From NCBI RefSeq assembly GCF_024204645.1, contig NZ_CP100351.1, positions 2,878,001-2,942,000 of the forward strand: a stretch of DNA of 64,000 nucleotides, written 5' to 3'. The notes under the pieces were generated by a model that worked only from the letters and a program-made list of their open reading frames with translations, was not told the DNA's origin and did not search any database. This document shows positions 1 through 64,000 of this stretch, piece after piece. The translations under genes and the position numbers were made by a program. Every line of letters starts with the position of its first letter. Position 1 is the first letter of the stretch. Origin of the DNA: Desulfomicrobium sp. ZS1 (GTDB lineage Bacteria; Desulfobacterota; Desulfovibrionia; Desulfovibrionales; Desulfomicrobiaceae).

Positions 1-410
1 GATCAGGAGCCGACTCTTCGTCAGCACCCTGCCCTGAAGTCGGACACGTATCTTTCCGGATTCTCACCTAAAAACGCAAAAGGGTTTACAAGACCCGTGC
101 CATGAACCCTTTTTACTCCACACCCCGATAAGCCCCGCCAGACGTGGCTTTTCTTGTTGTACCCGGTAGCGATGACGAGAAAGGGGATGTCTGATATTGT
201 TGGACAGGGAGGGGGAGGAAGGATGGAGGCAGGGATGGGAGGTGGATGGGAGGTGGATGGGAGGTGGATGGGAGAAGGATGGGAGAAGGATAACGCATTC
301 TCGGTCCTCGCCTTTATCCTCGCCTTTATCCTAGCCCCATCCCCGCCTCCATCCCCGCATCCATCCTCGCCTCCATCCTTTTTGCGCCAGCCAGGCGGAG
401 ATAAGGCAGC
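1..410. other. Intergenic region with possible tail of an upstream gene and a 12-bp-period repeat tract
   Basis: In the third forward frame the first 71 bases stay open to a TAA at 69-71 and could be the last 22 codons of a gene that begins outside the window; the call is weak. A hairpin follows (separate entry). From about 205 to 380 the DNA is low complexity: purine-rich GGATGGGA-type units, then pyrimidine-rich units of 12 bases such as CCTCGCCTTTAT with drifting copies. The same unit recurs at 960-1085 and 13175-13250. No gene is supported here. Confidence 0.4.
78..114 (+). terminator. Possible rho-independent terminator
   Basis: AAAAGGGTT at 78-86 pairs with AACCCTTTT at 105-113 around an 18-base loop, and a T-run follows. 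It lies just after the possible gene end at 71. The loop is long, so the call is tentative. Confidence 0.35.
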
Positions 411-776
411 TTACCTTTGTCCCTTTCCCGCCGTCGTCTTCACATATCCCACAAGCCCTCGGATTGTGACCCGCAAAGACTGACAGCGGACGAAGAGGTC
501 TGTGTCCTCCGGAAGGTAGCCCAGGCGTTTGGCGATGATCATTTGGGTTTCGGCTTCGGCGAGGGAGCCAAGCGCTATGTGGAGGTACTGCGTGAATTCC
601 TTGGTGGAGTTCCTGGCAGAGCCTTCGGCGATATTGCTCGGAATGCTGACTGCCGCCCGCCGAATTTGGTTGGTCAATCCATGCAGTTCATGTTTCGGAA
701 AATGCGAAGAAAGTTCGTAGATAAGGACAACAAAATCGATGCCGAGTTTCCATGCCTGAAGATGTTTATGATTCAT
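411..776 (-). CDS. Four-helix-bundle protein (S23/23S rRNA intervening-sequence protein family)
   Basis: This is a small protein of about 121 residues of the four-helix-bundle family first found encoded in 23S rRNA intervening sequences (TIGR02436 type). Diagnostic stretches are LQAWKLGIDFVVLIYELS near the start, then IRRAAVSIPSNIAEGSAR and FTQYLHIALGSLAEAETQ. The S-I-P-x-N-I-A-E-G block is the family hallmark. The start at 776 gives the usual family N-terminus; codons upstream of it code unrelated residues. Members are thought to form pentameric bundles, but no firm function is known. It stands alone between repeat tracts and is not in an rRNA gene here, as is common for chromosomal copies. 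Confidence 0.85.
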   Translation of the reverse strand: MNHKHLQAWKLGIDFVVLIYELSSHFPKHELHGLTNQIRRAAVSIPSNIAEGSARNSTKEFTQYLHIALGSLAEAETQMIIAKRLGYLPEDTDLFVRCQSLRVTIRGLVGYVKTTAGKGQR

Positions 777-839
777 CATGCAACGCATTATGAGAGAAAG
801 GGCTCTGGGTAACAACGCTACTTTTGCGGCAAGGTACCT

Positions 840-1090
840 ACTAACCTCCTCCCATAAAGACGGGGATTAAGAGCGGGATAAGACGTTGATAATACAGGGA
901 TAAGGCGGAGATAATACGGGGATAAGAGCGGGATAATACAGGGATAAGGCGGGAGATAATGCGAGACATCTGCCTCCATCCTCCTCCCATCCTCGCCTCC
1001 ATCCCCCTCCCATCCTCGCCTTTATCCTCCTCCCATCCCCGCTCCATCCCTGCCTCCATCCCCCTCCCATCCCCGCCTCTACTCCTGACC
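840..1090. repeat. Low-complexity tandem repeat tract
   Basis: From 860 to 957 the DNA is built of GGGATAA-type units (gataatac, gggataagagc). From about 960 to 1085 it is built of 12-base pyrimidine units such as CCTCCTCCCATC and CCTCGCCTCCAT. Reading frames that cross it translate to simple repeated residues and have no family resemblance, so it is treated as non-coding. Confidence 0.6.
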
Positions 1091-1240
1091 CAGCCCAAAT
1101 ACGTACCTGGCCGAATTTCCACACAAAGCGGAATCTGGTAACTCCCGCCTCCGGCATGAGCGCATTGACGCGCTAAAAGCACAGCTCAGAAGATATGGCG
1201 TGGTCGGTTATGTGGTTTTCATTCAAGCAGGGCATCGGCT

Positions 1241-1270
1241 TTGACAGCCATAACCAACATGGTTACAAAC
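1241..1270 (+). promoter_or_regulatory. Putative higBA promoter/operator
   Basis: A perfect -35 hexamer TTGACA (1241-1246) is followed after 17 bases by TACAAA (1264-1269). Between and overlapping them lies an exact inverted repeat, TAACCA-ACA-TGGTTA (1251-1265), a natural site for autorepression by the HigA antitoxin. The predicted transcript would begin almost at the HigB start codon, so a near-leaderless mRNA or another promoter must be assumed. Confidence 0.45.
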
Positions 1271-1271
1271 A

Positions 1272-1550
1272 ATGATAAAGACATTCGCACACAAGGGGCT
1301 TGAAGCCTTTTTCCGAACCGGAACCACAAAAGGAATTCAGGCCAAACATGCCAGTAAGTTGCAAGACATTCTTGACCTTCTGGATGCTGCGCGGGATCCG
1401 CAAGACATGAATTTTCCGGGTTCAGCCCTCCATCCGCTCAAAGGCTCACTGGCGAATCACTGGGCTGTAAAAGTGTCAGGCAATTGGAGGGTTACCTTTC
1501 GGTTCGAAGGAAGCGACGTCTACGTTATCAACTATCTCGACTATCACTAG
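1272..1550 (+). CDS. higB: HigB-type toxin (RelE superfamily mRNA interferase)
   Basis: This 92-residue protein is of the plasmid-maintenance killer/HigB family, ribosome-dependent mRNA endonucleases of the RelE fold. The start IKTFAHKGLEAFF, the central LHPLKGSLANHWAVKVSGNW and the ending FRFEGSDVYVINYLDYH match the family pattern. The N-terminus fits the ATG at 1272. The toxin gene precedes the antitoxin gene, the order typical of hig modules, with 8 bases between them. The operator-like inverted repeat upstream fits autoregulation by the partner. Confidence 0.92.
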   Translation: MIKTFAHKGLEAFFRTGTTKGIQAKHASKLQDILDLLDAARDPQDMNFPGSALHPLKGSLANHWAVKVSGNWRVTFRFEGSDVYVINYLDYH

Positions 1551-1558
1551 GAGGCCAT

Positions 1559-1888
1559 ATGCAGAACAGAACCCGCAAGCCAAGCCATCCCGGAGGCATT
1601 TTGCTCCGGATGTACCTGGAACCGTTGAAGCTGACCGTCACGGCAGCAGCTGGACACTTGGGCGTTTCTCGCAAGCATCTTTCCAACCTGGTCAACGAAA
1701 AGGTCGGCATCACCCCGGACATGGCCATGAGGCTTTCCCGTGCCTTCGCCACTTCGCCGGATCTGTGGATGAACATGCAGAAGACGCGGGATCTATGGGA
1801 AGCGGAACACGAGCGCACCGGCTGGGAAGCGGTGACACCTTTGCCCGGCGTGCAAGATGTTGGCGGCGTTGATGCGGCAGCTGATTAG
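1559..1888 (+). CDS. higA: HigA-type antitoxin (XRE family helix-turn-helix)
   Basis: This 109-residue antitoxin contains a Cro/C1-type helix-turn-helix. It opens with the HPGGILLRMYLEPLKLT block typical of HigA, then carries the HTH AAGHLGVSRKHLSNLVN and the ITPDMAMRLSRAFATSPDLW segment. The start at 1559 has AGGAGG directly upstream in the toxin stop region, a good ribosome site; an in-frame extension further upstream runs inside higB and is rejected. It would neutralise HigB and repress the shared promoter. A tandem repeat begins right after its stop codon. Confidence 0.93.
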   Translation: MQNRTRKPSHPGGILLRMYLEPLKLTVTAAAGHLGVSRKHLSNLVNEKVGITPDMAMRLSRAFATSPDLWMNMQKTRDLWEAEHERTGWEAVTPLPGVQDVGGVDAAAD

Positions 1889-1985
1889 TGAATGGTGAAT
1901 AGTGATTGGAGAAAGGATGCGACAAAGGCAGCGGGAAAGGCAACGACCTGAGAACGACAAAGGCAACGGGAAAGGCAATCCAGAT
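1887..1985. repeat. Heptamer repeat followed by 12-bp-period array
   Basis: Immediately at the higA stop comes a run of 7-base units, TAGTGAA/TGGTGAA/TAGTGAT (1887-1912). It is followed by 12-base units of the type GGCAGCGGGAAA and GGCAACGGGAAA to about 1980. Both unit families recur elsewhere in the window, always outside genes. Confidence 0.7.
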
Positions 1986-2104
1986 AGGGGGTGTCTGTCG
2001 ATGCCTCCATCGATGGTTCCGTCGCTGGTTCTATCGTTGTTGTTGACAACTCTCCCGACCTTGAACGATACAAGATACTACTTACGACTACCAAGGAGGT
2101 TGTC

Positions 2105-2398
2105 ATGCCCTCGCAAGGACCGATCAAGCCCACGAGCATCAAGCTTCCCCTGGAATTGCACGCACGCGTGCAGCACATTGCCATGGTCCGTAAGCGTTCG
2201 GTTCATGAAGTCATGATCAGGGCGATGGAGACCTATGTGGACAGGGAGGAGAAGCGGGAGGCCATCCGTCAGGAGTGTATCAAGGCCCACGACGAGTATA
2301 TGCTGACCGGACTGCATGTCACAGGCGAAGAGGTAGACGCATGGATTGATCAACTCGTTGATGGCAACGAGACGGAAATGCCCGCATGCCACGTCTGA
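2105..2398 (+). CDS. Ribbon-helix-helix (CopG-like) antitoxin of a ParDE-type module
   Basis: This 97-residue protein begins with a ribbon-helix-helix segment: IKLPLELHARVQHIA forms the strand and first helix, and SVHEVMIRAMETYVDREE the second. The acidic C-terminal half, with GEEVDAWIDQLVDG, is the usual toxin-wrapping region. The ATG at 2105 has a strong AAGGAGG site 6 bases upstream; earlier in-frame codons run through a repeat-rich leader and are not used. The last 13 bases overlap the toxin gene, indicating coupled translation. It should bind the toxin and the promoter. Confidence 0.88.
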   Translation: MPSQGPIKPTSIKLPLELHARVQHIAMVRKRSVHEVMIRAMETYVDREEKREAIRQECIKAHDEYMLTGLHVTGEEVDAWIDQLVDGNETEMPACHV

Positions 2399-2676
2399 TC
2401 TGGACCGCGGGGGCCGTTGACGGACTCGGTAAAATCCACCGCTTTCTTGCCGAAAAGGATGCGCAGGCCGCTGCGAAAGCCCTGGACGCCATCCGCAAGG
2501 GAGCAAACATCCTGCGATACTTTCCCCAGGCCGGACGCCCGACGGAGGACCTGGAACCGGAACATCGCGAATTGCTCATCCCGTTCGGGGCTTCAGGCTA
2601 CGCCGTTTTCTACGAAACCATCGACGACTGCATATGCATCCTCACCGTCAAACATCAGAAAGAAGCGGGATACTGA
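2386..2676 (+). CDS. ParE/RelE-type toxin
   Basis: This 96-residue toxin of the RelE/ParE superfamily has the usual opening (LIWTAGAVDGLGKIHRFLAE), the helix pair AQAAAKALDAIRKGANILRYF, then the PQAGRPTEDLEPEHRELLIPF and YAVFYE strands and a C-terminal VKHQKEAGY. ParE members poison DNA gyrase and RelE members cut mRNA; the sequence alone does not decide, although the PQAGRP-to-ELLIPFG pattern is ParE-like. It overlaps the antitoxin gene by 13 bases. A 12-bp repeat array follows its stop codon. Confidence 0.88.
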   Translation: MPRLIWTAGAVDGLGKIHRFLAEKDAQAAAKALDAIRKGANILRYFPQAGRPTEDLEPEHRELLIPFGASGYAVFYETIDDCICILTVKHQKEAGY

Positions 2677-2815
2677 TTAGTAATAGAGGCAGCGGGAAAG
2701 ACTGCGACGGGAGAACGACGGGGGCAGCGACGGGAGAACGACGGAGGCAGGGACAGAGGCAACGGAAAAGGCACAGGCAGCGGGAAAGGCAGCGACGGGA
2801 GAACGACGGGGGCAA
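2677..2815. repeat. 12-bp-period tandem array
   Basis: Degenerate units of about 12 bases (GGCAGCGGGAAA, GGCAGCGACGGG with AGAACGACG insertions) fill this stretch after the toxin stop codon. It is the same family as at 1915-1985 and, in reverse complement, at 3391-3568 and 16113-16200. From 2816 to 2944 nothing recognisable is present. Confidence 0.7.
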
Positions 2816-2944
2816 CTTCGGAGATGGCGATGGAGCCTGCGTTGAATTCGTGGATATGCAGACCTGCAACCCGGTGGTCAAAACAAGAAAGCCCGCTCAC
2901 GAAGGAACAGGCGCAACAACCCTGAAAAACATGATCAGCAAAAA

Positions 2945-3268
2945 CTAATAAACATACCGCCGGGGAGTCTGCCTGGCCAGTTCCACGCCTACTCCGTAAA
3001 ACCCGCCGCAGCTTCCGTCCTGGGCCTTGCACCAGCGCACCATGCCCAGGCAACAGCAGGCGCCGTAAAGCCCGGTCTCCTCGGCGTCGGAAGCGAACTG
3101 GATCTTGATGGCGTCACCGGGGCTCAGAGGATAGTCCAGCTCAAGCATGAAGCCCGTGGCGCTGAAGTTGACGGTGCGGGACGAAATCTGGCCGTCCTTC
3201 GAAAAGCATTTCTCCACCGTACACCGCGTCAAAGAGGCCCTGCGAGGCGATTTTCTTGAGTCCAGCAC
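2945..3268 (-). CDS. PilZ-domain protein, probable GTG start
   Basis: This single-domain PilZ protein of about 107 residues would act as a cyclic di-GMP receptor. The two binding signatures are visible: an arginine-rich start (RKSPRRASLTR) and VNFSATGFMLEL, which fits the D/N-x-S-x-x-G motif. No ATG lies at the right place, because the in-frame ATG at 3391 would force translation through a repeat. A GTG at 3268 is preceded by GGAG seven bases upstream and gives a normal PilZ length, so it is preferred. The 5' flank is replaced by heptamer and 12-bp repeats, and it has no operon partners. A 5'-truncated relic is the alternative. Confidence 0.65.
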   Translation of the reverse strand: MLDSRKSPRRASLTRCTVEKCFSKDGQISSRTVNFSATGFMLELDYPLSPGDAIKIQFASDAEETGLYGACCCLGMVRWCKAQDGSCGGFYGVGVELARQTPRRYVY

Positions 3269-3284
3269 TGGTTGGCTCCGTCTT

Positions 3285-3322
3285 GGGATGGTGATTGGTG
3301 AATGGTGAGTAGTGAATGGATG
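3285..3322. repeat. Heptamer repeat (GGTGAAT family)
   Basis: TGGTGATTGGTGAATGGTGA and onward consists of 7-base units [AG]GTGA[AT]T. The same units occur at 1887, 14136, 14196, 20661 and 20730. Here they lie just upstream of the PilZ gene start. Confidence 0.7.
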
Positions 3323-3390
3323 AGGGAAAAAGGCGTGATGGGAGGGGGCGGAGGCAGGGCAAGAAAAATACCCGTAGTATCGCAGCCTCA

Positions 3391-3568
3391 TTCGCAGCTT
3401 CTTTCGCTGCCTCTGTCGCTGCCTCTGTCGTTGCCTCTGTCATTGCCTCTGTCGCTGCCTTTATCGCTGCCTCTATCGCTGCCTCTGTCGCTGCCTCTGT
3501 CGCTGCCTCTGTCGCTGCCTCTGTCGCTGCCTCTATCGTTGCCTCTGTCGTTGCCTCTGTCGCTGCCT
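3391..3568. repeat. 12-bp tandem array (GCCTCTGTCGCT), about 14 units
   Basis: This is the cleanest array in the window. Units GCCTCTGTCGCT repeat with sparse changes (GTT for GCT, TTTATC for TCTGTC) over about 178 bases. Because 12 is a multiple of three, every frame stays open and translates to LSLP- or AASV-type repeats; none has a start or composition that suggests a real protein. The last unit abuts the stop codon of the small gene at 3570. Confidence 0.85.
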
Positions 3569-3569
3569 T

Positions 3570-3728
3570 TTATCCCTTGCGCAAATAACATACTCCGCCG
3601 CTGTAAAGCATGAGCACTCCGCCAAGGGCCAGACTGGCCGAACTGCCAGCCAGACACCCGGCCAGACCCACTGTGCCGACAAACAGAGGAAAGGTCTTGT
3701 AGATGCAGTGGGGAAGCCAAACTCGCAT
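3570..3728 (-). CDS. Small predicted membrane protein (52 residues)
   Basis: This open frame of 53 codons begins with an ATG at 3728, preceded by CGAGG five bases upstream. The protein begins MRVWLPHCIYKTFPLF, then has one long hydrophobic helix rich in Gly, Ala and Leu (about residues 15-44), and ends YLRKG, so it looks like a single-span inner-membrane peptide. Codon use is GC-rich like the genome. I do not recognise a family and no function is proposed. Its stop codon is directly followed by the 12-bp array. It may be real or chance. Confidence 0.5.
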   Translation of the reverse strand: MRVWLPHCIYKTFPLFVGTVGLAGCLAGSSASLALGGVLMLYSGGVCYLRKG

Positions 3729-3951
3729 GCGAAACCTCGTGTTTGTTGAGCGGCGCTCTTAAGCCCATGCCAAAAAACGTCCCAGAGTAGCATCTGACCA
3801 TAATAGCGCACCACTGATTGCAACATGTAGCACAAGAGATACACTTATGCAACACAAATTGCTCTTAGAATGCTAAAATTTAAAATTAAGGAATAGTGTT
3901 GCGAAAAAATAGAATGTGAAATGGAGAGAAAAAAGCGGAATATAAAGAAAT

Positions 3952-3992
3952 TCCTGATATGAAAGAACGTTTAATGCTCTTTCATATCAGGA
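3952..3992 (-). terminator. Strong hairpin terminator of the VPLPA-CTERM gene
   Basis: A perfect 15-base stem (3952-3966 with 3978-3992) around an 11-base loop lies 22 bases past the stop codon at 4014 on the minus strand. A T-rich stretch follows in that direction. Confidence 0.75.
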
Positions 3993-4013
3993 TGTAGTCA
4001 AAATGCGTGCAAT

Positions 4014-4568
4014 CTAGATGATCTCGCGGCGGCGCAGACCGACAAGACCAAGCAGTCCGGAACCGAGAAGGATGGCGGCACCGGGGAGAGGGGTGGGGGT
4101 AATAGTTACATCATCGATATAAAACGTTGTCGAACTTGGCACAGTGAAAACAATAGAACTGATAAAAACTCCAGACCATGTCAGTATATCTTCGCCTCCT
4201 ATTGTCCCTGTCCTTGCTTCCCCGCTGAGTAAATTAAGGACATAACCGACAGGAGATCCAGTAACGTAATATGAAAGTGATTTGAAGAGCGGAGCTTTCG
4301 AAATAGTATTATCAAATTCGATAGAAGCTTCCGAAGATTGTAACCTCGGACTAATCTTTAACCCCTCAATGTCGGAATCTGGGAAACCAACATCAACTGT
4401 CAACCAACTTTCAAAATCAACACCTATGTCATTTCCATATGTATCGATTGACGTGTTATCAATCCTCTCAAAATCTAGAACAATATCCGTTGAAACAGCC
4501 GCCTGAGCCTGCCCCGCCAGTACCACTAGGCACAGCATCATCCCAAAAAACATTTTCACCGATTTCAT
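4014..4568 (-). CDS. VPLPA-CTERM (exosortase-sorted) secreted protein
   Basis: This 184-residue exported protein has a signal peptide (VKMFFGMMLCLVVLAGQAQA), an unrecognised beta-rich middle, and a C-terminal sorting tag. The tag is TPTPLPGAAILLGSGLLG followed by a hydrophobic run and LRRREII, the VPLPA variant of the PEP-CTERM signal. It should be cut and handled by the exosortase D encoded at 8.7-10.3 kb. The ATG at 4568 has GGAGG upstream; an earlier TTG is not needed. The middle of the gene is AT-rich while both ends are GC-rich, as in the second such gene at 20.9 kb. A sigma-54-like element and GTCC-N9-GGAC boxes lie upstream. Confidence 0.88.
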   Translation of the reverse strand: MKSVKMFFGMMLCLVVLAGQAQAAVSTDIVLDFERIDNTSIDTYGNDIGVDFESWLTVDVGFPDSDIEGLKISPRLQSSEASIEFDNTISKAPLFKSLSYYVTGSPVGYVLNLLSGEARTGTIGGEDILTWSGVFISSIVFTVPSSTTFYIDDVTITPTPLPGAAILLGSGLLGLVGLRRREII

Positions 4569-4621
4569 ATGTTCCTCCAAATAAATTTTTGGGGTTCTGC
4601 GCCCCGGGCCTGCACGCCTAA

Positions 4622-4637
4622 TGAAAGTTCCGTACCA
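4622..4637 (-). promoter_or_regulatory. Sigma-54-like -24/-12 element upstream of the VPLPA-CTERM gene
   Basis: Read on the minus strand this is TGGTAC-GGAAC-TTTCA. The -24 half matches TGGYAC well; the -12 half has TTTCA where TTGCA is usual. The PilZ gene at 18.5 kb has the same TTTCA variant. The distance to the start codon is 53 bases. Confidence 0.5.
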
Positions 4638-4712
4638 AATATCATTTTTATATTTAATTTCTGATAATTAAATATTCATAAGCCACATCGTCCGACCCTC
4701 GCAAACCGGACT

Positions 4713-4918
4713 GTCCGATACCGTGGGATAGTCGCTTCTGCCCCACAATTCAGCTCGTCGACCACGCCCGTGCCGGGACGCCATCGCAACCCCTCAGGAT
4801 ATTGAGATAGAGCTTAAAGGCATCGAGTCGCCGGACGCTGCGGCCGGTTTTCAGCAGCTCATCTCCAGTCCAAGCCTGCCGGACTCTCCCCAATCCGCCT
4901 TGTCCGGCCCGGCAGGAC
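4713..4918. promoter_or_regulatory. Cluster of GTCC-N9-GGAC palindromes (candidate activator sites)
   Basis: Two exact copies of GTCC-N9-GGAC occur at 4868-4884 (extended to AGTCC...GGACT) and 4902-4918, with a one-mismatch copy at 4713-4729 (GTCC...GGAT). They lie 75 to 280 bases upstream of the sigma-54-like element, in the range used by enhancer-binding proteins. The same box occurs at 10465 and at 18682 and 18733. Confidence 0.55.
4739..4867 (-). other. Gene-free gap with possible coding remnant
   Basis: The 379-base gap between the VPLPA-CTERM gene and the TPR gene holds the regulatory sites listed separately. One minus-strand frame also reads GDELLKTGRSVRRLDAF and on to LNILRGCDGV before a stop. 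It has no start codon or known family, so it may be the eroded tail of a lost gene or chance. Confidence 0.2.
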
Positions 4919-4947
4919 TGAGCCCCAAGACAGGCAATCCATAAAAA

Positions 4948-7314
4948 TCAGATTCCGCCCAGCAGCTCCCTGGCCTGGGCCAGTTCCGCAAAGTCCTGGG
5001 TGCGGGCCAGCAGGGCCGTCAGCAGCTCCCGCGCCTCTCCGGTCTGTCCCAGATCGGCCAGGACCCGGGCCAGGTGGTAGGTCACGGCCGGGTCCTCGGG
5101 CAAGGACTCGTGGGCCTTGCGCAGAAACTGCAGGGCCGCGTCCTTGTCGCCCAGGCGGTAATGCACCCAGCCCACCGTATCCAGCGCCGACGGGTCGCCG
5201 CTGGCGCTGGCACGCGTGGCCAGGGCCAGGGCCTCGGTCAGCTGCTCCGGCGTGGGCGCGTCATGCGACACCAGCAGGTAGGCCAGATTGTTGGCCGCAG
5301 GCTGCAGCTCCGGATACCGGACCAGAAGCTTGCGGAAGATGGCCTCGGCCTCGGCCGTTTCCCCGCCCAGCTGCAGCAACTGACCCAGCAGCAGGGCCTC
5401 CGGCACGGAGTCCGGATTCTTGGCCAGGGCCGCGCGGCACTCCGCCACAGCCGTGTCCTTGCGGCCCGTGGACGCGTACAGCCCGGCCAGTCTGGCCGAG
5501 GGCACGGACCATTCCGGGGCGCGCCGCTGGGCCTCGCGAAAGGCTTTTTCCGCCTCGTCCACATTGCCCAGGCGCAGGGCCGTACGCCCCAGCAAATCCG
5601 CGGCCAGCGGGTCCGCAGGCCGGGTGGCGGACCGCTCCGCAGCCCAGGCCAGGGCCGCCTCGCCCCGCCCCGCAGCCAACTCCACCGCCACCACGCCTTC
5701 GGCTCCGCCGTGGGCATCTGGACTGGCCAGCAGCAGCTCGTCGAAGGTCCGCCGCGCCGCATCCCAATCCTTGCGGCCGCCGTGCATACTGCCCAGCCGC
5801 AACAAGGCCGGCGCGTGCGCCTCTTTCTCCTGAGCGGCCTGCCGGTAATAGATCTCGGCCGCGTCGAAATGTTCGCGCCGCGCCTCGATATCGCCCATGG
5901 CCAGCATCAACTGGGCGGGCATCCTGCCGCCATTCTGCCCGCCCTGCAGTACGGCCAGGGCCGCGTCGGGCTCGCCTGCCCGCTGATGGTAGGCGGCCAG
6001 TTCCAGGCGCACAGGCAGGGCGTCCGGCTTCTTCAGAAGAAAATTGCGCAGCGCCTCCACCCCGGACAAGGTGTTGCCCAGCGCGAATTGGGCGCGGGCC
6101 ATGAGCACGGCCACGGCCATGTCGTCGGGGGCGTCGTGCAGGGCGATGCGCAGCTCGGCCAACGCCTCCTCGAAGCGGTCCTGCAGCATGAAGATGCGTC
6201 CGCGCGCGGCATGGGCGCGGGCGTCGGCCGGATTGACGCGCAGCACCTCGTCCACCTCGGCCAGGGCCCCGTCGCGGTCGCCCCGGCGCAGCCTGATCTC
6301 GGACATGCGCAGCCGCGCCTCGATGCCCGCCGGGCCCGCCGCGGCGTCCTCGGCCAGCGCGGTCAGGGCGGCCTCGGCCCCGGCCATGTCACCCGTGGCG
6401 GCATGCACCGCAGCCAGAGCCAGACGCAGTTTGGGCGTCGGGCCGTCCGGCGTTGCACCGATCAGTCCCTTGGCCTCGTCAGCCTTGCCGTGACGTGCCA
6501 GAAATTCCACCAGCCGCAGCCGCGCCTCTTCCGAGGCCGGGTCCGCTTCCAGCATCCCGGTCAGAATGCCCTCCACCCGCGCCGCGTCGCCCATGCGCTC
6601 GTACAGGCTGGCCAGGAGGACCATGACCCCGCGATTCTCGGGATCGAGTTCTTTGAGCCTCAGCAGATGTTTTTCAGCGGCCGCCATATCGCCACTGTCC
6701 GCCGCCAGGTTCGCGGCCCTAAAATGCAGCACGCGGCTCTCCGGCCGGGTCTCCATGCCTCGCAACACCACGGCCAGAGCCTGGTCCACGCGCCCGGTCT
6801 CGGCGTAAATGACGGAGAGGGCGATGAACGCGTCCTCGTTGTGCGGGTCCTGGGCAAAGACATCGTCAAGCTGCGCCTCGGCCTCGCCGAAACGTTTGGC
6901 CCGAAGCATGGCTCCGGCGCGCAGCAGCTTGCCGTCTTTGGAGGCCGGATCGATGCGCAGCACCTGCCCGGATATCTCCTCGGCCTTGGCCGTATCGCCC
7001 GAGAGCAGGTAGATTCGGCCCACGCCAAGCAGCGCTTCGACGTTCTCCGGCTCAAGCTCCGCCGCGCGCTGAAATCCGGCGTAGGCCTCACGCCAATTCT
7101 GGTCCGTGAGGGCGCAGCGGGCCAGCAGCAGATAGGCCCCGGCGTGGTTGGGGTCGAGCTTGATGATGTTCCTGGCCTCCACCCGCGCTTCGGCGATGCG
7201 CCCCTCCTGCTCAAGCGCAAGACCGCTGCGAAAAAGCTCCGCCTTGCGTTCCTCTTTGGAGGCGCAGGCGCAGAGCATCAGACCCACCAGTAAAAAACAG
7301 AAAATCCGCCGCAT
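4948..7314 (-). CDS. TPR-repeat lipoprotein of the PEP-CTERM/exosortase system (PrsT-like)
   Basis: This 788-residue protein is built almost wholly of tetratricopeptide repeats, such as AYLLLARCALTDQNWREAYA and its many variants. It begins with a lipoprotein signal (RRIFCFLLVGLMLCAC), so it is probably anchored to a membrane facing the periplasm. Length and repeat layout match the PEP-CTERM system TPR lipoprotein family (TIGR02917), whose exact job is unknown but which travels with exosortase loci. The ATG at 7314 has GAGGAG upstream; an upstream extension lacks a signal peptide. It is last in a three-gene run, 16 bases after the sugar transferase. Confidence 0.9.
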   Translation of the reverse strand: MRRIFCFLLVGLMLCACASKEERKAELFRSGLALEQEGRIAEARVEARNIIKLDPNHAGAYLLLARCALTDQNWREAYAGFQRAAELEPENVEALLGVGRIYLLSGDTAKAEEISGQVLRIDPASKDGKLLRAGAMLRAKRFGEAEAQLDDVFAQDPHNEDAFIALSVIYAETGRVDQALAVVLRGMETRPESRVLHFRAANLAADSGDMAAAEKHLLRLKELDPENRGVMVLLASLYERMGDAARVEGILTGMLEADPASEEARLRLVEFLARHGKADEAKGLIGATPDGPTPKLRLALAAVHAATGDMAGAEAALTALAEDAAAGPAGIEARLRMSEIRLRRGDRDGALAEVDEVLRVNPADARAHAARGRIFMLQDRFEEALAELRIALHDAPDDMAVAVLMARAQFALGNTLSGVEALRNFLLKKPDALPVRLELAAYHQRAGEPDAALAVLQGGQNGGRMPAQLMLAMGDIEARREHFDAAEIYYRQAAQEKEAHAPALLRLGSMHGGRKDWDAARRTFDELLLASPDAHGGAEGVVAVELAAGRGEAALAWAAERSATRPADPLAADLLGRTALRLGNVDEAEKAFREAQRRAPEWSVPSARLAGLYASTGRKDTAVAECRAALAKNPDSVPEALLLGQLLQLGGETAEAEAIFRKLLVRYPELQPAANNLAYLLVSHDAPTPEQLTEALALATRASASGDPSALDTVGWVHYRLGDKDAALQFLRKAHESLPEDPAVTYHLARVLADLGQTGEARELLTALLARTQDFAELAQARELLGGI

Positions 7315-7330
7315 GCATACTCCTCGTTGA

Positions 7331-8743
7331 CTAGGATGCTCCGTCGCGGGCCAGCACCACCCGCACGGTCTTAAAAAGAATTTCGATGTCGTGCATGAAC
7401 CGCCAGCCGTCGATGTAGGCCAGGTCCAGCGCCACCACTTCCTGAAAATCATTGATCTTGTTGCGCCCAGAAATCTGCCACAGGCCAGTGATGCCCGGCT
7501 TCATGGAGATGCGCCGGCGCTGCCAGGGCTCGTAGAGACCCACCTCGTCCGGAGTCGGAGGCCTGGTGCCCACCAGGCTCATGTCCCCGCAGAGCACATT
7601 GATGAACTGCGGAAACTCGTCCAGGGAGGTCTTGCGCAAAAAACGCCCCACCGGCGTGATGCGCGGGTCGTCCTTCATCTTGAACATGCAGCCTTGCATC
7701 TCGTTGTGGCAAAGAAGCTCCTGTTTGCGACTTTCCGCGTCGGCGTACATGGTCCTGAACTTGAACAGGGAAAAATGCCGGTTGTTGCGACCCACGCGGG
7801 TCTGCGTGAAAAAGATGGGCCCCGGAGAGTCGAGACGAATGGCCAAAGCCACAAAGGGCAGCACCAAGAGGAGGATGGCAAAACCCACCACCCCGCCCAG
7901 GATGTCGAGGATGCGCTTGTAGAAGAGCCCCGAAGTGCTGATGCGCGAGCCGTACACGGCCAGGGTCGGCACATTGCCTACATGCTCCACGGTCAGGCCG
8001 CGCACGACCTCGTCCGGGTCGAACATTCCGGGCACGATGCGGGCCGTGATGCCGAGCATGCGGCAGCTCTCGACCTTGTCGCGCAATTTGACCGGAGCAT
8101 CGGGGGGCAGAGCGAAGATGACCTCGTCGAAGTCGTCCCGAAGCAGCACCTCGCGCAGGCAGTCATGGGCGCCCAGATGCGGCACGCACTCGATCTCCCG
8201 CGCGTCGCCAAAAGACAGCCAGCCCTCCAGCCTGTGCCCCCAGCCCTGCTGGGCCAGCAACGCATCCTTCACGGCCTGCACGCGGTCCCGGCTGCCGACC
8301 AACAGCACCCGCTCCACCTGCGGGCTTCGCAGCGTGCGCTGGCGTACGAAGCTGGTCGCCAGCATGCGCACCATGAGCAGCCCGCAGAAGACGATCCAGC
8401 CGTAGATGGCGATATACCTGCGACTTATGCCCTCGGGTTCGAGCATGAAGATGCCGAGCGTCAGCACGGAAAAATCCACGATCACGGCCAGGACGACCTT
8501 GCGCAAGCCCTCCAGGCAGCCCACGGCGAAACGCTCGCTGTAGAACCCCATGCGGCCCATGACGAAGCTGTTCAGAAACATGAGCGAGAGCACCATGGTC
8601 ACGAAAACCCAGTGCGACATGCCGAAATCCCCGCCCGACAGCTCCCAGCAGATGTGCCAGGCCGCGTACGCGGCAGTGATGATGACCAGGCCGTCGGCCA
8701 GGAGCAGCATGTTGGTGATGATGAGGATCTGTTCCTTGAACAT
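7331..8743 (-). CDS. Polyprenyl-phosphate sugar-1-phosphate transferase (exopolysaccharide initiation)
   Basis: This 470-residue membrane enzyme would start exopolysaccharide repeat units by moving a hexose-1-phosphate onto undecaprenyl phosphate. The N-terminal half has several membrane helices and a CoA-binding-like domain (VERVLLVGSRDRVQAV). The C-terminal third is the bacterial sugar-transferase domain, with YKRILDILGGVVGF, SLFKFRTMYADAE, RFLRKTSLDEFPQFINVL, GDMSLVGTRPP and KPGITGLWQISGRN. It resembles the PEP-CTERM-locus EpsB-type transferases. It lies 9 bases after exosortase D and is probably co-transcribed with it. Confidence 0.93.
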   Translation of the reverse strand: MFKEQILIITNMLLLADGLVIITAAYAAWHICWELSGGDFGMSHWVFVTMVLSLMFLNSFVMGRMGFYSERFAVGCLEGLRKVVLAVIVDFSVLTLGIFMLEPEGISRRYIAIYGWIVFCGLLMVRMLATSFVRQRTLRSPQVERVLLVGSRDRVQAVKDALLAQQGWGHRLEGWLSFGDAREIECVPHLGAHDCLREVLLRDDFDEVIFALPPDAPVKLRDKVESCRMLGITARIVPGMFDPDEVVRGLTVEHVGNVPTLAVYGSRISTSGLFYKRILDILGGVVGFAILLLVLPFVALAIRLDSPGPIFFTQTRVGRNNRHFSLFKFRTMYADAESRKQELLCHNEMQGCMFKMKDDPRITPVGRFLRKTSLDEFPQFINVLCGDMSLVGTRPPTPDEVGLYEPWQRRRISMKPGITGLWQISGRNKINDFQEVVALDLAYIDGWRFMHDIEILFKTVRVVLARDGAS

Positions 8744-8752
8744 CGTCGCCTC

Positions 8753-10312
8753 CTATCCCCTGTCCACGCCGCGACCCGGCACGTAGCGCGGCAGCAACGG
8801 AACAATGCGCGAAACCATGTCGTCGACCAGGGCTTGGCCGTCCTCCACGCTCTGCCCGGGCCGCAGCAGCACTTCGATGCGCACCAGCGCGCCGTCGGTG
8901 CGGCCAAGGGCCATGGCATCCCACAAGAGCAGCCACTTGTTCAGAAACTCGTTGGTCACGGCCCGGCCGCGCTGCTCGAACCAGTAGTTGGCCACGATGC
9001 GGTTGCCGCCCTTCTCCAGCAGGATCTGGCCCACGGGAAAATCGCGCACCCCGTCCCGGGGCTGCAGATTCGTGCGCCCGGTCACGCTCCAGCCGCTGCC
9101 GAGCATGCAGGCTGTGGGCGCGTGGGCGGAATTGGTCCCGTCCTGGACCGCGTACCAGGACACGAGCAGATACAACGGGTTGCCCGACTCCATGTTGCGG
9201 AAGGTGGCGTGCACATAGTCCGACGCGCCAAGACTGCGCAGCACGCCGGGCTCAAGCGTCAGGCGCGAGCCCTCCCAGGCGCCCAGTTCCATGGGAAAAG
9301 CGGAGAAACTGTCCCGCGCCGGCACGGCCCTGGCGCCCGGAACGTTCATGAAACTTAACGCCAGCAGCACCAGCGCGGCCGTGCACAGCCCGGCCGGATG
9401 CGGCCGGGGCCAGGTCGGGGCCGCCTTCTCCCGCGCCGGAACCGCATCGTGAGTCGTATCCCAGACGGCCATCAGACGACACCCGGCGATGAGCACGACA
9501 AGCGCGACCACGTAGACCAGCCAGCCCGAAAAATCATGGAAAAAACCTTCGGCCACGGATGGCCCGAGCAGGCGCGCCAGCACGCCGGTGAGCATGATGC
9601 GAAAGGCGTTGGCGAAAATGGAAATGGGAAACGCCAACAGAAAGAGCACAAGGCGCAGCCGGTTCCTGTGCAGGAACATCCAGCCCACCAGAAGAGCCAT
9701 GAGCAGGGTCGGGATGAGGTAACGCAGCCCGCTGCAGGCATCGACCACATCAAGGGTGATAAGCCCCAGGTCGATGATGTTGCCTTCCCGAAACACGGGC
9801 ACGCTCACCAGACGCAACATCCATTCGGCCAGGGCGGACGAGAGCAGACGCAGCTGGAAGCTTATGCTGTTGTAGAGAAAGGGCGGCAGCGGAATGGCGA
9901 ACAGGGCCACGAGGGCGGGCATGCGCAGGGCTTTGAGGCCCCCATTGCCGACCACAAATCCGGTAAAGGCGACCAGCGAGGCCCAGATCGAGAAAAAAAC
10001 AAGCATCTTGATGGAGCCGAATTTCCCGGCCACGAAGAGCACGGCGGCGGCCAGGAGCCAGAGCAGCGCAGCGGAATAGCGCTCGTCGGCCAGCCTGCGC
10101 AGCCGCTCGCGCAGGGTCCAGCCCAGCCAGATCACAACGGGCGGGACAAGCCAGGCATAGGAATGATCCTCGCCCTGCCAGGAGCCTACCAGCATGGGCA
10201 GGTAGGTGCGGTACAGCCAGCCCCAGGCCGCCAGGGACAGGGCCAGCAGGGACAGGAACAGCAGGGGGCGCGGGACGATCGGCGTCACGGAGGAGGAAGA
10301 TGGTGCGTACAT
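8753..10312 (-). CDS. xrtD: Exosortase D fused to an EpsI domain (VPLPA-CTERM specific)
   Basis: This 519-residue multi-pass membrane transpeptidase would cleave and anchor VPLPA-CTERM proteins. The three catalytic residues are present: Cys193 in DVVDACSGLRYL, Arg238 in ANAFRIM and His259 in FFHDFSGW. After about eight helices the chain continues into an EpsI domain (from about residue 310), with FSAFPMELGAWEGSRLTLEP and the ANYWFEQRGR region. The fusion and the matching sorting tags in this window identify the D type. The start at 10312 omits an upstream extension that lacks a ribosome site. A good sigma-54 site lies 54 bases upstream. It heads the run xrtD, sugar transferase, TPR lipoprotein. 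Confidence 0.93.
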   Translation of the reverse strand: MYAPSSSSVTPIVPRPLLFLSLLALSLAAWGWLYRTYLPMLVGSWQGEDHSYAWLVPPVVIWLGWTLRERLRRLADERYSAALLWLLAAAVLFVAGKFGSIKMLVFFSIWASLVAFTGFVVGNGGLKALRMPALVALFAIPLPPFLYNSISFQLRLLSSALAEWMLRLVSVPVFREGNIIDLGLITLDVVDACSGLRYLIPTLLMALLVGWMFLHRNRLRLVLFLLAFPISIFANAFRIMLTGVLARLLGPSVAEGFFHDFSGWLVYVVALVVLIAGCRLMAVWDTTHDAVPAREKAAPTWPRPHPAGLCTAALVLLALSFMNVPGARAVPARDSFSAFPMELGAWEGSRLTLEPGVLRSLGASDYVHATFRNMESGNPLYLLVSWYAVQDGTNSAHAPTACMLGSGWSVTGRTNLQPRDGVRDFPVGQILLEKGGNRIVANYWFEQRGRAVTNEFLNKWLLLWDAMALGRTDGALVRIEVLLRPGQSVEDGQALVDDMVSRIVPLLPRYVPGRGVDRG

Positions 10313-10365
10313 GAAGTTCCGGATCGGCTTAAAATTTGTCCTGGGAAAATGAACCTCCCCGTGAG

Positions 10366-10381
10366 TGCAATATGAACGCCA
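10366..10381 (-). promoter_or_regulatory. Sigma-54 -24/-12 promoter of xrtD
   Basis: On the minus strand this is TGGCGT-TCATA-TTGCA, with conserved GG and GC ten bases apart and a full TTGCA. It lies 54 bases before the xrtD start codon. Confidence 0.7.
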
Positions 10382-10464
10382 GCCACGGAGCAACGGCCGC
10401 ATCCCCCGACCCGGGCGCAGAAAAAACGGAGCAGCCCAGGCCCACCCCGCATCGCGTCACGGAA

Positions 10465-10544
10465 GTCCCGTAGAACCGGACAAAAGAAACGGCTGAAGGC
10501 ATTGAGCAATAAGCATTCCCAGCGCGAGTCCGACTGGACAAGAC
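10465..10544. promoter_or_regulatory. GTCC-N9-GGAC box upstream of xrtD
   Basis: An exact box lies at 10465-10481, 84 bases upstream of the -24 element, and a one-mismatch copy (GTCC-N9-AGAC) at 10528-10544. Spacing suits an enhancer-binding activator. Confidence 0.55.
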
Positions 10545-10568
10545 AGGGTGAATTTGGCCAGGCATCCG

Positions 10569-11191
10569 TAGGGGCGAAAAATTTTTCGCCCCTACAGGTC
10601 GCGCCGGAATTGCATCATCACATTAACGGTACAACGTAGGGGCGGCCCTGCGTGGCCGCCCTTCTTCTGCCCTGCGTGGGTGCCCTTCTTCTGCCCGACG
10701 TGGGTGTCTGGCGGTACACCGAAACGGGGCAGACACGTAAACGGGGCGGGCACAAAAATAGGACGGACAGAAAAACAGGGCAGACACGTAGGTCTGCCCC
10801 TACGCGACGTGTCGTCGTGGTCATGATCGGGTGGGAAATTTTCGTGATGGCGTGCGGGCGAAAAATTTTTCGCCCCTACAGGTCGCGCCGGAATTGCATC
10901 ATCACATCAACGGTACAACGTAGGGGCGGCCCTGCGTGGCCGCCCTTCTTCTGCCCGACGTGGCCGCCCGTTTCCTGCCCTGCGTGGGTGTCTGGCGGTA
11001 CACCGAAACGGGACAGAAACGTAAACAGGGCGGGCACAAAAATAGGACAGACAGAAAAACAGGGCAGACACGTAGGTCTGCCCCTACGCGATGTGTCGTC
11101 GTGGTCATGATCGGGTGGGAAATTTTCGTGATGGCGTGGGGGGCGAAAAATTTTTCGCCCCTACAGGTATCGCGCCGGAATTGCATCATCA
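10569..11191. repeat. About 287-bp unit repeated 2.2 times, with embedded palindromes
   Basis: Each unit begins with a near-perfect palindrome, TAGGGGCGAAAAATTTTTCG and its mirror, full length 28 bases at 10569-10596. The unit then carries GGAATTGCATCATCACAT, ACAACGTAGGGGCGGCCCTG, a GCGGTACACCGAAACGGG block and a CGTAGGTCTGCCCCTACGCG inverted repeat. Copy two starts near 10857, and a partial third (about 50 bases) at 11142. No transposase or convincing gene is inside; frames through it translate to repeated low-value peptides. The palindrome core appears once more at 16081-16104. It looks like a non-autonomous, REP- or MITE-like element that was tandemly duplicated. Confidence 0.85.
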
Positions 11192-11227
11192 CATCAACGG
11201 CACAAAGGTTTACACCCGCCCCGCCGT

Positions 11228-11250
11228 GCTATATATAAAACGTATATAGC
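11228..11250 (+). promoter_or_regulatory. vapBC operator
   Basis: An exact inverted repeat, GCTATATA-N7-TATATAGC, lies 16 bases before the VapB start codon and overlaps an AT-rich promoter-like region. VapB or VapBC complexes usually bind such sites. Confidence 0.6.
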
Positions 11251-11266
11251 AACAAGGGAGGATGCC

Positions 11267-11500
11267 ATGGAAACAGGAACCGTATTCATCAACAATCGTA
11301 CGCAGGCAGTGCGCCTTCCTGCCGGGACTCGATTTCCGGATTCCGTAAAAAGGGTTCAGGTCAGGGTCGTGGGCAAGGAGCGGATTCTCACCCCTGTCGA
11401 TGCGGCTTGGGACAGCTTTTTCCTCGGCGGCCTGACCGTCACCGACGACTTCATGGCCGAACGGGCCGAACAGGCACAGTCAGAACGGGAAGCATTGTAG
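11267..11500 (+). CDS. vapB: VapB-type antitoxin (AbrB/SpoVT fold)
   Basis: This 77-residue antitoxin begins with the swapped-hairpin DNA-binding segment typical of VapB: GTVFINNRTQAVRLPAGTRF and then KRVQVRVVGKERIL. The C-terminal part, with DAAWDSFFLGG and DDFMAERAEQ, is the toxin-binding tail. A strong GGGAGGA ribosome site precedes the ATG, and an exact inverted repeat lies just upstream for autoregulation. It is followed after two bases by vapC. The pair sits between the 287-bp repeat and the exopolysaccharide genes and is transcribed against them. Confidence 0.93.
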   Translation: METGTVFINNRTQAVRLPAGTRFPDSVKRVQVRVVGKERILTPVDAAWDSFFLGGLTVTDDFMAERAEQAQSEREAL

Positions 11501-11502
11501 CC

Positions 11503-11904
11503 ATGCTCAAATATCTGCTGGACACGAACATCGTCATCTACGTCATCAAGAACCGCCCCCTGTCTGTCCTGAAAACCTTCAACCAGAACCACGGCCGCAT
11601 GGCCATCTCGTCCATAACGCTGGCGGAGCTTGCGCACGGAGTGGAAAAGAGCGCCGATCCGGCCCGGAACCTGACCGTTGTGGAAGACTTCGTCAGCCGT
11701 CTGGAAGTGCTCCCCTACGATGAGCGGGCCGCCTGGCAGTACGGCCTCATCCGCGCTGCATTGGAACGGCAAGGCACGCCTATCGGCGTGAATGACCTCC
11801 ACATCGCGGGACACGCTCGCAGCCTGGGACTGGTCATCGTCACCAACAACCTGCGGGAATTCGAACGAGTCCCCGGAGTGAGCGTCGAGAATTGGGTGGA
11901 ATAG
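11503..11904 (+). CDS. vapC: VapC toxin (PIN-domain ribonuclease)
   Basis: This 133-residue PIN-domain endonuclease, of a family that usually cuts tRNA or rRNA, has the acidic metal-binding residues in the expected places: D in YLLDTNIVIYVI, E in SSITLAELAHGV, D in IGVNDLHIAGHA, and the N-terminal half of VIVTNNLREFERV (usually TxNxxEF). The start at 11503, right after the vapB stop, gives the standard N-terminus; a longer frame upstream overlaps vapB and is rejected. VapB should silence it. Confidence 0.94.
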   Translation: MLKYLLDTNIVIYVIKNRPLSVLKTFNQNHGRMAISSITLAELAHGVEKSADPARNLTVVEDFVSRLEVLPYDERAAWQYGLIRAALERQGTPIGVNDLHIAGHARSLGLVIVTNNLREFERVPGVSVENWVE

Positions 11905-12018
11905 TAGGCGAGACAGGCCAGCAGGACAAAGGCGGTGATGGGAGGATGTGGATCGAGGATAAACGACCAGCCGGCGAAGGCGAATGAGCATCGCCAATCA
12001 CCATCCCCTATTCGCCAA
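11905..12018. other. Convergent gap with repeat fragments
   Basis: Between vapC and the convergent ATPase gene are a GGAGGATGTGGATCGAGGAT stretch and CCAATCACC-type heptamer units (11990-12020), reaching the ATPase stop codon. No terminator hairpin was recognised. Confidence 0.4.
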
Positions 12019-13161
12019 TCACCCCCACAGCCACTTCAAAAAACCACCGGCCCTTTGCGGTTTCTTGTCCGCAGGGGCGCGCTCTTCGACAGGCATTTCA
12101 GTCGGGATGCTGACCACGCCTTGCGCGGAGGCGGCTTCGGTGTCCGTTAGAGGCGCGGCCTGCGCGTCATTGAAACGTTCCTTCAGCGCCCCAAGCTCCA
12201 GGGTCAAAAGCTGCACGTCCGTGCCCCAGGCCGCGAAGCGCTCTTCCATGACCGTGAGGCGGCGTTCCAGAGCGGACAGGCGTTCCTCCAGGTCCGGCGC
12301 GACCTCCATTCCGGCCGAGGGTTCGGTGTCCCCCGTGGTCTGGACGCCGCTTGAGTGCAGCATGGGCGCCATCTGCCGGGCCACGTCCCGCACCACCTCG
12401 GGGCCGATGACTGGCAGCTCGTCGGCGAAGCCGTGCACCAGGGCCGCGTCGCAGATAATGTTGATCAGGCGCGGCACCCCGGCCGAGAGCGCGTGGATGG
12501 CTTCCATGGCCTCGGGCGTGAACAGGAGCGGATTGCCCCCGGCATGGGCCAGACGGAAGCAGATGTAGGCCTTGGCCTCGTCAAGTTCCAGGGAGGGCAG
12601 GTGAAAGGTCGAGGTAATGCGCTGGGCCAGCTGGGTCAGGGTCGGATCGGCCAGCTTGCGGCGCAGCTCCGGCTGTCCGACCAGGACCACCTGCAAGAGC
12701 GGCCGGCTGTTGCCCTGCAGATTGGAGAGCAGGCGCACCTCCTCCAGGGCGTCGCGGGACAAATTCTGGGCCTCGTCCACGATGACGATGGCGTGCCGGC
12801 CCTGGCTGAAGCGGTCAATGAGATACTCGTTGAGCATGGCCAGGTTCGCGGCCTTGTCGCCGCCCGGCTCCCCGGCCTCGAACTCACGGATGATGAGCCG
12901 CAGCAGTTCCTCGCCCGTGACATTGGTATTGAAGACCAGAGCCACGTCCACGGCCTTCTCGATGCGGCCCAACAAATAGCGGATGAGCGTGGTCTTGCCC
13001 GTGCCGATGCCACCGGTGAGGACCACGAACCCGGTCCCCTCCCCCAGGCCGTATTTGAGATGCGCGAAAGCCAGCTTGTGCTTCTCGCTCATGTACAGAT
13101 AGCCCGGATTGGGCACGATGGTGAATGGCCGCTCGCGTAGGCCGTAGAAATTTTCGTACAT
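12019..13161 (-). CDS. ExeA-like AAA ATPase of the exopolysaccharide/PEP-CTERM locus
   Basis: This 380-residue ATPase is of the type found in exosortase-linked exopolysaccharide loci (TIGR03015-like, related to ExeA/GspA). It begins YENFYGLRERPFTIVPNPGY, has the P-loop GGIGTGKTTL at about residues 50-59, Walker B IVIVDEAQNL, and the QVVLVGQPELRRKL sensor region. The last 120 residues are a coiled coil (LEERLSALERRLTVMEERF) and a charged tail. It probably energises or regulates assembly or export; the mechanism is not known. It is last of the five-gene minus-strand run beginning at 17937, with a repeat tract on each side. Confidence 0.9.
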   Translation of the reverse strand: MYENFYGLRERPFTIVPNPGYLYMSEKHKLAFAHLKYGLGEGTGFVVLTGGIGTGKTTLIRYLLGRIEKAVDVALVFNTNVTGEELLRLIIREFEAGEPGGDKAANLAMLNEYLIDRFSQGRHAIVIVDEAQNLSRDALEEVRLLSNLQGNSRPLLQVVLVGQPELRRKLADPTLTQLAQRITSTFHLPSLELDEAKAYICFRLAHAGGNPLLFTPEAMEAIHALSAGVPRLINIICDAALVHGFADELPVIGPEVVRDVARQMAPMLHSSGVQTTGDTEPSAGMEVAPDLEERLSALERRLTVMEERFAAWGTDVQLLTLELGALKERFNDAQAAPLTDTEAASAQGVVSIPTEMPVEERAPADKKPQRAGGFLKWLWG

Positions 13162-13164
13162 AGT

Positions 13165-13250
13165 TTTTTTGCTCTATCCCCGCCTTTATCCTCGCCTTTA
13201 TCCTTCTCTTGTCCTCGCCTTTATCCTTCTCTTGTCCTCGCCTTCATCCC
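13165..13250. repeat. 12-bp-period array (CCTCGCCTTTAT)
   Basis: Units CCTCGCCTTTAT and CCTTCTCTTGTC alternate through the whole junction between the BY-kinase and ATPase genes, and the last unit contains the kinase stop codon at 13244. It is the same family as at 297-380 and 960-1085. Confidence 0.75.
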
Positions 13251-14122
13251 ACTTTATTCAAAACCACTCCCAGCAGATTCCGTCCTTCCAGCATGCCGAG
13301 CGCGGTTTTCAAGTCGTTTTGCGCGGTGTGGCCTTCGCCCGCCACCAGGACGATGCCGTCCACGTATTCGGCAAAGACCAGGGCGTCGGGGATGCCCAAG
13401 AGATGCGGGCAGTCGAAGATGACGTAGCGGTCCGGATAGCGGCTCTTCAGTTCCCCGACAAGGTTCTGCATGCCGGGCGAGCTGATGATGTCCACCGAAT
13501 CCTCCTGCGACGCGCCCGCAGGCAGGACCACGAGCTTGTCGATGCCCGGATTCACGAACAGGCTTTCCACGGGCAAACCGCGCAGGAAATGGTCCGACAG
13601 CCCGGGCCGCAAGTCCATGCCCAGACCGCAGGAGATGCCGGGCCAGCGCAGGTTGGCGTCCACCAGCAGGGCGGTCTGGCTGGCGTCGCGGGCAATGGTG
13701 ATGGCCAGGTTGGTGGCCACCGTGGTCTTGCCCTCGCCCCGGCCGGGGCTGGTGACCATGATCGTGTTCAAGCCCTTGGAGCGGGTCTGCTGCAGAATCT
13801 GCGTGCGCACCACATTGAAAGCGTCGCGCAGTTCGCGCGGAGCGCCCTCGCCCAGGAGCCTGCGCTCCTCCATCTTGTGAAAGCAGGCCTGCTCGATCTT
13901 GGTCTGTTCATAACGCACCTCGACACTGTCCCGCCGCTCCGCGCCCCCGGCCTGCGCTTTCGGTCTGTATGCAGACGCGACAGGCACGACAGGCGCAGCC
14001 TGCGCGACGTGTCCGACTGGCCGCGCGGGCGCAGAGTCCGGCACAATAATGCCGGCCGAATTCCCCGCCGCCAGCCGCTCAGCTTCCTCGGCCTTTTCAA
14101 GGGCCTTGATAATCTTGCTCAT
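13244..14122 (-). CDS. BY-kinase/CpsD-type tyrosine autokinase of the exopolysaccharide locus
   Basis: This 292-residue ParA/MinD-like ATPase of the bacterial tyrosine kinase family pairs with Wzz. Visible motifs are Walker A (TSPGRGEGKTTVATNLA), Walker A' (LLVDANLRWP) and Walker B (YVIFDCPHLL). It begins MSKIIKALEKAEEAERL, typical of the exosortase-linked subfamily. The C-terminus ends at VLNKVG without the usual tyrosine cluster, so autophosphorylation may occur elsewhere or not at all. An upstream in-frame extension only translates the heptamer repeat, so the ATG at 14122 is used. Confidence 0.9.
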   Translation of the reverse strand: MSKIIKALEKAEEAERLAAGNSAGIIVPDSAPARPVGHVAQAAPVVPVASAYRPKAQAGGAERRDSVEVRYEQTKIEQACFHKMEERRLLGEGAPRELRDAFNVVRTQILQQTRSKGLNTIMVTSPGRGEGKTTVATNLAITIARDASQTALLVDANLRWPGISCGLGMDLRPGLSDHFLRGLPVESLFVNPGIDKLVVLPAGASQEDSVDIISSPGMQNLVGELKSRYPDRYVIFDCPHLLGIPDALVFAEYVDGIVLVAGEGHTAQNDLKTALGMLEGRNLLGVVLNKVG

Positions 14123-14135
14123 TTTGCTCTCTTTT

Positions 14136-14232
14136 TGGTGAGTGGTGAATGGTGAATAGTGAATGGAGAAATGCATTCGTACATGCCCTGTCTTCCCAAT
14201 CACCAATCACCATTCACCATTCACTATTTCCT
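14136..14232. repeat. Heptamer inverted-repeat element
   Basis: Units of [AG]GTGA[AG]T run from 14137 to 14165 on the plus strand. Their mirror (CCAATCACCAATCACCATTC and onward) runs from 14195 to 14232, with about 30 unrelated bases between. The whole could fold into a long hairpin. It fills the junction between wzz and the kinase gene and touches the wzz stop codon. A twin element lies at 20661-20765. Confidence 0.75.
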
Positions 14233-14237
14233 ATTTC

Positions 14238-15965
14238 CTAAAACCGGTCCATGATCTGATAAAAAATGATGTCCAAGGGCCGCACATACACGTGGAAGAG
14301 CAGTACCAGCACCGCAAGCGCCCCCGCCATTCCGGTCACGGCCATGGTGATCTTGCGCTTGCGCCGGGCCACTTCAGCGCCCGTGGCCACGTAGGGGATG
14401 GACCCCAGGAGCGGAGCCTTGGTCAGGGCGTGCAGGCTGCGCAGTCCGCGCACCGAGCCGTCCATGGCCTCGGCCAGGGCGCCGCAGCCGGCCCCGAAGC
14501 CCAGCGACATGACGAAACCGACCAGCATCAGCAGCATGCGCTTGGGCTTGGAAGGCACTTCCGGGAGCATGGGCGGTTCGATCAGGGTCAGCTTCTCGCC
14601 CGCCCGCTCCTCTTCCAGCTCCTTGGAATCCCGCGCGGCCATGAGCTTCTGCGAGGTCTCCTGGAATTTGAGCTGGGCGTTCTGGTGATCGCGCTCCAGC
14701 TTGCGGTATTCCTGTTCCACCCGCGGCGTGTTCTCCAGGCGGCGGGTCAGCTCATCCTGACGGAGGCGCAGGTCCGCGAGCATGGCCTGCTGGCTGCGCA
14801 GGTCCATGTCCGTGGCCTGCAGCTGGCTTTTGAGGGCCATCCAGGCCGGGTTGTCCGCGCTGTCGGCCACGGAACTGGCCACCATGCGACTGCGTCCCGC
14901 GCCGCTCTCCTCCAGGGCCGCCACGCGGCGCTCGGCCGCCTGCACGTCCGGGTGTTTCTGGCCATACCTGGCATTCAGGTCCGCCAGGTTGGCGCGTGCG
15001 GCCGCCAGCTCCTCGGCCAGGTCCACGCTCACGCCGCTGCCCTCCAGGGCCGCGATCTGCTCGCGCAGCTTGATGACCTCCGGGTGCTTGTCCGAATGCG
15101 TGGCCGTGAGCGACACGTACCTGGTCTTGAGCGCCCGCAGCTCCTCGGCCGGGGGCAGCACGCGCCCGCCTTCGGCCGTGACCAGGGTGCGCTGCGGCGT
15201 GACCGTGGCCAGCTGCCCTTCCAGAAAGGCCCGCCGCTCCAGGATGCCGCGAATGTTTTCCTGCACGGCCTGCGCGTCGCGCTCGATGCGCTCCAGCGTC
15301 TGCAGGTTGAGCTGGGTCAGCTCCGGCAGGGAGCCCAGGTGCTCCTCCTTGAAGCGGGCGATGAGCTCCTCGGACTGCGCCACTTCGTCACGCAGGGCCA
15401 CAAGCTGCTTTTCGAGAAAAGAATAGGCCGTGGACGCCTTTTCCTCGCGATTCTTGAGATTCTCCTCCAGAAAAAGCGAGACCAGCGTGTTGGTGGTCTG
15501 CAGCACCTTGGCGGGCTCGGTGCCTTCGAAGGCCACGGAAAAGGCAATGGTCGCCGTGGCGGGGCGGCCCGTGTTGCTCATGACCTCGGCCTGGATGGGT
15601 TCCATGGTGATGTCTTTACGCATCATCTCGACCAAGGCCTCGGAGGTCATGCTCTTGCGCTCATCCCGATACAGGCCGACGCGGTCGATGATGCTCATCA
15701 GATTGGCGCGGTTCAGCACCACCTGCGTGATGGTCTGCAGCCGCTCCTCCACGAACCCGGTCACGGTGGAACGCACCAGCTCCTGCGGCACCTCCTGACC
15801 CTCGATCAAAATCGTGGCCGAGGACTCATATTTGGCCGGCAACAACGCCACCACCACCGCGACCAACACAAAAACGGCCACGGCCGGCAAAACCATCTGC
15901 CAGATGCGACGCCGGATGACGCCAAACAGATATCCGAGTTCGGTCTCTTCACTGAAACTGGTCAT
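14238..15965 (-). CDS. Wzz/chain-length determinant protein of the exopolysaccharide locus
   Basis: This 575-residue polysaccharide co-polymerase would set chain length and partner the BY-kinase. It has a first membrane helix (MVLPAVAVFVLVAVVVALL, near residue 25), a Wzz start (YLFGVIRRRIWQ; YESSATILIEGQEVPQELV), and a long periplasmic coiled coil including IKLREQIAALEGSG and LRLRQDELTRRLENTPRVEQ. A final segment contains P-rich LIEPPMLPEVPSKPKR before the last helix. The ATG at 15965 has AAGGAG upstream. Flanking junctions on both sides carry repeats. Confidence 0.93.
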   Translation of the reverse strand: MTSFSEETELGYLFGVIRRRIWQMVLPAVAVFVLVAVVVALLPAKYESSATILIEGQEVPQELVRSTVTGFVEERLQTITQVVLNRANLMSIIDRVGLYRDERKSMTSEALVEMMRKDITMEPIQAEVMSNTGRPATATIAFSVAFEGTEPAKVLQTTNTLVSLFLEENLKNREEKASTAYSFLEKQLVALRDEVAQSEELIARFKEEHLGSLPELTQLNLQTLERIERDAQAVQENIRGILERRAFLEGQLATVTPQRTLVTAEGGRVLPPAEELRALKTRYVSLTATHSDKHPEVIKLREQIAALEGSGVSVDLAEELAAARANLADLNARYGQKHPDVQAAERRVAALEESGAGRSRMVASSVADSADNPAWMALKSQLQATDMDLRSQQAMLADLRLRQDELTRRLENTPRVEQEYRKLERDHQNAQLKFQETSQKLMAARDSKELEEERAGEKLTLIEPPMLPEVPSKPKRMLLMLVGFVMSLGFGAGCGALAEAMDGSVRGLRSLHALTKAPLLGSIPYVATGAEVARRKRKITMAVTGMAGALAVLVLLFHVYVRPLDIIFYQIMDRF

Positions 15966-16077
15966 TGAAACTCCTTGGAAAGGCAAGGCAGGGCAAAACC
16001 AAGGCAGAACCATGGAAACCCGCAAGCGCTCATACTGATTCGCAACTCACTAAAATATATTTGTAAAAATCTTATCC

Positions 16078-16204
16078 GCAGGGGCGAAAAATTTTTCGCC
16101 CCTACCGCGTCATTCCCGCTGCCTTTATCGTTGCCCCTGTCGCTGCCTCTGGCGTTGCCTCTGTCGCTGCCTTTATCGTTGCCTTTCTCGCTGCCTTCAT
16201 CCCC
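16078..16204. repeat. Solo palindrome plus 12-bp tandem array
   Basis: GGGGCGAAAAATTTTTCGCC with its flanks (16081-16104) repeats the palindrome of the 10.6-kb element. It is followed by seven units of the GCCTCTGTCGCT family (16113-16200) that reach the stop codon of the beta-barrel gene at 16205. Confidence 0.75.
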
Positions 16205-17374
16205 TCACCAAACCCCCGGCCATGCCACCGTCACGCCCAGATACACGCGGTTGCGGTCCGTCACCTCTTCCGCCTCGATGTCGTCTTCGTGGGTGAACTG
16301 GTAGCCGCCGTCGAGGGTGATGTCCTCGGCCAGGCGATAGCGCAGGGTCGGGCCGAGGCTGTAGGTCTGCGTGTTCTCGTCCTGCACCAGGCCTGCGGTC
16401 TTGGACATGTACCAGGCCAGCTGCAGCCCGAGATAAAGGCGTTCGGTCATGTTGCGTCCGAAAGAGGCCCGCAGGCGGTCGCGGGTGATGAGTTCGCCGT
16501 AGGTCGAGGGCGACTCGGACCTGTCGGCGCTTAACGTCAGTCTCCAGATTTCGTCCGTCCACGTGCCCGAGACCGAACCCGAGAACGTCATCTGACTGTC
16601 GTCCATGCTCTGGCCCCAGTCAAAATCCACGTCCGATTCGGTCTGGCTGACTCCGCCCAGGACCTGGAATTCCAGGGTCTCGGAGGCTTTCCAGGCGAAA
16701 CCGGCCAGGGCGGAGAGGACCATCTGCTCCGTCTCGCCGTCGACGCGGTCGAAGCGGTAGTTCTGGGCCCCGGCCTGGCCGATGATCCGCCACAGGCCGT
16801 CGCCCACGGCGTGGCTCCAGGTCGTGGTCAGGCCCGTGGACAAATAGTCGGTGTAGCCCGTGGATTCGTACTGCATAATCCCCGCGCTGCCCTCCACGGA
16901 CACGTCGTCGCGCTCGCTCACGCGCAGGGTCAGGCCCGGGGTGGCGGTGTAGTGATTGCGCGCCGCCTTCTCCGTGGTGATGCCCGATTCGTCAAACTCG
17001 CTCTCGACGCTGTGGTCGCGGACCCATTTCGCGCCAAGGCGCAGCTGCAACCGCTCGCTGACACCGTGGGAGACGTCGGCCCCGAGCTGCGCGTTTTCAC
17101 GGCTGTAGTCGTCGTGCTCGGCGTACTGATAGGCGTCCAGGCGTCCCTGCAGCCCCAGACGCGTCACCTCGGAGCCCCCTTCGACCTTGAAGGACGGAGA
17201 GAGCTGAAATTCCAGGTCCGAGTCGCCCTTGCCAAGGGTGCTGTCGTCAAAGGCCGTGCGCGCCCCCACGGATGGCGTGACCACGGTTTCGCACACGCCG
17301 CTTTTCGCGGCCGGGCCAAGGATGAGAATGCCGGCCAGAAACACGGCGGCAAGACGTTTGATGCAGAGCGTCAT
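16205..17374 (-). CDS. Outer-membrane beta-barrel protein of the exopolysaccharide/exosortase locus
   Basis: This 389-residue protein has a signal peptide (RLAAVFLAGILILGPAAKSG). The rest alternates polar and hydrophobic residues in strands such as LQLRLGAKWV, TATPGLTLRV and LYLGLQLAWYMS. It ends VYLGVTVAWPGVW with a terminal aromatic, as expected for insertion by BamA. It corresponds to the barrel-type outer-membrane protein (TIGR03016-like/BBP2) that accompanies Wza and Wzz in these loci, probably part of the export path. It starts 8 bases after the wza-like gene, the only repeat-free junction of this gene run. Confidence 0.85.
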   Translation of the reverse strand: MTLCIKRLAAVFLAGILILGPAAKSGVCETVVTPSVGARTAFDDSTLGKGDSDLEFQLSPSFKVEGGSEVTRLGLQGRLDAYQYAEHDDYSRENAQLGADVSHGVSERLQLRLGAKWVRDHSVESEFDESGITTEKAARNHYTATPGLTLRVSERDDVSVEGSAGIMQYESTGYTDYLSTGLTTTWSHAVGDGLWRIIGQAGAQNYRFDRVDGETEQMVLSALAGFAWKASETLEFQVLGGVSQTESDVDFDWGQSMDDSQMTFSGSVSGTWTDEIWRLTLSADRSESPSTYGELITRDRLRASFGRNMTERLYLGLQLAWYMSKTAGLVQDENTQTYSLGPTLRYRLAEDITLDGGYQFTHEDDIEAEEVTDRNRVYLGVTVAWPGVW

Positions 17375-17382
17375 GAGAGCGG

Positions 17383-17937
17383 TCAGGGGACGATGACGAT
17401 GTCGCCGGGTACGAGCAGGACGTTCTGCTCCAGACTCTTGCCGCCCGCGATGTGGTCGTAGTCAAAGGGAAGATAGCTCTGCGCGCCCGCCGCGTCCGTA
17501 CGCACGACACGCACCGAACCGGTCGAGGCGTACGGCGTCATGCCCCCGGCCATGGCCAGGGCCTGCAGCACGGACATGGGCCCATCCATGGGAAACACGC
17601 CGGGTTTTTGCACCTTGCCGACCACGGAGACCTTGGGGCTGCGCGACTCGATGAGCATCACGGTCACGGGCGCACCGTGGATGTATTCGCCGATCCTGGT
17701 CTCAAGCTCCGCCCGCAGATCCTCGACGCTGACCCCGGCGGCCTGCATGTCCCCGACCAGGGGAAAGGAAATCTTGCCGTCCGGACGCACCAGCACCTTG
17801 CGCGCCAGGCTCTCGTCGCCCCACACGGAAATTTCAAGCACATCCCCGCTGCCCAGGGGAAAGGTCGGGCTCTGACCGGCATGGGCGGCGGCGCAAAGCA
17901 GGAAAAAAAGAATCGATGTCCGCATGAAAAAACTCAT
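17383..17937 (-). CDS. Wza-like polysaccharide export protein
   Basis: This 184-residue periplasmic or outer-membrane export protein has a signal peptide (TSILFFLLCAAAHA). It then has the polysaccharide biosynthesis/export domain (FPLGSGDVLEISVWGDESL, VRPDGKISFPLVGDMQAAG) and one SLBB domain (SVVGKVQKPGVFPMDGPMSV). The signal peptide has no lipobox cysteine, unlike Wza of E. coli, and the protein is short, as in exosortase-linked loci. GGAG five bases before the ATG supports the start. It heads the run wza, barrel, wzz, kinase, ATPase. No convincing promoter was found upstream. Confidence 0.92.
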   Translation of the reverse strand: MSFFMRTSILFFLLCAAAHAGQSPTFPLGSGDVLEISVWGDESLARKVLVRPDGKISFPLVGDMQAAGVSVEDLRAELETRIGEYIHGAPVTVMLIESRSPKVSVVGKVQKPGVFPMDGPMSVLQALAMAGGMTPYASTGSVRVVRTDAAGAQSYLPFDYDHIAGGKSLEQNVLLVPGDIVIVP

Positions 17938-18099
17938 AACTGCTCCATTAAATTCAGAAAATTAATCGCTCATTTCAATCCGGCCAATCTGGCCGGGATG
18001 CAGGACCATGAAAAGAATCAGGGCGCGCGGAAACGTGGGGCGGGACAGGCATGCCTTTCCGGGACAGCGGGAATGCGCCCAAGCCATTTCAGACGGCCG

Positions 18100-18555
18100 T
18101 CAGCAACTGATTTCAGCCAGTGACCCCAGGGGATTTCTGAAGACCGCGCCGATTATCACCCCGGCCTCGTCCAGCGCCTTGCGACAGGCGGTGCAGGCCA
18201 TGTGCAAAGGTTTTCCCTGATCCGAAAACTGGAAGAGAACCTCGAATTCACGGCCCTCCATGAAACTCTCGGGTTCGGTCGAATTCAGGCGCAAACCGAT
18301 GCCTGTGGTCGAGATGTCGCGCAGCTGCGCCACCCGATACCGCCCCTTGCGCCCGTCCGGGTCCAGCGTGTGGACAACGGCAAAGCCGGACAGAAGCTGC
18401 CGGGTCGCTCTGCGCCGGTCCTGCGCGCTGTCATCGGCAACGGTCTGCAAAGGGGCGCCCGGGGCAGCCATGGCCTCGCCGCCGGACCCGTCCTGGTCTC
18501 GCAAATAGCGGTCAAGGTCGGTGTTCAGCCAGAGGAGGGGACGTTTTTGTGTCAT
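18100..18555 (-). CDS. PilZ-domain protein, likely c-di-GMP receptor of the exopolysaccharide regulon
   Basis: This 151-residue protein carries a PilZ domain in its C-terminal two thirds. The two c-di-GMP-binding signatures are RRATRQ (R-x-x-x-R) and LRDISTTGIGLRL (D-x-S-x-x-G). Residues before it (RPLLWLNTDLDRYLRDQDG) are unrecognised. The ATG at 18555 has GGGAG upstream. A sigma-54-like element lies 32 bases further up and two GTCC-N9-GGAC boxes lie beyond it, so it is a candidate member of the exosortase regulon, linking c-di-GMP to exopolysaccharide output. Confidence 0.88.
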   Translation of the reverse strand: MTQKRPLLWLNTDLDRYLRDQDGSGGEAMAAPGAPLQTVADDSAQDRRRATRQLLSGFAVVHTLDPDGRKGRYRVAQLRDISTTGIGLRLNSTEPESFMEGREFEVLFQFSDQGKPLHMACTACRKALDEAGVIIGAVFRNPLGSLAEISC

Positions 18556-18586
18556 GGAAACTCCCATGCAAATTTTCGCAATCATA

Positions 18587-18602
18587 TGAAAGAATTGTGC
18601 CA
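18587..18602 (-). promoter_or_regulatory. Sigma-54-like -24/-12 element upstream of the PilZ gene
   Basis: On the minus strand this is TGGCAC-AATTC-TTTCA. The -24 half is consensus; the -12 half has TTTCA in place of TTGCA, the same deviation as at 4622-4637. Confidence 0.5.
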
Positions 18603-18681
18603 TTTACAATTTAGCAGGCCATTTTCCTGACATCCGCCCACAGCGGGAGGTTTCACGCCGTCCGCCCCCTCCCCCGATCCA

Positions 18682-18749
18682 GTCCGACGAAACAGGACTG
18701 CCGCAACGCCGCCCAGATAAAGCGCCACTTATGTCCGATCGAGTCGGAC
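18682..18749. promoter_or_regulatory. Two GTCC-N9-GGAC palindromes between the PilZ gene and the sigma-54 activator
   Basis: Exact boxes lie at 18682-18698 (AGTCC...GGACT when extended) and 18733-18749. They are 80 to 150 bases upstream of the PilZ -24 element and about 250 bases upstream of the activator gene, so either or both could be controlled. The rest of the gap from 18750 to 19000 is AT-rich with no recognised feature. Confidence 0.6.
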
Positions 18750-19000
18750 TTTCATCATCTCAAGAAGTTATAAAACATTCATGACAGAACAGTTATCGCA
18801 TCAATACATACTTCACATTCATTATTGTTTCGTGTAGTCGCCCCTTTTTAGGGATACAATGCAAAACTTCAATCGTCATACATTAGCGTCATACATCAAC
18901 ACGAACACCTTTAAGAAAAAAACAACGTCTTACATTGGCGTCATACATTTCGGACTGTTTCGATCTGCATGACAGGCATCTTCCAGAGGCTAAACGAATT

Positions 19001-20659
19001 ATGGGATCAGTACTTATCATTCATGAACGCAGTGATATTTGTCACCTGCTGAGTCCGGCCATCGAGAGCCATGGACATGAATGCTTTTCCCTTGCCTCCT
19101 GTGTCGATGCCGCCCATGTCCTTAAAAGCAACGCATTCGACATTGTCATCCTTGATATCGACATCACGGAAAAACCCGGCGAAGCCATAGCAGCGCTGGC
19201 CAAATCCGAGTGCAGGCCGCACATCCTGATCATCACAAACGGCTGCAATCCAGTGATCCTGGAAGAGGCCATCCGCGCCGGAGCATGGGACGTCATCTGC
19301 GCACCGTTCACGCAGGATGAACTCGGCCAGGCCATCAACCGCTGCCTGCATCACCGCCGCGCCAGAATGGGAGTAAAAAGCCATGGCGACATCAAGCGCG
19401 ATGCCATCATCGGGACCAGCCCGTGCCTGGAGCATTGCCTGGACCACATCGCCACCGCAGCGCACAGCAACGTCAACATCCTCATCCTGGGCGAGACCGG
19501 AACCGGCAAGGAACTCTTCGCCAACGCCATCCACGAAAACAGCACACGGGCGACGAACAGCTTCATCGTCGTGGACTGCACCAATATCCCGAGGACCCTG
19601 GCCGAGAGCCTGCTCTTCGGCCACGAGCGCGGCTCGTTCACCGGGGCTGCCGAATCGCGGGACGGCCTCTTCCGCCAGGCCGACGGGGGGACCATTTTCC
19701 TGGACGAGATCGGAGATCTGGATCTTGACGTGCAGAAATCCCTGCTGCGGGTCCTGCAGGAACGCCGCTTCCGCCCCTTGAGCTCCAAAAAGGAGGTCGC
19801 CAGCAATTTCAGGCTGGTCGCGGCCACCAACCGCAACCTTGAAGACATGGTCAAGCGGGGCGAGTTCCGCAAGGATCTTTATCATCGACTGTGTACCAAC
19901 GTGATCCAACTTCCGCCCCTGCGCGAACGAAAAGAAGACATCCTGCCCATCGCAAGCTACCATGCGCGGCAGATTTGCGCCGAACTCGGCTGCGAGGAAA
20001 AAGAGATCTCCTACGAGCTGCACCACGCCCTGACCCTGTACGACTGGCCCGGCAATGTGCGAGAGTTGATCAACGTCCTGCACGCCACGGCGCAGAACGG
20101 CACGGGCGAATGCAGGCTCTACCCCCAGCACCTGCCCGTGGACATCCGCACCAAGGTGATGCTCAAGCGCTCCGGCAGACCCCAGACCGGCGACTACCTC
20201 GTGGCCCCGGAAGCATGCGACTGCACCTCCGGCAACGGAAGCCGCCCCTGCCCGTTCCTGCCGCCCGCAGCCACTTTGGCTTGCCGGACACCGGGCTTTG
20301 CGAACACAAACCGGCAACCGCCCGCCGACAGCGGCCCCACAGCGTCGACAAAAGAGCGCCCGGCACCCGGCCTGCTTGCCGGCTCGCCCATGAATCACAA
20401 ACCCGGCAATGGCTTTGCCCACATCGAAGGCCCCTACATCGCCCTGCCCCTGGCCCCGGAAAACGCCATTGATTCGCAACTGCTCCCTTTGCGCACAGTC
20501 CGTGAACTGGCCATGCAGGAAGTGGAGGCCGCCTACTTGAAACGTCTGGTGGCCAGCAGCCAAGGCAACTTCCAACGTGCCCTGGCCATCTCCGGCCTCT
20601 CCCGCGCCCGCCTCTACGACCTGCTCAGCAAGCACACCATGAGCATCAGCGGGAGCTGA
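19001..20659 (+). CDS. Sigma-54-dependent activator with degenerate receiver (PrsR-like)
   Basis: This 552-residue enhancer-binding protein has an N-terminal response-regulator receiver, an AAA+ domain with Walker A GETGTGKE (near residue 165), the sigma-54 contact loop GSFTGA (near 211) and Walker B TIFLDEIGDL, and a Fis-type helix-turn-helix at the end (NFQRALAISGLSRARLYDLL). The receiver keeps an Asp (VILDIDI), but the acidic pair reads HE instead of DD and the invariant Lys before PF is Ala (ICAPFTQDEL). A Pro-rich linker of about 120 residues precedes the HTH. It sits in the exosortase locus and probably binds the GTCC-N9-GGAC boxes. The ATG at 19001 is chosen over an upstream TTG. Confidence 0.9.
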   Translation: MGSVLIIHERSDICHLLSPAIESHGHECFSLASCVDAAHVLKSNAFDIVILDIDITEKPGEAIAALAKSECRPHILIITNGCNPVILEEAIRAGAWDVICAPFTQDELGQAINRCLHHRRARMGVKSHGDIKRDAIIGTSPCLEHCLDHIATAAHSNVNILILGETGTGKELFANAIHENSTRATNSFIVVDCTNIPRTLAESLLFGHERGSFTGAAESRDGLFRQADGGTIFLDEIGDLDLDVQKSLLRVLQERRFRPLSSKKEVASNFRLVAATNRNLEDMVKRGEFRKDLYHRLCTNVIQLPPLRERKEDILPIASYHARQICAELGCEEKEISYELHHALTLYDWPGNVRELINVLHATAQNGTGECRLYPQHLPVDIRTKVMLKRSGRPQTGDYLVAPEACDCTSGNGSRPCPFLPPAATLACRTPGFANTNRQPPADSGPTASTKERPAPGLLAGSPMNHKPGNGFAHIEGPYIALPLAPENAIDSQLLPLRTVRELAMQEVEAAYLKRLVASSQGNFQRALAISGLSRARLYDLLSKHTMSISGS

Positions 20660-20660
20660 T

Positions 20661-20765
20661 TGGGTGATTGGTGAATAGTGAGCAGTGAATGGACAAAGGC
20701 AGGATGACTGACGGCATGTGAGCTATTCTTCCCATTCACCAATCACCATTCACCAATCACTCTCA
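20661..20765. repeat. Heptamer inverted-repeat element
   Basis: GATTGGGTGATTGGTGAATA and onward (20661-20692) is mirrored by CCCATTCACCAATCACCATT and onward (20731-20760), with about 40 bases between. It starts directly after the activator stop codon and ends at the next promoter. It is a twin of the element at 14136-14232. Confidence 0.75.
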
Positions 20766-20770
20766 TCCCA

Positions 20771-20786
20771 TGGTTCACTTCTTGCT
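20771..20786 (+). promoter_or_regulatory. Sigma-54 -24/-12 element upstream of the second VPLPA-CTERM gene
   Basis: TGGTTC-ACTTC-TTGCT has GG and GC ten bases apart and lies about 105 bases before the start codon. A one-mismatch GTCC-N9-AGAC box lies at 20811-20827, downstream rather than upstream of it, which weakens the assignment. Confidence 0.5.
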
Positions 20787-20889
20787 AAAACAGCCCGAAA
20801 TAATTGATTTGTCCTACCAAATCAGACAACTGCAATTCATGCACGCGGTGCACTGCCTTGAAGGTCGGAAACCACAGATAAGGAAACGT

Positions 20890-21537
20890 ATGCAGATCAA
20901 GATGAAGGGACTTGTGCTGGCGGTGGTATTGCTTTTGTGCGCCGGGAATGCGTGGGCGTCGCTCGTAAATATTAACTATGGGAAAGTATATAACTATACA
21001 TTGCAAAATTGGGACTCTATCTCAACAACACAATTTTCGATAAATTTCGGCGATTTCAGCTCATACGGATTTTGCATTGATCCAATCACAGAAATTTCAA
21101 AAAATAATTACTCATATACATTAACAGATTTGAATGAAGATTATTTTTCTGCAGCATATCTCATGCATACATTCGCAGAAAATCAATACGATATTAATAC
21201 TCGAAAAGAAACTGTAGGCCTTCAAGCAGCCATTTGGAGCTCTGTCGACAACAACAGTAATTACGAGCCATTATTCAATTATCTACGACAAAAAGATTAT
21301 TATGAATATTACATCGATAATGTACCATCATCATTTTCTGAAGAACTTCAGAATATATTAAAAAATGAATACAAAATATTAATCCCCTATTTAACCAGCA
21401 TTGATGGCAGTGAAATCTTTAAACAAGCACTTATAGTAAAATACCCTTCCTCCTCCGTCCCCCTCCCCGGCGCGGCCATTCTGTTGGGTTCCGGATTGAT
21501 CGGGCTGGTCGGGCTGCGGCGTCGGCAGATTCGCTGA
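20890..21537 (+). CDS. VPLPA-CTERM (exosortase-sorted) secreted protein
   Basis: This 215-residue exported protein has a signal peptide (LVLAVVLLLCAGNAWA), an unrecognised middle rich in Asn, Tyr and Ser, and the sorting tag SVPLPGAAILLGSGLIG followed by LVGLRRRQIR. The tag is nearly identical to that of the protein at 4.0 kb, although the middles share nothing obvious. From about 20980 to 21450 the gene is strikingly AT-rich, while signal and tag are GC-rich, suggesting a foreign passenger between native export and sorting ends. AAGGA precedes the ATG at 20890; upstream codons overlap the promoter. Confidence 0.88.
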   Translation: MQIKMKGLVLAVVLLLCAGNAWASLVNINYGKVYNYTLQNWDSISTTQFSINFGDFSSYGFCIDPITEISKNNYSYTLTDLNEDYFSAAYLMHTFAENQYDINTRKETVGLQAAIWSSVDNNSNYEPLFNYLRQKDYYEYYIDNVPSSFSEELQNILKNEYKILIPYLTSIDGSEIFKQALIVKYPSSSVPLPGAAILLGSGLIGLVGLRRRQIR

Positions 21538-21561
21538 CGGCGTCCCGGCATCCTGCAAAAG

Positions 21562-21598
21562 CAAACGGCCATCCGTGTCTAGGCGGATGGCCGTTTTT
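21562..21598 (+). terminator. Rho-independent terminator, probably bidirectional
   Basis: AAACGGCCATCCG pairs with CGGATGGCCGTTT around a short loop and is followed by a T-run. It separates the convergent VPLPA-CTERM and DUF882 genes. Confidence 0.9.
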
Positions 21599-21630
21599 CG
21601 TTGTGAGGTGAACGTGAACGTGCGCTGTCC

Positions 21631-22185
21631 TTACCAGCTCCGCACCGCTCCTGTATCGACGTGCACGAATTTGTCCTGCGGGTAAAAGCCCACGCCGCCC
21701 CGGCGGGAGGCCTTGGCCGCATCGCGCAGGTCATGCAGCGAGACGCCCGTGATGCGGATGTCCAGCGCCTTGCCTTCCATGTGCAGGCTCCGTTTGGCGA
21801 CCCCGCCCCTGCTTTTCTGGCGCAGTTTCGTGTTTGTAGCCGGGCAGCGGTAGCCGGAAATGACCTGGAACGGGGCATCGCTGCCAAGGGTCTGTTTGAG
21901 CCTGTACAGGTAGTCAAAAAGCTTCGGGTCCATGCGGCAGACCTGGTCGGAATAATGGTCGCGCAGGAGATGGTTGAGTTTTTTGAGCGCCTCGGGAACA
22001 TACTTGTCCCCCACTGCATAAATGATGCGCAGCTTTTCGCGTGTGTGCGTGTGCTCGAAGGCCAGGCTGCGCGCTCCGGTCTGGGATGGCAGGGCGGCCA
22101 GGGCCGCAGGGGCGGCGGAAAGCACTATGCCGGCGGCGGCCAGATTGGCCATGCGGCACAGGAAATGACGGCGTGAGTGGTTCAT
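21631..22185 (-). CDS. DUF882/YcbK-type M15 peptidase, Tat-exported
   Basis: This 184-residue protein is of the DUF882 family, related to D-Ala-D-Ala carboxypeptidases of peptidase family M15; E. coli MepK/YcbK is a murein endopeptidase of this type. The N-terminus SRRHFLCRMANLAAAGIV is a twin-arginine signal. The catalytic zinc ligands are visible in ISGYRCPATN, SLHMEGKALDIRI and KFVHVDTG. The start follows the transpeptidase stop by 7 bases, so the two are an operon, a frequent pairing in which one enzyme makes and the other cuts 3-3 peptidoglycan cross-links. Confidence 0.9.
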   Translation of the reverse strand: MNHSRRHFLCRMANLAAAGIVLSAAPAALAALPSQTGARSLAFEHTHTREKLRIIYAVGDKYVPEALKKLNHLLRDHYSDQVCRMDPKLFDYLYRLKQTLGSDAPFQVISGYRCPATNTKLRQKSRGGVAKRSLHMEGKALDIRITGVSLHDLRDAAKASRRGGVGFYPQDKFVHVDTGAVRSW

Positions 22186-22192
22186 AATTTGG

Positions 22193-23824
22193 TCATTGGC
22201 TGGTTTGGACAGATCTGCGCAAGGCCCGATCAAGAAGTTTGTCCTGTCCGTAAATGTCTTGAAAAAAGTGGACGCGGCCACCGCTTTTGACCTGCACCGT
22301 GTTGTAAGCCAGCACGACCTGCAGGGGCTCCCGCAGACGGAGCGTGGTCGAAACGCCTGCGCTCATTGCTTCGCGGATGCGCTCTTCGCCCCAGACCTGA
22401 TCATGTTGCAGGACAAATTTCGCCAGCCCTACCGGGTCTTCCACTCGAATGCAACCATGACTCAAATCGCGCCGCTGCTTTTCAAAAAGATGCGTGGTTG
22501 GCGTATGATGCAAAAAGATGCTGTCTTTGTTGGGGAATATGAACTTGATGTCGCCTAGGGCATTCTTGGGGCCAGGCCGCTGACGAATCCGCATCTGCCC
22601 ACTGCGCACGGCTTCCAGATCATTCATGGACAAAGTCGTGATGATCTGGCCGTCGGCAGCGACCAATTCAAACCCCTGCCGCACGAAATAGCTCGGGTCG
22701 CGCAAAATTTTGGGCACGACCTCGGAGCGCGCGATGGACAGGGGGACGTTCCAGTAGGGGCTGAACTCGATGGACCGCATCCGCCCGTCAAAAAGCGGCG
22801 TGCGCGTATTGAGAGCGCTGCCGATGATAACCCGCATCGTCGTCTGAACCTGGACCGTACCATTCTGAATCTCGTAGGCCTCCAGGACGTGTTCCGGAAT
22901 ATTGACGGCTATCATGCGCGGCGCATGCAGGAGCGGCGTCCAGCGCAGCCTCTCCATGGACAGCTCGATCTGGCGCACGCGGCCGGATGGCGTGACCCCG
23001 AGTTGCGCATACGTCTTGCGGCCGATAACGCCATCCGGCTCCAGCCCGTGCCGGACCTGAAAATCCATGATGCCCTTCACGATATGGCCTTCATAGCGTT
23101 CGGTCATGACTGTTTCGCGCGGCAGGTCGCCAAGGGCGATGAGGCGCAGCACAACCAGCGGCATCCCGGCATAGGACTCCCCGATTTCCAGCTTGCCGTT
23201 CGGTAGCGGAGGCAGCGACGACTGCCACAACTGGCTGAAAACCGGATCCTCGGCAAGCTGGCGGTATTGAACCAGGGCCTCTCGCAAGCGGCCATAAAGC
23301 GGCACCTGCGGAGCGGCCTCGCGCACGGCCTCCCGCAGACGCTGTTCCTGCACCGCCCTTTGCAGGTGGGTAAGCGGATCAAACCTGTCGGGGGCAGGCG
23401 GGGTGAAATTCTCCTGGATCTGGCGCGGATCGATCTGCCCGAAATGCAGATCTCTGAAATAGCGGACCATCGCCTCCGTCAAATCCTGCTCAAGGCGCAT
23501 GATGACGCCCAAAGGCAGAGCCTCGGGGCCCTGCGACGCCTCCAGCGCCTGACCAAGGGCGGCTGCGCCGTATTTTCGCGGCGAAAGCCCTTCGGTGGCG
23601 GCATCCGCCAGGATAGCTACAGCCTCAAACGCCTCGCTGCCCGGCCTGTCATCCCTGAACCAGAGCAGGCTGTCGTCGGCAAAGGCCGTCGCCCAGAAAC
23701 CCGTCAAAAAAAACAGGCCCAGCAGCAAGGTAGACACAATACCCGGACGCGGCATTGCTTGAGTCTGAAGACGCGCAGGACAAGCACAGTTGTGACGGCT
23801 CAAATCGAATCTCTCCATATGCAC
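22193..23824 (-). CDS. L,D-transpeptidase, YcbB (LdtD) type
   Basis: This 543-residue periplasmic murein transpeptidase would form 3-3 cross-links. Motifs are a peptidoglycan-binding-like segment (FQVRHGLEPDGVIGRKTYAQL) and the YkuD catalytic box, with FLHHTPTTHLFEK leading to SHGCIRVEDP, where the Cys is the nucleophile. The signal peptide is the hydrophobic run TLLLGLFFLTGFWATAFA. The start is uncertain: 23824 gives 23 residues before the signal peptide, whereas ATG at 23755 gives a standard one. Neither has a clear ribosome site. It forms an operon with the DUF882 peptidase downstream. Confidence 0.92.
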   Translation of the reverse strand: MHMERFDLSRHNCACPARLQTQAMPRPGIVSTLLLGLFFLTGFWATAFADDSLLWFRDDRPGSEAFEAVAILADAATEGLSPRKYGAAALGQALEASQGPEALPLGVIMRLEQDLTEAMVRYFRDLHFGQIDPRQIQENFTPPAPDRFDPLTHLQRAVQEQRLREAVREAAPQVPLYGRLREALVQYRQLAEDPVFSQLWQSSLPPLPNGKLEIGESYAGMPLVVLRLIALGDLPRETVMTERYEGHIVKGIMDFQVRHGLEPDGVIGRKTYAQLGVTPSGRVRQIELSMERLRWTPLLHAPRMIAVNIPEHVLEAYEIQNGTVQVQTTMRVIIGSALNTRTPLFDGRMRSIEFSPYWNVPLSIARSEVVPKILRDPSYFVRQGFELVAADGQIITTLSMNDLEAVRSGQMRIRQRPGPKNALGDIKFIFPNKDSIFLHHTPTTHLFEKQRRDLSHGCIRVEDPVGLAKFVLQHDQVWGEERIREAMSAGVSTTLRLREPLQVVLAYNTVQVKSGGRVHFFQDIYGQDKLLDRALRRSVQTSQ

Positions 23825-23914
23825 GTGTAAAAATCAAATCCCTAAAAGACAAAAATCCATCCCACACCGCCATTGGAATCGAAAAAATATTCCGGCCACG
23901 AACGCGCAAATGCA

Positions 23915-23955
23915 AACGCCACTCATGTTCCTTCTGAAGAAACATGAGTGGCGTT
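23915..23955 (-). terminator. Perfect hairpin downstream of pal
   Basis: A 15-base perfect stem (23915-23929 with 23941-23955) with an 11-base loop starts 57 bases after the pal stop codon. There is no T-run directly after it, so it may stabilise the 3' end or terminate weakly. Confidence 0.55.
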
Positions 23956-24011
23956 ATAGTGCTCAGCGCTCAGTAGTTCAAGACGAAAGAAACAGGAACC
24001 CCGGTTCCGGC

Positions 24012-24545
24012 CTACTGGCTTACAGCCGCCTTGAACTCGTCGCGTCTGTTCTTGGCCCAGGATTCCTCATTGGAGCCGGGAACTGCCGGATATTCTTCGC
24101 CATAACTGATAATCGTGAGGCGCTCGGATGCGATGCCCATGAGAACCAGATATTCATAGGCCGCCCGTGCCCGGCGTTCGCCAAGGGCCATGTTGTACTC
24201 GTTGGTGCCTCGCTCATCACAATGCCCTTCGATAAGCAGGCTCAAGGCCGAATGCGTCTTCAAGAGCTCCGCCTTTTCCGCCAGAACCTGGCGGGACTGG
24301 TCCGACAGCTCGCTTCTGTCGAAGGCAAAATAGATCCGATCGGCTCCGATCTTGTCGATAGCCTGACGCTGCAATTCAGCCAGGCGCTGCGCTTCAAGCT
24401 GTGCGGAACTGAGGCCGCCTGCGTCCGGACTCGAACTGACGGCCGAAGTTCCAGCAGGGGTGGAGCTCACTTTCTTGGAACAACCGCCGACCACGACAAG
24501 ACTGAACGCCAGCACAATCAATACGAACATGCTCAAGTTTCTCAT
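24012..24545 (-). CDS. pal: Peptidoglycan-associated lipoprotein Pal
   Basis: This 177-residue outer-membrane lipoprotein tethers the membrane to peptidoglycan and works with the Tol system. The N-terminus MFVLIVLAFSLVVVGGC ends in a lipobox. The OmpA-C domain shows RIYFAFDRSELSDQSRQVL, LLIEGHCDERGTNEYNMALG and AKNRRDEF, the diaminopimelate-binding pattern. The ATG at 24545 has GGGGG upstream; codons before it lack a signal. No tol genes are adjacent, so it is a detached copy, with its own hairpin downstream. Confidence 0.95.
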   Translation of the reverse strand: MRNLSMFVLIVLAFSLVVVGGCSKKVSSTPAGTSAVSSSPDAGGLSSAQLEAQRLAELQRQAIDKIGADRIYFAFDRSELSDQSRQVLAEKAELLKTHSALSLLIEGHCDERGTNEYNMALGERRARAAYEYLVLMGIASERLTIISYGEEYPAVPGSNEESWAKNRRDEFKAAVSQ

Positions 24546-24983
24546 GAAATCCCCCTGTGGTGAAGATGTTGAAAAGTATAGCCATCCATTTTTACGCGAG
24601 CATCTAACACATATGTAAAACAAAGTGTAGAATAATTATTTTAAATGATTCGCCGCGTACAAATAATCGCACGCCAGGACATGTTCCGTCCTGAAAAATA
24701 CGCATCAAAAAAAAACGCCTGCCCGCAAAAATATGCTACGTGCGCGGCAACCCGTTGACCTTCATCGTTCAAAGGTTAAAAAGAATGTCCTGATATTTCG
24801 ACCTGATCGCGGGGAACAATCTTTTTTTTCGCAAACCGTTAACCCCTTCGAGGACGCCGCTGTGAAACGCGTGCACTTGGATTCTTCACGGCTCCCGGCC
24901 TTGCAATGTTTCCCATCTGTGCTAAATTTAAACCATGAAATCGACCTGATATGGAAATCAACCATCTGCCAGGAGGTAGAGTG
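24546..24983. other. Gene-free divergent gap between pal and uspA
   Basis: This 438-base gap has no supported gene. The only plausible site is TTGCAA (24901-24906) and TAAATT (24923-24928) with a 16-base spacer, a weak sigma-70-type promoter 55 bases before uspA. The remainder shows no repeat of the families seen elsewhere in the window. Confidence 0.35.
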
Positions 24984-25424
24984 ATGAGCATGTTTTCCAA
25001 AATTCTCTGTCCTGTGGATTTTTCCGAATCCAGCGCGGACATAGCCAAGACTGCCAGGGAATTCGCCCTCAAATTCAATGCTGAAATTCTTGTCGTGTAT
25101 GTCGCCCCCTCGATGATCCAGTATGAGATTTTCGACCTGCCTGCCGCCTCCCTGCCGCAGCTTGTCGGGGATATTGTCACCGGAGCGGAAAAAACCATGA
25201 CCGAATTCGTGGCCAAGCATTTCCCCGATGTAACGGCGACAGGAAAGGTGGTCAGCGGCGACGCGGCCGAAGCCATCGTCACCCTGGCCCAGGCGGAAAA
25301 AGCGGACATCATCATCATGTCCACGCATGGCCGCCAGGGCCTGAACCGTCTTCTTTTCGGTTCCGTGGCCGAAAAAGTCGTCAAGACATCGGCCGTGCCC
25401 GTCATGACCATCCGTCCACAATAA
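24984..25424 (+). CDS. Universal stress protein UspA family
   Basis: This 146-residue soluble single-domain Usp begins FSKILCPVDFSESSADIAK. It ends with the ATP-binding signature MSTHGRQGLNRLLFGSVAEKVVKTSAVPVM, fitting G-2x-G-9x-G-[ST] (split here as MSTHGRQG and LFGSVAEKVV). AGGAGG lies 8 bases before the ATG at 24984. Such proteins bind ATP and support survival under stress. It precedes the transporter genes by 43 bases but is separated from them by a hairpin. Confidence 0.95.
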   Translation: MSMFSKILCPVDFSESSADIAKTAREFALKFNAEILVVYVAPSMIQYEIFDLPAASLPQLVGDIVTGAEKTMTEFVAKHFPDVTATGKVVSGDAAEAIVTLAQAEKADIIIMSTHGRQGLNRLLFGSVAEKVVKTSAVPVMTIRPQ

Positions 25425-25434
25425 CAATCCTCTT

Positions 25435-25459
25435 CCTGCGGCCCCTAAGGGGCCGCAGG
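25435..25459 (+). terminator. Hairpin between uspA and the transporter genes, overlapping the next ribosome site
   Basis: CCTGCGGCCCCT pairs with AGGGGCCGCAGG in a tight 10- to 12-base stem. It has no T-run. Its 3' arm ends in the AGGA that is the only Shine-Dalgarno sequence for the permease ATG at 25468, so it may act as an attenuator or translational lid. Confidence 0.5.
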
Positions 25460-25467
25460 ATCCTGCC

Positions 25468-26283
25468 ATGTTAGCCAGACTTCATTCCTTAAAGTGCCGT
25501 TGCGGCACGCTGTGTTCCGTCGTCGCCTATGCGCTGACCATGCTGTGCGTGTTCTGGGTCGTGCTGCGCGGGGCGGAGAGCATGGGCTACAACTGGCAAT
25601 GGTATCGGGTTCCGCGCTTCATCCTGCTCCCGGACGGCAGCCCCGGCCCGCTGTTGCAAGGCGCGGGCATCACTCTGCTCGTTTCGGCTCTGGGCTTTGT
25701 CGGCGCGGCGGTCCTCGCCTTGGGCACGGCGCTGCTGCGCCTCTCGGGATCCGTGGTCGGCCAGGCCGCGGCCCGCTGCTATCTGGAACTGATCCGCAAC
25801 ACGCCGCTGCTGGTCCAGATCTTCTTTGTCTATTTCGTTATCGCCCCGGCAGTGGGCCTCGGACGTCTGCCGTCCGCCGTACTGGCCCTGGCCCTGTTCG
25901 AAGGGGCCTACGCGTCGGAAATCATTCGCGCCGGCATCCTGGCCATCCCGCGCGGCCAATGGGAAGGCGCGCTGAGTCTCGGCATGAGCAGGGCCAGCGT
26001 CTACATGCAGGTCATCCTGCCGCAGGCGTTGCGCAATATCCTTCCCCCTCTGACCAGCCAGGCCGTATCGCTCATAAAAGACTCGGCGCTGGTCTCGACC
26101 ATCGCCATCTACGACCTGACCATGCACGGACAGGCCATTATCGCGGAAACATTTCTGAGCTTTGAAATCTGGTCTGTCGTAGCGGCCATTTATCTTATCT
26201 TCACAGTCACGCTCTCGTCGCTGGCCAGACTGATGGAAAAGCGCTCATCATCACCACACTTGGAGGACTCATGTACAGAATAA
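25468..26283 (+). CDS. Polar amino-acid ABC transporter permease (HisM/GltK family)
   Basis: This 271-residue inner-membrane permease has about six helices and the family start LLQGAGITLLVSALGFVGA. The EAA coupling loop is visible as GQWEGALSLGMSRASVYMQVILPQAL, preceded by ALFEGAYASEIIRAGI. It would carry polar amino acids (glutamate, glutamine or aspartate type) together with the binding protein and second permease downstream. The binding-protein gene starts inside its last 13 bases, indicating coupling. No ATP-binding subunit is encoded nearby. Confidence 0.92.
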   Translation: MLARLHSLKCRCGTLCSVVAYALTMLCVFWVVLRGAESMGYNWQWYRVPRFILLPDGSPGPLLQGAGITLLVSALGFVGAAVLALGTALLRLSGSVVGQAAARCYLELIRNTPLLVQIFFVYFVIAPAVGLGRLPSAVLALALFEGAYASEIIRAGILAIPRGQWEGALSLGMSRASVYMQVILPQALRNILPPLTSQAVSLIKDSALVSTIAIYDLTMHGQAIIAETFLSFEIWSVVAAIYLIFTVTLSSLARLMEKRSSSPHLEDSCTE

Positions 26284-27083
26284 CCGCAATTTTGATCTTG
26301 TGTCTCAGCTTGGGCGCAGGCTTCCTGCCGCAGACAAGTTCGGCGGCTGAAAAAAGCGTGCTCGAACAGGTCATGGAACGCGGGGTGCTGCGCGTCGGGT
26401 TCGACACTTTCGTGCCCTGGGCCATGAAGGACAAAAACGGCGAATACATCGGCTTCGAGATCGACGTGGCCCGCCGGGTGGCCGCGGACATGGGCGTCGA
26501 GATCGAATTCGTGCCCACCAAATGGTCGGGCATCATCCCGGCCCTGTTGACCGGAAAATTCGACATCATCATCGGCGGCATGGGCATCCAGCCCGCCCGC
26601 AATCTCAAGGTCAACTTCAGCAGCCCGTACGAATTCTCCGGCATGTCCCTGGTCGCAAGCATTGCGGCGGCGCCGAACCTGTCGTCCCTCGATGATTTCA
26701 ACAAACCGGAGATCATCCTGTCCGCAAAGACCGGCGCCACCTCCGTGGCCGCGGCCAAGAAGCACATACCCAAAGCCACCGTGCGCATGTTCGACGACGA
26801 GGCCCAGGCCCTGCAGGAGGTCCTGAACGGCAGGGCGCATGCCATGGTCGCATCGGCGCCCTTTCCCGAACAGCAGGCGATTCGCAACAAGGACACGCTC
26901 TACCTGCCGCTGCAGGGGGAAACCTTTACCAAGGAACCCATCGGATTTGCGGTGCGCAAGGGAGACCATGACTTCCTGAACTTTTTGAACAACTGGGTGC
27001 TTGTGGCCGGGACCGAAGGCTGGCTGGCCGAAAGATACGCATACTGGTTCACGACCATGGACTGGGAAACCCAGATCAAGTGA
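26271..27083 (+). CDS. Periplasmic amino-acid-binding protein of the ABC transporter
   Basis: This 270-residue family-3 solute-binding protein has a signal peptide (ITAILILCLSLGAGFL...SSAA), then GVLRVGFDTFVPWAMKD, YIGFEIDVARRVAADMGV and FVPTKWSGIIPALLTGKFDI. The arginine in MGIQPARNLKVNFSSPY is the usual contact for the ligand carboxylate. The polar amino acid bound cannot be told from sequence. GGAGG precedes the ATG, which lies within the end of the permease gene; the stop overlaps the next permease GTG. Confidence 0.93.
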   Translation: MYRITAILILCLSLGAGFLPQTSSAAEKSVLEQVMERGVLRVGFDTFVPWAMKDKNGEYIGFEIDVARRVAADMGVEIEFVPTKWSGIIPALLTGKFDIIIGGMGIQPARNLKVNFSSPYEFSGMSLVASIAAAPNLSSLDDFNKPEIILSAKTGATSVAAAKKHIPKATVRMFDDEAQALQEVLNGRAHAMVASAPFPEQQAIRNKDTLYLPLQGETFTKEPIGFAVRKGDHDFLNFLNNWVLVAGTEGWLAERYAYWFTTMDWETQIK

Positions 27084-27997
27084 ACCCCGCAACGCGCCAG
27101 ATCCCGGGGGGCGGACTCAAGTCCGGAAAAGGCTTCCGCCCGCCCCTGACCAGGCTCGACGCTGTCCTGCTGGTTTTCCTTGCGGGCTGCGCAGGCTACG
27201 TTGCCTGGCGCGTGACCGCCCAGAACGCAAAGCCCTGGGAGTGGGTGGTGCTCGGTCAGTATCTGGTGCGCGCGGACGGGGGGCCCGGCTTGCTGCTGCA
27301 GGGCCTCCTCACCACCTTGCGCCTGACCTGCTGGTCCGCGGTCATCGCCCTTTTCCTCGGCGTATGGGCAGGGCTGGCGCGCACCAGTCCCAGCCTGTAC
27401 CTGCGGCTGGTGGGCAGCACCTATGTCGAACTGTGCCGCAACCTGCCGCCCCTGGTTCTCATTTTTCTGTGCTATTTTTTTCTGGCCGACCAGATCGCCC
27501 CGGCCATCGGTCTGCAGGACGCGTTGCGCACGGCCCCGGACTCGGTCAAGGCCGTGGCCGGAGTCCTGATCGGACGCCTGGATCAGGTCGACGCCTTTGT
27601 CACGGCGGCCTTCACCCTTGGGCTCTACGAAGGAGCCTATGTCGCCGAGATCGTGCGGGGGGGAATCCGGTCGGTGGATGCCGGGCAATGGGAGGCGGGA
27701 CGCGCGCAGGGGTTCCCGCGCTTTGGGCTCATGGTCTTCATCATCATGCCCCAGGCGGTGCGGAACATGATCCCTCCGCTGGCCGGACAGATCATCTCCA
27801 CCATCAAGGACTCGGCCATCGTGTCGGTCATCTCCATCCAGGAACTGACCTTCCAGGGCATGCAGCTCATGGCCACGACCTACCTGACCATGGAAGTCTG
27901 GACCTGCGTGGCGCTCCTCTATTTCGTACTGACCTTCTCCTGCTCCATGGGCGCGGCCCGCCTGGAACATCGGCTGCGCCGCAGGTACACGGTCTGA
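27080..27997 (+). CDS. Second polar amino-acid ABC transporter permease (GTG start)
   Basis: This 305-residue inner-membrane permease has helices beginning LDAVLLVFLAGCAGYVAW and the conserved LLLQGLLTTLRLTCWSAVIA. The EAA loop is GQWEAGRAQGFPRFGLMVFIIMPQAV after FTLGLYEGAYVAEIVRGGIR. The GTG start overlaps the binding-protein stop (GTGA). It pairs with the first permease to form the heterodimeric channel. The expected ATPase gene does not follow; instead the gene ends stop-to-stop against the convergent receptor gene (TGATCA). Confidence 0.92.
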   Translation: MNPATRQIPGGGLKSGKGFRPPLTRLDAVLLVFLAGCAGYVAWRVTAQNAKPWEWVVLGQYLVRADGGPGLLLQGLLTTLRLTCWSAVIALFLGVWAGLARTSPSLYLRLVGSTYVELCRNLPPLVLIFLCYFFLADQIAPAIGLQDALRTAPDSVKAVAGVLIGRLDQVDAFVTAAFTLGLYEGAYVAEIVRGGIRSVDAGQWEAGRAQGFPRFGLMVFIIMPQAVRNMIPPLAGQIISTIKDSAIVSVISIQELTFQGMQLMATTYLTMEVWTCVALLYFVLTFSCSMGAARLEHRLRRRYTV

Positions 27998-30622
27998 TCA
28001 GAATTCGCAGCGGACGCCGGCATAATAGCCGCGTCCGTATTCGGAGTGCGGGGCCGGCACGTCTCCAGACCCGATCTGCGACACTCCGACGTGCCCGTCT
28101 GCCGCAAACACATTGAAGACATCGAGCATGAGACTCATGGTGAAAAGTTCTTCCTTCACGACGTCGAGTTCGAGCGAGACGTCCGTGACCAGGCTGCCGG
28201 AGATAATCCCCGTCTTGTAGGCGTCATGATAGAGGCCATCCTCGTCAAGCCATTTGGAACTCGACGTGGTTTTCTTCTTTTCCGCGGTGCCGTAAGGCGT
28301 CTCGTCGAATGTCCGCGCATCGTTCTTGAGCCCGGTGGTGGAATCCCTCCAGCGGGACACGCAATTAACCCGGAACCTGTCATCAAAAAAAAGCCCCATC
28401 CAGCGCAGGGTCACCACGGCGGGCGCATTGTAATCGTCGGGAGGAAGGGAACTGCGATCCATCAGCTCCCCCTCGTAGAAAACCCTGTCGTAATCATACT
28501 CGTAGCCAGAGGACTCCTTGTACTCGTCGATCTCGCTATTGAAAGCACCATTGAACGTCTTGCTCCTGGATTGTGAAACTCCGAGGGACAGGGAATGCGA
28601 TCCAAAACGCTCCGTCTCGAAAGAGCGGGCCAGGATCAAAGAAATACCGTCGTAGGTACTTTTGCCGTCATTGGTCAGTTCGTACACGTCCTCTTCCCGG
28701 GCTTTGCTAATGATCTGCTTGCGGTGATCCCGATGCACGAATTCCAAGCTGTATTCGAACCCGGCGACATCCCCGAGCACCCCCCCCATGAGTTCATCGG
28801 AATAGGGGGTGTCCAGTCCCTTGGCCTCGTAGCTCTGGTCATCGCTCTCCTTGACCGGCGGCAGGTTGTCGGGATCAGTGTTATACCGGATGAGCAGCGA
28901 CGATGAGGGGCGATACCGGTCGAACGCATAGGCCCGGAGCTGACCGCCGTAGTACCGGTTGACCCCGGCCACCAAGCGCAGAACGCCGTCTCCCATGGTG
29001 TCCAGCTCCATCTTCAAGCGAGTGGCTACATCGGTATTGTATGAGAAGTCATCATAATCGACACGCAAGCCGGGAGTGAGGGTGAACCGGCCCCATTCCA
29101 TCTCGGCCTGACCGTACCAGCCCAGCGTGTTGAGTGTCCGACGCTGATCACTTTCAGGATACGTCGTGAAAACCTGAGTCCATTTTCCGGAGGAAGGCAG
29201 CGTCATGATTTCCATTCGAGCATCTTCGTTCCACATGTCCGTGGTCACGTTGCTCAGAGTAAGACCCGAGGAAAGCCCCCAACTCACATCTCCGGTCTCG
29301 AACGTGGACAAATCAACGTCCAACCCGGCGTCGATGCCCCGGTTGACGACCTTGGCGTCGCCGATTCCTCCTCGATAGTACCAGTCCTCTTCCGGCACCC
29401 CGGTCCCGGCAAACGTTTCTCGCAGATTGTTCAAGGAATCCCTGCTGTACCCGTTCCGGGAATAGGCGACTCGTCCGCCGAGCTCGCCCCATGCTCCGCC
29501 TAGCGCGGCCGACCCGGCCAAACGAAAGGCTTCATTTTGCGTTTTCCAATCGCTGTTCTCGTACAAGGGCTTCCACCGTTCTTCTCTGTACGGTGCGTAG
29601 GTGGCATCCAGGGTCAATTTCAAGTCATCGCCAGGCGTAACAAGCAGCTTCGCAAAAAAATTCTCGCTGCTTCGCTTCTGATCCTTGTCATAGAAAAAAT
29701 CTTCGGGCGTCTCCATCTTCAAAGGTATGATCGAACGCCGCTGCGAAGCCGCCAGCAAAAGAGCGACGTTATCCGTAAGAGGACCGTCCGCGCCAGCCCG
29801 AAGAGCGTAGGTCCGAAAACGCGGCTGATTGGCGGACGTGGTCGATTCCTCGTCCACGCCCCGCAGATCGAACCACTCGCTGCGGGAATGCCCGCCCGAA
29901 AAAACCGCATGCCAGCGGTCGATGCGCGGATCGACAAGCTCCGCGCCCACGACTCCGCCCACGAACCCGCCATACTTTGCCGGAACGTTGCTGGTGTAGA
30001 CCGTGACCGTGTCCACCAGGCTGGAATCGTAAAAAATCGTCTGGTCGCCGCCGTTCACATGCAGGTCATTGGGGGCGATGCTTTCTCCATCGGCATCAAG
30101 GCCGCTTGGATTAAGCGTGTTCGTCACACTCATGCCATCGATGAGAAAATTGTTTTCGTAGGGTTTGGCTCCGGCGATGGAGACGCGGGGAGGGCGGATT
30201 TCACCGCCGGTCAGGCTGGAGGTGTCTTCGTTGGAAAACTGGACGTTGGAGAAGCCCTTGATGGCTTCGGTGATAGACCCGGTATGGGAGGGCAGGGTTT
30301 GCAACTCCTGGCCTTCGATCGTCGCCTTCCCGGCCTGAGGCTTTTCCGCCACCACGCTCACAGGATCAAACTGGTAGATTTGGTCTTCCTGAACATCAGC
30401 AGGCAGGGTTGGCAGCTCCGGCGCCACCGGCACGGACGCATTGGAGCTATCGTTCACCCTGTCGGCGAGGGTACCGTTGCCGTCACTTTTGCTTGCGCCA
30501 TTTTTCTCGGCGGAATGCACCCCGTCACGCGCGGAAGAAAGAGATAAACCGGAGATCGCGTCCGCCTGAACGTCTCCGGAAAACAAAAAAAACAGAAACA
30601 AAACAAGGAGGATATTAAACAC
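27998..30622 (-). CDS. TonB-dependent outer-membrane receptor
   Basis: This 874-residue receptor has a signal peptide (FNILLVLFLFFLFSGDVQA), a low-complexity stretch, a possible TonB box (FDPVSVVAEK), a plug domain (LPSHTGSITEAIKGFSNVQF; NNFLIDGMSV; VTVYTSNVPAKYGGFVGGVV) and a barrel ending GYYAGVRCEF with terminal Phe. The substrate is not evident; no iron or cobalamin genes are next to it. GTG at 30622 is the likely start, with AAGG a few bases upstream. It is divergent from a periplasmic-propeller diguanylate cyclase, so the two may share control. Confidence 0.93.
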   Translation of the reverse strand: MFNILLVLFLFFLFSGDVQADAISGLSLSSARDGVHSAEKNGASKSDGNGTLADRVNDSSNASVPVAPELPTLPADVQEDQIYQFDPVSVVAEKPQAGKATIEGQELQTLPSHTGSITEAIKGFSNVQFSNEDTSSLTGGEIRPPRVSIAGAKPYENNFLIDGMSVTNTLNPSGLDADGESIAPNDLHVNGGDQTIFYDSSLVDTVTVYTSNVPAKYGGFVGGVVGAELVDPRIDRWHAVFSGGHSRSEWFDLRGVDEESTTSANQPRFRTYALRAGADGPLTDNVALLLAASQRRSIIPLKMETPEDFFYDKDQKRSSENFFAKLLVTPGDDLKLTLDATYAPYREERWKPLYENSDWKTQNEAFRLAGSAALGGAWGELGGRVAYSRNGYSRDSLNNLRETFAGTGVPEEDWYYRGGIGDAKVVNRGIDAGLDVDLSTFETGDVSWGLSSGLTLSNVTTDMWNEDARMEIMTLPSSGKWTQVFTTYPESDQRRTLNTLGWYGQAEMEWGRFTLTPGLRVDYDDFSYNTDVATRLKMELDTMGDGVLRLVAGVNRYYGGQLRAYAFDRYRPSSSLLIRYNTDPDNLPPVKESDDQSYEAKGLDTPYSDELMGGVLGDVAGFEYSLEFVHRDHRKQIISKAREEDVYELTNDGKSTYDGISLILARSFETERFGSHSLSLGVSQSRSKTFNGAFNSEIDEYKESSGYEYDYDRVFYEGELMDRSSLPPDDYNAPAVVTLRWMGLFFDDRFRVNCVSRWRDSTTGLKNDARTFDETPYGTAEKKKTTSSSKWLDEDGLYHDAYKTGIISGSLVTDVSLELDVVKEELFTMSLMLDVFNVFAADGHVGVSQIGSGDVPAPHSEYGRGYYAGVRCEF

Positions 30623-30754
30623 TCCGCCTTGGCCTAATGTTTTTTGCGAAATGATGGTTGCTCTTTTTTTTCACAAATGCCACGCACCTGTTGCTAGTAG
30701 GTATCTAACGCAAAACCTTTCTTGAAGTATGTATTACAAAAGATCAAGCACTCC

Positions 30755-33691
30755 ATGCGAACCCTGATTTTCATACTCACATTGCTACTTATCCCGCAAC
30801 CAGCCCTTGCCATCTCGGATATTCCCCTTGATGTCAGCGTGTTGGACATTTCCTCCGAGCGCGGCAGCCACAATAGCGTCATAGCCACGGCTCAGGACTC
30901 CCAGGGCTTTATCTGGATGGCGTCCATCCGGGGTATCTATGTGTATGACGGACGAGTGGCGCGACGAGTGCTCGAGGATGTCCTGCGGGAAACGAAAATC
31001 CGTGATCTGCGCATCGACGACAATGACATCCTGTGGGTCGGAACCAACTCCGGGGTGCTCGCCTATTCCCTGAAAAACGGCACTCCCCGCTGGTACAGGA
31101 CAAACGATACCCCGGCGGGCCTCTCCACCAAAAGCGTCAATATCTTCTACTCGGACCAAAAGGGCTCCTTATGGGCAGGCACGGTCAATGGCGGACTGCA
31201 TCGGTACGAACCGTCTTTCGACAGGTTCGACATGGTCGATATCACGCCCCCCCACCCGGACGCACAGTGGTCCGTCTTCGACATCGCCGAAAGCCCGAAG
31301 CGGGACATGTGGCTGGCCACGAGGCAGGGAGTGTTCCGCTTGACCGGCAGCAAAGGGCCGGTCACGGCCATTCCTCTGGCCACCAAAGAAGACTATTCCG
31401 CCAAGCAAATCGCCTTTGACGGGGCAGGCAACCTTTGGGCCGGCATCGCCGGCAAGGGTCTCTGGACGCTGCCGGCGCATGGCGCGCGCAATGAACTCGT
31501 CGCGGTGCAGGACTTCCCGGCGGACCACATCCTTGATCTCTTCTCCGACAGCAGCGGCGATGTCTGGATTTCAACCACCCAGGGACTGTTTCGGTACGCC
31601 TTCCGGGAGGGCGGCATTTTTCATCACCCCTTCCGCATCCAGAATTCACGCAACAAGATCCCCGTGTTCATCACCTCTATCATGGAGACCAAAGCGGGGA
31701 CGCTGTGGATCGGCACATTCAATCACGGGGCGCTGCATCGTCCGGCCTATCCCGGCGCGAAGCTGCTTCAGCTCAGGATCAAAGGCCAGGATGAGCCGCT
31801 GCGAAATGCCGATATCATCTCCACGGTCAATCCCGCCGATTCGCGCATCTATGTCGCGCCGCAGAACGGCAATCTCTACCGCTCGCAACCCCTTGATCCC
31901 AACCAGCTCGCCCTTTCAACCGACATCGAACTCGAAACCTTTCTCGAAACCCCGAGAATACGATCCCTGGCCTGGACATCCGAAAACGCCCTGGTCTGCG
32001 GCATGCAGAACGCGGTGCTCCATGTCGGTCCCAATCTCGAAACCAGTCGCGTTCAGCCGGTCATCGAATCCAAAAATCCTTTGCTTCTGGCCAATTTCAT
32101 CCGCCATGCCGCGCCCATGGGAGATGGACGGGTCTGGTTCTCCAACATGAGTGAAGCATATTCCTGGAAACCTGGCGACTCTAACGCGCGCAAGGAAATG
32201 CACTTTCCTTCCAACCCCGGCGGGGGATGCATCTACCGTTCAGGGCAGGACATCTGGATCGGGTACGGCACAACCATAACCAGCATCGACACTGTCACCG
32301 GCCGCAAAAGCAGCTTCACGCTCCCGGAATCCGCGCAGCAGGAGGGAGAAAACAACATCAAGTCCCTGCTTCTGCTCAACGCCCAGGAAATGCTCATCGG
32401 AACGACACGGCAACTGTTCCGCTACAATCTGCAATCAAACGCCCTCACCCCGCTGCGCACCGGTGGCAACGAGCCCATCCCGAGCGTGCTCTCGCTTTGG
32501 CCCGACAACGCCGGCAACGTCTGGATGCACACCTCCTCGAAAATCTATCGCCTTCCTCCCCGTTCCAACCTCGTCTTCGAGATGGCCATCGGGGCGGGGC
32601 ATCCGTCCTCAAGCATCTCCTCCCCGCCGACTGTTCTTGGACAAATACTCGTTTACGGCCATACGGATGGATTGCTGCTCATCGACCCTCAAAAGCTCCT
32701 CACGCGCGAGCCGACCCGCCCCAAGATTTCCGACATCCGCATCTTCGGCGACCCCGTGCCCGCGACCCCTCTGGGCCGGATGCCCAAAAACCTGAACCTC
32801 GACCACCTCCAGAATTATTTGACCTTTTCTTTTTCCATCCCGGAGATCAACGCCCTCACCGCTCCCCGCTATGTCTACAAGCTCGAAGGTTTGGACGGGA
32901 CCTGGAATGATGTCGGGACGCAGGCGTCGGTCAGCTACGCGCACCTGGAACCGGGAGCATATGCGTTCCATCTCAAGGACGGGATGGACGGGGCGGTCAC
33001 CGAGTCCATGAGCATCACCATTCATCCGCCCTGGTGGCTGACCGTGTGGGCCAAGGCAAGCTACGCGCTTTTCCTTGCGCTCACATTCCTGATCTCATCG
33101 TTGCTGTTTGCACGCCTGCAGACCGCCCGCATTCGCAAGGACATGCTCGAAAACCTGGTCATGCAGGACCCGCTGACCGGGGTGCCCAACCGGCGCAAAT
33201 TCCAGGAAGTGCTCGTAGCCGAAAAAAGCCGCTGCAAACGCAGCAACCACCAGATCTCGGTGATCATGATCGACATCGATTATTTCAAGGGATTTAACGA
33301 TCGCTTCGGGCATCAAGCCGGGGACTCGGCCCTGCGTAGCGTCGCTCAAACCTTAAGCGCCACGCTCAAGCGACCGGAAGATTTCGTGGGAAGATACGGG
33401 GGGGAAGAATTCGTGGTGGTATTGCCCAGCACCAATCGAAGCGGAGCGGAGCGGGTGGCTCAAAAAATTCAGCAAGCCCTTTTCTTGACCAACATTCCCT
33501 ATCCGGGCTCACCGCTTTCGGACAGAATCACGGTCAGTCTCGGCATCTCGACATTCAGTCCGCAAACCGACCTGCACATCGATTCAGGACTCTTTTCAGC
33601 GGACCAGGCCCTCTACCAGGCCAAACGCAACGGACGGAACTGTTTCTTCTACAAGGACCATTGCCTGGCCCTAACGCCCCTGCAGCAATGA
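30755..33691 (+). CDS. Membrane diguanylate cyclase with periplasmic two-component-propeller sensor
   Basis: This protein of about 978 residues has a signal segment (TLIFILTLLLIPQPALA) and then propeller repeats with the pattern DSQGFIWMAS, DNDILWVGTNSGV, SGDVWISTTQGLF and GTLWIGTFNHG. A Y_Y_Y domain (YVYKLEGLDGTWNDVG) follows, then one membrane helix (ALFLALTFLISSLLFARL) and a GGDEF domain. The active loop is RYGGEEF near residue 882, and the inhibitory site RPED lies five residues before it, so it should make c-di-GMP with product feedback. It replaces the usual histidine-kinase output of such sensors. The ATG at 30755 is chosen; its ribosome site is weak. Confidence 0.93.
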   Translation: MRTLIFILTLLLIPQPALAISDIPLDVSVLDISSERGSHNSVIATAQDSQGFIWMASIRGIYVYDGRVARRVLEDVLRETKIRDLRIDDNDILWVGTNSGVLAYSLKNGTPRWYRTNDTPAGLSTKSVNIFYSDQKGSLWAGTVNGGLHRYEPSFDRFDMVDITPPHPDAQWSVFDIAESPKRDMWLATRQGVFRLTGSKGPVTAIPLATKEDYSAKQIAFDGAGNLWAGIAGKGLWTLPAHGARNELVAVQDFPADHILDLFSDSSGDVWISTTQGLFRYAFREGGIFHHPFRIQNSRNKIPVFITSIMETKAGTLWIGTFNHGALHRPAYPGAKLLQLRIKGQDEPLRNADIISTVNPADSRIYVAPQNGNLYRSQPLDPNQLALSTDIELETFLETPRIRSLAWTSENALVCGMQNAVLHVGPNLETSRVQPVIESKNPLLLANFIRHAAPMGDGRVWFSNMSEAYSWKPGDSNARKEMHFPSNPGGGCIYRSGQDIWIGYGTTITSIDTVTGRKSSFTLPESAQQEGENNIKSLLLLNAQEMLIGTTRQLFRYNLQSNALTPLRTGGNEPIPSVLSLWPDNAGNVWMHTSSKIYRLPPRSNLVFEMAIGAGHPSSSISSPPTVLGQILVYGHTDGLLLIDPQKLLTREPTRPKISDIRIFGDPVPATPLGRMPKNLNLDHLQNYLTFSFSIPEINALTAPRYVYKLEGLDGTWNDVGTQASVSYAHLEPGAYAFHLKDGMDGAVTESMSITIHPPWWLTVWAKASYALFLALTFLISSLLFARLQTARIRKDMLENLVMQDPLTGVPNRRKFQEVLVAEKSRCKRSNHQISVIMIDIDYFKGFNDRFGHQAGDSALRSVAQTLSATLKRPEDFVGRYGGEEFVVVLPSTNRSGAERVAQKIQQALFLTNIPYPGSPLSDRITVSLGISTFSPQTDLHIDSGLFSADQALYQAKRNGRNCFFYKDHCLALTPLQQ

Positions 33692-35332
33692 CAGGAAGCG
33701 GTCCATCCCGCAGACCCTGCACTCATCGCAGCCCGACACGGGGCACGGCGGACTGACTATCCCGTGCCTGTACTTGGTCCACTCCGAGTACAGGAACTTT
33801 CTTGAAACCCCTATATCCAGGCGTTCCCAGGGGAACACGCTGTCCCGGTCCAGCGGACGGTGCAAGACCTGCCGCACCAGCTCGTCAAAATCCCTTACGG
33901 CTGCGGCAAGTCCAGTCTGAGCAGCCCGCTCAAGGCAGGGGAAAATCTCCTCGCCGCCCCTGGCCAGAAACATCTGCACCCGGGCCTGAGCGGGATTCTC
34001 TCCCGCGAAACGCATGCCTTTGAAGCGTCCGACAGCGCCCTTGAAACGCCGCATGGCCTTTTTGAACCAATCCTCTTCCGGAATGGCTGCCCACTGCAGA
34101 GGCGTCCAGGCCTTGGGCACAAGACAGCTGACCGAGAGGGAGATGAGCTCGACCCCTTTCTTGCGGTTCCCCTGCCCGAGCCTCCTGGCCTCTTCGATGC
34201 GGCCCAGGAAAGATTCGAATTCCGCCCAATCCTCTTCATTCTCATCCGGCCAACCGGTGATCATGTACAGCTTCAAGGTGCCGAACTGCAGGCGGCTGAT
34301 GCGGGTCACGGCCTCCAGAAAGGCTTCTTCCGAAAAATGTTTGTTCATGGCCTGACGCAGGCGGCGGCTCGCCCCTTCCAGCGCCAGAGTCACGGAACGG
34401 GTGCCGGTATGGCGAAGAAATCCGAGCAGCTCATCGGTCAAGCCATCGGCGCGAAGCGACGACAGCGAAAATTTGACCTTGCGCTCCTGCAACCAACGCA
34501 AAAAAGGAAGCAGGTCGGGCCAGTCGGTCAGGGCCGTGCCGACCAGTCCCACTTTCTGCGGCTCACACCGCGTCACGATATTTTGCAGCGTCTCCATCTC
34601 GGCATGGCGGGGAGGCTTGTAGATGCTGCCTGCCGCGCAAAAACGGCAACCGTAAGGACAGCCGCGGTTAACTTCCAGCAGCAGCATGTCCCGGAACTGC
34701 GCTTCGGAGCTGACAAAACAGGAATAGGCGGGTGCGTGCAGATTTTTGGACCCGGAGGTGTCGACCACCCTGCGCACGGGCTCGGGGCTTTTGCCGGGAA
34801 TCAGCATCCCGGGCAGCGCTGCTATGCTTTCAAGAGCCGCAGCCTTCTCCCCGCCGCTGTTCCAGATCCGGGCTATCGTGCCTGTTACGGCCAAAAAGCC
34901 GGCCTCGGCCTCGCCGACAAATATCCCGTCCAGCGCGGGCAGAATCGGAAAAGGATTGAGAAATGCCAAGGGACCACCGGCAAGAATCATGGGCCAGGAC
35001 TGGCGCTCCTCGGCTCTGACGGAAATATCCGCATCCTGCAGCAGTCTGATGACCGTGGGAAAATCGCCTTCGAAATTGAGGCTGAAAAGAACAAGGGGGA
35101 AGAGGCCCAGGTCACGTCCGGAGTCAACGGACCTGGGCCTTTGGGAAGTGGGGTCCCAGAAAAAACGCTCGACTGCCAGCTCCTCGCAACTCGCGAGCAG
35201 CCGGTAAACAACCTGCCAGCCCAGAGTGGAGAGTGCGTGCTGCGCGGCTTCCGGAAAAACCAGAGCCACGGGCAGCCGTCCTCCCCATTCCTTCAGTTGC
35301 GGGACTGTTCGGCCTAGATAGAGCTCGGACAC
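33671..35332 (-). CDS. B12-binding-type radical SAM protein downstream of ftsZ
   Basis: This 553-residue protein carries the radical SAM signature CPYGCRFCAAG (C-x3-C-x2-C), preceded by an N-terminal region with VFVGEAEAG-like and MILAGGPLAFLNP motifs typical of the family with TIGR03960-like architecture. The C-terminus has extra cysteines (CPVSGCDECRVCG) that could hold a second iron-sulfur cluster. Substrate and reaction are unknown. The GTG at 35332 has GGAGGG just upstream. It follows ftsZ by 45 bases at the end of the division cluster, and its 3' end overlaps the convergent cyclase gene by 21 bases. Confidence 0.85.
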   Translation of the reverse strand: MSELYLGRTVPQLKEWGGRLPVALVFPEAAQHALSTLGWQVVYRLLASCEELAVERFFWDPTSQRPRSVDSGRDLGLFPLVLFSLNFEGDFPTVIRLLQDADISVRAEERQSWPMILAGGPLAFLNPFPILPALDGIFVGEAEAGFLAVTGTIARIWNSGGEKAAALESIAALPGMLIPGKSPEPVRRVVDTSGSKNLHAPAYSCFVSSEAQFRDMLLLEVNRGCPYGCRFCAAGSIYKPPRHAEMETLQNIVTRCEPQKVGLVGTALTDWPDLLPFLRWLQERKVKFSLSSLRADGLTDELLGFLRHTGTRSVTLALEGASRRLRQAMNKHFSEEAFLEAVTRISRLQFGTLKLYMITGWPDENEEDWAEFESFLGRIEEARRLGQGNRKKGVELISLSVSCLVPKAWTPLQWAAIPEEDWFKKAMRRFKGAVGRFKGMRFAGENPAQARVQMFLARGGEEIFPCLERAAQTGLAAAVRDFDELVRQVLHRPLDRDSVFPWERLDIGVSRKFLYSEWTKYRHGIVSPPCPVSGCDECRVCGMDRFLSLLQGR

Positions 35333-35377
35333 AGTTCCCTCCAGGAGTGGGCTGACACGCCTTGAATACTGATAATG

Positions 35378-36628
35378 CTAGTCTGCCTGCATTCTGATGA
35401 ATGACGGAATTTCAAATTCCTCCTCTTCGAACAGGAACTCGGCGTCCTCGCCACCGTTCACGATCTTGCGGGGCTCATGCCGCCGCTCTTCCGCGCCGGG
35501 CTGGGTCTTGGCACGGATATAAGCGGGCACGCTCAAATCGGCGCTTTCATTGACCGTGATCTTGCGGGTGCGCGGACGGATGAATGTTCCCTCGCTTTCA
35601 GCGCCAATCCGGCTCGAAGCCGGGTTCGCGGCGAACGGAGTGACCTTGGTTCCTTTTTCCAGGGGGGCGTTGCCGTCCTGAATACCGGTGGCGATGACGG
35701 TGATGCGCATTTCATCCACGCAATCCATGTCGAAGACCGTACCGAAGTAGATCTTGGCATCCTCATGAGCGGCTTCATGCACGATGCTGGCGGCTTCGCT
35801 GACTTCTTCGATGGTCAGGTCGGGTCCGCAGGTGATGTTCATGAGCACGCCACGAGCGCCGTCGATGGTCACGTCTTCCAGCAGCGGGCTGGTGATGGCC
35901 TTCAGCGCCGCCTCGCGAGCTCTGCCGTCGCCGGAAGCGATGCCCGTGCCCATCATGGCCAGACCCATCTCTTCCATGACCGCCTTCACGTCGGCAAAGT
36001 CGAGGTTGATGAGGCCCGGGACCATGATCAGGTCGGAGATGCCCTTCACGGCGTGAAAAAGAACTTCGTCGGCCTTGCCCAGCATGTCCACGAACGAGGC
36101 CTTCTTGGAGGCCAGGGTCAGCAGGCGGTCGTTGGGGATGGTAATGATGCTGTCGACGATGTCGCGCAGCTCCTTGATCCCGCGTTCGGCCTGCTGCTGG
36201 CGGCGCTTGCCCTCGAAAAAGAACGGCTTGGTCACGACGGCCACGGTCAGCGCGCCCATGTCCTTGGCCACCTGGGCGATGACCGGAGCCGCGCCCGTGC
36301 CGGTACCGCCACCCATGCCGGCGGTGACGAAGACCATGTCGCAGTCACCCAGGATATCCCGGATCTGGGCCTGGCTTTCGAGGGCCGCGTCCCGGCCCAT
36401 GTCCGGATTGGCGCCGGCGCCAAGGCCCTTGGTCAGCTTGTCGCCAAGCTGGATCTTGTATTCCGCCTGCGAATGTTTCAGGGCCTGCATGTCCGTGTTC
36501 GCGGCAATGAAGGTCACGCCTTGCATGGCGGCCTTGATCATGTTGTTCACCGCGTTACCGCCTCCGCCACCAACTCCGATGACTTTGATCAAAGCATTGT
36601 CTTCGCGTTCAATTTCTAGGAAATCCAT
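35378..36628 (-). CDS. ftsZ: Cell division GTPase FtsZ
   Basis: This 416-residue tubulin homologue forms the division ring. GTP-binding features are [17 protein letters not shown], the tubulin signature [14 protein letters not shown], and [11 protein letters not shown] for the synergy loop region. After a variable linker the C-terminal peptide [13 protein letters not shown] is the conserved tail that contacts FtsA and other ring proteins. The ATG at 36628 has GGGGGGA upstream. It follows ftsA by 57 bases, the usual order. Confidence 0.98.
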
Positions 36629-36685
36629 ACTTCCCCCCACTTTTGCATTGTTCCGTTCTCCGTTTCCCCGTGCTCGTCAAACCCG

Positions 36686-37915
36686 TCAACTGATGTCCAC
36701 GAACCATTTCTTCATCCTCGCCAGGATGGAGTGAAAGATGTTCTTGTCGCGGATGCGGATCTTGCTGTCCCGCCCGTGCTTTTCCGCGCCATAGAGCAAA
36801 AGGCCCACCGCCGTGGCATAGGTAGGGCTGTCCACCACATCCCTCAGTCCGCCCACTCCGGCAGGTGAACCCGTCCTGGTCGGCAGGTTGAAGACCTGCT
36901 CCGCCAATTCCTGAATCCCTTCAATGCGCGAGGCGCCGCCGGTCAGCACCACCCCCGCGCCGATAAGCTTTTTGTACCCGGAGCGGATCAGCTCCTGGTC
37001 TACCAAGGCCAGCAATTCCTCCATGCGCGGCTCGCAGATCTCGGCCAGGACCTGCCTGGTCAGCTTGCGCGGCTCGCGGCCCCCGACGCTCGGCACCTCG
37101 ATAATCTCGTCCTTCTTGACCAGCTCCGCCAAGGCGCAGCCGTACTTGATCTTGATCTTCTCGGCGGCCTGGGTCGGCGTGCGCAGACCAAAGGCGATGT
37201 CGTTGGTCAGGTTGGTCCCGCCAAGGGCGATGACCCCGGTGTGCTTGATGGAATTGCCGTGAAAAATTGCGATATCCGATGTGCCTCCGCCAATGTCGAC
37301 CAGAGCCACGCCGATCTCGCGCTCTTCGTCGGTCAACACGGCCTTGGAGGAGGCGAAGGCTTCGAGCACGATGTCTTCCACGTCAAGGCCGGACTTGTGG
37401 CAGCTCTTGACGATGTTCTGGGCGCTGGTCACCGCGCCGGTGACGATGTGCACCTTGACCTCCAGCCGCACCCCGGCCATGCCCAAAGGATCCGCGATGC
37501 CGGTCTGGTCATCGACGATGTACTCCTGGGGCAGAATGTGGATGACCTCGCGGTCCAGCGGAATGGCCACGGCCTTGGCCGCATCGATGACCCGCTCAAT
37601 GTCGCGGGCGGTCACTTCGCCACCCTTGACGGCGATCACGCCATGGCTGTTGAAGCCCTTGATGTGGCTGCCCGCGATCCCGGCGTATACGGCCCTGATC
37701 TCGCAACCGGCCATAAGCTCGGCTTCTTCGAGGGCTTTCTTGATGGACTGCACGGTCTGTTCAATGTTGACGACCACGCCCTTCCGAAGGCCCGTGGACG
37801 GGCTGGTGCCGATGCCGATGATATCCACCAGCGAATCCGTCCCCACCTCACCCACAACGGTACATATCTTGGTCGTTCCGATGTCCAGACCCACAATCAA
37901 TTCAGACTTGGCCAT
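36686..37915 (-). CDS. ftsA: Cell division protein FtsA
   Basis: This 409-residue actin-like ATPase anchors FtsZ to the membrane. The phosphate and adenosine motifs are LIVGLDIGTTKICTVVGE, VALVDIGGGTSDIAIFHG and GAGVVLTGGASRIEGI. The SHS2/1C domain is GCEIRAVYAGIAGSHIKG. The C-terminal amphipathic helix (FHSILARMKKWFVDIS) would insert in the membrane. It lies between ftsQ and ftsZ as in most division clusters; GGGGAAG precedes the ATG at 37915. Confidence 0.98.
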   Translation of the reverse strand: MAKSELIVGLDIGTTKICTVVGEVGTDSLVDIIGIGTSPSTGLRKGVVVNIEQTVQSIKKALEEAELMAGCEIRAVYAGIAGSHIKGFNSHGVIAVKGGEVTARDIERVIDAAKAVAIPLDREVIHILPQEYIVDDQTGIADPLGMAGVRLEVKVHIVTGAVTSAQNIVKSCHKSGLDVEDIVLEAFASSKAVLTDEEREIGVALVDIGGGTSDIAIFHGNSIKHTGVIALGGTNLTNDIAFGLRTPTQAAEKIKIKYGCALAELVKKDEIIEVPSVGGREPRKLTRQVLAEICEPRMEELLALVDQELIRSGYKKLIGAGVVLTGGASRIEGIQELAEQVFNLPTRTGSPAGVGGLRDVVDSPTYATAVGLLLYGAEKHGRDSKIRIRDKNIFHSILARMKKWFVDIS

Positions 37916-37954
37916 ACTTCCCCTCATCTCCCGGCCTTGGCCGGCATGCTTTCC

Positions 37955-38800
37955 CTAGAGTGTTTGATCGGCGTGTAGCCTGATCCATGCCCGCCCGGGC
38001 ATGACAAATATAAATTCGATGCGATCCAGCTCGCCCCGGCGCCCCAAATCAGCCCAAACCTTGGTCAGACTTTTCAGCGCGGAATCCAGATCCGCGCCAT
38101 CCAACTGCACGAGCACCCGTGGCTTTTCCAGAAATATGCTGAACTGATCCGCGCTGTCCTGCCGCAGCCAAGCGATCTGGCTCATGCCGAACGGCAGAGA
38201 GTTCCGGGCAACCTCATCCAGCAGAGTCCTGATTCCGTTTCCCACCTGCACGCCCTCTTCCGTTTCCAGCAGCGGAAGCGAAATGAACTTGTCCACGCTC
38301 ACAGCCGCGATGGTTTGCCCGTTCACGTCCGCGTAGTAGAGTTGTTCGTCGCGGCGCGTCAGAAAGGCCGGTTCACGCTCCTTCACCTCGATGATCAGGC
38401 CGTCGGGCAAAACCCTGGTCACGGCCACGCTTTCCACCCATTCACTGGCGGCGATGCGGCGCTGCACCTCCGCGATGTTGATGCTCAAGACATTCGATCC
38501 CGTGCTGACCCCGCCCATTTCCGCAATCTCGTCGCGGCCAAGCCGCTGGGAGCCTTCGATCTGCAGATTGACGAGCGCGAAAAACTCATGGGTCGTGATC
38601 CACCGGTAGGCAAAAAGAATTCCGAAACTGACCACGCCCACTGCGGCAATGCCCAACGTCCAGCGCGTCAGGATGAAAACCGTGCGCCCCAGGCCAAGAA
38701 GAATTCCGCCAAGCACCGCGCCCTTGTTCACGGGTTGCTTGCGCTCCTTGCGCCGGGCTACATTCCGGCGAATCTTCTTGCCCATGACCGCAGTGCTCAC
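37955..38800 (-). CDS. ftsQ: Cell division protein FtsQ (GTG start)
   Basis: This 281-residue bitopic membrane protein of the divisome has a basic cytoplasmic start ([17 protein letters not shown]), one membrane helix ([19 protein letters not shown]), the POTRA domain ([19 protein letters not shown]) and the beta domain. The GTG at 38800 overlaps the murC stop as GTGA and has GAGGTG upstream, so it is preferred to the ATG at 38785. The low similarity typical of FtsQ is offset by clear position between murC and ftsA. Confidence 0.95.
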
Positions 38801-40173
38801 GGATTCTTCACCTCTTCGTCCAGATAACCCTGGCCGACAGTCCAAATGCTGCCCGCGCCCAGCGTCAAAAACAAATCGCCTTCCTGCAGGATCTCGCCAA
38901 GAGCGGCCTGCATGGATCCAAAATCCTCGAAGAACCGCACCGGCGTGCTCGTGACCTGCCTGATAGCCTGGGCCAAACTCTGACCGCTGACTCCGGGGAT
39001 GGGTGATTCGCTGGCCGGATAAATTTCGGTCAGCAGCAACTGATCGACCCCTGCGAACACTTTGGAGAAATCACCGAACAGGGCCTGCGTCCTGGTGAAC
39101 CTGTGCGGCTGAAAAGCCACCACCAGCCGTTTGTGCGGATAACAAAGCCTGGCGGTTTCAAGGGTGGCTGCGATTTCCGTGGGGTGATGGCCGTAGTCGT
39201 CAACGACCAGCACTCCGTTCCGCTCGCCCTTGTGCTCAAACCGGCGCCCCACTCCGGCAAACGCGCCCAGACCGTGGATGATGTCCTTTTTGGGTACCCC
39301 GGCTTCCATGGCCACGCCGATGGCGGCCAGGGCGTTCAGGACATTGTGCCGGCCAGGATGGGTCAGGGACACCTCGCCCCAGAATTCGCCCTGCCGATAG
39401 ACGTTGAATCTCGACCCCGCCTCGCAGCTGATGATCTCAGCGCGCAAATCGTTTTCTTCCCCGAATCCGTAAGTCATGACCGGACGACGGACCCGGGACA
39501 GGATCGATTGCACGCCCTTGTCATCGCCGCAGACCACGTTCAGGCCATAAAATGGCACGCTGTTCATGAAGTCGACAAAGCTGTCCCGGATTTCGTCCAG
39601 GTCCTTGTAATAATCGAGATGGTCGGCATCGACGTTGGTGACGATGGATATTCTCGGCAAAAGGCACAGAAACGATCCGTCCGACTCGTCGGCTTCGGCG
39701 ATGAGATAGCGGCCCTGGCCAAGCATGGCGTTGGAACCGTACGCGTTGAGACGCCCACCGATGATGACCGTGGGATCAAGATGGGCCTCCATGAAAATCG
39801 TGGCCAAAAGCGAGGTGGTCGTGGTTTTTCCGTGGGTACCGGCCACGGCCACGCCAACTTTCAGGCGCATCAGCTCGGCCAGCATTTCCGCGCGCGGGAT
39901 GATCGGCACGCCGTGGGCCCGGGCTTCCTCCAACTCAGGATTGTCCTCGCTCACGGCCGTCGAGCGGACCACGACCTGCGCGCCCTGCACGTTTTTCCTC
40001 TCGTGTCCGGCATGGACCGTGGCTCCGAGAGTTTCCAAACGCAGCGCGACCGGCCCCTTGACCAGATCCGAACCCGACACTTCATAGCCGAGGGTCAAGA
40101 GCACTTCGGCGATGCCGCTCATGCCCGCGCCGCCAATGCCGACCATGTGTATTTTTTTGATCTTCGACTTCAT
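38797..40173 (-). CDS. murC: UDP-N-acetylmuramate--L-alanine ligase MurC
   Basis: This 458-residue cytoplasmic ATP-dependent ligase adds the first amino acid to UDP-MurNAc. The N-terminal nucleotide domain is [18 protein letters not shown], the ATP loop is [16 protein letters not shown], and the later motifs are [10 protein letters not shown] and [14 protein letters not shown], the last typical of MurC. The ATG at 40173 is taken; a GTG at 40179 overlapping the murG stop is possible. No murB gene follows, so that step must be encoded elsewhere. Confidence 0.97.
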
Positions 40174-40175
40174 GT

Positions 40176-41267
40176 TCACCGTTTGTCACGCCGCGCTTTA
40201 CTCGACGCCAAATCCTGCAATTGCGCCACCACCCGGTCTCCGGCGTCGGGGATACCCGCTTCACGGGCGGCCCGGGCCATTCTGGCCAGATTTTCCGGCA
40301 TTTGAAAAAGATCACCCACCACCGAGGACAAATTCAATTCTTCCAATTGACGCTGCTGAATGACCAGCGCCGCCCCGACCTTTTCCAAAGAGCGGGCGTT
40401 CTTGAGCTGGTGATCGTGGGTCGCATAGGGAAAAGGAACCAGGATGCTCGGCTTTCCCGCGACGGTCAGTTCGGCGATGGTCGTGGCCCCGGCTCGGCAA
40501 ATGACCAGATCGGCGAAGCGGTAGGCCTCGTGCATGTCGCTGATGAACGGCTCCACGCGCGCCGCAGGATATTTTTCGGCGTAAACGTCGCGAATGGCCT
40601 CAAATTCGTCCTTTCCCGTCTGATGCCAGATGCCAAGGCCCAGCTCTTTGAGCCGATCCAGTTCACGCACCACGAAACCATTCAGGGCCGAAGCGCCCTG
40701 GCTGCCTCCCACAATCAAAATATTGCGTCCCAGCATGCGCCGTTCGTCGCGCAAAGAGCGAATCTCAGCCCGAACGGGGTTGCCGGTGACCACGGCGTTG
40801 TCGCCGCCGAAGGCTGCGGCTTCCATGTCAGCAAAGCTGACCAGGACGCGGTCGACGCGACGCGCCAGAATCCGGTTGGTCACCCCGGGTACGCTGTTCT
40901 GCTCATGAATGGCCGAGGGGATGCCCATGAGGCTCGCCGCCAGGGGGCAGGAAAATCCCGCGTATCCGCCCAGCCCCAGCACCACGTCGGGCTTGAACTC
41001 ACGCAGCAGCCGCCAGGACTTATAGAGACTGCGCCCCAGCCACACGGCCGTGGCCGCGTTTTTGATGCCGCGCCCCAGAACGCCCTGGGCAGGCAAGGCC
41101 GCAAAAGGCAATCCAGCCGCCCGCGCCCATTCGCCTTCGGGTCCGCGCTCTGAGCCCACGAACAGAATCTCGCAGCCTGGCACTGCGGCGCGAACGGACT
41201 CCGCCACGGCCAGCGCCGGGAAAATGTGGCCTCCGGTGCCGCCTGTGGTCAGGATCAAACGTTTCAT
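40176..41267 (-). CDS. murG: Lipid II synthase MurG
   Basis: This 363-residue glycosyltransferase (GT28) adds GlcNAc to lipid I at the inner face of the membrane. Conserved loops are [49 protein letters not shown] and the C-terminal sugar-nucleotide site [20 protein letters not shown] and PYATHDHQ. The ATG at 41267 overlaps the ftsW stop as ATGA, which fixes the start against a long upstream extension. Its own stop overlaps the murC start region. Confidence 0.98.
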
Positions 41268-42385
41268 GCCTTGACCTTCCGGGACAGGTTGAGCAGCACC
41301 CCGGTGCAGAAAAAAGCGGCCAGCAGATGGCTGCCGCCATAGCTCAAAAACGGCATGGGCACGCCCTTGGGAGGAATTGCGCCCAAAACAACGCCCATGT
41401 TCAGAATTCCGCCGACGATCACGATCGCCCCCATGCCGAAGGCGGTGATGCGATCGTGCATGGAAGCCTGCCTGATGCTGATCGCGAGCGTCCTCCACAG
41501 GACCACGCCGAGCAGGATGATGATGAGCGATACGCCGACAAAACCCAACTCTTCGCCGAGTACGGACATGATGAAGTCATTGTGCGCTTCGGGCAGGAAG
41601 AAAAGCTTCTGCTTGCCCTCGCCCAGCCCCTGTCCGACCCATCCGCCGGAACCCAGCCCGTAAAGCGACTGCACCAGCTGATACCCCGAGTTCTGGGCGT
41701 CCTGGAACGGATCCAGAAAGGAAAAGACCCTTCTGAACCGATACGGCGAATTGACCACCAGCAGCGCCGCCGAGACCAGGGCCAGGATGATGGCCGAACC
41801 CAGGAAAATGATGCGGGTTCCACCGACCAGACACATCAGGAAAAGCAGCCCCGCCAGAAACACCGCGCCGCCGAAATCCGGCTGCAGCAGCAGCAAAAAA
41901 CAAAGGCTCCCGGTCACGATGATCGGCGGCAGAAATCCCACGCTGAACGTTTTGACCAGATCCTGTTTGTTGGCGAAAAAATAGGACAGGTAGAAAACCA
42001 GCGCGATTTTCGCGGCCTCCAGCGGCTGAACCGAAAAAGGCCCTATCCGCAGCCAGCGGCTTGCTCCGCCCGCAGTGGTGGCGAATGGTGAAAAAACGGT
42101 CATGAGCAGAAGTCCAGCCGCCAGCAAAATCCAGAGATAGGTGTGGCGATAGAAAAATTCCATGTTCGCCCGGGCCGCGATTGTCAGCACGACGCCCCCG
42201 GCGACCATGAACAGCGCCTGCTTCCAGAACAGGGCGTACTTGTCGCCGTAAACCTTCTCGGCCATGATTCCGCTGGCGCTGAGGACCATGATGAGCCCGA
42301 TGGAGGCCAGACAAATCACCGCCCCCAAAAGAATGATGTCAAAGCTCATGAGGTGGCGGGCCGCTTCGCGCTGGGTGATCCTCAT
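41264..42385 (-). CDS. ftsW: Peptidoglycan glycosyltransferase FtsW
   Basis: This 373-residue SEDS polymerase has ten predicted helices and works with the FtsI transpeptidase at the septum. Recognisable parts are SFDIILLGAVICLASIGLIM, GGASRWLRIGPFSVQPLEAAK, with the SEDS signature region near SGYQLVQSLYGLGSGGWVG, and FLPEAHNDFIMSVLGEELG. The end PFLSYGGSHLLAAFFCTGVL is typical. The start at 42385 overlaps the murD stop as ATGA. A MurJ-type flippase is not in the cluster. Confidence 0.97.
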   Translation of the reverse strand: MRITQREAARHLMSFDIILLGAVICLASIGLIMVLSASGIMAEKVYGDKYALFWKQALFMVAGGVVLTIAARANMEFFYRHTYLWILLAAGLLLMTVFSPFATTAGGASRWLRIGPFSVQPLEAAKIALVFYLSYFFANKQDLVKTFSVGFLPPIIVTGSLCFLLLLQPDFGGAVFLAGLLFLMCLVGGTRIIFLGSAIILALVSAALLVVNSPYRFRRVFSFLDPFQDAQNSGYQLVQSLYGLGSGGWVGQGLGEGKQKLFFLPEAHNDFIMSVLGEELGFVGVSLIIILLGVVLWRTLAISIRQASMHDRITAFGMGAIVIVGGILNMGVVLGAIPPKGVPMPFLSYGGSHLLAAFFCTGVLLNLSRKVKA

Positions 42386-43674
42386 GATGCGCCCTCCACC
42401 CATTCGCGTACCGCACGCTGGAAAGTCTTGCCCCGCTCCTTATAGTTGGCAAAAAGGTCAAAACTGGCCGTGGCCGGAGACAGGAGCACGCATTCTCCGC
42501 TGCGGGCGTCGGAAGCGGCCCTGAACACGGCCTCTTCCAACGTCGCGTCCCAGCTGATTTCCTTGCCGCAATCACTCCAGGCCTCTTCAAAAATTTCCCG
42601 CGACTGCCCGAACAGATACACGCCGCGAACCTTCTCCCGCAGAACCGGCAAGACCGACCCAAGATCGCCGCCTTTGAACACGCCGCCCGCGAGCAGGCGC
42701 ACGGGGCGGTCCTGGCTTTTGAGGGCCGCGATCATGGAATCGATGGTCGTGGACTTGGAATCGTCGATAAAAACGATGCCGTTGTGTTCCGCCACGGCCT
42801 CGATGCGATGCGCCAGAGTGGAGAAGCCATCGATGCCGCGCTGCACATCCTGCTGGGAAAGCCCGAAATAGCGGCAAGCCAGATAGGCCGCTTCCATGTT
42901 TTCGCGGTTGTGCTCGCCAGGCAGGCCCGGACACTCGAACCGGGAACTGGCCACGAAATAGACCCTGCGGCTGCGGGAGAAATCCCGTCGCTCCAGCTCA
43001 TCCTTCATGGACAGCGGCACCACGGCCAGATCCGCTTCCGCCATGTGCTTGAACATGGAGAGTTTCGCGCTCAGGTACTCTTCCATGGTCTCATGGTAGT
43101 CGAGGTGGTTGGCCGAAAAATTGAGCAGCACGCCTACCCGGGGATGAAAGGACGGGGAATTCTGCAACTGGAAACTGGAGACTTCGAGCACCAGGATGTC
43201 GGCCTGCTCGGCGCCCAGCAGATACTCGCACAGCGGCGTGCCGATATTTCCGCCGGTGAAGACCTTTTTGCCGTTTGCTTCCAGAATGCGGCTGATGAGC
43301 GTCGTGGTCGTGGTTTTCCCGTTGGTTCCGGTCACCGCGATGATGGGTTCGGACACGAACCAGCTCGCCAGTTCCAGCTCGGACACCACCTGCACGCCTT
43401 CAGGCAGGAGCGCGGCGACTTTCGAACGGGCGATGCCCGGGCTCAAAACAATGAGGTCGGCCCCTTCGAAATGCGCGGGTTTGTGCTCGCCGGCGCAGAC
43501 CTCAAGTCCCAGGTCGGCGGGAACCTTGGCTGCGCTGGCCTCATTTTTCTCCAGCACGCGCACAGTCGCGCCCATGCGCGCCAGAAGACGCGCCGCCGCG
43601 ATGCCGGAAGCTCCCGCTCCCAGCACGACCGCGGTGTGGCCGCGAAGCTGATTATCGTGGATGAATTCGCGCAT
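42382..43674 (-). CDS. murD: UDP-MurNAc-L-alanine--D-glutamate ligase MurD
   Basis: This 430-residue cytoplasmic ligase adds D-glutamate. It shows the N-terminal dinucleotide-like fold TAVVLGAGASGIAAARLLA, the ATP loop AVTGTNGKTTTTTLIS, LEVSSFQLQNSPSFHPRVGV and NHLDYH, and the late motif FIDDSKSTTIDSMIAAL characteristic of MurD. The ATG at 43674 is seven bases after the mraY stop. Its end overlaps ftsW by four bases. Confidence 0.98.
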   Translation of the reverse strand: MREFIHDNQLRGHTAVVLGAGASGIAAARLLARMGATVRVLEKNEASAAKVPADLGLEVCAGEHKPAHFEGADLIVLSPGIARSKVAALLPEGVQVVSELELASWFVSEPIIAVTGTNGKTTTTTLISRILEANGKKVFTGGNIGTPLCEYLLGAEQADILVLEVSSFQLQNSPSFHPRVGVLLNFSANHLDYHETMEEYLSAKLSMFKHMAEADLAVVPLSMKDELERRDFSRSRRVYFVASSRFECPGLPGEHNRENMEAAYLACRYFGLSQQDVQRGIDGFSTLAHRIEAVAEHNGIVFIDDSKSTTIDSMIAALKSQDRPVRLLAGGVFKGGDLGSVLPVLREKVRGVYLFGQSREIFEEAWSDCGKEISWDATLEEAVFRAASDARSGECVLLSPATASFDLFANYKERGKTFQRAVREWVEGAS

Positions 43675-43681
43675 TGCCTTC

Positions 43682-44758
43682 CTACCTGAGCTTCAGTGTT
43701 CCCAGAGCCATGACCGCCAGCAAGAGCGACAGGATCCAGAAACGGATGATGATTTTCGACTCGTGAATGCCTTTCTTCTCGAAATGATGGTGCAACGGAG
43801 CCATGCGGAAGATCCTCTTGCCGCCGCTGACCTTGAAATATCCGACCTGCAGGATGACCGACAGGGTCTCGACCACGAAGAGGCCGCCCACGATGACAAG
43901 CAGCAGCTCCTGCTTGCACAGGATGGCAATGAACCCGAGGGTGCCGCCGATGCTCAGGCTGCCCACGTCGCCCATGAAGACCTGCGCCGGGAAGGCGTTG
44001 AACCACAGAAACCCCAGGCCCGCCCCGACCATGGCCCCGCAGATCACCGTGACCTCGCCGACCCCGGCGATGTAGGAGACCTGCAGATAGTTCGCGAGGT
44101 TCACGTGTCCGGCCACGTAGACAAAGAGGGCGAAGCACCCGGCCGAAACCACGGCCGGACCGATGGCCAGACCGTCCAGTCCGTCGGTCAAGTTCACCCC
44201 GTTGGAAGCCCCGATCATGACGAAAAGGCCCAGGGGCACGTACATCCAGGTCAGGTCCGGATTGAAATTCTTGAAAAACGGCACCATGAGCTTGGTCGAA
44301 TACTCCGGAAACGAGACCAGCAAAGAGACCGCGCCCACGCTGACGATGAGCTGCCCCAGAAGCTTGATCCTCGGCGAGAGGCCGTCGTTGTGCCTGCGCA
44401 CAACCTTGATGTAGTCGTCGACAAATCCGACCGCGCCGAAACCAAGAAAGACCAGCACCGTCAGCCAGATGTACTTGTTGGTTAAATCGCTCCACAAAAA
44501 GACGCTGACCAGCATGCAGAATCCGAACAGCAAGCCGCCCATGGTCGGAGTTCCGCTCTTGGCCTGATGATCCGGGCCGCCTTCCTTGATGTACTGGCCG
44601 AATTTCAGCCTGCGCAGCCATCTGATACAGAGAGGACCAATGATAATGGACAAGATAAGCGCCGTCAGCATGGCATAGATGGAGCGGAACGTTATGTAGC
44701 GGAAAACGTTCAACATGCTCACTTGGTCGCTTAAGGGGTACAGCAGATGATAGATCAC
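43682..44758 (-). CDS. mraY: Phospho-MurNAc-pentapeptide transferase MraY (GTG start)
   Basis: This 358-residue ten-helix membrane enzyme makes lipid I from UDP-MurNAc-pentapeptide and undecaprenyl phosphate. Signatures are the early [20 protein letters not shown], the [12 protein letters not shown] aspartate motif, [20 protein letters not shown] and the histidine loop [18 protein letters not shown]. The GTG start overlaps the murF stop as GTGA and has GAGGAG six bases upstream. Confidence 0.98.
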
Positions 44759-46113
44759 ACCCAGCTCCTCTCCAGAGCAGAATAATACTGCTCCATTTTA
44801 CAGCCCCGCGACCCCTTGAAGAGCATCACACCCTGATCGCAGCGCACCGCGTTCAAGGCCTGCAGAACCTCTTCCGCCCCGGACACTTTCATAAAAATAC
44901 CATTGAAATCGCCCAGTCCGTCCTTGACGTCTTCCGCGTGGCGTCCCTGAAAAAAGCAGTGTGACGCACCCGTGCCGGCGATCAGTCTGCCCAGCTCGCG
45001 ATGAGCGCGGACGCTGTCCCGGCCCAGTTCGAGCATGTCGCCAAGAACCAGCACCAGCCGCTTGCCTTCGCCAAGACGCCCGGCCTCGCCGATGGAGCGG
45101 GCCATGGACACCGGGTTGGCATTGTAGGTGTCGTCGATGAAAAGCCACGTTCCGACGCGGGTCTGCACGAAGCGCTGGGCCACCGGGCTGTATGCGGCCA
45201 GCGCGGACTCGATGGCCGCAAAGGTCATGCCCATTTCCATGGCCATGGCCACAACCGCGGCCAGATTCTCTGCGACATGGATGCTGCTCGACACCGTGCA
45301 CCGCAGTTCCTCGTGCCCAACGCGAAAGGTGTAGGAAATTGCGTCCGCCATGTTCTCCTGCCGCAGACACGAATAGTCGGCCCGGGCTCCGGTTCCGGAA
45401 AACGTGACCAGCTTCGGACTGCGCTTCGCGCTCTCCTGCGCAAGCTCGGGATAGTCGGCATTGACGCAAGCGAAGCCGCCCTTGCGGACATGATCGAGCA
45501 AAACGGCCTTCTGCTCCGCCACGCCGGCCAGACTGCCCAGGCCTTCCAGATGACAGGCGCCGATGTTGACCAGAAGCGCCGCGTCGGGGGCCAGGATATA
45601 TCCCAGCTCGTCCATGTCTCCAGGACGGCTGATGCCAAGTTCCAGAACCCAGAAATCCTCGTCGCCGTCCATCTCCAGAATGGACAGGGGCAACCCGATC
45701 TGGTTGTTCAGATTGCGGAAATTTTTGGCGGTGCGGCCTGCCGCCGACAGCACCTGCGCCAGCATCTCCTTGACCGTGGTCTTGCCCGCCGATCCGCTCA
45801 CGCCAATAACCCTGGCGCGGGTTTTCTCCCGCCAGGCCCGGGCCAGCCGGCCCAGCGCCGACGTCGTATCCCGCACCAGCAGCACAGGTACGTCCAGATC
45901 AAGAGGAGTGCTGGCCACCACGGCGCAGGCGCCGTTTTCCACAGCCTGGCGCGCGAATTCATGTCCGTCGAGCTTTTGCCCGACGATGCAGAAAAAGAGG
46001 TCGCCCTTGCGCACGGCCCGGCTGTCGATGCAGACCCGGCCCACGGCCAGATCATGGTCCTGTTCGATGCTTGCGGCCATGGCCGAGGCGATTTGCGTCA
46101 GGGTCATGTTCAT
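44755..46113 (-). CDS. murF: UDP-MurNAc-tripeptide D-alanyl-D-alanine ligase MurF
   Basis: This 452-residue cytoplasmic ligase completes the pentapeptide with D-Ala-D-Ala. It shows the N-terminal domain [19 protein letters not shown], the ATP loop [17 protein letters not shown] and [13 protein letters not shown], and the MurF-type [19 protein letters not shown]. The ATG at 46113 overlaps the murE stop as ATGA; a second ATG at 46107 is an alternative. The ddl gene that supplies its substrate is not in this cluster. Confidence 0.97.
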
Positions 46114-47531
46114 GCCAGGCACTCCCGCACGACCTCGAAGTCCGAAAAATGACGCTTTTCCGTGCCGATGACCTGATAATCCTCATGGCCCTTGCCGGCG
46201 ATGAGCAGGGCGTCTCCGGGCTGCATGCTCTTTACGGCCAGCGCGATGGCCTTGCGCCGATCGACCTCGCGCAGGACCAGACGCGCGCCGTCCAGGCCCG
46301 GTTCGATCTGATCGAGGATGGACTCGGGATTCTCGGTGCGAGGGTTGTCCGATGTGACCACGGCCACGTCGGCATGCCTGGCCACAGCCGCGCCCATGAG
46401 CGGCCTCTTGCTCGCGTCGCGATCGCCGCCGCAACCGAACACCGTGATCAGGCGCTTGAAACCCATGCTTTTGAGCGCCACGGAAACTTTCTCCAGCGCG
46501 TCCGGAGTGTGGGCATAGTCAATAAATATGTTCAGATCGCGCGTATTGGGCACCCTCTCCAGGCGTCCGGGAGCACCCAGCGCCTGACTCAGGCAAGCGC
46601 ACTGCGCTGCGGTCAGCCCCAGCAGCAGTCCGGTGCCCACGGCGGAAAGCAGATTGTAGGCGTTGTGACGGCCTACCAGGCTCGTGCGCAGTTCCCAGGT
46701 ATTTCCGTCATGACTGATGCCAAGGGTCATGCCCTCGATCCCGGCGCTAAGGATCCGGCACCGCAGCTCGGCATCGTCGGAATCGAGTCCGAATCCCAGC
46801 AGATCGGGACGCATCATTTTCAGACGCCGCCCATACTCGTCGTCGACATTGACGAGGCCCCGGGCGCAACGCGCCGGGCCATCCAGAAACAAACGGCCCT
46901 TGGCCTCGAAATACCGCTCCATGTCCCCATGGTAGTCCAGGTGGTCCTGAGTCAGGTTGGAGAACACGCCCACGGTCATGGGCAACCCGGCGGTACGTTC
47001 CTGGTCCAGGGCGTGGGAGGAGACTTCCATGACCAGATCTTCCACGCCGTCACGGACCATGCGGCCGATGATCCCGTGCAGGCTCAGGCAGTCCGGCGTG
47101 GTCATGGTCGCCGGAACCTGCACTCCGGGCCAGGAACAGTGCACCGTGCCGATGAGGCCCGTCATCAATCCATTGGCGCTGAGCAGGAAATGAATCAGAT
47201 GCGCGGTCGTGGTCTTGCCGTTGGTGCCGGTCACGCCGACAATCCTCGGCAGACGGGACTCCGTCCCGCAGGCCGCGCGGGCCAGCACGCCAAGGGTCTG
47301 CGCGGGGTTCGGCACCGCGAGAGTGGAGACGCCCTCCACCGGGGCGACAGTGACACCCTCTTTGTGCACCACGACCGTCGCGCCACGAGCCACCGCATCC
47401 TCGATGAACCGCGCGCCGTCCACCCGTGTGCCTGATAACGCAACGAAAACGTCGCCAGGCATGACCGCACCCGAATGGGTGCGCAGCCCGGTTCCGCTTC
47501 GAAGCATTTCAAGCACGTTCTGTAGAGTCAT
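46110..47531 (-). CDS. murE: UDP-MurNAc-dipeptide--meso-DAP ligase MurE
   Basis: This 473-residue cytoplasmic ligase adds the third residue. DNPRTEN in the C-terminal domain fits the DNPR motif that marks meso-diaminopimelate as substrate. It also has the ATP loop GVTGTNGKTTTAHLI, EVSSHALDQERT and FIDYAHTPDALEKV. The start is either ATG 47531 (AGGGA eight bases upstream) or ATG 47540; longer extensions overlap ftsI. It follows ftsI by a few bases. Confidence 0.97.
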   Translation of the reverse strand: MTLQNVLEMLRSGTGLRTHSGAVMPGDVFVALSGTRVDGARFIEDAVARGATVVVHKEGVTVAPVEGVSTLAVPNPAQTLGVLARAACGTESRLPRIVGVTGTNGKTTTAHLIHFLLSANGLMTGLIGTVHCSWPGVQVPATMTTPDCLSLHGIIGRMVRDGVEDLVMEVSSHALDQERTAGLPMTVGVFSNLTQDHLDYHGDMERYFEAKGRLFLDGPARCARGLVNVDDEYGRRLKMMRPDLLGFGLDSDDAELRCRILSAGIEGMTLGISHDGNTWELRTSLVGRHNAYNLLSAVGTGLLLGLTAAQCACLSQALGAPGRLERVPNTRDLNIFIDYAHTPDALEKVSVALKSMGFKRLITVFGCGGDRDASKRPLMGAAVARHADVAVVTSDNPRTENPESILDQIEPGLDGARLVLREVDRRKAIALAVKSMQPGDALLIAGKGHEDYQVIGTEKRHFSDFEVVRECLA

Positions 47532-47542
47532 CTGGTCCATCC

Positions 47543-49477
47543 CTAACCCGCTTGCCCTGTCAGCCAGAGCTGACATTTCTTGTCCGCCGGCCATTTTTCG
47601 CCGGGGAGCGGCTTTTGCTTATCGATGATCACGCCTTGCCCCTTGACCACGGGAACAATCCCGCGCGCCACAAGGATCTCAAGCGCCTCGCGCACTGTCG
47701 CACCCTGCAGATCCGGCATGAATTCCTGATCCACGCTGATATTTTCCATGCGTTGCACCGGGGCCCAAAACCGTTCCGGCGACACTTTTGCCATCTGCAT
47801 CGTCTCCACCGGCTCGGCCAGCATGCCCGAAGAGTTGAGCAGCTGGACCCCTATATTGCGGACTTCGGGGGCAACCAGCACGCCGCCATAATGTCCGGCC
47901 TTGGGCTCATCAACCATCATGCAGACCAGATAGCGGGGCTTGTCGGCCGGAAAAATGGCCACAAACGATGCGACATACCCCCCGCCATAACCACCGGTCG
48001 GACTCGCTTTCTGGGCCGTCCCGGTCTTGCCTGCGACCCTCACCCCTTCGATGCGCGCCTGAGTGCCGGTGCCGTCTTCCTGGACCACTTCCTCAAGCAT
48101 GGCCATGACCATTCTGGCCACATCCGAATCAAAGATGCGTTTGCCTTCCACCGGTCTTCCGGCCTCGTGCACGAGACGCAGCGGCTGGCGGACCCCGCCG
48201 TTGGCGATGCACAGATATGCATCGGCCATCTGCAGCATGGTCACGCCCAAACCCTGCCCAAAAGAAATATTGGCCAACTCGACATCTTTCCATTGATGGA
48301 CGGGATTGAGCAGCCCCGCCGATTCTCCGGGCAGGGGCAGCCCGATCCTGCGTCCGAAGCCGAGTTCCTGCAAATAGCTATGGAACTTGGCCGCGCCGAG
48401 CTCAAGACCGATTTTTGCCGCGCCGATATTGCTCGAATAACGGATGATCTTGCTGACGGTCAGATTTTCGTACTTGTGCGTATCCTTGACGCGACGGCCT
48501 TTGACGCTCCACTTTCCGTTTTCGCAATAATACTCTTTCGTCGGGGTGCAGACCTTCTCCTGCAACGCCGCCGCGACCATGATCGGCTTCATGGTCGAGC
48601 CCGGCTCGAAAATATCCACGGCCATGCGGTTCTTCCACTCGCCACGCGTCTTCTTGACCGCGTTGGGATTGAAGAACGGATAGTGCCCCCAGGCCAGGAT
48701 CTCGCCCGTGGGCACCTCGACCACCAGCGCCATCCCGGATTTGCCCTTGGCCCGGATCACGCTACGCTCCAGGGCTTCCTCGGTGGCCAGCTGCACTTGA
48801 CTGTCCAGAGTCAGGCGCAAGTCCTGACCGTTGAAAGAGCTCCTGTCCCCGCTTTCCAGCGACGACAGCCTTTTGCCGGCCGCATCCTTCTGCACGGTGT
48901 ACTTGGTGGATGACGGCATGAGCAGGTCGTTGAAACTATTCTCAAGCCCCTCGATGCCGCGCCCGTCAATGTTCACGAAGCCGAGCAACTGCCCGGCCAT
49001 GTGCCCCTGCGGATACTGACGGGAATTCTCGGTTTCCAAATAGACCCCGGGAAGCATCTCGGCCTTGACCGCCTCCGCCTGCGCGTCACTGATCTTGCGG
49101 GCCACCCACACGAAACGTTTCTTGGGACCCAGCATGGCTGCGAGACTTTTGGGACTCATGCCCAGAATCGAACCGAGACGATGCGAGACCTCCCAGACGT
49201 CCTTGACCTCGTTGGGACGGACATAGACGGACGGGGTCGCGATGGTCTTGGCCAGCAGGAGTCCGTTGCGATCGAAAATCTCGCCGCGCTTTCCGGAAAC
49301 GGTTTCCGAGGCCCAGTACTGGCGGTTGGCCATCTTGGCGTACTCGGGTCCCTTGACCACTTGCACGAAGTAGGCCCGGGCCCAGAGCCCCAGAAGCGCC
49401 AAAGCGAAAAGAACCCCGGCAAAGAGTATCTTGCCGCGGCTTCTGTCCTTTGATGGCTTACTTCCGGTTTTCGTCAC
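47543..49477 (-). CDS. ftsI: Septal transpeptidase FtsI (PBP3) with C-terminal PASTA domain
   Basis: This 644-residue class B penicillin-binding protein has one N-terminal helix (KILFAGVLFALALLGLWAR), then RGEIFDRNGLLLAKT. The catalytic motifs are S-x-x-K in PGSTMKPIM, S-x-N in RYSSNIGAAKI and K-T-G in VAGKTGTAQK. The last 60 residues form a single PASTA domain (MPDLQGATVREALEILVARG), a form common in this bacterial group and absent from E. coli FtsI. GTG at 49477 is the likely start, 21 bases after ftsL. Confidence 0.96.
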   Translation of the reverse strand: MTKTGSKPSKDRSRGKILFAGVLFALALLGLWARAYFVQVVKGPEYAKMANRQYWASETVSGKRGEIFDRNGLLLAKTIATPSVYVRPNEVKDVWEVSHRLGSILGMSPKSLAAMLGPKKRFVWVARKISDAQAEAVKAEMLPGVYLETENSRQYPQGHMAGQLLGFVNIDGRGIEGLENSFNDLLMPSSTKYTVQKDAAGKRLSSLESGDRSSFNGQDLRLTLDSQVQLATEEALERSVIRAKGKSGMALVVEVPTGEILAWGHYPFFNPNAVKKTRGEWKNRMAVDIFEPGSTMKPIMVAAALQEKVCTPTKEYYCENGKWSVKGRRVKDTHKYENLTVSKIIRYSSNIGAAKIGLELGAAKFHSYLQELGFGRRIGLPLPGESAGLLNPVHQWKDVELANISFGQGLGVTMLQMADAYLCIANGGVRQPLRLVHEAGRPVEGKRIFDSDVARMVMAMLEEVVQEDGTGTQARIEGVRVAGKTGTAQKASPTGGYGGGYVASFVAIFPADKPRYLVCMMVDEPKAGHYGGVLVAPEVRNIGVQLLNSSGMLAEPVETMQMAKVSPERFWAPVQRMENISVDQEFMPDLQGATVREALEILVARGIVPVVKGQGVIIDKQKPLPGEKWPADKKCQLWLTGQAG

Positions 49478-49498
49478 TATTGAGCCCTGCCCTGGCTA

Positions 49499-49771
49499 TT
49501 ACTGCATGCTGCGTATCTGGTCCCGCCTGGGAGGCTGCAAACCCGCCTTTTCCGCCCGGTCGCGCAGCGTCGCCGGGGCGAGCAGATAATGCAGCTCCAC
49601 CTGTAATTTCGAATGCTGATCCTGCTTTTCCTGCAGTTCGCGTTCAAGTATTTTCAATTCATAAGCCAGATCAACCCGTTCGATATTGACCCATACCAAA
49701 GCCAATCCGAGAATTATGGTCACCAAAAACATGATACCGATAGTCATATATCCTTGGCCGGTCTCGCTCAC
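49499..49771 (-). CDS. ftsL: Cell division protein FtsL (GTG start)
   Basis: This 90-residue bitopic divisome protein has one helix (MTIGIMFLVTIILGLALVWV) followed by a periplasmic coiled coil (AYELKILERELQEKQDQHSK) and the conserved LLAPATLRDRAEKAGLQPP ending. It would form the FtsQLB-type subcomplex. The GTG start overlaps the rsmH stop as GTGA. Identification rests on size, topology and place between rsmH and ftsI more than on sequence. Confidence 0.92.
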   Translation of the reverse strand: MSETGQGYMTIGIMFLVTIILGLALVWVNIERVDLAYELKILERELQEKQDQHSKLQVELHYLLAPATLRDRAEKAGLQPPRRDQIRSMQ

Positions 49772-50730
49772 CGCGTCTCTCCGTCAACTCGCTCCGCCAC
49801 GCGCAGCTTGGCGCTGCGGCTGCGGCTGTTGGCCCGCATCTCGTCCTCGGTGGGAATAAGCGGCTTGCGAAAGGGGAGCCTGAGCTTTTGCGTATGTCCG
49901 CACTGACACACGGGGTACTCCCGTGGACACAGGCAAGCGGAACTTTCCTTGCGAAAAGCCCTCTTCACAATGCGGTCTTCCAAAGAATGGAAGGAAATGA
50001 CGCAGATACGCGCTCCAGGCCGCAAGTAATCAACAATCCGCTCCAGAAAAAATTCAACTTCCCGCAACTCCTGATTCACTTCCAGCCGCAGGGCCTGAAA
50101 GGTTTTGGTCGCGGGATGATTGCGCGACAATGCGCGCCGCTTGGCCGGATACGCCGCAGCCACGATGCGAGCCAGCTCCAGGGTGGATTCGATTCGGGCA
50201 GTTTCCCTAACCTTGACGATGGCGCTTGCGATGCGCCCGGCCATGGGCTCTTCGCCGTAGTCCCACAGCAACTGACGCAGCCGCTCGAAAGAGGCTCCAT
50301 TGACGATGGCCGATGCGGGTTCACCGCCTGACCCAGGGTCCATGCGCATGTCAAGAGGACCATCCTGCAAAAAGGAAAAGCCCCGCTCCGGGCTGTCCAG
50401 CTGCAGGGAAGACACGCCCAGATCGGCGATCACGCCGTCAAGCTTGTCCCAACCCGCTTCCCGCAGGGCCCTGGAAAAATGCTGAAACGAGGTATGGGCC
50501 AGCTGCACGTTCTCGCCGTACTGCGCCAGCCTCTCCCCGGCCTTGGCCAAGGCCTGTTCGTCCCGGTCCAGCCCCAAAAGCCGGGCCTGCCCATTGGTAA
50601 GCTCCATCAACCGGGCAGCATGTCCGCCCAGCCCAAGGGTCGCGTCCATGTAGAATCCGCCGGGATGCGGCGCGATCCAATGCATGACCTCTTCAAGCAT
50701 GACCGGAATGTGATCGGAATATGCGTCCAT
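49768..50730 (-). CDS. rsmH: 16S rRNA (cytosine1402-N4)-methyltransferase RsmH
   Basis: This 320-residue methyltransferase modifies C1402 in the ribosomal P site. It shows HIPVMLEEVMHWIAPHPGG, the S-adenosylmethionine loop MDATLGLGGHAARLME, DLGVSSLQLDSPERGFSF and the late ISFHSLEDRIVKRAFR. A four-cysteine patch (SSACLCPREYPVCQCGH) may bind zinc. It lies second in the division cluster after mraZ, with an 11-base gap. Confidence 0.98.
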   Translation of the reverse strand: MDAYSDHIPVMLEEVMHWIAPHPGGFYMDATLGLGGHAARLMELTNGQARLLGLDRDEQALAKAGERLAQYGENVQLAHTSFQHFSRALREAGWDKLDGVIADLGVSSLQLDSPERGFSFLQDGPLDMRMDPGSGGEPASAIVNGASFERLRQLLWDYGEEPMAGRIASAIVKVRETARIESTLELARIVAAAYPAKRRALSRNHPATKTFQALRLEVNQELREVEFFLERIVDYLRPGARICVISFHSLEDRIVKRAFRKESSACLCPREYPVCQCGHTQKLRLPFRKPLIPTEDEMRANSRSRSAKLRVAERVDGETR

Positions 50731-50741
50731 GGCCCCTCCGA

Positions 50742-51197
50742 TCAGAACCGCAGTTCAAATCCTTTTTCGGCCAGATCGTCCATGACCTGGTCGACATTCT
50801 CCTGCAGGGCGTTACGTCCTGCCTCAAAACGCTCCTGATCCCAAATCTCGAATTTCCGTCCCACCCCGGCCAGGACGATGTCTTTCTGCAGGCCCGCGTA
50901 ATTGCGCAGATGCGGCGGAATAAGAATCCGCCCCTGCTTGTCGAGGGTCACCTCGGCGGCGCCGGAGATAAAAAAGCGATGGAAATCCCGAACCTTGCGA
51001 TCGGCCATATTCAACTTTGAAAAACTCTGTTCAATGATTTCCCATTCTGGCAGTGGGTAGGCGGCAACACAATCATCGAAATTGGTCAGCACAAGCTTGC
51101 CGTCCGGAGAATTGGCGAACACCTCGTCGCGAAATTCCGGGGGCAGCATGAGCCGTCCCTTGGGATCTTGCGTACGTTGTGAATGCCCTCTGAACAT
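50742..51197 (-). CDS. mraZ: Transcriptional regulator MraZ
   Basis: This 151-residue AbrB-fold protein has two swapped-hairpin halves: FRGHSQRTQDPKGRLMLPPE and EVTLDKQGRILIPPHLRNYA. It binds direct repeats in its own promoter and regulates the division cluster. A good GGAG site precedes the ATG, and three AGTGG repeats lie just upstream. It is the first gene of the minus-strand cluster that runs to the radical SAM gene. Confidence 0.98.
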   Translation of the reverse strand: MFRGHSQRTQDPKGRLMLPPEFRDEVFANSPDGKLVLTNFDDCVAAYPLPEWEIIEQSFSKLNMADRKVRDFHRFFISGAAEVTLDKQGRILIPPHLRNYAGLQKDIVLAGVGRKFEIWDQERFEAGRNALQENVDQVMDDLAEKGFELRF

Positions 51198-51214
51198 GTT
51201 GTCTCCTCAGCCCT

Positions 51215-51246
51215 TTCCACTTTTTACCACTTTTTACCACTCTTAC
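51215..51246 (-). promoter_or_regulatory. MraZ-binding direct repeats upstream of mraZ
   Basis: On the minus strand three AGTGG units follow each other with a 10-base period (AGTGG-TAAAA-AGTGG-TAAAA-AGTGG), the layout known for MraZ boxes. They lie 18 to 45 bases before the start codon. Confidence 0.8.
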
Positions 51247-51249
51247 CCA

Positions 51250-51768
51250 TGCATCTCTTGGGGAGTCAAGCCATTCCTCCATTTTTTACGGATTTGCTTT
51301 CTAAAAAAAACTTTGCGCCCACGCCAATTCCGCACCGTCAAAAACCACCCCTGCGCCCCGGACAACCCTAACCGAGGGCAGCTTTCACCCCCAACCGCGA
51401 CGACCAAAAGACAACTCCTTGAAACGACATATCTTTGCCCTTATTCGCCACGCCTTTGCCAAAAAACAGGGCTTTTCTGAACAAAACATCGATACGCTCA
51501 CAAACTTCATTTTGACGGCTTCATTTCCTTGACTCTCTATTTTGAGAGGCATATCCCCGGGAGTGGATACGATAACGTATAGCCTCCCAGCTTAATAACA
51601 TGTAATTTTTGATATAGTTTTCAAATTTTTATCTATCATAAAATTTAAAAAACAGTATTATCATGCAATTATTTCTGCATGATGATACAACCATGATCTT
51701 TCTCAACGTATCATTTAAATAATGTAAAATAGAGAAAAAAAAGTGATTTCTTTCACTTTACCAGAAAA
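51250..51768. other. AT-rich divergent promoter region
   Basis: The gap between mraZ and the hydrogenase-like operon is about 570 bases and turns strongly AT-rich after 51480. No gene is supported. The notable site is an exact inverted repeat (separate entry). A TTGATATAGTTTTCAA stretch near 51610 resembles a loose CRP/FNR half-site pair, but it is not convincing. Confidence 0.4.
51660..51683 (+). promoter_or_regulatory. Inverted repeat, candidate operator of the hydrogenase-like operon
   Basis: ATCATGCA and TGCATGAT form an exact 8-base inverted repeat with an 8-base AT spacer, about 85 bases before the first gene of the operon. It has no T-run and sits in AT-rich DNA, so a protein-binding site is more likely than a terminator. 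Confidence 0.5.
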
Positions 51769-53703
51769 ATGGAACTAGATTTCTTACTGACATGCGCATT
51801 GGGAGCAACACTCATTGGCTTGGGCACAAGCCACGTATCTCCCCGCTGGTGGATCATTTCCATTCTGACAGCATCGACGTGCGCGTTTTGGGCTGCCGCC
51901 AAAACCCTGTCCAGCGGTTCCGTCTGGGAATGGCACAGCGGCTGGACCCTTGGCGGCGAGCACGTATTTATGCGTCTGGATGCGATCAGCGCCTTTTTTC
52001 TGCTGCTCCTGGCCGTCGTTGGAGCCTCGGGAGCTTTTTACAGCCGGACATATTGGCCGCAAAAAAAACACCCCCGCTCCGCAAGGCAAAGCCGACTGTG
52101 GTGGAGCGCCATGCTGGCCAGCATGGGAATGGTGCTGACCCAGTCCAACGGGCTGCACTTTCTTTTTGCCTGGGAATCCTTTGCCTTAAGCGCCTATTTC
52201 CTGGTCACCCTGGAACGCGACAACCCCAAAGTCCGGGCTGCGGGCCGACTCTACCTCGTCGCATCCCATGCCGGAACACTGGCGCTTTTCGGTTTTTTCA
52301 CGTCACTAGCCGCGCAAACGGGCAGCTGGGAACTTGGTCCCATGACATCGCAAACCTCCCTGGCCCCGCTCTTCTGGCTCGCCCTGCTGGGCTTCGGCAT
52401 CAAGGCAGGCATCTTTCCGCTGCACATCTGGCTGCCCTCGGCACACGCAAACGCCCCCAGCCATGTTTCGGCCATCATGTCCGGCGTGGCCATCAAAATG
52501 GGAATTTACGGGCTGGTTCGCTTCAGCTCCTGGCTTCCCCTACCCGCAGGCGCGGGCTGGGTCGTGGCGGGCCTCGGCTGCATCAGCGCCGTGCTGGGAG
52601 TCGCCTTCGCCCTGGGACAGCATGACTTGAAGCGTCTGCTGGCCTATCACAGCGTGGAAAACATCGGCATCATCCTCATCGGGCTGGGCTTCGCCATGAT
52701 CGCCCTGGACCAGGGCCGCCCGGAGTGGGGCCTACTGGCCCTGAGCGGCGGACTGCTGCATGTCTGGAATCACGGGCTCTTCAAGGCGTTGCTTTTCCTG
52801 GGCGCGGGAGCCGTGCTGCACTCCACCGGTACACGGGAAATGAGCCGCCTGGGAGGACTCTGGAAGACCATGCCCTGGACGGCCGCGCTCTTCACCCTCG
52901 GAGCCATGGCCATCAGCGGCCTGCCTCCGCTGAACGGATTCGTCAGCGAATGGCTGATCTTTTCCGGGCTGTTCGACGCCGGCAGGCTGAGGACCGCCGC
53001 ATCCCTGGGCGCGGTACCCGCCGCCATCCTGCTGGGCGTGACCGGAGCTCTGGCCCTGGCCTGTTTCGTCAAGGTCTGCGGAGTGGTCTTTTTGGGTGCC
53101 CCCCGTTCAGAGGATGCGGCAAACGCTCACGAATGCAGCACAGGCATGCGCGCGGCCATGGGCGTACTGGCCTTGGGGTGCCTGATCATCGGCCTGGCTC
53201 CCGCGTTTTTCTGGCCTACGCTACTGCGGGTTGCGGGCGTCTGGGCGCAGACGGCCCCGGACAGCGGCATTGCCAACCATCTCGCCCCCCTGGGAACAGC
53301 CCATGCGATCCTGGCCCTGGCGATCCTGGCCACGGCAGCGGCCGCCATCGCCCTGCTGCGCGGCCGGCAAACACGCCGCCAGACCTGGGATTGCGGCTAC
53401 CGCGCACCGACTGCGCGCATGCAATACACCGCCGGTTCTTTTGCAGGCATCATCACCGCATGGTTCGGCTGGATTCTCCGGCCCTCCGTGCATGCCAGCC
53501 TGCCCGAAGACATCTTTCCGGCCAGGTCCAGCCTGGAAAGCCACACGCCCGAGACGGTTCTGGAACAGGTGGTGACCCCGGCCGCCAATTCCTTCCTCCG
53601 TCTTGCGGACTTTGCGCGAACGTTCCAGCACGGACGCGTCCAATCATATCTCTTGTATCTGTGCGCGGCCCTCGTCATGTTATCCATCGCCGCCATCCTT
53701 TGA
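51769..53703 (+). CDS. HyfB/NuoL-like antiporter subunit, first copy
   Basis: This 644-residue multi-helix protein of the Mrp-antiporter/NuoL-HyfB family would translocate ions in the membrane arm. Key charged residues of the channel are present: Glu136 in LFAWESFALSAYF, Lys212 in GFGIKAGIFPLHIW, His232 and Lys243 in APSHVSAIMSGVAIKMG, and Lys339 in NHGLFKALLF. The C-terminal stretch WDCGYRAPTARMQYTAGSFA is typical of hydrogenase-4 component B. It opens an eight-gene run. The ATG has no clear Shine-Dalgarno sequence. A second copy lies two genes downstream. Confidence 0.93.
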   Translation: MELDFLLTCALGATLIGLGTSHVSPRWWIISILTASTCAFWAAAKTLSSGSVWEWHSGWTLGGEHVFMRLDAISAFFLLLLAVVGASGAFYSRTYWPQKKHPRSARQSRLWWSAMLASMGMVLTQSNGLHFLFAWESFALSAYFLVTLERDNPKVRAAGRLYLVASHAGTLALFGFFTSLAAQTGSWELGPMTSQTSLAPLFWLALLGFGIKAGIFPLHIWLPSAHANAPSHVSAIMSGVAIKMGIYGLVRFSSWLPLPAGAGWVVAGLGCISAVLGVAFALGQHDLKRLLAYHSVENIGIILIGLGFAMIALDQGRPEWGLLALSGGLLHVWNHGLFKALLFLGAGAVLHSTGTREMSRLGGLWKTMPWTAALFTLGAMAISGLPPLNGFVSEWLIFSGLFDAGRLRTAASLGAVPAAILLGVTGALALACFVKVCGVVFLGAPRSEDAANAHECSTGMRAAMGVLALGCLIIGLAPAFFWPTLLRVAGVWAQTAPDSGIANHLAPLGTAHAILALAILATAAAAIALLRGRQTRRQTWDCGYRAPTARMQYTAGSFAGIITAWFGWILRPSVHASLPEDIFPARSSLESHTPETVLEQVVTPAANSFLRLADFARTFQHGRVQSYLLYLCAALVMLSIAAIL

Positions 53704-53718
53704 ACCGAGTAAACAGCC

Positions 53719-54453
53719 ATGTCCTCAAAAAACCGGACCGCAAAAAATCCCATGTACATTAATCTTATTCAAATAGCCGAATCCTTTGGAGTTTCCGAGC
53801 ACGTCATCATGGAATGGGTGCGCAAGGAAGGCATGCCCCATGTCCATGACCGTGACCGCATCCTCTTCGAGCGCTCCCAAGTCATGGACTGGGCGGCCAG
53901 CCACGGGCTCGGCGGTCAGGGCGGATTCCTCTCGGAACCTGCGCCCTCGCTGGCCAATTCCCGGGAACTGGTCACGCTTCTGCGTCGGGGAGGAATCTGG
54001 CACGACGTGAACACGGCCGACCTTGACAGTGTGTTCGAACGCATCGTGCGCAATCTGCCCGGCCTGCCCGCGGCCGTATCGAACATGCTCGCGCAGCGCA
54101 TCCTGGCCCCCGGCGGCATTACCGCAGCCCCCGTGGGCGCCGGGTTCGCCCTTCCCCATCCGGCCATGCGGGTCGCCTTGGGCGAGGCGTGCGCGCTGGT
54201 AGCGCTCATCGAACTGAACTCGGCCTGGAGCGCGGTCCAGCCCCCCGATGGCATCCCCGTCACCCGTCTGCTCTTTTTCATTTCGCCGACTCCCCGCCTG
54301 CATGTGAACATGCTCGGACTTTTGGCGCGCAGCATCGCTTCCGGCATGCTGAATCAGGCGCTGGACAACGGCGCGGACGACGAAACGCTGCTGCGGATCT
54401 TTGCCGAATGTGCAGGCAAGGACGTTCCGCGAGCAGATGGAGCGCCTCTATGA
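53719..54453 (+). CDS. Helix-turn-helix protein with PTS EIIA (fructose/Ntr type) domain, inside the hydrogenase-like operon
   Basis: This 244-residue protein has an N-terminal excisionase/MerR-like helix-turn-helix (YINLIQIAESFGVSEHVIME; WVRKEGMPHVHDRDRILF), a short linker, then an EIIA type-2 domain from about residue 80. The phosphorylatable His147 sits in GAGFALPHPAMRV, the family active-site context. Such domains accept phosphate from HPr-like proteins and often act as regulators. No sugar-transport gene is present. It lies between the two HyfB genes and its stop overlaps the second as ATGA, so it is made with the complex. A sensor or regulator of the operon is inferred. Confidence 0.85.
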   Translation: MSSKNRTAKNPMYINLIQIAESFGVSEHVIMEWVRKEGMPHVHDRDRILFERSQVMDWAASHGLGGQGGFLSEPAPSLANSRELVTLLRRGGIWHDVNTADLDSVFERIVRNLPGLPAAVSNMLAQRILAPGGITAAPVGAGFALPHPAMRVALGEACALVALIELNSAWSAVQPPDGIPVTRLLFFISPTPRLHVNMLGLLARSIASGMLNQALDNGADDETLLRIFAECAGKDVPRADGAPL

Positions 54454-56390
54454 TCGCCGCGTTCCTGAGCATTTCCGGTCTGAGTCTGCTCCTGGCCATG
54501 TGCGTGGGCCGCACGCATCCGCGCATCTGGCTGGGACTCAGCGCCGCCTCGGCCCTGAGCGGACTGTATGCGGCCCTGCTCGTACTCATCACGACGCAGG
54601 CGTGGCTCTGGCACGGCGATTTCGATCTGGGCGGAGAAACTCCTTTTTTGCGTCTTGACGGGATCAGCGCTCTTTTTCTCGTTCTGGTCTGCCTGGTCGG
54701 CGGCCTGGGCGCGCTGTATTCCCATGAATACTGGTCCGACCAGCATCACCCGCGCTCAGCACCGAAAGGACGCTGCTGGTGGAGCGCCCTGACGTTAAGC
54801 ATGGGCTTGGTCCTGACCTGCGCCAACGGACTGCATTTTCTTTTCGCCTGGGAAGCCTTTGCCTTAAGCGCCTATTTTCTCATCACCCTGGACCACGACA
54901 GCACGGCAGGACGCAAGGCGGGATGGCTTTATCTGGCGGCCTCCCACGCCGGAACCATGGCCCTCTTCGCCTTTTTCGCAGCGCTGGCCGCCCGCACCGG
55001 AACCTGGGAGCTCGGGCCGGTGCATGCCCAGGCCGGGCTGGCCCCGCTTTTCTGGCTCGTCTTGTTCGGATTCGGGGTCAAGGCAGGCATGTTTCCCCTG
55101 CACATCTGGCTACCCTCGGCCCACGCAGGCGCCCCCAGCCACGTTTCGGCCATCATGTCCGCCGTGGCCATCAAGATGGGCGTCTACGGCATCGTGCGTT
55201 TCAGCGGCTGGCTGCCCATGCCCGCCAACGCCGGCTGGGTGTTGCTCGGCATCGGATGTCTGAGCGCGATCCTCGGCATCGCCTTCGCCCTGGCCCAGAA
55301 CGACATCAAACGCCTGCTGGCCTACTGCTCGGTGGAAAACGTCGGCATCATCCTCATCGGCCTTGGCCTCGCCGTGCTGGCCGTTCAGCACGGTCAGCCC
55401 GTGTGGGGCAAGGCCGCCCTGGCCGGGACCTTCCTGCACATCATCAATCACGGCATCTTCAAATCCTTGATCTTTTTCGGCGCGGGGTCGGTGCTTCATG
55501 CCACAGGCACCCGGGACATGAGCCGACTGGGCGGATTGTGGAAAGTCATGCCCTGGACCGCGACCCTGTTCGCCATAGGCGCCATGGCCGTGTCCGGGCT
55601 GCCGCCCCTGAACGGATTTGTCGGTGAATGGGCGATCTACCAGGGTCTCTTGCGGGCAGTGGCCCAGAAAGGACCCGCTGTCGGAGCGCTGCCTGCGGTC
55701 ATCGTGCTCGCCGGAGCCGGAGCCATGGCCCTGGCCGCCTTCGCCAAATCGGTCGGCATTATCTTTCTCGGGGCACCGCGAAGCAAACCCGCCGCGCACG
55801 CCGTCGAATGCGGCTGGTTCATGCGCGCGCCCATGCTGGTGCTGGTCACGATCATGATCGCCATCGGCCTGCTGCCGGGTCTTTTCTTCCGTCCGGCCAT
55901 GGGCGTTGTCACGGCCTGGGCCCCGCAATGGGCCATGACCGACCCGCTCCTTGCGACCCGGACTCTGGGCGCCACGCACACGCTCCTGCTCTGCGCCCTG
56001 CTCGCAGGCGGATTCCTGATACTGCGCAAGGTCCGAGCCAACGGGACACGGCCGGGGCTTACCTGGGACTGCGGCTACGCGGCCCCGACCGCGCACATGC
56101 AGTACAGCAGCGGCTCCTTTGCCGGCATCGCGCGCGGATGGTTTTTCTGGCTGCTTCAGCCCGAAATGACGATTCAGCGGGTGCGGGGCTTTTTTCCAGG
56201 CAAAGCCCGGGTCCTGGAGCGCATTCCGGAAACGGTCCTGGAGAAAATCATCGGACCGGGCGCGCAGGCAATCTCCTTCGCGGCCGACGGTGCCCGAAAA
56301 ATGCAGCACGGACGCCTGCATCTCTATATTCTGTATGTTTTCCTCGGGGTCACGGCTCTGGGACTCATGGTTCTTCTGGGAGGGATATAA
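54450..56390 (+). CDS. HyfB/NuoL-like antiporter subunit, second copy
   Basis: This 646-residue paralogue of the protein at 51.8 kb is alike along its whole length. The same functional residues occur: Glu in LFAWEAFALSAYF, Lys in GFGVKAGMFPLHIW, His and Lys in APSHVSAIMSAVAIKMG, and Lys in NHGIFKSLIFFGAG. It also ends with WDCGYAAPTAHMQYSSGSFA and a tail helix. The start overlaps the EIIA gene stop, and its own stop shares a base with the next ATG (TAATG). Having two HyfB-type subunits in one operon is uncommon and suggests two ion channels of this type in the complex. Confidence 0.93.
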   Translation: MIAAFLSISGLSLLLAMCVGRTHPRIWLGLSAASALSGLYAALLVLITTQAWLWHGDFDLGGETPFLRLDGISALFLVLVCLVGGLGALYSHEYWSDQHHPRSAPKGRCWWSALTLSMGLVLTCANGLHFLFAWEAFALSAYFLITLDHDSTAGRKAGWLYLAASHAGTMALFAFFAALAARTGTWELGPVHAQAGLAPLFWLVLFGFGVKAGMFPLHIWLPSAHAGAPSHVSAIMSAVAIKMGVYGIVRFSGWLPMPANAGWVLLGIGCLSAILGIAFALAQNDIKRLLAYCSVENVGIILIGLGLAVLAVQHGQPVWGKAALAGTFLHIINHGIFKSLIFFGAGSVLHATGTRDMSRLGGLWKVMPWTATLFAIGAMAVSGLPPLNGFVGEWAIYQGLLRAVAQKGPAVGALPAVIVLAGAGAMALAAFAKSVGIIFLGAPRSKPAAHAVECGWFMRAPMLVLVTIMIAIGLLPGLFFRPAMGVVTAWAPQWAMTDPLLATRTLGATHTLLLCALLAGGFLILRKVRANGTRPGLTWDCGYAAPTAHMQYSSGSFAGIARGWFFWLLQPEMTIQRVRGFFPGKARVLERIPETVLEKIIGPGAQAISFAADGARKMQHGRLHLYILYVFLGVTALGLMVLLGGI

Positions 56391-57295
56391 TGCCCCTGTA
56401 CATTGACATTGCGCTGCGCCTCCTGTGCTGGCTGCTCCTTGCCCCGCTTCTCCCGGGCATCATCAACAAGGTCAAGGCCTGGGTGGCCGGGCGGCAAGGC
56501 CCGCCCGTACTGCAATTGTATTACGATCTGGCGCGGCTGTGGCGCAAAGGCGTGGTCTTAAGCACCCTGGCCTCGCCCGGTTTCATCATTGCCCCGGCCG
56601 TGGCCTGGACCGCCGTGGTCACGGCGGCCCTGCTGCTGCCCCTGGCCGGTGCGGGCACGGCGTTCTCCTTTGACGGGGACGTTCTGCTGCTGGTCTACCT
56701 GCTGGCCCTGGCCCGCTTCTGCACGGCCTGGGGAGCGATGGAGACGGGCTCCGCCTTCGAGGGCATGGGCGCGGCCCGCGAAGTCAGCTTCGCCGTCCTG
56801 GCAGAAATCGGCATCATCACCGCTATCCTGACCCTGGTCGTGCAATCGGGCAGCATCGCCCTCTCATCCATGTTTGAACCCCTCTCCGGGCCGGGTGCGG
56901 CGCTTCTGGCCGTAGGACTTTTTATCATCCTGCTGGCCGAAAACTGCCGGGTCCCGTTTGACGACCCGAATACCCACCTCGAACTGACCATGATTCACGA
57001 AGTCATGGTCCTGGATCACAGCGGCCCCCCTCTGGCCATGATCCTGCACGGGGCGGCGGTAAAACTGCTGCTCTTCGCCGTCTTTCTGGCGCAGGCGGTG
57101 CTGCCGCTCTCAGAACTGCCGCTCCTGGCCTCGGTCGCGGCCCTGGCGTTAAGCGTGCTGCTGGTCACCGTGGCCGTGGGGCTGATTGAATCCCTGACCG
57201 CGCGCCTGGCTTTTAAAAGGGTCCCGCTGCTCCTGACCATCGGTTTTCTGTTTTGCCTTTTCCCTCTGCTTTTGACCTGGATGGGTGATTTATGA
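56390..57295 (+). CDS. HyfC/NuoH-like membrane subunit
   Basis: This 301-residue protein of about eight helices is of the NuoH/HycD/HyfC family, which joins the redox arm to the ion-pumping arm. Recognisable parts are KVKAWVAGRQGPPVLQLYYD, GSAFEGMGAAREVSFAVLAE and AENCRVPFDDPNTHLELTMI, with the conserved Glu and Arg residues of the quinone- or hydrogen-side cavity. It starts in the stop of the second HyfB gene and overlaps the next gene by four bases. Confidence 0.94.
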   Translation: MPLYIDIALRLLCWLLLAPLLPGIINKVKAWVAGRQGPPVLQLYYDLARLWRKGVVLSTLASPGFIIAPAVAWTAVVTAALLLPLAGAGTAFSFDGDVLLLVYLLALARFCTAWGAMETGSAFEGMGAAREVSFAVLAEIGIITAILTLVVQSGSIALSSMFEPLSGPGAALLAVGLFIILLAENCRVPFDDPNTHLELTMIHEVMVLDHSGPPLAMILHGAAVKLLLFAVFLAQAVLPLSELPLLASVAALALSVLLVTVAVGLIESLTARLAFKRVPLLLTIGFLFCLFPLLLTWMGDL

Positions 57296-57936
57296 ACGAC
57301 ACGCTGAACCTTCTGATCGGCCTGGCCATGGGCTTCAACCTTCTGGCGCTGGGCACCAGCCGCCTGCCCGTCCTGATCCGGGCGGTGGCCATACAGGGCG
57401 TGCTGCTGGGCCTTTTGCCCCTGGTGCTCGAAGCGCATGCCCTGGACTGGCGCCTCGTCCTCATTACCCTGGCCACCGTGGCCGGCAAGGGCGTGCTCAT
57501 TCCCTTCATGCTTATCCGCGCCATGCGCGCCGCCAACATCGCCCGGGAACTTGAGCCCTACATCGGCTACATCCCGTCCCTGCTTCTCGGCGCGGCCGGA
57601 ACCATCGCCGCCGTGGCCCTGACCCGCTACCTGCCACTTTTGCCCGAACACGCAGGAAACCTGCATGTTCCGGGGGCCATGGCGCTCATTCTGACCGGCT
57701 TCATCCTGCTCATCGGACGGACCAAGGCCATCTCCCAGGTCTGCGGCTACCTGATCCTGGAAAACGGCATTTATCTCGCTGGCCTGCTGCTCATCAGGTC
57801 CACCCCGATCCTGGTGGAATTCGGCATCCTGCTCGACGTCACCGTCGGCATCTTCGTCATCGGCATCATCGTTGACCGCATCCAAAGGGCCTTCGATTCT
57901 CTGGACACCCGCAAACTCACGGCGCTGCACGAATGA
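57292..57936 (+). CDS. HyfE-like membrane subunit
   Basis: This 214-residue protein with six or seven helices is of the hydrogenase-4 component E type, related to NuoK/MrpC in its second half. Typical parts are LLIGLAMGFNLLALGTSRLP and LTGFILLIGRTKAISQVCGY, then the glutamate in LILENGIYLAGLLL and LLDVTVGIFVIGIIVDRIQ. The ATG overlaps the previous stop (ATGA) and its own stop overlaps the next start. HyfE marks the complex as hydrogenase-4 or related rather than simple Ech. Confidence 0.92.
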   Translation: MNDTLNLLIGLAMGFNLLALGTSRLPVLIRAVAIQGVLLGLLPLVLEAHALDWRLVLITLATVAGKGVLIPFMLIRAMRAANIARELEPYIGYIPSLLLGAAGTIAAVALTRYLPLLPEHAGNLHVPGAMALILTGFILLIGRTKAISQVCGYLILENGIYLAGLLLIRSTPILVEFGILLDVTVGIFVIGIIVDRIQRAFDSLDTRKLTALHE

Positions 57937-59369
57937 ACGCATACCTGCTCATCATCATCCCTCTGATCGGGGCCCTGCTGGCCGCACTCTGGCCGTCCGC
58001 GAAAAGCCGCCCCTATTTCCTGCCCGCGGTCGGACTGGCCCACACCATCCTGTGTTTTCTGCTCCTGGCAAAGCCTATAGCCGTGGACCCGGCGGCCTGG
58101 CTGGCCTTTGATCCTCTGGCGCGCGCCATTTTGCCCGGCGTGTCCCTGCTTTTTCTGCTCTGCGGCTGCTATGCGGTGAGCTATCTGCAGCTCAAGGATC
58201 AGGACAACCGGGTCTTTGTCCCGGCCCTGCTGCTGGTCCTTGGGCTTTTGAGCGCCGGGCATCAGGCCAGGCATCTGGGCATATTGTGGATCGCGACCGA
58301 GGCCGTGACCCTGGCCTGCGTGCCTCTCATTCACTTCAACGGCACCCCGAAATCCTTCGAGGCAACCTGGAAATACCTGCTCGTTGGGGGCACGGGCATC
58401 GCGCTGTCGCTTTTAGGCTCCATTTGCCTTGGCTACGCGTCCCTGCATGGAGGCGGGAGCGGGGACATCACCTTTGCGGCACTGCTTGAGCACGGTCCAA
58501 GTCTCTCCCGCGTCTGGGTCCTGACCGCCTGGGTGCTGCTCCTGGTCGGCTACGGCACCAAGATGGGCCTGGCGCCCATGCACACCTGGAAACCCGACGC
58601 CTACGGGGAAAGCCCGGGCATCGTCGGCGCGCTGCTGGCAGGCGGGGTCACGTCCGTGGCCTTCATGGCCCTCTTGCGCATCAAATCCGTGGTCGATGCC
58701 GCCGGGGAGGGCGTTGTGGCCAGCCGCACCCTGCTCGCCATCGGCCTCTTCTCGACGCTGGTAGCGGCGCTTTTCCTGCTGCGCACCCGCGACTTCAAAC
58801 GCATGCTCGCCTACTCCAGCATCGAACACATGGGCATCCTGTGCATCGCCACCTCCTTTGGCGGCGCCGGTCTCTGGGCGGCCCTTTTTCACGTCTGGAG
58901 CAACGGTCTGACCAAGGGCGCGCTCTTCCTGAGCGCGGGCAACCTGCAACGGGCCGCGGACTCGTCCTCCATAGACGAAGTGCGCGGCATGTCCAAAATT
59001 ATGCCGCGCACCTCTATTCTTTTTGTGGTGGGCATGTTCGCCATCACCGCCTGCCCGCCTTTCGGACCGTTCTTCAGCGAACTGCTTGTCATCCGCACCG
59101 GCCTTGGCGCGGGACACGGATGGGCCATCGGCCTCTTCCTGACCTGCCTGCTGCTGGCCTTTTTCGGAATCTCGCGCATCGTTTTCGCCGTTGTCGACGG
59201 CCGTCCGCGGCTCTATAAACCAAGAGCCGCACTGCGCAAGGAATCGGCCGGGCTGATCCTGCCCCCCCTCATCCTGCTGGCCGCGTCGCTCTGGCTCGGG
59301 CTTTTCACCCCGGACATCCTGAGAGATGCCTGGTCCGCCGCAGTCCTTCAACTCTCCCCAATGCCATGA
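57933..59369 (+). CDS. HyfF/NuoN-like antiporter subunit
   Basis: This 478-residue ion-translocating subunit of the hydrogenase-4 component F type carries Glu123 in WIATEAVTLACVPL, Lys210 in GYGTKMGLAPMHTWKPDAYG, the DFKRMLAYSSIEHMGIL turn and Lys in SNGLTKGALFLSAG. These are the charged residues used for proton or sodium movement. It is the third antiporter-like subunit of the operon. Start and stop overlap both neighbours by four bases. Confidence 0.94.
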   Translation: MNAYLLIIIPLIGALLAALWPSAKSRPYFLPAVGLAHTILCFLLLAKPIAVDPAAWLAFDPLARAILPGVSLLFLLCGCYAVSYLQLKDQDNRVFVPALLLVLGLLSAGHQARHLGILWIATEAVTLACVPLIHFNGTPKSFEATWKYLLVGGTGIALSLLGSICLGYASLHGGGSGDITFAALLEHGPSLSRVWVLTAWVLLLVGYGTKMGLAPMHTWKPDAYGESPGIVGALLAGGVTSVAFMALLRIKSVVDAAGEGVVASRTLLAIGLFSTLVAALFLLRTRDFKRMLAYSSIEHMGILCIATSFGGAGLWAALFHVWSNGLTKGALFLSAGNLQRAADSSSIDEVRGMSKIMPRTSILFVVGMFAITACPPFGPFFSELLVIRTGLGAGHGWAIGLFLTCLLLAFFGISRIVFAVVDGRPRLYKPRAALRKESAGLILPPLILLAASLWLGLFTPDILRDAWSAAVLQLSPMP

Positions 59370-60847
59370 ACACAATCGCTCCATTTTTCTCATTCACCAA
59401 CGCATCCAGAATCTCGTGGGCCTCGGTTCCGGTCTTCTCGGTAACCAAGCTCGTCCGCCTGACGGACGAAATGCTTGAATCCGGAGCACGCCTGTGCTCG
59501 TGGTTCGGCGTGCCCGATCATGACGGCACGATCCTGGTCGCCGTACTGGCGCTGGATTCCGAAAGCATCCTGGGCGTGGCCCGGAGCGAACCCATCAGCG
59601 GTTCGTACCCGTCCCTCACCCCAAAACACCCCCAGGCTCATCTCTTCGAGCGCGAAGTCTGGGAACAGCATGGACTGGTTCCCGTCGGGCACCCGTGGCT
59701 CAAACCCGTGCGCCACACTTTCGAAAATGCCCCGGCCAACGCCCCGTTCTTCCTGGTCGAAGGCGGAGAGATGCATGAGGTGGCCGTGGGACCGGTGCAC
59801 GCAGGAGTCATCGAGCCGGGACATTTCCGCTTTCAGTGCGCAGGCGAAGAAGTTCTGCATCTGGAGATCGCGCTTGGCTACCAGCACCGGGGCATCGAAG
59901 AAGCCCTGCCCGGCGGCCCCTACCCGGCGACCATGAGCCAGATGGAGGCCTTGGCCGGGGACACGAGCATCGCCCACGCCACGGCATACGCCTCCGTCAT
60001 GGAAGCCCTGGCCGGAATGGAAGCGCCCTTGCGCGCGCAGTGGTTGCGGGCCATCGCCCTGGAACTTGAACGCCTGGCCAACCACACCGGCGACATGGGC
60101 GCCCTGGCCATGGATGTGGCCTTTTTGCCCACCTCGGCGGCATGCGGAAAAATCAGGGGGGATTTTCTGAACCTGACGGCGCTCATGTGCGGCAACCGCT
60201 TCGGCCGCGGGCTGATCCGTCCCGGCGGATGCAGGCATGATCTGGAAGAAGAGCGGCTGATAACCCTGACCGAAAGGCTCAAAGCCCACATGGCCGACGT
60301 GGAACAGGCCATGGCCTGGTTCTGGGATGCGGCCTCGGTGCGGGTGCGTTTCCGCAATGTCGGCGTCGTGCATCCTTCCCAGGCCACCGACATCGGACTG
60401 GTCGGCCCGGCGGCGCGGGCCTGCGGACTGGTTCGCGACGTGCGCTTCGACCATCCGGCGGGCTGGCACCGCTTTTCCCACTCACCGGTTGCGGTCTGGC
60501 CCAGTGGGGACATTTTCGCCCGTGCCCGGGTCCGCTCCCTGGAAATCCAGCGTTCCGGCCGTTACCTCTTCGATCAGCTGGCAGCGCCCGTGGACGGAGA
60601 TATAACGGCTGTCCTGTCCGCTCCGCAGCCGGAGTCCATGACCGTGGCCCTGGTCGAAGGCTGGCGCGGCGAGGTATGCCACGTCGCCCTGACCGACCAT
60701 TTCGGCCGTTTTCGCAGCTACAAGATCACGGACCCATCCTTCCACAACTGGACCGGACTGGCCCTGTCTCTGCGCGGCACGGCAGTCTCGGACTTTCCCA
60801 TCTGCAACAAAAGCTTCAACCTGTCCTACTGCGGCTTTGACCTCTAA
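59366..60847 (+). CDS. HyfG-like NuoC-NuoD fusion (large subunit) without [NiFe] ligands
   Basis: This 493-residue protein has a short NuoC-like start (residues 1-115; PQAHLFEREVWEQHG) and a NuoD/hydrogenase large-subunit body (HLEIALGYQHRGIEEAL; LELERLANHTGDMGALA; FRFQCAGEEV). In true group 4 hydrogenases two CxxC motifs bind nickel and iron. Here the first site (residues 195-206) reads ALAGDTSIAHAT with no Cys, and the C-terminal site reads NKSFNLSYCGFDL, where the DPCxxC pattern is lost. No [NiFe] centre can form, so the complex is a hydrogenase relative with another reaction. Confidence 0.92.
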   Translation: MNTIAPFFSFTNASRISWASVPVFSVTKLVRLTDEMLESGARLCSWFGVPDHDGTILVAVLALDSESILGVARSEPISGSYPSLTPKHPQAHLFEREVWEQHGLVPVGHPWLKPVRHTFENAPANAPFFLVEGGEMHEVAVGPVHAGVIEPGHFRFQCAGEEVLHLEIALGYQHRGIEEALPGGPYPATMSQMEALAGDTSIAHATAYASVMEALAGMEAPLRAQWLRAIALELERLANHTGDMGALAMDVAFLPTSAACGKIRGDFLNLTALMCGNRFGRGLIRPGGCRHDLEEERLITLTERLKAHMADVEQAMAWFWDAASVRVRFRNVGVVHPSQATDIGLVGPAARACGLVRDVRFDHPAGWHRFSHSPVAVWPSGDIFARARVRSLEIQRSGRYLFDQLAAPVDGDITAVLSAPQPESMTVALVEGWRGEVCHVALTDHFGRFRSYKITDPSFHNWTGLALSLRGTAVSDFPICNKSFNLSYCGFDL

Positions 60848-60859
60848 GGGGGAACGCGC

Positions 60860-61651
60860 ATGTATATATTTGATACCATCTTGAACCGGATGCGGCGCGG
60901 CTGCCAGACCATACCGTACCCCAAAGGCCCGGCCCCGGCCCTGCCCGACCGCCACGGCGGAGCCTTGCGCCTGGATGCCTCCCTCTGCCCCGAAGGCTGC
61001 GCCCAGTGCCAGGGCGTCTGCCCCACCAGGGCCATCACCCTGGAGCCGGGCCGGGGAGCGCGCCTTGATCTGGGCCGCTGCCTGTTCTGCGGGGACTGTG
61101 TGGCGGCTTGCCCGCATGGAGCCATCACCGAAACAAATGATCACCGTTTGGCCACGCGCCGCCGCGAGGACCTGATTCTTGGCGAAACGGGTGCGGAAGA
61201 ATTGCGGTTGGCCGCAGCCCTGGACAAAAAAATGAAAAGCCTGCTCGGCCGGTCTCTGCGCCTGCGGCAGGTCAGCGCGGGCGGATGCGGTGCCTGCGAG
61301 GCGGACATCAACGTGCTCGGCACCATCGGCTGGGACCTGGGGCGTTTTGGCATCCAGTACGTGGCCTCGCCGCGCCATGCCGACGGCGTGCTCATCACCG
61401 GCCCCGTGACCAAAGGCATGGAGCTGGCCCTGCAGAAAACCTGGGCGGCCGTGCCCGAACCGCGCATCGCCATCGCGCTCGGCTCCTGCGCCATCAGCGG
61501 CGGCCCCTTTATCGGCCATTCCCAGCACAACGGCGGAGCAGACCCCATCATCCCCATAGACCTCTACATCCCCGGCTGCCCCCCGCATCCGCTGACCATC
61601 CTGGACGGGTTCCTGCGCCTGCTGGGACGACTGCCCAAACACAACCTGTAG
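60860..61651 (+). CDS. Fused ferredoxin (NuoI-like) and NuoB/HyfI-like subunit
   Basis: This 263-residue electron-transfer subunit carries two 4Fe-4S clusters in its first third, with Cys43, 47, 50 and 54 (CPEGCAQCQGVCP) and Cys74, 77, 80 and 84 (CLFCGDCVAACP). From about residue 130 it is a small subunit of the NuoB/HycG type, with the N2-type cluster ligands Cys143 and 146 (AGGCGACEADI), Cys210 (GSCAISGG) and Cys240 (PGCPPHP). In E. coli these parts are two proteins (HycF and HycG). All 12 ligands are intact although the partner large subunit lacks nickel ligands. It ends the operon, 12 bases after the large subunit. Confidence 0.92.
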   Translation: MYIFDTILNRMRRGCQTIPYPKGPAPALPDRHGGALRLDASLCPEGCAQCQGVCPTRAITLEPGRGARLDLGRCLFCGDCVAACPHGAITETNDHRLATRRREDLILGETGAEELRLAAALDKKMKSLLGRSLRLRQVSAGGCGACEADINVLGTIGWDLGRFGIQYVASPRHADGVLITGPVTKGMELALQKTWAAVPEPRIAIALGSCAISGGPFIGHSQHNGGADPIIPIDLYIPGCPPHPLTILDGFLRLLGRLPKHNL

Positions 61652-61722
61652 CAGGCCGCCCAAAAACGGGGGGTCTGCCCAGTTCGCAGCCTGCGGGCAA
61701 ACGCAGGGCGCGCGGCAAAAAA

Positions 61723-61752
61723 AAAAGGGCCGGAATCGCTTCCGGCCCTTTT
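61723..61752. terminator. Bidirectional terminator
   Basis: AAAAGGGCCGGAA pairs with TTCCGGCCCTTTT around a TCGC loop, with A and T runs on the two sides. It separates the hydrogenase-like operon from the convergent groEL gene. Confidence 0.95.
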
Positions 61753-61774
61753 ATCATTCTGGAGTACGAACGGC

Positions 61775-63424
<1,650 letters not shown>

Positions 63425-63439
63425 TTAAATTCTTAAAAA

Positions 63440-63730
63440 TTAGGCTTCGATTACAGCGAGGATGTCATCTTCACGCATGATGAGCAGTTCGTCACCATCG
63501 ATCTTGATTTCAGTGCCGGCGTACTTGTTGAAGATCACCTTGTCGCCGGTCTTGACGCCCATGGGGATCTGCTTTCCGTCATCGGCGACCTTGCCGGGAC
63601 CGGCGGCAACCACTTCACCCTTGATGGGCTTTTCCTTTGCGGAATCGGGGATGATGATGCCGCCTTTGGTTACCTGCTCCTCTTCGAGACGCTTGACCAG
63701 AATACGGTCGTGCAGTGGTCTGAGTTTCAT
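63440..63730 (-). CDS. groS: Co-chaperonin GroES
   Basis: This 96-residue lid of the GroEL cage begins [20 protein letters not shown], followed by the mobile loop [15 protein letters not shown] and [11 protein letters not shown]. It ends [12 protein letters not shown]. The ATG at 63730 has GGAGGA upstream; the longer frame starting at 63766 is rejected. It is the first gene of the groESL operon. Confidence 0.99.
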
Positions 63731-63779
63731 GTTTTTTCCTCCAAGATGTTTAAGAATTTCTTCCATGTAGATAATTTTT

Positions 63780-63806
63780 TTGGCACTCGGGAATCACGAG
63801 TGCCAA
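63780..63806 (-). promoter_or_regulatory. CIRCE element (HrcA operator) of groESL
   Basis: TTGGCACTC-N9-GAGTGCCAA is an exact inverted repeat with the 9-base spacer of CIRCE. It differs from the consensus TTAGCACTC only at the third base of each arm. It lies 50 bases upstream of groES. From 63807 to the end of the window nothing else is recognised. Confidence 0.88.
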
Positions 63807-64000
63807 ATCGCGGAACTGAAAACGCAAAAGCAGTTCCGCACGAGACAGAGGCCCAAATAATCCCTGCCGCAGTGAAGTCAAGAGACTTGGCCAAAAAAAA
63901 ATTCACTCCTCACCAAATCGGACGGCTTGTGATTCGAGTCAAGGCAGGCTATGCATTTCGCCTCACAACCGCCACCACCGCCCACTTTGGGACTGACCGC

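Follow-up and report, generated by a model that had tools for sequence, protein, structure and literature searches.

A probable redox-driven ion pump of the hydrogenase-related Ehr family in Desulfomicrobium sp. ZS1, without the four nickel-iron ligands

What can a hydrogenase-4-like membrane complex do once its large subunit has lost the residues that hold nickel? The question is raised by eight genes of Desulfomicrobium sp. ZS1, all open and all on the + strand, at 51769-61651 of the window (the whole 64,000-nt stretch of DNA that was analyzed). Five of the seven junctions overlap by 1-4 bases, and at the other two the genes are 15 and 12 bases apart. An earlier note on this DNA correctly described eight genes with overlaps at most junctions but named only seven products, missing the regulator gene that lies within the operon at 53719-54453 (Table 1). 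Its subunit identities (two HyfB, HyfC, HyfE, HyfF, NuoC-NuoD/HyfG and ferredoxin-NuoB) are supported by profile matches, with Proton_antipo_M (three proteins), NADHdh, Complex1_49kDa plus Complex1_30kDa, and Fer4-type plus Oxidored_q6 above the Pfam cut-offs. The HyfE assignment is weaker, resting on Oxidored_q2 and an NCBIfam hydrogenase-4 membrane subunit match that are both below cut-off, and the NCBIfam HyfB and HyfF names likewise fall below theirs. The HyfF-like subunit is presumably the one called EhrD. None of the eight genes encodes an electron donor or acceptor, or an NADH module (NuoEFG).

Table 1. Features of the ehr operon and its upstream region, in window coordinates
Feature	Position	Strand	Basis or remarks
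Conserved upstream element (TTGACTCnCnATTTTGAGAGGCATAT...GATAAC), putative promoter/operator of the operon	51524..51576	+	Function and direction inferred
HyfB1/EhrA-like proton pump subunit, 644 aa	51769..53703	+	Proton_antipo_M 171.8 bits; Glu136, Lys212, Glu394
HTH (excisionase-like) + PTS EIIA(Ntr)-like regulator, 244 aa	53719..54453	+	Profiles, fold model; His147 expected phospho-site
HyfB2/EhrA-like proton pump subunit, 646 aa	54450..56390	+	Profile matches; Glu135, Lys211, Glu393
HyfC/NuoH-like membrane anchor (EhrB-like), 301 aa	56390..57295	+	NADHdh 97.3 bits
HyfE-like membrane subunit (EhrC-like), 214 aa	57292..57936	+	Matches below curated cut-offs
HyfF-like proton pump subunit, 478 aa	57933..59369	+	Profile matches; Glu123, Lys210, Glu383
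Large subunit EhrL (NuoC-NuoD/HyfG-like), 493 aa, without [NiFe] ligands	59366..60847	+	Profiles, alignments, fold match
Former first Cys pair of EhrL: Ala197-Gly198-Asp199-Thr200	59954..59965	+	Ligand-site alignment
Former second Cys pair of EhrL: Ser487-Tyr488-Cys489-Gly490	60824..60835	+	Ligand-site alignment
Small subunit EhrS: 2x[4Fe-4S] ferredoxin part fused to NuoB/HyfI-like domain, 263 aa	60860..61651	+	Profiles, Cys conservation

When EhrL was aligned with HycE, the four ligands Cys241, Cys244, Cys531 and Cys534 fell on Ala197, Thr200, Ser487 and Gly490; Cys489 adjoins a ligand site and is not on one. The RxCGxC and DPCxxC ligands of [NiFe] group 4/Hyd-4 enzymes are absent, as the earlier note had claimed, and all four Cys are likewise missing from 167 of 169 distinct relatives, the other two keeping one. 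The replacements follow a fixed pattern (A/S, T/S/A, S, G), with Ser at site 3 in 169/169 rows and Gly at site 4 in 167/169. A sequencing error or alternative frame restoring the Cys pairs, for which the note had asked us to check, is ruled out because the frames are open, without a break, and relatives 63-95% identical show the identical ligand-site pattern; a hydrogenase hidden by a frame error was rejected accordingly. A tRNA scan of seven loci, prompted by a side observation on selenocysteine, found none, a result of little weight.

The best fold match of EhrL is FHL HycE (7z0s_E), which is also its best single sequence match; the C-terminal stretch with two of the old ligand sites was modeled at pLDDT <50. 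The resemblance to HycE is what would speak for EhrL being a genuine hydrogenase, with unusual ligands or read in an alternative frame. We give that reading next to no chance, given 0/4 ligands in nearly every relative and an EhrL that stops at its counterpart of DPCxxC and has no maturation tail. A decaying, non-functional relic is the view of Geobacter Ehr in the available text of PMC13194489, and it would agree with the expectation that nickel-based H2 chemistry is gone. It is highly improbable here: dN/dS of 0.075-0.366 over 27 gene comparisons indicates purifying selection, 68 EhrL positions are conserved in at least 98% of the 169 rows, and gene order is shared across phyla. Because the Cys are absent from 167/169 relatives, the replacements are fixed and dN/dS is low, the loss is, on these alignments, a family-wide property and not chance, error or decay.

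The operon fits the energy-converting-hydrogenase-related (Ehr) group, both in its group 4 hydrogenase-like large subunit with 0/4 Ni-Fe Cys and in its subunit set (two NuoL/HyfB-like, HyfC-like, HyfE-like, large and small). Among the closest known systems is that of Geobacter sulfurreducens (ehrA-1, A-2, B, C, L, S; GSU0739-0745), for which the available descriptions give two NuoL/HyfB-like, an FHL-subunit-4-like, a HyfE-like, a large and a small subunit and no NiFe ligands; the same descriptions name no HyfF-like member, which the ZS1 operon has, and mention no HTH-EIIA gene. Among the best 80 of 239 matches from a scan of named genomes, none carried a Geobacter title. Since Ehr is a described family, which HydDB was trained to exclude from hydrogenases, the operon is not unusual in itself. 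The earlier note was right about the Ehr resemblance but overstated the novelty: accessible reports already place Ehr in Geobacter, Verrucomicrobia, Nitrospira and others, and call its role unknown or uninvestigated.

A further new observation is that the Desulfomicrobium ehr copy falls inside a clade whose members are mainly verrucomicrobial, which points to transfer. Nickel-free relatives are also carried on plasmids, those of soil bacteria among them: in 5 plasmid records, 6/6 large subunits have none of the four Cys. We take some of these to come from aerobic genera.

Beyond the lost nickel site, the iron-sulfur chain and the pumping residues are kept. Each of the 12 cluster Cys of EhrS is present in 101-109 of 109 rows, in line with the earlier claim of an intact 4Fe-4S chain, and the peripheral arm has the Cys to hold three [4Fe-4S] clusters (two in the ferredoxin part, one NuoB-like). 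The claim of three ion channels also holds up: all three antiporter-like subunits keep the Glu/Lys/Glu pumping residues, a new observation that extends to 12/12 homologues examined. In the HyfC/NuoH-like subunit, 17 charged or His positions are conserved in at least 72/73 rows, and this protein is the predicted anchor joining the FHL-like large subunit to the three antiporter-like subunits.

With FHL and hydrogenase-4 (HycE, HyfG) the complex shares large-subunit fold and sequence, a CxxC proximal cluster and a HyfB/C/E/F membrane arm. Unlike them it has neither nickel ligands nor a C-terminal maturation tail, its ferredoxin and NuoB domains are fused, and its operon has no formate dehydrogenase gene. 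That absence counts against Ehr working with formate dehydrogenase, an FDH-Ehr complex having been proposed for Riflemargulisbacteria in the available part of PMC6349859. A hint for Geobacter comes from the accessible text of PMC7894505, in which every Ehr subunit had a higher abundance on formate than under conditions with hydrogen and the authors suggest H2 from formate. As a complex without nickel ligands is not expected to make H2, we regard this partnership as unlikely in ZS1.

The complex also resembles complex I (NuoCD, NuoB, NuoH, NuoL/M/N) in lacking nickel ligands and in having pumping residues and a NuoH-like anchor, and the earlier note had likened the Cys loss to that of NuoD. The likeness holds for the four Cys but not for the quinone site. 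Nqo4 His38 and Tyr87, the quinone-headgroup residues of complex I according to the available text of PMC7684303, correspond to Ile149 (166/169 rows) and Gly198 (169/169) in EhrL, which give no support to a complex I-like site. The proximal cluster motif, CGAC, has hydrogenase-type CxxC spacing and is not the complex I CC pair, and the operon lacks an NADH module. A ferredoxin:quinone oxidoreductase with menaquinone bound differently from complex I is nevertheless a reasonable possibility, somewhat short of even: three pumps and a NuoH-like anchor give the overall plan of complex I, and for the nickel-free plasmid relatives, some presumably aerobic, a quinone would be a natural acceptor.

MBS/Mbx of Pyrococcus is a further non-hydrogenase, ion-pumping relative of group 4. 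MBS keeps two of the four Cys, lacks equivalents of His38/Tyr87 and of MbhL Glu21, and one iron of its proximal cluster is freed by a shortened loop (PMC7684303, as far as its available text goes). Chemistry at such an open iron would make Ehr a sulfane-sulfur reductase, and sulfur compounds would be natural for ZS1. EhrL has no Cys left, keeps Glu150, which aligns with MbhL Glu21, in 168/169 rows, and is paired with a CGAC spacing that is hydrogenase-like, the loop being judged by this spacing. An MBS-like site is unsupported on these grounds, and we consider this reading quite unlikely.

What the pocket does contain can be mapped, and this cavity residue map is new. Beside Glu150 and the proximal cluster, Arg434 and His240 are retained (each 169/169), and nearly invariant Ehr-specific residues, Asp199, Asp243, Trp433, Asp456, Asn481 and Lys482, have been gained at and near the old nickel site.

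We also looked outside the complex for partners. In 13/51 loci, nearly all verrucomicrobial, the next gene upstream is on the same strand and belongs to a close SulP subfamily; the 51 are those with >1.9 kb of upstream sequence, mostly verrucomicrobial, and SulP alone was used, as the flank family count was dominated by spurious reverse-strand frames. The complex might energize, or be coupled to, a SulP transporter in anion (e.g. bicarbonate) uptake. None stands beside the ZS1 operon (the nearest in the genome is about 72 kb away) and none is labelled in the 56 loci L156-L211. SulP was rejected as a fixed partner, and coupling to it seems very unlikely.

A new and unique upstream element marks the operon. 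At up to 3 mismatches it occurs at a single place in the ZS1 genome and in 11/15 other Desulfomicrobium genomes, beside the first ehr gene in 11/11 of these loci, and in 0/3 ehr-less genomes (93-99% complete). It is unlikely to be an mraZ promoter because the three ehr-less genomes carry mraZ without it; in an ehr-less genome (L249), a different gene set, including a SulP-like gene, lies beside mraZ. A sigma-70 scan gave 2 sites, the element not among them, where shuffled sequence gave 1.0 (sd 0.9). Its RNA fold has a z of -2.72, with a second stem not kept in all relatives, and the one Rfam match in the intergenic region, far below the gathering score, was taken as chance.

The overlooked gene encodes HTH_17 and PTS_EIIA_2 domains, both below cut-off. 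Its model (pLDDT 87.4) matches PtsN 3urr (Z 14.8, 143 residues, rmsd 2.7), and the expected phospho-site His147 is found in 62/62 complete rows >200 aa. VIA-align, applied to the EIIA model only, gave rows spanning residues 76-244, which barely cover the HTH part. It shares the fold and phosphorylatable His of EIIA(Ntr)/PtsN, from which it differs in its fused N-terminal HTH and its place within a redox-pump operon. One HPr is encoded in the genome. The gene lies near 85/106 type-1 ehr loci, 0/9 loci of other kinds, 0/5 plasmid loci and 1/16 other Desulfovibrionales loci, often but not obligatorily accompanying type-1 loci. This association is new; no title or abstract among the literature matches listed joins Ehr and EIIA.

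Taken from sequence, the Ehr complex is likely a redox-driven ion pump with a rebuilt nickel-free pocket and an acceptor other than H+ on nickel. The earlier note had left acceptor and donor open; we keep its pump reading as likely and narrow it to a ferredoxin-linked pump with a non-H2 acceptor. Electrons from a low-potential carrier, probably ferredoxin, would pass along the three clusters and reach a small pocket-bound substrate that receives protons via Glu150. The energy released would drive transport of H+ or Na+ through the membrane; the conservation is consistent with forward or reverse operation alike. The acceptor would be neither protons on nickel nor quinone bound in the pose classical for complex I; a differently posed quinone or some other small oxidant could serve. 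Control of the operon or of the complex may lie with the HTH-EIIA protein, its His147 being phosphorylated by the PTS relay. More tentatively, and with considerable doubt, type 1 Ehr may combine a new pocket (Asp199, Asp243, Trp433, Asp456, Asn481, Lys482 and Ser487, with Glu150 and Arg434 kept), suited to some small substrate other than H2, sulfane sulfur or classically bound quinone, with PEP/nitrogen gating through HTH-EIIA(Ntr). If so, the phosphotransferase relay would be wired directly to a pump of the complex I type.

The residue map speaks against a nickel site, a classical quinone site and an MBS site and names residues for testing, and through the HTH-EIIA partner one could approach the question of when Ehr is made. 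As no complex I-type large subunit other than EhrL was found in the ZS1 genome, Ehr may carry energy conservation from ferredoxin in this organism, where an RnfC-like protein, below cut-off, is also present.

All eight genes of the ehr operon described in the earlier note are present and open, with overlaps at five of the seven junctions, in a genome of 3,867,579 bases on one contig. It lies between two genes that were named mraZ and groEL from their translations. Three of the products exceed the cut-off for Proton_antipo_M, and the NuoH-like anchor, the NuoC-NuoD large subunit and the ferredoxin-NuoB small subunit are likewise over cut-off for their families; the HyfE-like protein fell under it. 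The one gene of the eight that had been left unnamed matches HTH_17 and PTS_EIIA_2, both below the Pfam cut-offs, and we hereafter refer to it as HTH-EIIA.

Positions of the features discussed, by locus (L) or genome (G)
Feature	Source	Positions	Strand
mraZ	window	50742-51197	minus
Upstream element, 26-base core	window	51529-51554	
HTH-EIIA gene	window	53719-54453	plus
EhrL (large subunit)	window	59366-60847	plus
EhrS (small subunit)	window	60860-61651	plus
groEL	window	61775-63412	minus
Second HTH-EIIA gene	L038	1651-2355	
Second HTH-EIIA gene	L082	3548-4246	
Second HTH-EIIA gene	L083	from 3530	
Second HTH-EIIA gene	L107	1601-2308	
SulP transporter gene	L092	2072-3853	
SulP transporter gene	L108	2385-4220	
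Double-TGA site	L152	6512-6501	minus
NiFeSe-type large subunit	G000 (window's own genome), C1	2267625-2268650	

The large subunit, EhrL, was said to have lost all four [NiFe] cysteines, and alignment with HycE, HyfG and a NuoD-type protein bears this out. We aligned 169 distinct relatives, including the window protein, with E. coli HycE, HyfG and NuoCD and the formate hydrogenlyase (FHL)-type protein of locus L166; incomplete frames, first-set proteins of 300 aa or less, seven duplicates, L152-L155 and loci L115-L151 were left out of the count. No ligand cysteine is present in 167/169 rows and one in the other two, the rows being non-independent in that all were found by similarity to the window protein or its alignment and many are from Verrucomicrobia. 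The position of HycE Cys241 is occupied by Ala (139 rows), Ser (27), Cys (2) or Gly (1), that of Cys244 by Thr (128), Ser (31) or Ala (10), that of Cys531 by Ser in all 169, and that of Cys534 by Gly (167) or Glu (2). HycE, HyfG and L166 have all four cysteines in the same alignment. Whereas HycE and HyfG carry a C-terminal tail, the window EhrL ends directly after the last ligand-site motif.

Sixty-eight EhrL columns are conserved in at least 98% of the 169 rows. Seventeen of these are unlike both FHL and NuoD, in 166-169 rows each: V141, A146, G147, I149, F156, D199, D243, L268, G381, W433, D456, F477, N481, K482, F484, S487 and G490. EhrL retains the FHL residues E150 (168 rows), H153 (167), H204 (167), H240 (169) and R434 (169), the last of which we take to be the second-shell arginine of [NiFe] enzymes; His204 is not universal, as 4/6 plasmid proteins have Tyr or Phe there by eye. 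Complex I His38 and Tyr87 are replaced by Ile149 (166/169) and Gly198 (169/169). The predicted EhrL model (pLDDT 81.5 and pTM 0.85 overall; pLDDT below 50 at 115-173 and 471-493) is closest to FHL HycE, with complex I next. In MBS, as published (PMC7684303), two of the four cysteines remain, there is no counterpart of MbhL Glu21, and the loop at the proximal cluster is shortened; the window complex, in contrast, retains Glu150, which aligns to MbhL Glu21, and its CxxC spacing is hydrogenase-like.

Among 109 EhrS rows, every one of the eight ferredoxin-type and four NuoB-type cysteines is found in 101-109. The pumping residues of a NuoM-type pump, a Glu in TM5, a Lys in TM7 and a Glu in TM12, are present in HyfB1, HyfB2 and HyfF as well as in 12/12 homologues.

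Coppi 2005 and Marreiros 2013 are said to be the usual Ehr sources. HydDB is trained to exclude Ehr, and published accounts of the complex cover Geobacter, Riflemargulisbacteria, Desulfotomaculum, Nitrospira, Methylacidiphilum and ammonia-oxidising archaea; Ehr is thus an established group. The EhrL of Desulfotomaculum ruminis is reported with all four cysteines, so the name does not always imply their loss.

Several other loci were observed. A third Ehr-like large-subunit type, ERFSG(T/S)S..AHS, likewise lacks the four ligands and ends in SFGLSNAECDR (L164) or TFGLSNAECDR (L165). Type 1, the window's kind, adjoins a different nickel-free Ehr complex, with large subunits about 36% identical between the two, at L096, L097, L102, L107, L060, L037, L093, L156-L159 and the Variovorax plasmid L229. 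A close SulP anion transporter subfamily lies directly upstream of the operon on the same strand in 13/51 mostly verrucomicrobial loci. The window protein is matched by 238 plasmid records, 104 of them over at least 80% of its length; all four cysteines are missing in 6/6 plasmid large subunits from five named records (L229-L233: Variovorax, Rhodococcus, Rhizobium, Paraburkholderia and Allomeiothermus), and on Paraburkholderia pBN1 the gene adjoins HPr and spermidine synthases.

Group 4 hydrogenase-like operons at L152-L155 (genomes G253, G236, G144 and G108) have in-frame TGA at both first-pair ligand cysteines (ERI-U-GI-U-GYIHS), with DPCFSC intact. After the second TGA comes the same 19-base CACAGTACGTGTTACTGTG in 4/4, and folding from that TGA gives a hairpin there in 3/4. 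All four genomes have a SelB above cut-off, but so do both of the other genomes checked. Judged from sequence, the large subunit is possibly a double-selenocysteine [NiFe] hydrogenase. A literature search on this point listed a single paper, which reviews cofactor assembly. The window's own genome encodes a NiFeSe-type large subunit with one in-frame TGA outside the window.

Among 394 evenly drawn genomes of the phylum, the family alignment matched at E 1e-55 or better in 137, the low end including genuine hydrogenases and NuoD-type proteins; above 590 bits, the level of the window type, there are 71 matches in 70 genomes among the matches listed. dN/dS is 0.075-0.366 across 27 gene comparisons with four relatives, one represented by three genes only, and 0.092-0.134 for EhrL; a faulty contig may account for the top value, that of HyfB2 against L032. 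A quick tree of 84 rows unites the 12 Desulfomicrobium rows in a single clade (SH-aLRT 100) nested in a 36-row clade (SH-aLRT 100), the rest of which we labelled Verrucomicrobia, a label covering one Gemmatimonadetes-titled, one Kapaibacterium-titled and some untitled records. Eighteen other Desulfovibrionales rows, the same family included, are placed apart. We infer horizontal transfer of ehr, most simply into Desulfomicrobium. Grouping all 30 Desulfovibrionales rows was rejected (p-AU 0.0009) in a test of taxonomic groups that was, however, run after the tree was seen and drew a program warning of long branches.

The 26-base core of the putative upstream element has a single match in the genome, with up to three mismatches allowed, and is present in 11/15 other Desulfomicrobium genomes (0-3 mismatches), adjoining the first ehr gene in 11/11. 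Judged by EhrL, ehr is carried by 11 of the 15, ten with the element; in the exception, G005, a contig ends 154 bases away from EhrL. The element is also present in G008 (63% complete), together with a part of HyfB1. The element is absent from three ehr-less genomes (93-99% complete), all with mraZ.

The HTH-EIIA AlphaFold model (mean pLDDT 87.4) matches PtsN best (Foldseek E 9.3e-6; VIA-align Z 14.8, rmsd 2.7 over 143 residues), followed by scaffolds built on EIIA and anion-exchanger cytosolic domains, a shared fold that is silent on function. The phospho-His is conserved in 62/62 complete rows over 200 aa. Elsewhere in the genome lie a single HPr and a single ordinary EIIA-2 protein, by a search that did not match the window HTH-EIIA. 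Counting loci with at least 6 kb visible upstream of EhrL and the gene within 10 kb, HTH-EIIA is near EhrL in 85/106, picked by EhrL rather than EIIA and a few sharing one genome: Desulfomicrobium 3/3, Verrucomicrobia and companions 52/54, other Desulfobacterota 29/33 and other Desulfovibrionales 1/16. It was found at 0/9 loci of other kinds (L152-L155 and L162-L166: selenium-type, further Ehr-like types and FHL) and 0/5 plasmid loci. In some Verrucomicrobia, the first HyfB is immediately preceded by a further HTH-EIIA gene that is less closely related (24-28% identical), so that one pump gene is flanked by two such regulators.

A review of PTS(Ntr) describes control of K+ and C/N balance and contains neither the word 'hydrogenase' nor 'NADH' (PMC13104625). 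Our literature search, which did not extend to subscription papers and is thus weak evidence of absence, returned no publication linking HTH-EIIA and Ehr. We infer that the HTH-EIIA protein controls ehr, and the gene offers Ehr a testable genetic partner.
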